NCBI GenBank assembly: GCA_903813345.2
Contig: CAIIXF020000124.1
Location: 1 to 64,000, forward strand
DNA from: Owenia fusiformis
Taxonomy: Eukaryota > Annelida > Polychaeta > Sabellida > Oweniidae
Direction of reading: 5' to 3'
DNA: 64,000 nucleotides
This document shows positions 1 to 64,000 of this stretch, piece by piece; the stretch's first letter is position 1; each line of letters opens with the position of its first letter. Made by a program: the position numbers and the translations under genes. Below the pieces are notes generated by a model. It was given only the letters and a program-made list of their open reading frames with translations, ran no database searches and had not been told where the DNA came from.

Positions 1-1263
1 TTTAAATAAAGATGGCATGGTAATCGATCTGTGTTTATTTATAAATATTCTCTTGAAAAAGACCAGTCTCCGAGCCTTTCGTCCAGTGCCATCCGTACCT
101 CCTATGCCTTACCTCATGCAGTTCTTTAACCTCTTGAATACCCAGAGTGACGGATATATCCGTCACAAATGAAATAAGACTTGTGCCCAGAGGGACGAGA
201 AAATCCGTCACAAAATATTTCACAAAAATTGCTCTCATTTGAACAATTTTCATCCAATTTACACAAAACTTGTTTTAAAACGTGTAGAAATGATCTCTGC
301 CGTCCAATTTTACTAAGCTGAGCATCTAAAGTTGTATAGGTATGTAATAAAATGTCAAAAGGTGGCAAAAAATGAAAAATTCTCTGGTTTCATGCCAATT
401 TTAGAGCCTGGGATTCAAGAGGTTAAATTCCCGCGAAATTTACCCTCCTTAATATTTTGACCTGCTTCAAAAAATATATTTCTTTGCATTCACTACTGAT
501 TTTATTCGTTATATTTTATAAAATGTTTATTTATAATGTAGGAAGAATTCATTCATAAGAAAAATATTAAGTAATTCGTAACAAACTGTTAAAAATGAAT
601 ACTTAGGAATTTGCAAGGTCAGAAATTGTTTATTAACCCCGTTGCTATGCAGTTCGTTTTGAAGTGACGTCATGCCCATATTCGTAATTTTAATTGTCTA
701 ATAAACGAATACCACATGTCGATGTGATGTTTTAATCGATAAAATTGAATTTCTTACATATTTCTCTATCTTGTTACAAGATAACAAGTTATGATATTGG
801 TGAACTCACCAGAAATTAACTTAATATTATTTGAAGCGTTTTCAGAAAATTTTGACACTGCCATCTTGAAAATGTGTAGTGATGTTGATCCCAGTGATTA
901 TCGATCTTGACATTTTACAATTTGTTGCTCCGCGGAGATTTTTACCTAAAAGCACATCAAATACAACGTACATTACCAATTTCGATGGTAAAATCATTTG
1001 TAAACGTTATAATTTATGTTTTATTAAAGTTTCGGTGTTGTTGATAAAGTATTACAGATTGCACTAATTTCTGACGCTTTCTAAGATCGTGCCCCGGGAA
1101 TTTTAGAACTATTTTAACAACGTCAGAGAGGTAGTGAAGGTACGCAACGAACAAAATGAATTTTGAGAATGGAAAAAGACAATACTTGAATCTGTTGGTG
1201 CTGCCATCTTTATATCGGCAAAGAACCTATGTGTATTAATATTACCCCTCTGATATTTTTCAG
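1..1263. other. Non-coding sequence before the first visible Mi-2 exon (probably intron)
   Basis: No exon is supported here. The first visible Mi-2 exon enters through a normal AG acceptor and already lies inside the CHDNT domain, so the start codon and acidic N-terminus should lie upstream of the window. The stretch holds one copy of a 293-bp TTAA-flanked MITE and AT-rich sequence. A perfect TGACGTCA palindrome (CRE-type) sits near 665, but one 8-mer is weak evidence for a regulatory site. A short motif, ctgccatcttta, at about 1200 recurs near 50990 in similar surroundings and suggests an old dispersed repeat. Confidence 0.5.
130..422 (-). mobile_element. 293-bp piggyBac-type MITE, copy 1
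   Basis: The element is bounded by TTAA on both sides (126-129 and 423-426) and has inverted ends of about 17 bp beginning CCTCTTGAAT. It is nearly identical, in reverse orientation, to copies at 15297-15589 and 26234-26526. Inside are two shorter palindromes built on tgacgga...tccgtca. There is no transposase reading frame, so it is non-autonomous. TTAA duplication is the hallmark of the piggyBac superfamily; assignment rests on that and on the ends only. Confidence 0.85.
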
Positions 1264-41451
<40,188 letters not shown>

Positions 41452-41791
41452 AAAACATGATTTAGTCCACTTGAACACATGATACCTCAAAATAGTATTC
41501 CCCTTATAGAGATGTTCCACTTAATTAAAGAAATGTTCCACTTATAAAGAGTTGTTCCACTTTATTAAAGAGATGTTCCATTTTACATTTCCATTACTGT
41601 ATATTAGCTTGTGAATTGTTTCAATCAGGACAGAACAGTAACTTTTGGCTCACATGGTTTGCTCATTATATGGAATATCACACTCGTTATATTAAAACAT
41701 GAAGACTTTTGAGAGCTTTAAAATTATCACTTTATATTTCTAGATAATCCTCCCAGGATATTAGTAACAACATTCAGCCTATAGATTCTGC

Positions 41792-41928
41792 AATAGGGAG
41801 TTTTAGCTTGCAATCATTTTCACAATCTAAACATGAACAGAAAATATTTAGCGATGCATTTGTATGGGCGATTGGTGATACGTATAGGTTGGCGTTTCTG
41901 TTTTATATGCAAGCTTAAACTCCCTATT
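41792..41928 (+). mobile_element. 137-bp palindromic MITE, copy 1
   Basis: Inverted ends aatagggagttttagcttgca and tgcaagcttaaactccctatt. The same element in reverse orientation lies at about 49574-49712, sharing the inner block gttggcgtttc and gcgatgcattt. It has no coding capacity. Confidence 0.75.
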
Positions 41929-43105
41929 ATGTCATGGCAAAGAAGTTGTGAACCTGTCATAGCATTTATTTTGGGGTATTTCCTGCTATTTAGCATTGGT
42001 AACAAATCGTTACACTTCTGTAACCATTTGCAATGATATATTTTTCGTGTTACATTCTTTTTCTGTTCATAATTGTTGTTTTGTAAAATTGAAATTGGAT
42101 TATTTGTGATTATATGTCATAACTTTGTCCACAGCAGAAGTGGTGACATATTGTTAATAGTCTCCAATTTTTTCATAGATGGCGTTTGTCGGTAGCTGTT
42201 TGGTGTTCAGCTTTTGTAACAAATGTAACAAATGGCAGGTGATGACATTTTGCATGTTATGTCTTGTTTCTTATTTCTGTTGAATACAAAATTTTTGAAA
42301 CAGCGAGACAAACAAGATAATTTTGAAATATAGCCACAATCAATATTTTTGGGAATATACACATGTGTGTCAGGCAGCGTAATATTTTCAATGTTCCTGT
42401 AAGTTGTGTTGTTTATATTGACATCGTGTCAATATACACACATATTTACCTGAACGTAATATTACCAATTTACCTGTAAGTGGTGCTGTTGTATTGACTT
42501 AATATTGAGATACATTCTGATCTAATTTAGCCTTGTTTTCATTGTGATATCAAATCCTGCAAACGAACAAGTCTTATGATAAAATGCATGAAGGTTTAAA
42601 CGAAGTTTGATTTTAGTAATATAAGGTGATATAAAAATTATATATAACAAAACGGAAATAAAAATGATATATAACAAAACGGAGTCAAACAAAAAATCAT
42701 ATTTTAAGGTTGAATAACGTGCATATAAGTAGGTTATTATTGACAAGTGCTAATATAAAGCAATTAATAATTGTATATAGTACTTTATTGGGACTTAAAA
42801 GGACTTAAGGTAAATTATGCAACATAATCATGGACTCCAACCAAAATCAATTTATATCTAAATGTTGTTATTTATTTAAATCCAAGCCAGATGTTTCAAA
42901 GTCTGCATTTCTCTCAGATAACAGTCATTGAGGCTATGAAAGCATGGAGTATTAACGTGATGGACGCATGTTGAGTAATTCCCTCTAGTTTGTTACATCA
43001 TCGTTGGCAGGTGTATTATTTTTACAATATGTACAAAGTTTACAATAATAATGGGTATATCATAGTCATCAAAGGTAGATATTTGTGATCATTGTATGTT
43101 ACATA

Positions 43106-44107
43106 CACGGGGTACCATCGAATAATTTTGGCAACGTACCGGAGAACGACATTTTACTAAGAAATGGCAATAATTTAGCACAATATATTTTTTAACTAGA
43201 GTTCTATTTTGATTTTGACAAAAGTAAGTATTCCATGCAATAACTATTTCATTCATGAGTTTGTAGGAATTCTGTTGGAACCCAGTTCTGATCAAGTACG
43301 AAGTTATTGAAATCGGCGCAGACGGACTTTACTCCGAAAGATGGTTTTTCGATTATAACTTTTCACAACATTTAAGTATAGACTTTTGAAAAAAGTACAG
43401 AATAGTCCTTATACTTTTGAATAATTCTGTTATTTCTGATTCACACGACTCTGATTTGTTTAATTAAAAAAAAAGTTTTAAAAATATTACTTAGGAACGT
43501 AACCGGAGCTGGGAACGTAACCGGAGCAGATCAGTTGAATTATTTAATCAAAAAAATTAAAATATATGATTTAAAGCACATATACTAATTTAAAAACATA
43601 CGGGATTGTTCGAATGCGTATTTATTAATATATATGCTTTAAATCATATATTTTATTTTTTTAAATTATATAATTCAACTGATCTGCTCCGGTTACGTTC
43701 CCAGCTCCGGTTACGTTCCTAAGTAATATTTTTAAAACTTTTTTTTTAATTAAACAAATTAGAGTCGTGTGAATCAGAAATAACATAATTATTCAATAGT
43801 ATAAGGACTATTCTGTACTTTTTTCAAAAGTCTATACTTAAATGTTGTAAAAAGTTATAATCGAAAAACCATCTTTCGGAGTAAAGTCCGACTGCGCCGA
43901 TTTCAATAACTTCGTACTTGATCAGAACCGGGTTCCAACAGAATTCCTACAAACTCATGAATGAAATAGCCATTGCATGGAATACTTACTTTTGTCAAAA
44001 TCAAAGTAGAACTCTAGTTAAAAAATATATTGTGCTAATTTATTGCCATTTCTTAGTAAAATGTCGTTCTCCGGTACGTTGCCAAAATTATTCGATGGTA
44101 CCCCGTG
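43106..44107. mobile_element. 1,002-bp foldback element, near-perfect palindrome
   Basis: The ends CACGGGGTACCATCG and CGATGGTACCCCGTG are exact mirrors. Each arm is about 480 bp and the loop is only about 30-40 bp. The 5-bp sequence ACATA flanks both ends (43101-43105 and 44108-44112), a clear target duplication. Arms differ at only scattered bases, implying recent insertion or arm conversion. It has no transposase. Identical short reading frames on opposite strands are merely the two arms. Confidence 0.9.
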
Positions 44108-44605
44108 ACATAGGAATATGTCATGTTGAAATAAATTTTGTAAACACATTTCCTTCTTGGTCATTTGTGGCTTATTCCATTGATCAAAATGATTGGACTG
44201 GTGAAGTTAATGATTTCTGTTACTCATGGAATGTTTGAATGTAATATATACGCGTCTGCCCTAATGATTTATCTCTCATGAGGCCCACTTATAATAATGC
44301 CCATGGGTTTCTTATTAGAAATACTTTAGGCAAGAAATACTTCAGGCATCACTCGGAGATGGAGAGCGTCATTCCTTGTCAGCACATTTCTTAAAAATTC
44401 TATATTCATAAAAATGTTAATACTTTGAAAATTAGCATAAATACAATTTTAAGACTAAAGTATCACTAAAAAGAAGTATTTTCCATGTTGGGGAAAACAA
44501 GAAAAGATAAAGCAATGGAAATTTGTCCTCCATCAGTTGCAATTTTTGTCCATGCTCTTCCATATTGATAATTGTTGTTATTTAGTCTTGCATCGGTTTC
44601 CATAT

Positions 44606-45628
44606 TCAAGTTTCTACCTTGGTTACGACCGTGCTACCATTCGTACTACTGTTGTTGCCATTGGCTGATTTTCCAATGGGACGTTTGACTCCGCACACTC
44701 CGAATATCTTGTAGTAAAAGTTTTTGTAACCCTCTCTGAACGCTCTATTGCTGATTCCATAAACGAAACAGTTCACGCCACTGGCGTTTCCATGCATCAA
44801 TTGGACTACGATGACGTACACAACAACTGGTAAAACATCGGCGGAGTCGAAGAGAATCACCGCCACAAAAGGCGAATTCATGACGAGAAAAATCAAAAAG
44901 ACCAAAAACAGGACTTTTGCTAGTTTAATCTCTTTGTCCATCTTTTTATCACCTCCCTTTCCAACGCTTGCGATTTTCTTTTTTGTCTGATAGACCTTCC
45001 AGAATATAAGTGCGTTGCAGATGGCCACCGTGACGAGAGGGATGAATACCCCAGCGAGGAAGCTTAAGCTGAAGGCGCGATGTTCCATGCGGTCCCAAAC
45101 ACAGCCGATCATCTTCCGATCGTACGTGTACCTGCCCCAGCCGCCCAAAACAGCGAAATTAAGCCACATGCTGTACACCCAGATAATAATATTGATGATG
45201 ATCGTGTTGCGCTTACTGAAAATAGTAGGGTAGACGCTACTTCTGCAAATGCAAACATAACGATTGATGGCGATGAACGCCACGCAGGCGAGAGACGCCA
45301 GACACGCACTGAGGCACACGAACGCCAATACGCCGCAGAATTCTTTCCGAATAACGAACCAACGTTCGCCAGTGAATATAGCCACGACAAAGAAGATGTT
45401 AACGGGCCCCGCGAGTATGACATCACATATAGCCAAGTTAATAACGAAATAGTTAGCCGTTGTCCTTAGGCTTTTTGTTACAGCGACGGCTCCTATGATG
45501 AATATGTTTCCTACTGTGCCTATGGTGATAATAATGAGCATGATGACGATCAGGAAAGATGTCTCTATGGGGTGTGTCTCTAAATAGTGGACATAGGTCA
45601 CCTCTGGTTCGGATGTTGTGTTCGCCAT
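44606..45628 (-). CDS. Rhodopsin-family G-protein-coupled receptor, single exon, NRY type
   Basis: A complete 340-residue frame without introns. The start has an N-glycosylation site (NTT at 3-5) and no signal peptide. Seven hydrophobic segments are visible. Class A markers are N41 in TM1, D69 in NLAICD (TM2), W90, C98 paired with C176 for the extracellular disulfide, NRY at 122-124 in place of DRY, P197 in TM5, P253 in TM6 with no CWxP, and NCFVY at 286-290 in place of NPxxY. NRY followed by VCIC recalls melatonin receptors (NRY...CYIC) and the related Moody/GPR84-type orphans. The ligand is not predictable. The tail is rich in Asn/Ser/Thr/Lys. Intronless receptors of this kind are common in expanded invertebrate families. 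It lies 500 bp from a recent foldback insertion. Confidence 0.9.
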   Translation of the reverse strand: MANTTSEPEVTYVHYLETHPIETSFLIVIMLIIITIGTVGNIFIIGAVAVTKSLRTTANYFVINLAICDVILAGPVNIFFVVAIFTGERWFVIRKEFCGVLAFVCLSACLASLACVAFIAINRYVCICRSSVYPTIFSKRNTIIINIIIWVYSMWLNFAVLGGWGRYTYDRKMIGCVWDRMEHRAFSLSFLAGVFIPLVTVAICNALIFWKVYQTKKKIASVGKGGDKKMDKEIKLAKVLFLVFLIFLVMNSPFVAVILFDSADVLPVVVYVIVVQLMHGNASGVNCFVYGISNRAFREGYKNFYYKIFGVCGVKRPIGKSANGNNSSTNGSTVVTKVET

Positions 45629-47250
45629 CTAAAATATAAACAGTTGTCTTAAGAAACCTTGTCTCATATCATACTTTTTAGATCATCTTATCACCTTCAA
45701 ATTCAAAGATCGACGTTTTAGATTTACCTGCCGTCGGGAAAACTCTTTTTCGAATCGAACATAAACCAAACGAGGAAAACTACTGTTAAATACAATGGAT
45801 ACAATATAGAAAGAGACAATTAACCCAATGGGGATCTATCCCTTCCTAACAGTTCCAACACTAGACATTATTCACTTTGAAAATATGTAACATATTTTTT
45901 AGCTAAAAGAACATTAACCAGTTTTTGACTGGTTTGACACAACTATTGTTAACTTGATGTGTCAGTATGTAATATTTCACGGACTTGGATTTATAGGTAT
46001 TAAATTATTTACCTTTTTGTCTTAAGTCGATCTTACTTGTCTTCTATGCTGTATATTCCATTTATCTAGTTAATTTAGATTTTTCGCAGATATTGGTTTA
46101 AAAATTGTTGATCATTATGATTATCATAGCAAAGGAATTACTTGGCGTTTCGTTTTGTAGAAATGTTCTGATGATGTCCTTATCGTAGAAATGTTCTGAA
46201 GTTTCTCATTGTGAAAATAATCGGAATTCCTTTTTATTGTAGAAAGGCTCCTCGGTTCCTTTCTGTACAAATAATCTGGAGATTCTGAATAGAAAAGTCT
46301 CGAAGTTTCTTATTGGTTTAATAGAAAAGTCTCGAAGTTTGAAATGCTCCAAATGTTCCTATTGTAAAAATGATCTATTGGGGTACGGTTGAACACGTTC
46401 CCTGTTGCGAAATGATGGTCTCTAAGCAGTGACTGGGTATAAGTACTGTGGGTAGGATTTATCGATAAAGCATGTAACCACATGCCGATTGCTAATGATT
46501 TTACAACGACTGAGAGTGATGTATGGGTGGCTCCTATCTGGGAATGATGCAATACCGATGTTGGAAGGCCGGCTATAAGTTCTTTGAAAGATGCACATAT
46601 TACTCGATCATACCTGCCAACCTACCATATTTTTACGGGAATCTACCGTATATTTTGCTGAATATTACTTAAAGGGGCAACAAGGCCTGTAGAGAGAAAA
46701 TAGGAAAATTTTAACTTTTTCTGAGCTAACAAGGCAACATTGGCTTAACATCTTCTTTGACATACCTATTTTCTTAAAATATATGGATAAACTATCAATT
46801 TCAGCATTAAGAAGTGTAAATTCAGTTCAAAGCTTGAAAAAGGGGAAATCCACTTTTTCAATTTTAAGATCCACCATGTTTCAATAGGAATATCAGCTGA
46901 AATAATGTTTATCTAGAGGGTTTCTTTGTAGATAATAAAAATAGATGTTAGTTGTGATATAATATCCAAACTTAAATACATTTTGACACTGGTCCATGAT
47001 CGTTGAATGGCCCTTCTGCACTAATTGTTGCACCTTTAATTTCAAACATGACGGAAAAACTTTACCCACCTAACAATGAATATCTCTTTCACCAATAGAG
47101 TTTGATTAAAAAGTTAGTTCAATGTTCTTTAAGTTGACAAAGTTTCACTACTATAGCAAGTGTATATATGGCCCATTTGCTGGCCATTTAAATAATGTGC
47201 TCCAAATGGGCACCGCGTCTCTGAAGATAAAGTGCAATGACGTTTGGTTA

Positions 47251-47785
47251 ACAATGGTGATCCACTCGATTACGCTGGTTACCGAAACGGTTCGTTTTGT
47301 TAACAAAATGTCGGAACGTTGAAGGTACGATTTTTCTTTTTTCCTTATTTCACGCGTTGTAGGCAGAATCCCCACTACGTTTTTTCTCACAAACGTATAT
47401 CAGCATCATTTGTTTTAGAAAATGTACATGTTTGCGAAAAAATAGCTCAGAAGACAACAGAATCGTCGATTTAATTCCTCACTTAAGTTACATAAACGGT
47501 TTGGGTTTAAAGTGCAGATCTTTACTGTTTTTCGAAAAAACATTTATGTAACTTAAGTGAGGAATTAAATCGACGATTCTGTTGTCTTCTGAACTATTTG
47601 TTCGCAAATATGTACATTTTCTTAAACATATGATACTGATACACGTTTGTGTAAAAAATGTCGTGTGAATTCTGCCTACAACGTGTGAAATAAGGAAAAA
47701 ATAAAAATCGTACCTTCGATGTTTCGACATTTTGTTACCAAAACGAATCGTTTCGGTAACCAGCGTAATCGAGTGGATCACCAGT
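47251..47785. mobile_element. 535-bp foldback element inserted in a transposase remnant
   Basis: The arms mirror each other from tggtgatccactcgattacg inward for about 250 bp around a loop near 47515. GGTTA flanks both ends (47246-47250 and 47786-47790). Related, older copy at 35700-36149. There is no coding frame of its own. Confidence 0.8.
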
Positions 47786-48215
47786 GGTTAAGCGATGAAG
47801 CACATTTTCAGTTGAATGGTCATGTTATGCAAGAAATATGTTTTTTGGGTAACTATGCTCCTGAAGTGCCCCAGAGACCACTTCATTGTGCCAGATGCAC
47901 CGAATGGTGTGCTTTGAGTAAGCATGGCATCATTAGGACATGCTTCATTGAAAATGAGGAAGGGCAAAGTGTAACCATAGAGCGTTATATTGTTGTACTT
48001 AAAAAGTTCTGGAGGGCTATACAAAGAAGGAATGGTGTTGATGGCTCGTCCCAATAGTTTCAACAAGTTGGAGCTACACCACACATATCCAAAATCACCT
48101 TGGTGTGGCTTCAGAATCATTTTAAAGATCGACTTCGTGGAGCAGATAACAACCGGGCACCCCAATCCCCAGACATGAGCCCCAATTCTCTGAAGTTAGT
48201 TTGTCTGTTTGAGAT
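47786..48215 (+). pseudogene. Mariner-like transposase fragment, decayed
   Basis: The translation LSDEAHFQLNGHVMQE, then PLHCARCTEWCALSKHGII and later FQQVGATPH and SPDMSP follows the order of DDE/D mariner-family transposases (SDEAHF, VWCAL, FQQDGA.PH, SPDL.P). The catalytic Asp of FQQDGA is Val here. An in-frame TAG interrupts at 48055. Both show that the protein is inactive. Its upstream part is cut by the foldback at 47251; the short codons just before that insertion (NDVWL) remain in the same frame. Confidence 0.75.
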
Positions 48216-49573
48216 ACGCAAATGACATTCTGCTTTCGCATGTATATCATTTTACGAACATTTTTCGCATTTATATGCACTGATCGCCAATTGTAAAATA
48301 TTGCTTGAAGAACTTCTAATCACAAAATTATATTAATCCTCTCCTTTTTATTCAAGATAAAGAATATTCTGTTTTCTCATTCAGCGTATATGCTTGGGGC
48401 CCTTGAACCCAAGTCATATTTCCGGGCCATAAAACGTAAATGATGTCGTGTTGATCAATGTCTCATTTATCTAACGGGAATTTGATGTTTTATGAAAACT
48501 GATATCCTCGATCATTGGAAATTGAGATGCCCCTGGACAAGAAGCCAAGGTAAGAAGCTAAGGAAGTTATTGGAAGTTGAAGTTAAGTTGAACTCCCCGT
48601 GGCATGATATTGATATCGGGGTCAAAATGTTTACACTTAATGATGAGTATAAATATCTAGTATTTATCTATGAAGGAAGAATAATCAGAATCTGCAATAT
48701 ATCACACTTTAAAGATGGTGCTGTTCCATATATTAAATAATAGATGGCAGCCCTGTTAAAAAACACCAGTTGAACATTTTTTTGGCAATATTATCGATAA
48801 GAAACAATATTTCCATATAGCAAGAACATATAGCTGACTTTATGTGACATATGTGTAAGATCCATTCATCTAATCTCAAAGAAAAGTATATGAACAATGA
48901 TGATTCAGACAGATTCGTTGATATTGGGGGTACAATCATCAACTTCAGTTCTTCGAAGGGAAAAAAGAAAACTGAATTGTAGTGAGATTAATATTCTCTA
49001 TATGTTCGATCCAAGACAAAACTCATCAGGCTCTCTATTGATTGCAGCTCAAATTGACAATCCAAATTCATTATCTTTTAAGTCCATGGAACAATCAACA
49101 TTCCCTTTAAGAAAATAAAACATATCTCAAACATATCAGAGCACATTCTAATTATGCATTACATTACTTAACTAGAAATGTCAAATTGAACGGAGCTCAT
49201 TAAAGAGATTGAATCGACCAAGATCTTGAGATAACCATCTATCTTTTAAATTTAGATTGACTTGTCAAATGGCCATTCTCAATCGTTTAAATCTACTGGT
49301 TGCTTGGTTGATTGGCTGGTTGTCTGGTTCATTGGTTGGTTGGATGGTTTGTAACTTGGTTGATAGTTTCCTTGCTTTGTTGGTTGTTTGGTTGCTTGGT
49401 CGTTTGCTAGGTTGGTTACCTTCCAGACTGTACATTCTCTTAATACTGACCGGTGTTAATGAAATGCGTCCAGGTAAACTACACAAAACTTGTATCGTAA
49501 TGTATACATGTACAGTTTACGAAGTGGCCAACCACTGTATATGTCAGTCTTCCTCTTAGCGCGCGCTGTATAA

Positions 49574-49712
49574 AACAGGGAGTTAAAGCTTGCATATAAA
49601 ATTGAAACGCCAACCTATACGTATGACCAATCGCCCATGCAAATGCATCGCTTAAATATTTTCCGTTCACGTTTAGGTTGTGAGAAAGAAACATTGCAAG
49701 CGTAAACTATCT
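49574..49712 (-). mobile_element. Palindromic MITE, copy 2 (reverse)
   Basis: Reverse-strand relative of the 41792 element; the two share acgccaacctatacgtat and the terminal agggagtt...agcttgca block. The right end (aaactatct) is more diverged. Confidence 0.65.
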
Positions 49713-52584
49713 ACTATACAAGCAAAACCCCGTAAAATGCCCTCAATTTTTTATCTACGATGTCGGGAGATAAAATTTGATAAGTCTAAAGTAATTTATT
49801 AAATTTATTTCACAATGACTTTAAAAAGACAGAAGGAATATTTTCACTAGGATTAACGCATCGCGTTGATTGACTGCCATTCCAAAAGCAGGATTACAAT
49901 GATGCGACAGACATAACATTCGCAGTCATTGATTGATGAATGAGGTTCACAATTCGGAAAATGTTTATGTCAACTTGGTACAATTCATGAAAATCAATTG
50001 ATTCTAGTGTAACGAGATCCTTTAAAGTACAAGTTTACGCATACGTTTATGAAACAACTTTTATCGAAAGCTCTCGTCTACAGTGTATAGCAAACCCTCA
50101 ACTACCGATCTCAGTTACCCTCTATCCTCCAAAGTGAAGTGAATATCAGTAAAAACCAGTTTGAACAATGTACACGTAGCATCAATGATAAAACATTAAA
50201 ACTGGTTAAAACCAATCAATCATGGACACTTGTCTATACCAACAAGAACCAGGTTGAACAATTGGTGTGTATAATACCCTACCCTGCGCGCAGAGTCTAG
50301 TTATGGCCGAGGCGAAGCTCTCTTTTAAGAAGTGAAGTCGAACGATTGCGAAGGGTAGTAACACCCTTGATAGAACATTAAAACTGGTTAATAAACCAAA
50401 GATTGGCAAGACTATTTAAAAAATGAAGCTATTGCAAAATCGTGTATATATAGTAAATCAAACGAGTATGAGTGCAGTAAAAACACGGATTGGGATCGAA
50501 TGATTTTGTCCGTTGTGTACGGGAAATCTCTGCTTGCAACTTTTAAGACACATTGCAAGCTCAAAGTAATTGATAAGACTAATCAGAAGATTAAGGTCTA
50601 GCAAGCAAGCTCAACAAAAATTCTTTGGAGTCTGTGTTTTCTTCCTGATGCGTTCATTCGGTTCCAAATATGATTTTACCCTGTGGTAGCGAAGACTATG
50701 TGCTAATAAACGTAGGCTTTAAAACATTTATAGCATTAATAACAATTTTACCACCGATTTTATGAGGGTTTACACAAAAATCGATCTCAGGAGATTATTA
50801 TATAAAAAGAAATTAGTACAATCTGCTTGCCTATTTTAGCCAGATATCACAAACTGCGTGTATAGCCTACTATCGAAACTGCGTGTCTCTCATTGGAATT
50901 TTTAAATTATAATTTATGAATAATAGAGGGCAGGCCAATCAATAATGTTTATTAAACTACAAAGAGATCGATTAATAGATTTAATGCTGCTGCCATCTTT
51001 AAATCGATCCAAAACCTATGCTATATTCTGTAGCTTTTTTGCCTGGTCTTCCTGATTTAATGCGAATGATTTTAAATAATACGTCTAATCATACTCTACC
51101 ATCTGCCATTACAATCCTTATCACTTCAAAATTATTGTTTCGATATACAGCAATTGTTTTTTAAACATTTTTCAGGTTTCGTTATAGGTGTGAGGTGGGA
51201 AGGGACTAGGGTTGAGGTCTATTTTTACTGAACTTATCAATGTACATGTATATTAGTTAAAGTCACTAAAGGGTAAAGGGTGCCTTTGTTTGTCATAAAC
51301 AAAAACACTATTTTCTTGTTGTGAAATGTATATTGAAAACGTTGCTAATGATTAACATGGCTTAAAGGGTCTGTATGTATTTGAAAGTCAAATGAAATTA
51401 AGGAACAGAATATCTCATTATTTTACAATGCACTTCAATTTAAAACTTTTTCGACAGAACCCAAGATACAGTTTCAGTTTGTTTCTGTCACAAATCATCC
51501 TGATATGTTTCCATTACACGTGCTACAAATATACAGAGTGTCCTATAGGTTTCTTTACAACGGTAAGAGACTTCAAGGTCTTGCAAAAAACTAATTATGA
51601 ACAGTTGGACACCCTGTATTGTTAAATAACTGAGTTCCAGGAAAGAGTCTTTTATGCTGGTTGTCCTCGATCTAAAACATACACCCACCATTCGCTGAAT
51701 TGAAGGTAGCCGTTCATTAAAAAAAATTTGTTATGGAAATGTGTGAAGCCTGTCACTCCAATCTGCTCAAGTTGCCACACAACATGTTTTTTAAATTTTA
51801 TTATGTGTTTCTATTATATGCTGTACAAAGGCCGACAAATACAGAAATAATGCAATGAAAGCACTGTCATTTTCTCAAATTACCCCACAAACGTGTTTTT
51901 AAATTTTATCATGTATTTTTATTATATATGCTACAAAGGCCAACAAATACAGGAAGAGTGGTTGAAAATATTGTATTGAAATAATTGAAAGGCGGGGATG
52001 TAACTTCTAGCTTCCTCAAATTGGTACATTGTTTACTGAAAAGAGATTGAAACACGAGTCAACTTTTTTGTGTTTATGTCAGCGACCCTGGAAATTCGAG
52101 ACAATCAATTGTTAGCGTGTACAGGTGTACGAAAGTTGAAGTGCAACATAACATGAATCAAAAAATACATTTTTAAATACAAGTATTGTCTGGTTGTGTG
52201 TTATGAATATTACTTGGTGTAATAGTTATTTATTATGATATTGAAAAGATCGCAAATAAACACTAGTTTTTAAAATTTGATATCAAATATTTCGATCGAA
52301 GAGCTATTTATTGCATATTTTTCCATTTAATTATATCAATATAGATTAAAAAGAGCACTCCAAACTTTCAGTGGGTGGCATTTCGTGATAGAAGCGTATC
52401 GATGCGCACGATGTTAATAAAATCAATGGTATTGACTGTGCGATTCTAGAGGGCGTTGTACTGTTGTACTACTGTACCATAAAAGAACTAGAGGTCAGTC
52501 ACACTGTCGACAAAACAATTATTTCAATCCATTCTCGAAAAAGGTTAAGATCTTAACAATCCGGGTGTCAAGATAAGGCAACTT

Positions 52585-53030
52585 ATCCTATGCCAAGTAG
52601 AGTTTTAGGGAGATAAGTTGGTAAGATATATCCCGTATCCTGATTTTGAGGTTTCCATATCCTGAACCTTCATATCTCCCGCCATATCTCCCGCTTCAGG
52701 GCATATCTTCCCGCTTCGAAAAAAAATTGAAAAATTGAAAAAACAAGAAAAAATGTGAAAAAAAAGAAAAAAAAAAAAAAAAAATGGAAAATAAAATTAG
52801 AAAAAGAGAAAAAATTTAAAAAATAAAAAAATGAAAAAAAAATTAAAGAAAAATTAGAAAACTCTACTTGGTATAGGATAAAGCAGTTATGTACGGTCGG
52901 TTTTGATATTGGGTTGATCCCTCGTGAGATATGCACATCTACCTTCGGTCCCTACTACGGTCCCTCAGGTAGATATGCATATCTCCCTCTGGATAAACCC
53001 CATATCCAAAACCTCCCAGTACATAACCCT
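52585..53030. repeat. Composite double palindrome, copy 2
   Basis: Outer arms ttatcctatgccaagtagag and the near-mirror ctctacttggtataggataa enclose an A-rich loop. A second palindrome follows, beginning gttatgtacggtcggttttg and ending cctcccagtacataac. The layout matches 28425-28925, but the outer arms are unrelated in sequence. Confidence 0.7.
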
Positions 53031-53867
53031 TATATATAACGGTTGTTTGAATAGTTATTCAATAGTTTTTTTTAGAAATATGCCTTCAAAACGTGCGATA
53101 CATAATGTGTATTTTGCTCTGACGTCGTTTCACATGCCGGTGATTCGGAAACTATATATCGACTTGGACATATACTTAAATCATTGAATTACATATATTA
53201 TTTGGACATGACAAGATACCGATGTACTATCAACGCAAAAATATTTCCTTCCTTCTTACCAATTATAGCCAAACCCCGGGCCAAACCTTTGACTCGGCAT
53301 TTGGCAAAACTTCCAAAACTTTAATCTGGCAACTGTTTAGGTTTTTAAAGTTAAATGCGCTAATGCGTTACTTCTATCTGACTAATATGTTGGATATTGT
53401 ACAATTAACAAAAGTACTTGTTAAAATAATCAAGACAACAGGTGGAAGATCCGAACTTGTCCAGACAACCCGATATTGGCCAAACAGCTATTCGTGCTCA
53501 TATTATGAAATATGAAAATATGAGTTACACTCCACGGAATAATTTTGGCAAAATGATGATTGTAAAACTTTTTGAGGGGTGTATATAGGTATTACAGTGT
53601 ATATTGCTTTTATATAGTTCTTGGTGTTAACGTAATTTGAGTGTCAATTTATTGGATTTTTTACTTTTAATTTATTGGCTATTTTTAAATTTTAGATTAA
53701 TTTTTTAAATTGTAAAAAACATAAAAAGGCTATAACACGTAAACCAATGGGGAGGTAAGAGTTTGAGTTCGATTATATATCAAAGAATTTAAAACGAGAA
53801 GTCGTTGGCAATCACCATAGGTACCAATGTGCCAATGTACCTTGCAATTAAACTCATCTCGTACATA

Positions 53868-54008
53868 TTATACACTCCCCTCCATGAGTTTGGCAACTGG
53901 ATGTTTCGTTTGGACCATCTATCATTGAATTAGTCTCGTACGTTTCCGAACTCTGATATGCTACCCAATTAAAACGTCTGATTGCTAAACTTATGGGGGG
54001 AGTGTGAG
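53868..54008. mobile_element. Palindromic Tc1-like MITE
   Basis: The ends tacactcccctccatgagtt and aacttatggggggagtgt are near-mirrors and continue into ttggcaa. A single arm of the same family lies at about 56565-56592 inside the downstream gene's intron. Ends of this kind are common in Tc1-like elements; the assignment is by resemblance only. Confidence 0.55.
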
Positions 54009-54618
54009 GTTCATACGTATTTAAAAATATAAACCCTAAATCATTCATGACAATTTTGTGTAATAATTTATGTATTTTACTTCAAATTTTACATCCAGTT
54101 TTTCACATAATGTTTGCCATCTGATTTGTATAACCTCATCATACAGAAATAATACAAAATAAAATGGAAACAGTATTTATGGTGATAAGTTATGTTGTAT
54201 GTTAATTGTCTTTAAATGTATAATATTAAAATACAAGATAAATACGATCGAATTAATGTGTCAAGGAGATAGACATGGGTCTAATTTTGTTACCATCAAC
54301 AAACCGGTTGAAGTCAATTTCAACCGCCTTTCTTTAACAATAATTTATCGTAAGAGCATATGTTTCATATTGTTATTATCCTCTCTGTAAAACTTATCAA
54401 ACAAAATATTATATATTTTCTTATAAAGAATATCTTAAACTTGTTTTATAATTCTTCCAGATATTACTACCTTATCTATGTACATTTATAGTCTATAACA
54501 CGTTGTAAAATCCCGCACTGTCAAAAGTAGAGTACTCCTAGTTTTATAGCGCATTTTACAAAATATTACAGAATGATTATAATATTCGGCTAATCATCTT
54601 TCTACATATACATATATA

Positions 54619-55207
54619 CAGGGTGTCCCGAAAGTATGCCCCCCCCCCTAGGCAGACATATATACCAGTGTCTTCATAGTATGTGTCATAAATCATTTTA
54701 AAGCTTATCTAAAGTTACATTGATTTGCCAAGTATCATGATTTAACTCTCAAATGGGAAAAAGTTACAGTCATTTTAAAATCTAGCGTTTTGTCAAAATA
54801 AAGTTCAATTTTTCACCACATTACTAGTCATTGTGTCCCCCCTTGGCCATGTTAACAGCAGAGGGGTGTGGAATTTTATAATCATCTTAAAACCTGTTAA
54901 GGCACTTTTAGAAGAGTTTCCATGGAGTATCTACCCTCATCGTACTATTTTTCCTACTCAGTATCCATACGACCCAAGAAGAATTGCTGCTGTTAAGATG
55001 GCCTAGGAGGACTTATTAACTAGTGATTTGGTGTAAAACTGAACCTAATTTTTGAAATGCCTGTAATTTTTTCACATTTGAGAGTTGAACCATGATACTT
55101 GGCAAATCAATGTAACTTTGGAGAAGCTTTAAAATGATATATGACACATACTATGACGACTCTGGTATATGTCTGCCTAGGGGGCCCCATACTTTCGGGA
55201 CACCCTG
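54619..55207. mobile_element. 589-bp element with CAGGGTGTCCCGAAAGTATG ends
   Basis: The terminal 20 bp are exact inverted repeats, and subterminal blocks (cctaggcagacatatatacc, cattgatttgccaagtatca) are also mirrored, giving arms of about 150-200 bp. It has no coding frame. Lone similar ends occur near 51532 and 60553. Confidence 0.75.
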
Positions 55208-55274
55208 TTTATATACAATTGATATTATAACAAACATACGTAAGTCTTATATATATAATTATAAATTCGGGTAA

Positions 55275-55392
55275 TTCGTTCAGTGCAACTAAGTCGCCTT
55301 AACCTCTTTCTAGTAGATGTTTAATGTTGACCTACTTAAGGTCCCAGTTGTATTTCCGTCAAAAGTCGGGTATTGATGCACTGAACGAATTG
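55275..55392. repeat. Small inverted repeat downstream of the IgGFc/ITIH-type gene
   Basis: aattcgttcagtgca at 55277 is mirrored by tgcactgaacgaatt at about 55377. The spacing of about 90 bp and AT-rich middle fit a tiny MITE; a transcript-end structure is an alternative. Confidence 0.5.
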
Positions 55393-55552
55393 CTGGGAGA
55401 GTAGCATTTAAATCTTTGGTCAAGAGTGCCCACGACATTCATGATAAAGAGGGCGCTATGAGTACTAGTCCGTCTTACACTGCACGGACTAAAAACTCTT
55501 ATATACTTCATATTCAGGATTTGCAGTCTCTTCCATCGCGCCATCTATTACT

Positions 55553-57962
55553 TTATTTGGCAATCTTAGTCTTCCTGGAGTACAAGTCTTTAACTTTAAA
55601 ATCATGTACTTTCCCAATGGGTATGCCATCCTTGTGCCAGCAGTCAACTCTGTGGCCAAAATATTCCTCTTGTTTCTCTAGAGCACCCATCTTGGATCTA
55701 TTTTGCAGCTCCACGGTCTGGTATTCGTTGAAGCCCTCAAATTTGAGTTGTCCAAGTTTCTCATCGTTCTGATCCATGGTCAGTGAAGCCTCGACTGTCA
55801 TTGCTTGACCTTGAATATGATAGAGGTGGTTATTAATACATGGAAATCAGTTATAGATCAAAAGACGTAAATACATCTTTGACGTCCAAGGTGTTTTAAT
55901 AAACAATGAAGTTGGAGCACCTGGAGCATTGTGAATCAAGATGGTGCAAATAATAGTTTTCTTATATTGTTCTTTTTAAGACCGGTGTTAAAGGGTAGGA
56001 GGTCCTATCAAATTATGGTCCTACTCTCCATTGATTTATATGGTGACCTCTTTGTGCTCTTTCCCTTATTATCTTATATACAATCAGGGCCAGTAAGGGC
56101 CTTTAAAAAGGGGGACCATAATCCCCGGGGGACCATAATTTCTTTCACACCGGTATGGGCCTCTTAAAGATGGACTATTATCCCCCAATTTCTTAACACC
56201 CCATTTTATAAGTTTGGCAACCATTACTGTATAAGTGGTATTTAATCCGAGTGGTTAATTTTCCGAATGGTCAAATTTCATCATTTTCCTAATTTTAATT
56301 TTCCTAATGACAAGAAACCTCCCATTGGATAACATTATAAAGACAATATTTCCGACATTTAATTTTCCGAACCTGGCAAAAATTAGGAAATAGGCAAATT
56401 AAATGATTAGGCAAAATTACCACTTATACAGTATTCCTTTTGGATCACTTATCAACGCTTGTTTAAGTTTGACGATTTAAAAATCACCAAAGTCATGAAA
56501 GATTCGAACTATTGTATTTAAGGAACAAAATTAAGGATTTGATATGCTATGGCATGAAAAATTCCGATTGCCAAACTTATGGAGGGGAGTGTACTCTGAA
56601 TAGATATTAACGTGTCATTACCAACAATGCCACCGGCAGGCCAGAGAGATTCATCAAGTTTGGTGACCAATACGTCTAGATGGTTGTTGAAGCGTGCGAT
56701 CACAATCGTAGCCAAATGACTGATATGTACTGCCATTCTGTATCTGTCTTGCTTTAAGATGCGTACAGCAACGGGGACTTTTTCATTTCCGAACTATAAC
56801 AACCAAATCAAGATGTTTTCATGCAAGTCGTGAGCCAGGAAAAAAGTGTTACATAAAGATGCTTGGTGAAAAAGGCGTGGCAGTAAAGGTGAAAAGTCAA
56901 AATTGGTCATTATCTCCTAATATTTTATCATTGTTCAGCTTGGTTATTATATACAATACAATATACAATATGCCTCGGATTCACAATACAAGGAGATGAA
57001 AATTAAATATCATATATATTTTCTATGAAGAAATTCTTTTGTCCATTCAATTTTGGGGGATTTTTGGACTGTTAAAATTGCACCCTGTTCATGAAAGCAC
57101 TAATTAATCTTCTTCGTAAGAAGCAGACCTGTGTAAAATAACGGTTACTCAAATAATATGCTCGAAGATTACCTTAGCGATGTAATTCCTCTGGAACGCC
57201 GGTCCCCATCTTTCCACTTTCCCCCCAATATTCATGTAATGCGTTTCTGCCCCTACGTGAACCCAGAAGTTCCCCATACGTATGACGGCCTCCCCAAGAT
57301 AATACGCATGTCCGGATCCAGGTCGTGACTCTATTTCCTCTGAGACCATTTTGGCATTTACAACCAAATCTGTGGAATAAAATAGTGCTGAATAAGTTGT
57401 TTTTAATGTGTTTATCTTTATTTTTAAAGGGAAATGAATTAACTCATGATAGAAAGAGAGCGATAGAGAATCTGAGCTCAAAGTATAAGACCAAATTAAC
57501 AATAGGAAGTTAACATTTCCAGTGTTTTCACCCGCTCTGCTGACTCAAAGTACAACACAGTTAGACTAACTGTGCCCACTTGCACATTTATTATTTCAAT
57601 GCCGTTTAACGATCATGAGGAATGTTCTTACATCTGAAAGGAGAAACCCTCGTATGTCGTGTTAATAGATGCACTGTGTAAAAGTACCAACGTCAACAAC
57701 GTATCAATACAAATTTCTTGATGTTGAAAAATCTTTTAGTCAACTGGCGTCATAGTAACAAATTTCAAAACAGTTGGACTTTAGAAATTCTTAACTCCAC
57801 GAAGTGTCTGTTATGATTTTCAGATCTTACTGTCCAACATAAACTTACTTTTTGAGGGCACAGAGAGGATTTGTATGACCTTTCCAGCGGGGGCCGTGAA
57901 GTCGAAACATACTGGTTTATCTACCCCCTTAACGTTGATCATCACGTGAGGATCTCCAGCCA
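55553..57962 (-). CDS. Exons 11-14: inter-alpha-trypsin inhibitor heavy-chain C-terminal domain
   Basis: The translation VAGDPHVMINVKGVDKPVCF then APAGKVIQILS and NLVVNAKMV follows the ITIH C-terminal pattern GDPHF...LCF...PG.VL.L..D...L.VNG. VPVAVRILKQDRY corresponds to its VTVSILKDRYKV-type strand. The final exon has LGQLKFEGFNEYQTV and HRVDCWHKDG, matching LGQF and the late VCW. In ITIH proteins this region precedes the hyaluronan-linking Asp-Pro-His-Phe cleavage site. Here the DPH sequence occurs as DPHV at the domain start, so hyaluronan linkage is possible but unproven. Confidence 0.85.
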
Positions 57963-60900
57963 CTGAAAATTGATATTGAAGATTGATATTTGTTTGTGAT
58001 TAAGAGATACATTTAACGCATTGTAATTATTTGTTTTGTCATGTCAATCATTGAATGTTTGTCCAATGACGGAAACAGCAAAGGTTATAATGTTCTAATC
58101 AAAAGGAATAAGTATAATTTGCCCATTATTTGATTGTTATTTAGGTTAGCCTATCACTGGTGGACTGGATTATTACTAAGTGGGCTCATTAAGATTTTTT
58201 CATTTCCTTTTTGAAATATGAATCCCGAATTTTGAACACATAGAAATATTTAGAAGTATAGTCCACATTTTACATTTTTCAAGGTTTCTAAACGTCATAC
58301 ATTAATATTAAACGTTTTCCATTACCGTCTCCGCCGCCTCCGTCGTCACCAGAGCAATCACATGGGGTATGAGCAGTCCATGTGCCGTCCGATTGACACT
58401 GAATACTCTCGCTAGTATCTTCTGTCCCCTGGATAGTGCAGTTCTCATGGCATGTGTATGTGATTGATTCAGGATAGTTGTAGTTAGTCCCCGTAATATT
58501 AGCGTTCGCGTCGCTTGGTGGTGTACCACAATGGGGTGCTGCGCAATCCTCGTCTTCGTTTCCGTCCCCGTCGTCATCTTTGAGAATATTTAATGATAAT
58601 ATAAATAGTGCCAACAAGTTATCTAAGATTTTAGAATGGAAAAAGTGTTTGGAGTTTTACAATTTATGAATAAATGCTGCGAAAATTATGATAAGCTAAT
58701 CTGGTATTTTTGGGTAGACGTACCTGCAGGATCGGCTGCACAATTTTCCTCGTCTACCCTTCCGTCACAGTCATTATCTGTGCCATCGCCTATCACACTC
58801 GCCGTCACCACGCAGGGCTAACAATAAAATAATACTAATGATTAAATCACTTATGTTCCTCATTCTCAGATTGGCCATGACTCGGAAGTAAAGCCCAGTA
58901 CACACCGATGGGGAGAAGGAGGGGAGGTGTAACAATTATGATTACAAAACAGAAGAAAGCCAAATATACAATCGGTACATCGGTAATCTTCCAACTAATA
59001 AGGCAAAATCCCAGCGAGTCCCAGCGAGTCCCATCGAGTCCCACGAGGTCCCATGGAACCTCGTTGACTTTGCCCCATGCATGGAGTCCCATCGAGTCCC
59101 ACCGTTCCCCATCGAGATAGAGTCCGGCCCCTCAAAAGTTTAGAAAGTTTTGCCACCACTGACATTTTGATCCAACAAGTCAACCGATACGTCGCATGGG
59201 CAAAATGTGTCTCACGATGCGCAATGGAAATAATGAACGGATCATCAGATCTTGACGAAGCTTGGTCGGACTCCGTGGGACTTCGCGACCATGAAGTAGC
59301 CTACCTTGGAAATCGATGGGGCATCGTGAGGCAAAGCCCCGTGGCGTACTACAAGGTTCGACGATCACGCTAAGTGTATGGAGATAACATTGCCCCATTA
59401 GTGTATGTTGAACTTAAGAAGCCATATTTCACGGTTTAAGAATGTGACGTTTTGAAATGATACAAATATAATCTTATAGAGAGAAGTGTATGGTTACTGT
59501 AGTTGTACTCACTGCGTTAGATAACTCGTTCCTCATTCCTAGGGGAAAGCCATAGGATTCCGCTAACTGCTTTCCATACAGGTAACCAGAGAATTGGCCA
59601 ATACTGTCAGTGTTAGAAAGTGTATGGGCACCTGGAAATTAAAAGAACGTGTAAACTGTACATGTAAAGTGACGAAAGGGTGTCAATGATATGTGATTCA
59701 CATAGCCAGGCCTGATATTTGAAAATTCAGCAGATCTTGTAAAATATATAATTTGTGGATTGTTTGATCTTTCCCTAGAACTCGGTCTTCGCTTAAGGAA
59801 GGAACAATCCACTTGTAATCTGCTTCACATTGAGTCAAGTGCTCATATGGATTCTTTCAATACACAACAAATATTTGAACAATAAATTCCAAAATTGAAA
59901 TTCTACCAGAAACGTCTACAACTGATAAAACCACTACCTTCCACTACAGGTATCCAAGTCCCAACATAATTTGTTCCAGGTATACTGTTCCAAGGGTAAT
60001 CGGTGACATTAAACGCCTCGTTGTCATGTACTAGTGTATCTTCGCGCCCACTTTCAACAACTGAAATAGCAGATAAAGTCATGACTCAGGGGTACATTAC
60101 CTAAATATTTGATTTATATAAATATCCATTTATTTTCCTTTATCAGTTTGTTTTAACATAAAAACCAACTAAAGTAGAATTTATTTCAAAATAATTAAGT
60201 TAACTTGGGTCGTAAGATCTTAATTAACATGATCCATGATGATTCAAAACAGCTTGAAATTGAAAATCAAACATGTAAAGTCAACATGTACAGCAGTTAT
60301 CTTGTGTGTCTTACCGATTGCCAAATAGTGTTCGTAGGTTCCGGAAGCCGCTGGTGGGCTGATAACGGTGTAGGCAGTTTTCCATTGGACTGTTGGGACT
60401 AGCATTATCATAGCTGGATCAGCCGCTTCGGTCGTTCCTGTTGTCTAAAGGGCAACAAAATAACACAGTATATTCTAGTGCAGTAAAACCTGTCTAATCC
60501 GAACGCCATTGGAAGCATCTAGCTAAAATTGTTCGGATGAGGATATGTGTACAGGGTGTCAAATAAATATGTCCTCCCCTATTATACCTATTATTATATT
60601 ATGCCTAAGATGTTTGTTCCAATACAGGATATACATTGAGACATTTATACTTACAGACTAATTGTAAAATTGTAACGCAAATTAAATTGATAACTACAAT
60701 TAACGTGATACAAACACTGACTAACAAATTTTCAATACCCCGAATGAATCCATCGTGAAACGCTACCTGAAGTTGACGTAATGAAGTTGAGAACACCATA
60801 ATGATACGCTATTTGCTGTTGCCCATTATCTAGTAATGTTCCAGTGAGTATATCCCTGGCTGAGTGTATTTACCTGACTGAGTATAAACTTGAAAGCACT

Positions 60901-63900
60901 GATGGGTTTGTCCGATATTATGCTTACGTAGGTCGCCGCTGGTACCGTTATCTAAAAAAAAGGTTTGTACTTACAAAACTAGCCATGAATAAAATAGACA
61001 TTTTCTAACAATCATGTTATATCAAGATGAAATTACTTTGGTGTTTATTGTAGCCTGATATCGTGGTTTAGCGATTGAATTAAATAAGATATTAATTTGT
61101 TTTGATAATGATAACATCTTACATCTGCAAAATCTGCCTTATTGGTTAGTGTTCCATTACTTGAGAAGTCACTCGTCCCCGTCACCCAATAGTTCACTGC
61201 ATCTTCTCCTGCTGTAAGCTAAAACGTTAAAATGTTATTGAGTCTGGAAATGGACCAGGGAATTCAAAAGGACATGGTATGGTGCGGGAATCTGAGAATA
61301 GGGCAGGGAACTTAAAACGACAGGGTCTGGTATGGCAATCTGGGAATAGGGCAGGGAACCTAAAATGTCCAGATGTATGGTATGGCAATTTGGGAATAGG
61401 GCAGGGAACTTAAAACGACAGGGTCTGGTATGGCAATCTGGGAATAGGGCAGGGAACCTAAAATGTCCAGGTGTATGGTATGGCAATTTGGGAATAGGGC
61501 AGGGATGTTTAAACGACAGGGCCTGGTATGGTAATCTGGGAAAAGGGCAGGGAACTTAAAACGACAGGGTCCGGTATGGCAATCTGGGAATAGGGCGGGG
61601 AACCTTAAATGTCCAGGTGTATGATATGGCGATCTGGGAATAAGGCAGGCAACTTAAAACGACAGGATCTGGCATGGCAATCTGGAAATAGGGCAGGAGA
61701 CCTACACGAACGAGATGTGGTATAGCAATCTGGGAACAGGGCATGAGACCTTATTAAAGGTCCAGATGCGGTAAGGCAATCTGGGAATTGGGCAGGGAAC
61801 CTAAAGGACCAGGTCTGGTATGGCAATCTATGATTAGGGCAAGGGATTAAAAGGACAAGATGTGGTATACCAATCTGGGGATAAGACAGGGAACTCAAAA
61901 GGACTAGGTATGGTATGGTAATCTGGAAATAGGGCGGGTAAACTGGGAATAGGACAGGGAGCTTAAAATGACTGACTAGGTATAATTTGGCAAGTGACTT
62001 TAGACAGTCATAATTATGTTTGATCATTAGTATTCTCTCGCCTTACTATGATTTGACAATATTCCCTGTTCAAATAATACGTTTTCCTCCAAGTAGAGTT
62101 CCTGGAATAATAAAACTATCAAACAGTGTCGCCGACTTGAAGAACCCCCATTCTTTTCTACATTTTGAAAAGGCCAATTATCTTTTGGATACTATGGTGG
62201 TGATGGAATAATTTGTAAATGTTAATAGCTCATACTCAGCTACCAACAGAAATAAAAGAAGACGAGAGCATTGGTCATCATTATCGATTCGTGTTATTTT
62301 GTTACCTTTGTATAGTCTATCATTTTATCCAATTCCTGGACCACAAAAATGGTATTACTGGACCAGAGGTTTCTTACCCTTATATAATGTCCTCTCGTGG
62401 TGGTACCCGGTGTGGGGGTTGTGTAAAATTCTTTTCCCCATTGCGTAATTGGAACCAACATCTCCTCTAGATGGTCAGCAGTATTGCTCGATGCTCCGTC
62501 TGTAACCCTGGTCTTCTTATTTCCAGAGAAAACAGCGATGGGTTGATCGGAATATATTTCAGTTCCCGAAAAATCGGATTCACTTGAGGCTTGGAACGCC
62601 TCCAGGCGATCTAGCGTTAAAGAGATGTTTGTCCCGGCAGCGTGAGTTGTACCATCAAAGGTGATTTCTTGGGTAGATTTGATAACAACATTGGTTGAGT
62701 CAAGCGTCCCTGCTATTCCAAACAAACTGGTCCTTCTCTCAGGAGTCCACGTAGTCGTGATGTACTCAGTGCCAAGTGCTTCAGTTGGTATGATCAATGA
62801 CCCATCGACACTTAGGCCTTCCATGTTGACAATGTATACACTTATTTCATCATCGGCGGTGATGAGTAGCCCTTTGTCAGCAACTTTCTCTGTTTCAGTA
62901 AGGCGTATACTTGTATCAACCTCGACCTAAAAACAAAGGAAAAAATCGCATAACAATTTTTGTCACAAAAAGAGTCCCACGATCGATTTTTCTGTATTTT
63001 TAACTTGATGATTTTAAAGCGTCAATTGCCAAAAGCAAGTGTGATAAACCGATGTTGGTTTAGTGTAAATCTTATGAGCAAAAATAGTCGGAATGGGATT
63101 ATACAAAATAAAAAAATGTTAAAGCATACATTTTTGAATGTGAAGTAACTCTTGAATATACGAAGAAATTGGTGGATTTTGAAAACATATGGGGTTGTGT
63201 TTAGAAAACTGCAAAAATGACTACAAATCATAAGAAAAATTGTTGTCTTGCTTCAAGACACTGTGCTATCTACTCTAACAATTAACTTGTGTCTCATGGG
63301 ATTGGGCAAGACTAGAAAAAATATTTCACAAATATAACAATAAAATCGCTTGGCGATATTTATGGGAACTCCATTACAAATGAATTATCAATCAATTTAT
63401 TTATCCTCCTTGTCAGGAATACTTGCGCACATTGATTTAATCTTGGTACCATGTTAGTTTCATTACTTACCGTTTGAAACTGCTCATCCATTACTGTATA
63501 TGATCCGCTAAACCCGATGGCTTCGCAAGAAATTGATACGTTCACTGGTGTAGACTTTCTAGAGGTAACAAATAAGCGAATTCTGCCATCAGCTCCTGTT
63601 GGATCAGTCGCTCTCAGACTGTTTTCCAAAAACATTAGTATGAACTCAGTCCCCGAGTTGTCAACCCCACCTTAAATGTAAACGGTTAAAGCATTTGAGC
63701 TCCATTGCATTCATCGTTCGATAGATATTAGAAATTTCTTTTTAATTTTCTGAATTTTCTGAATTTGTCGTTATTACTTAGATGCGCTGAGACTAGCTCT
63801 GGATAAAGCGTTTACAGAATCTCTCTAGGTGCAATTTAGATGTTCTGCCTTGAATAGTAGATAATGTATTTTAATTTCATATGAGTTCGTGGGTGTAGGG

Positions 63901-64000
63901 TGGATATTTTGTTTTTTCTTGTTTGTGTGAAGATAGCTTAAGATTTCAAGGAATTCGAAATAAAAAAGTTTCTAAATATGCACTACCCTCCGTAAGTTCG
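55553..64000 (-). CDS. IgGFc-binding-type / sushi / ITIH C-terminal multidomain protein, 5'-partial, 14 exons
   Basis: Exons in coding order: 64000-63987 (cut by the window end), 63670-63471, 62926-62306, 61218-61123, 60951-60874, 60444-60315, 60060-59938, 59631-59513, 58817-58724, 58577-58326, 57962-57849, 57369-57173, 56793-56622 and 55809-55553. All junctions are GT-AG and the phases sum to one open frame of about 821 residues. Domain order is the IgGFc-binding N-terminal type (about residues 1-460), an Asp-rich MopE-like metal-binding motif, one sushi/CCP domain, and the inter-alpha-trypsin inhibitor heavy-chain C-terminal domain (about 575-820), ending KIAK-TAA. Even Cys spacing and these modules indicate an extracellular or matrix protein; the signal peptide would lie beyond the window. 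ITIH proteins normally have VIT and VWA before the C-terminal domain, and neither is visible here. The AATAAA that overlaps the stop codon might serve as its polyadenylation signal. Confidence 0.88.
56228..56432. mobile_element. 205-bp TA-flanked MITE between exons 13 and 14
   Basis: The ends actgtataagtggtattt and aattaccacttatacagt are mirrored and flanked by TA, as for Tc1/mariner MITEs. Internal sequence repeats aattttccgaa-type blocks. It lies in the intron between 56622 and 55809. Confidence 0.65.
58326..58817 (-). CDS. Exons 9-10: metal-binding-type Asp motif and sushi domain
   Basis: Exon 58817-58724 encodes IGDGTDNDCDGRVDEENC, which fits the MopE-type putative metal-binding motif and an EF-hand-like DxDxDGxxD loop. 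Exon 58577-58326 starts with a second acidic run (DDDGDGNEDED). It then encodes one sushi/CCP module: CGTPP, ITYTCHENC, IQCQSDGTWTAHTPC, and a Gly/Asp linker. Sushi modules mediate protein-protein contacts in complement and matrix proteins. The intron between them contains a short GC-rich run of gagtcccatc-type decamers (59009-59114 lies in the preceding intron). Confidence 0.88.
59513..64000 (-). CDS. Exons 1-8 of the multidomain gene: IgGFc-binding N-terminal-type domain
   Basis: The segment opens with DNSGTEFILMFLENS, close to the GTEF.V.F.EN start of this domain family. It continues with VTSRKSTPVNVSIS, SDQPIAVFSGNKKTR, HLEEMLVPITQWGKEFYT and FVVQELDKMI. Later come SIISDKPISAFKF, MIMLVPTVQWKTAYTV and NYVGTWIPVVE. 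It ends with GAHTLSNTDSIGQFSGYLYG, the GxHTL...GxLYG closing signature. Exon 62926-62306 alone holds 207 codons. In other animals the domain occurs in FCGBP-like and many marine invertebrate secreted proteins, often linked with mucosal or adhesive functions. Ligands are not predictable. Confidence 0.88.
61245..61985 (+). repeat. About 50-bp minisatellite in the IgGFc-domain intron
   Basis: Some fourteen units of 48-51 bp with the core tctgggaatagggcagggaa, followed by cttaaaacgacagggtctgg or a ctaaaatgtccaggtgt variant. Two unit types alternate in the first half, suggesting a higher-order dimer. It begins about 25 bp upstream, in gene direction, of the exon at 61218-61123. Confidence 0.85.

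Follow-up and report, generated by a model that had tools for sequence, protein, structure and literature searches.

An IgGFc-binding-type head on an ITIH-type tail: a predicted secreted protein of Owenia fusiformis

Introduction

A gene of the annelid Owenia fusiformis raises the question of whether the C-terminal domain of the inter-alpha-trypsin inhibitor (ITI) heavy chains, which are blood proteins, suffices for its chemistry when it is carried by an unrelated head. The pro-domains of HC1 and HC2, which are 239 and 244 residues long, are lost as the heavy chain becomes ester-linked to chondroitin sulfate (PMC7170535, in the part available to us). In the ITI heavy chains, the pro-domain's own role in cleavage and in the formation of the Asp ester is hard to separate from that of the VIT-VWA head.

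A related chemistry is known from VWD domains that contain the motif GDPH, which cleave themselves between Asp and Pro. According to the accessible part of the source (PMC10880436), this cleavage stabilises the VWD domain, and in FCGBP, where GDPH occurs in 11 of the 13 D assemblies, a disulfide holds the pieces, and with them the first strand, together. The same source indicates that GDPH cleavage depends on the setting, since the motif of MUC2 was uncut in the host cells that produced the protein for structure determination. For ITIH3, ITIH5 and ITIH6, it describes a predicted domain of VWD-like topology that has GDPH located between strands one and two, and in these proteins cleavage is a proposal. 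Thus, the two GDPH stories, that of mucus FCGBP and that of ITIH, are linked by a predicted fold (PMC10880436, same part), and they meet in the gene described here.

Gene model

The window, by which we mean the whole 64,000-nucleotide stretch analysed (positions 1-64000 of contig C124), contains most of a minus-strand gene of 14 exons that join in phase. All 13 introns have GT-AG borders and consistent phases, and the coding sequence of 2508 nt yields 835 amino acids and a stop codon, with no internal stops. The original prediction had counted 14 phase-consistent exons in the window; the number and the phases hold for the gene, but only 13 of the exons (63670-55553) lie inside the window. Exon 1 (64745-64691) lies beyond its end, within the next 750 bases; its translation, MDYRFVLVFALMVLPPAFG, was recognised by eye as a signal peptide, in agreement with the secreted protein that had been proposed. 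The borders predicted at 59513/58817, 58724 and 57962 were found again, all of them GT-AG and in phase. Likewise, the predicted order of domains in a single frame was borne out by the 835-residue translation, the Pfam matches and the tail comparison: signal peptide, IgGFc_binding domain, two Asp-rich loops, one sushi module and an ITIH-type tail. Judged from its sequence, the gene is real and complete.

A second copy of the gene was found at about C2:18476355-18487100, with the same exon lengths and GT-AG sites. The two copies differ by 29 substitutions in 2508 nt, 27 of them synonymous and 2 nonsynonymous (site totals of 566 and 1942, respectively), and these are distributed, as synonymous/nonsynonymous, 12/2 over residues 1-474, 5/0 over the loops and the sushi module and 10/0 over the tail. 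The counts thus show, at the level of sequence comparison, that the gene, including its tail, is under purifying selection. Five large aligned blocks covering exons and introns are 91-97% identical between the copies, and C124:10001-12000 matches C2:18536352-18538299 at 88%, in inverted orientation. The two contigs thus appear to be parallel, so that the two copies are very probably alleles and C124 a haplotype that was left unmerged; the less likely alternative is a recent segmental duplication. The conservation of the two copies supports the frame and the exons in all three parts of the gene, with the single joint transcript being a prediction.

The head: IgGFc domain, acidic loops and sushi module

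Exon 2 (63471-63670), which follows the signal peptide, encodes an N-terminal part of the IgGFc-type region, and its GT-AG borders and phase 1 are kept in the second copy. By eye, a stretch resembling exon 2 also precedes PF17517 in another IgGFc locus of the genome (L015). The IgGFc-binding domain itself begins in exon 3 (62306-62926), which holds its first half, with the PF17517 match starting at 62806; it continues, by Pfam, through exons 4 (61123-61218), 5 (60874-60951), 6 (60315-60444) and 7 (59938-60060) and ends in exon 8 (59513-59631), where the match stops at residue 454 (position 59573). The search suggested for this region returned a match to the full profile (IgGFc_binding, PF17517, residues 126-454, profile positions 1-297 of 297) with 177.3 bits against a cut-off of 25.6 and an E value of 5.4e-52.

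This domain is separated from the sushi module by two acidic loops, whose sequences are DGTDNDCDGRVDEENC and DDDGDGNEDEDC. Loop 1 is encoded by exon 9 (58724-58817), which reads IGDGTDNDCDGRVDEENC and has a MopE-like motif without a Pfam call, and loop 2 by exon 10 (58326-58577), which also holds the sushi module (58530-58354) and a Gly/Asp linker. The single sushi module that had been predicted is recognised by Pfam (PF00084, residues 522-580, 26.8 bits with a cut-off of 20.7). The MopE-like Asp loop fared less evenly: the pattern DGxDNDCDGxxDE is present in the loop region, and there is even a second loop, but PF11617 (Cu-binding_MopE) gave no match on the whole protein (E<=1) or on a 54-aa piece with the loops (E<=10), and a profile search with it found nothing anywhere in the genome, the control genomes being silent as well. 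The loop thus stays a MopE-like motif.

The domains that would place the protein among known families are not seen in it. Pfam finds no VWD, C8 or TIL domain in the 835 residues, so that the VWD-C8-TIL-E series that follows IgGFc in FCGBP proper is missing here. Nor does it find VIT or VWA in the same residues, which fits the original prediction that neither is visible. With the VWA and VIT sequences of the genome's own ITIH as queries, the interval from 50 to 74 kb yielded no matching ORF, although the same VWA query picks four ORFs in L008/L009.

The tail: homology to the ITIH C-terminal domain

The tail begins in exon 11 (57849-57962) with VAGDPHV, in which GDPH occupies 57957-57946 and the predicted cut falls at Asp593-Pro594; it continues through exon 12 (57173-57369) and exon 13 (56622-56793, ending in GGIV-G) and closes in exon 14 (55553-55809; DCWHKDG...VHDFKVKDL) with the stop codon. 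From Pro594 to the C terminus there are 242 residues. Two hallmarks of an ITIH pro-domain are therefore present, namely, an Asp-Pro at the start of the tail and a length of about 240 residues.

Pfam is silent on this part of the protein, and this is where the proposal of an ITIH C-terminal domain failed the profile search meant to check it: PF06668 (ITI_HC_C) gave no match on the protein (E<=1) or on the tail piece (E<=10), and its genome search gave none at the window locus or at the C2 copy. A PDB sequence search with the tail produced nothing meaningful (best E 1.2), and, as a protein query against the genome (E<=0.001), the tail found only itself and the C2 copy. Owing to this silence, homology was tested against the genome's own ITIH tail, which belongs to a true ITIH gene on C3 near 5.73 Mb, with a PF06668 match of 1.7e-32 for the joined tail and with VWA and VIT matches upstream (L008). 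For comparison, tails were also built from DNA at other loci (C2, C4, C6 and C4b, the last of these without its last exon).

Here the proposal held. BLASTP aligned residues 5-238 of the window tail with the ITIH tail at 21% identity (3.8e-11, 47.4 bits), while the best of 100 shuffles reached 23.1 bits, and hhalign joined the two over 220 columns (score 54.5, E 9.8e-8). The profile made from the five compared tails gave an hhalign score of 53.8 (E 1.2e-7, 89 columns), a value that none of 100 shuffles reached (best 24.0), and against the four non-ITIH tails alone it was 41.3 (E 1.2e-5). With the ITIH tail of the genome as a single query, phmmer recovered the exon 11 ORF at 1.2e-5. Both cysteines of the tail, 608 and 807, align with cysteines of the ITIH tail. 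Of its three introns, the first and the last share their column and their phase (1) with those of the ITIH tail in all four MAFFT modes; the last, which precedes exon 14, is also common to C2, C4 and C6, with no acceptor identified there in C4b, and the first, which precedes exon 12, has a counterpart of equal phase two columns off in each of C2, C4, C6 and C4b. The intron between these two is unlike that of the ITIH tail in place and phase. Given the long alignment, the shuffle controls and the shared introns, we regard it as established from sequence and gene structure that the tail is homologous to the C-terminal domain of a bona fide ITIH.

Two VWD domains of the same genome gave hhalign scores of only 16.0 and 12.5 with the window tail (E 0.11 and 0.39), and Pfam VWD is absent from the protein and from the tail piece. 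However, the ITIH tail also fails to match these two domains (14.9 and 12.1), so this control shows that the sequence is ITIH-like and says nothing about a difference in fold.

Relatives of the head and of the tail in the genome

The search with PF17517 returned at least 36 matches, which fall into 27 loci: the window, the C2 copy and 25 others. All of these 25 were read, on 24 pieces that measure between 4.5 and 9.9 kb and each include at least 2.6 kb of downstream DNA. Loop 1 (DGxDNDCDxxIDE) occurs in 7 of the 24 pieces (L015, L016, L018, L021, L023, L028 and L035) and loop 2 is found by pattern in six of these seven, with a variant in L028. By eye, L023 ends in EGF repeats and the other six genes in mucin-like stretches rich in Thr, to which L021 and L028 add a membrane helix, and many of the pieces without loops have a Cys-rich module in common. 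The head nearest to that of the window gene is found in L015, with 36% identity. A tree was built from 11 IgGFc domains, namely, that of the window and those of 10 among the first 12 pieces (L017, L018 and all 12 later pieces were omitted, and with them the loop genes L018, L028 and L035); in it, the head of the window gene falls together with the four loop genes that it includes, at a support of 87/92, which is below the strict mark of the method.

Within the DNA read, none of the 25 other IgGFc loci has a GDPH or ITIH-type tail, a result that would let a tail exon located further downstream escape. When the ORFs of the 24 pieces and of the window stretch were searched with a profile of six tails, only the four tail exons of the window gene matched, and the five-tail profile without the window tail picked only the exon 11 ORF of the window (2.3e-6). 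Regarding the original prediction that FCGBP-type proteins carry VWD/TIL modules after the IgGFc region, each of the 78 VWD matches listed is separated by about 26 kb or more from all 36 IgGFc matches listed, both counts being lower bounds, and VWD/TIL is therefore not a visible local norm after IgGFc in this genome. The head and the loops look like those of a local family that has swapped its C-terminal ends, the window gene being the member that carries a sushi module and an ITIH-type tail.

The genome also holds other ITIH-type tails. PF06668 had 13 matches listed, and six places were read (L003, L012, L004/L013, L005/L014, L006 and L007/L010). L003 is the ITIH tail, with NDPH in place of GDPH, and L012 closely matches its later exons, with the DPH exon not found in the piece read. 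The remaining four, located on C2, C4 and C6, have a cysteine directly before GDPH (ICGDPHIS, VCGDPHIR), and at these four loci the DNA read before GDPH, which spans 3 to 9 kb, contains no ORF like the VWA or VIT of ITIH, although a more distant exon would escape this search. The ITIH-type domain thus seems to be mobile in this lineage, which makes the fusion in the window less strange and more instructive.

What the protein may be

We consider it most probable (roughly 0.6) that the gene encodes a secreted protein of the extracellular matrix or of mucus with an ITIH-type pro-domain tail that is predicted to be self-cleaved and shed. The mature part would then comprise the IgGFc-type head, the two acidic loops of metal-binding type and the sushi module, and the last 242 residues would be the pro-domain, folding during secretion. 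The Asp593-Pro594 bond within GDPH would break spontaneously, as in VWD domains that contain GDPH, and the tail would be shed because no cysteine near the first predicted strand joins the two pieces; upstream of GDPH, the first cysteine to be met is 580, which precedes the Gly/Asp linker. The activated Asp593, now a C terminus, would be hydrolysed or would form an ester with a sugar hydroxyl as in the ITIH heavy chains, and such a transfer would tie the head to a glycan. These steps differ in strength. The ITIH and VWD precedents for GDPH, together with the lack of a nearby cysteine, lead us to predict cleavage and shedding and to see sugar transfer as possible: cleavage is, by analogy, rather likely, shedding of the tail has about an even chance, and ester transfer of Asp593 to a glycan is the weakest predicted step, which we advance tentatively. 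Points that weigh against this account are the silence of PF06668 on the tail, the 21% identity with the ITIH tail, the introns that do not coincide, the NDPH that the ITIH tail of the genome has in place of GDPH, and the dependence of GDPH cleavage on its setting.

This assignment changes one point of the original prediction, which caught the architecture but not what the analogy with the ITI heavy chains implies for the tail. It had assigned the tail to the mature, adhesive protein, but the corresponding residues of HC1 and HC2 are the pro-domain that is removed (PMC7170535, in the part available), and here there are 242 residues after the Asp of GDPH. The contrast that it drew with FCGBP stands insofar as the protein has no VWD or TIL, but it is smaller than supposed, given that the VWD domains of FCGBP are also cut at GDPH and that a VWD topology is predicted for the ITIH domain (PMC10880436, in the part available).

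A reading that we find possible, if somewhat unlikely, is that the tail behaves as in VWD domains, so that it is nicked at GDPH or left whole and is retained as a stable folded end for contacts with proteins or mucus, with no bond to a glycan. FCGBP, with its stabilising cleavage and disulfide-held pieces (PMC10880436, in the part available), provides the precedent, and in the four non-ITIH GDPH tails of the genome the cysteine just before GDPH could hold the pieces together. The window protein, however, has no cysteine near the first strand, its tail shows a sequence match to ITIH but none to either VWD domain compared, and no C8 or TIL accompanies the tail by Pfam. That the tail is instead an unrelated beta-sandwich, with a likeness to ITIH only around DPH and one cysteine, would be compatible with the missing Pfam match and the 21% identity, but we hold it to be very improbable in view of the 220-column alignment with its shuffle controls, the recovery of the exon 11 ORF both by a single query and by a profile built without the window, and the two introns that agree with ITIH in column and phase. 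It is also improbable, though less so, that two adjacent genes were misjoined, one with IgGFc, loops and sushi that ends after exon 10 and an ITIH-like one that starts at about exon 11. The junction of exons 10 and 11 is predicted from the DNA, the frame of exon 10 could pass the donor site to a stop inside intron 10, and the C2 copy of that intron has one ATTAAA. Nevertheless, intron 10, which separates the sushi module from the tail, is 363 bp long, has GT-AG borders and contains no polyadenylation-like hexamer in the window copy; the frame of exon 11 offers no ATG from the last stop to GDPH; and exons, phases and order are identical in the second copy on another contig.

Relation to known systems

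The predicted protein resembles FCGBP in its IgGFc_binding head, in a GDPH-containing domain later in the chain and in being secreted, but it has no VWD, C8 or TIL by Pfam and bears a single ITIH-type domain at its very end, with acidic loops and one sushi in between and no cysteine near GDPH to hold cut pieces. With the ITI heavy chains, it has in common a tail that is homologous over its length to the genome's ITIH tail, Asp-Pro-His at its start, 242 residues compared with the 239 and 244 of HC1 and HC2, and two cysteines and two introns placed alike, whereas VIT and VWA are absent and IgGFc, loops and sushi form the head instead. The loop-bearing IgGFc genes of the same genome are alike in head and loops, but their ends have no GDPH tail in the DNA read. 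Finally, the GDPH-tailed proteins on C2, C4 and C6 also have an ITI_HC_C-type domain, and ORFs resembling the VIT or VWA of ITIH are absent from the 3 to 9 kb of DNA read before it, but they differ in the cysteine directly before GDPH, in their other heads and in a shorter C-terminal end.

The gene is, by its sequence, a new combination of known domains. A literature search for the architecture or its parts found no description among the papers listed, at the level of titles and the beginnings of abstracts, which leaves its absence from print unproven. The adhesion proteins of limpets include VWD proteins similar to FCGBP, and the available part of that report (PMC7333891) makes no mention of ITIH.

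Implications

As a natural protein in which the same tail sits on an unrelated head under strong selection, the window gene offers a ready-made test of whether the tail is sufficient. If the protein cuts itself and becomes linked to sugar, the tail would be sufficient and the chemistry would be wider than ITI. The full proposal, in which the C-terminal domain of ITIH acts as a module for self-conjugation that can be moved between proteins and that, on an FCGBP-type head, cuts itself at Asp-Pro and ester-links that head to a glycan, is one that we put forward as a doubtful but conceivable extension. The ITIH-type tail may thus be a portable attachment device and, if so, the same chemistry would anchor mucus and matrix proteins beyond the ITI heavy chains to sugar chains.

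Other ITIH-type tails in the genome

A family of proteins in which ICGDPHISQTIKG and an ITI_HC_C-type tail lie downstream of a Cys-rich stretch is found at C2 2.15-2.28 Mb, C4 13.8-14.2 Mb, C6 38.28 Mb and on contig C476. No ITIH-like VWA or VIT open reading frame was seen near the three copies of this family that were read (in pieces L004/L013, L006 and L007/L010), and the single head piece tried from it gave no Pfam match. ITIH genes stand in tandem at C3:5707000-5748000; VWA open reading frames are present in both of the pieces L008 and L009 from this region, and the tail, where read (L003), carries NDPH in place of GDPH. Among the VWD matches listed, those at C1:55420711-55486822 fall in very long open frames of 8849, 7135, 1952 and 1088 codons, all of them without introns.

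Repeats, neighboring frames and haplotypes

In L021, a piece holding another IgGFc gene, the Asp-loop exon occurs four times on the minus strand (positions 1289-1688), with a period of 117 bp and near-identical flanks. By eye, an in-frame TAG lies between the copies, so these could be exons used alternatively or the product of recent duplication.

Intron 3 of the window gene contains a minisatellite of about 14 copies of a 48-bp unit (61256-61935), and the length of this repeat differs between the window and the C2 copy of the gene, where the counterpart (roughly 2388-3650 of piece L002) is nearly twice as long.

Two other frames in the window were likened by eye to known proteins, namely an intact, rhodopsin-type receptor-like frame of 340 amino acids (44606-45628, minus strand) and an acidic frame with an end similar to the C terminus of CHD3/4/5 remodellers (21629-23002, plus strand).

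When compared with C2:18.48-18.54 Mb, the window's contig, C124, appears to be a second haplotype of C2 that was left unmerged, and for this reason gene counts in the assembly may be inflated.
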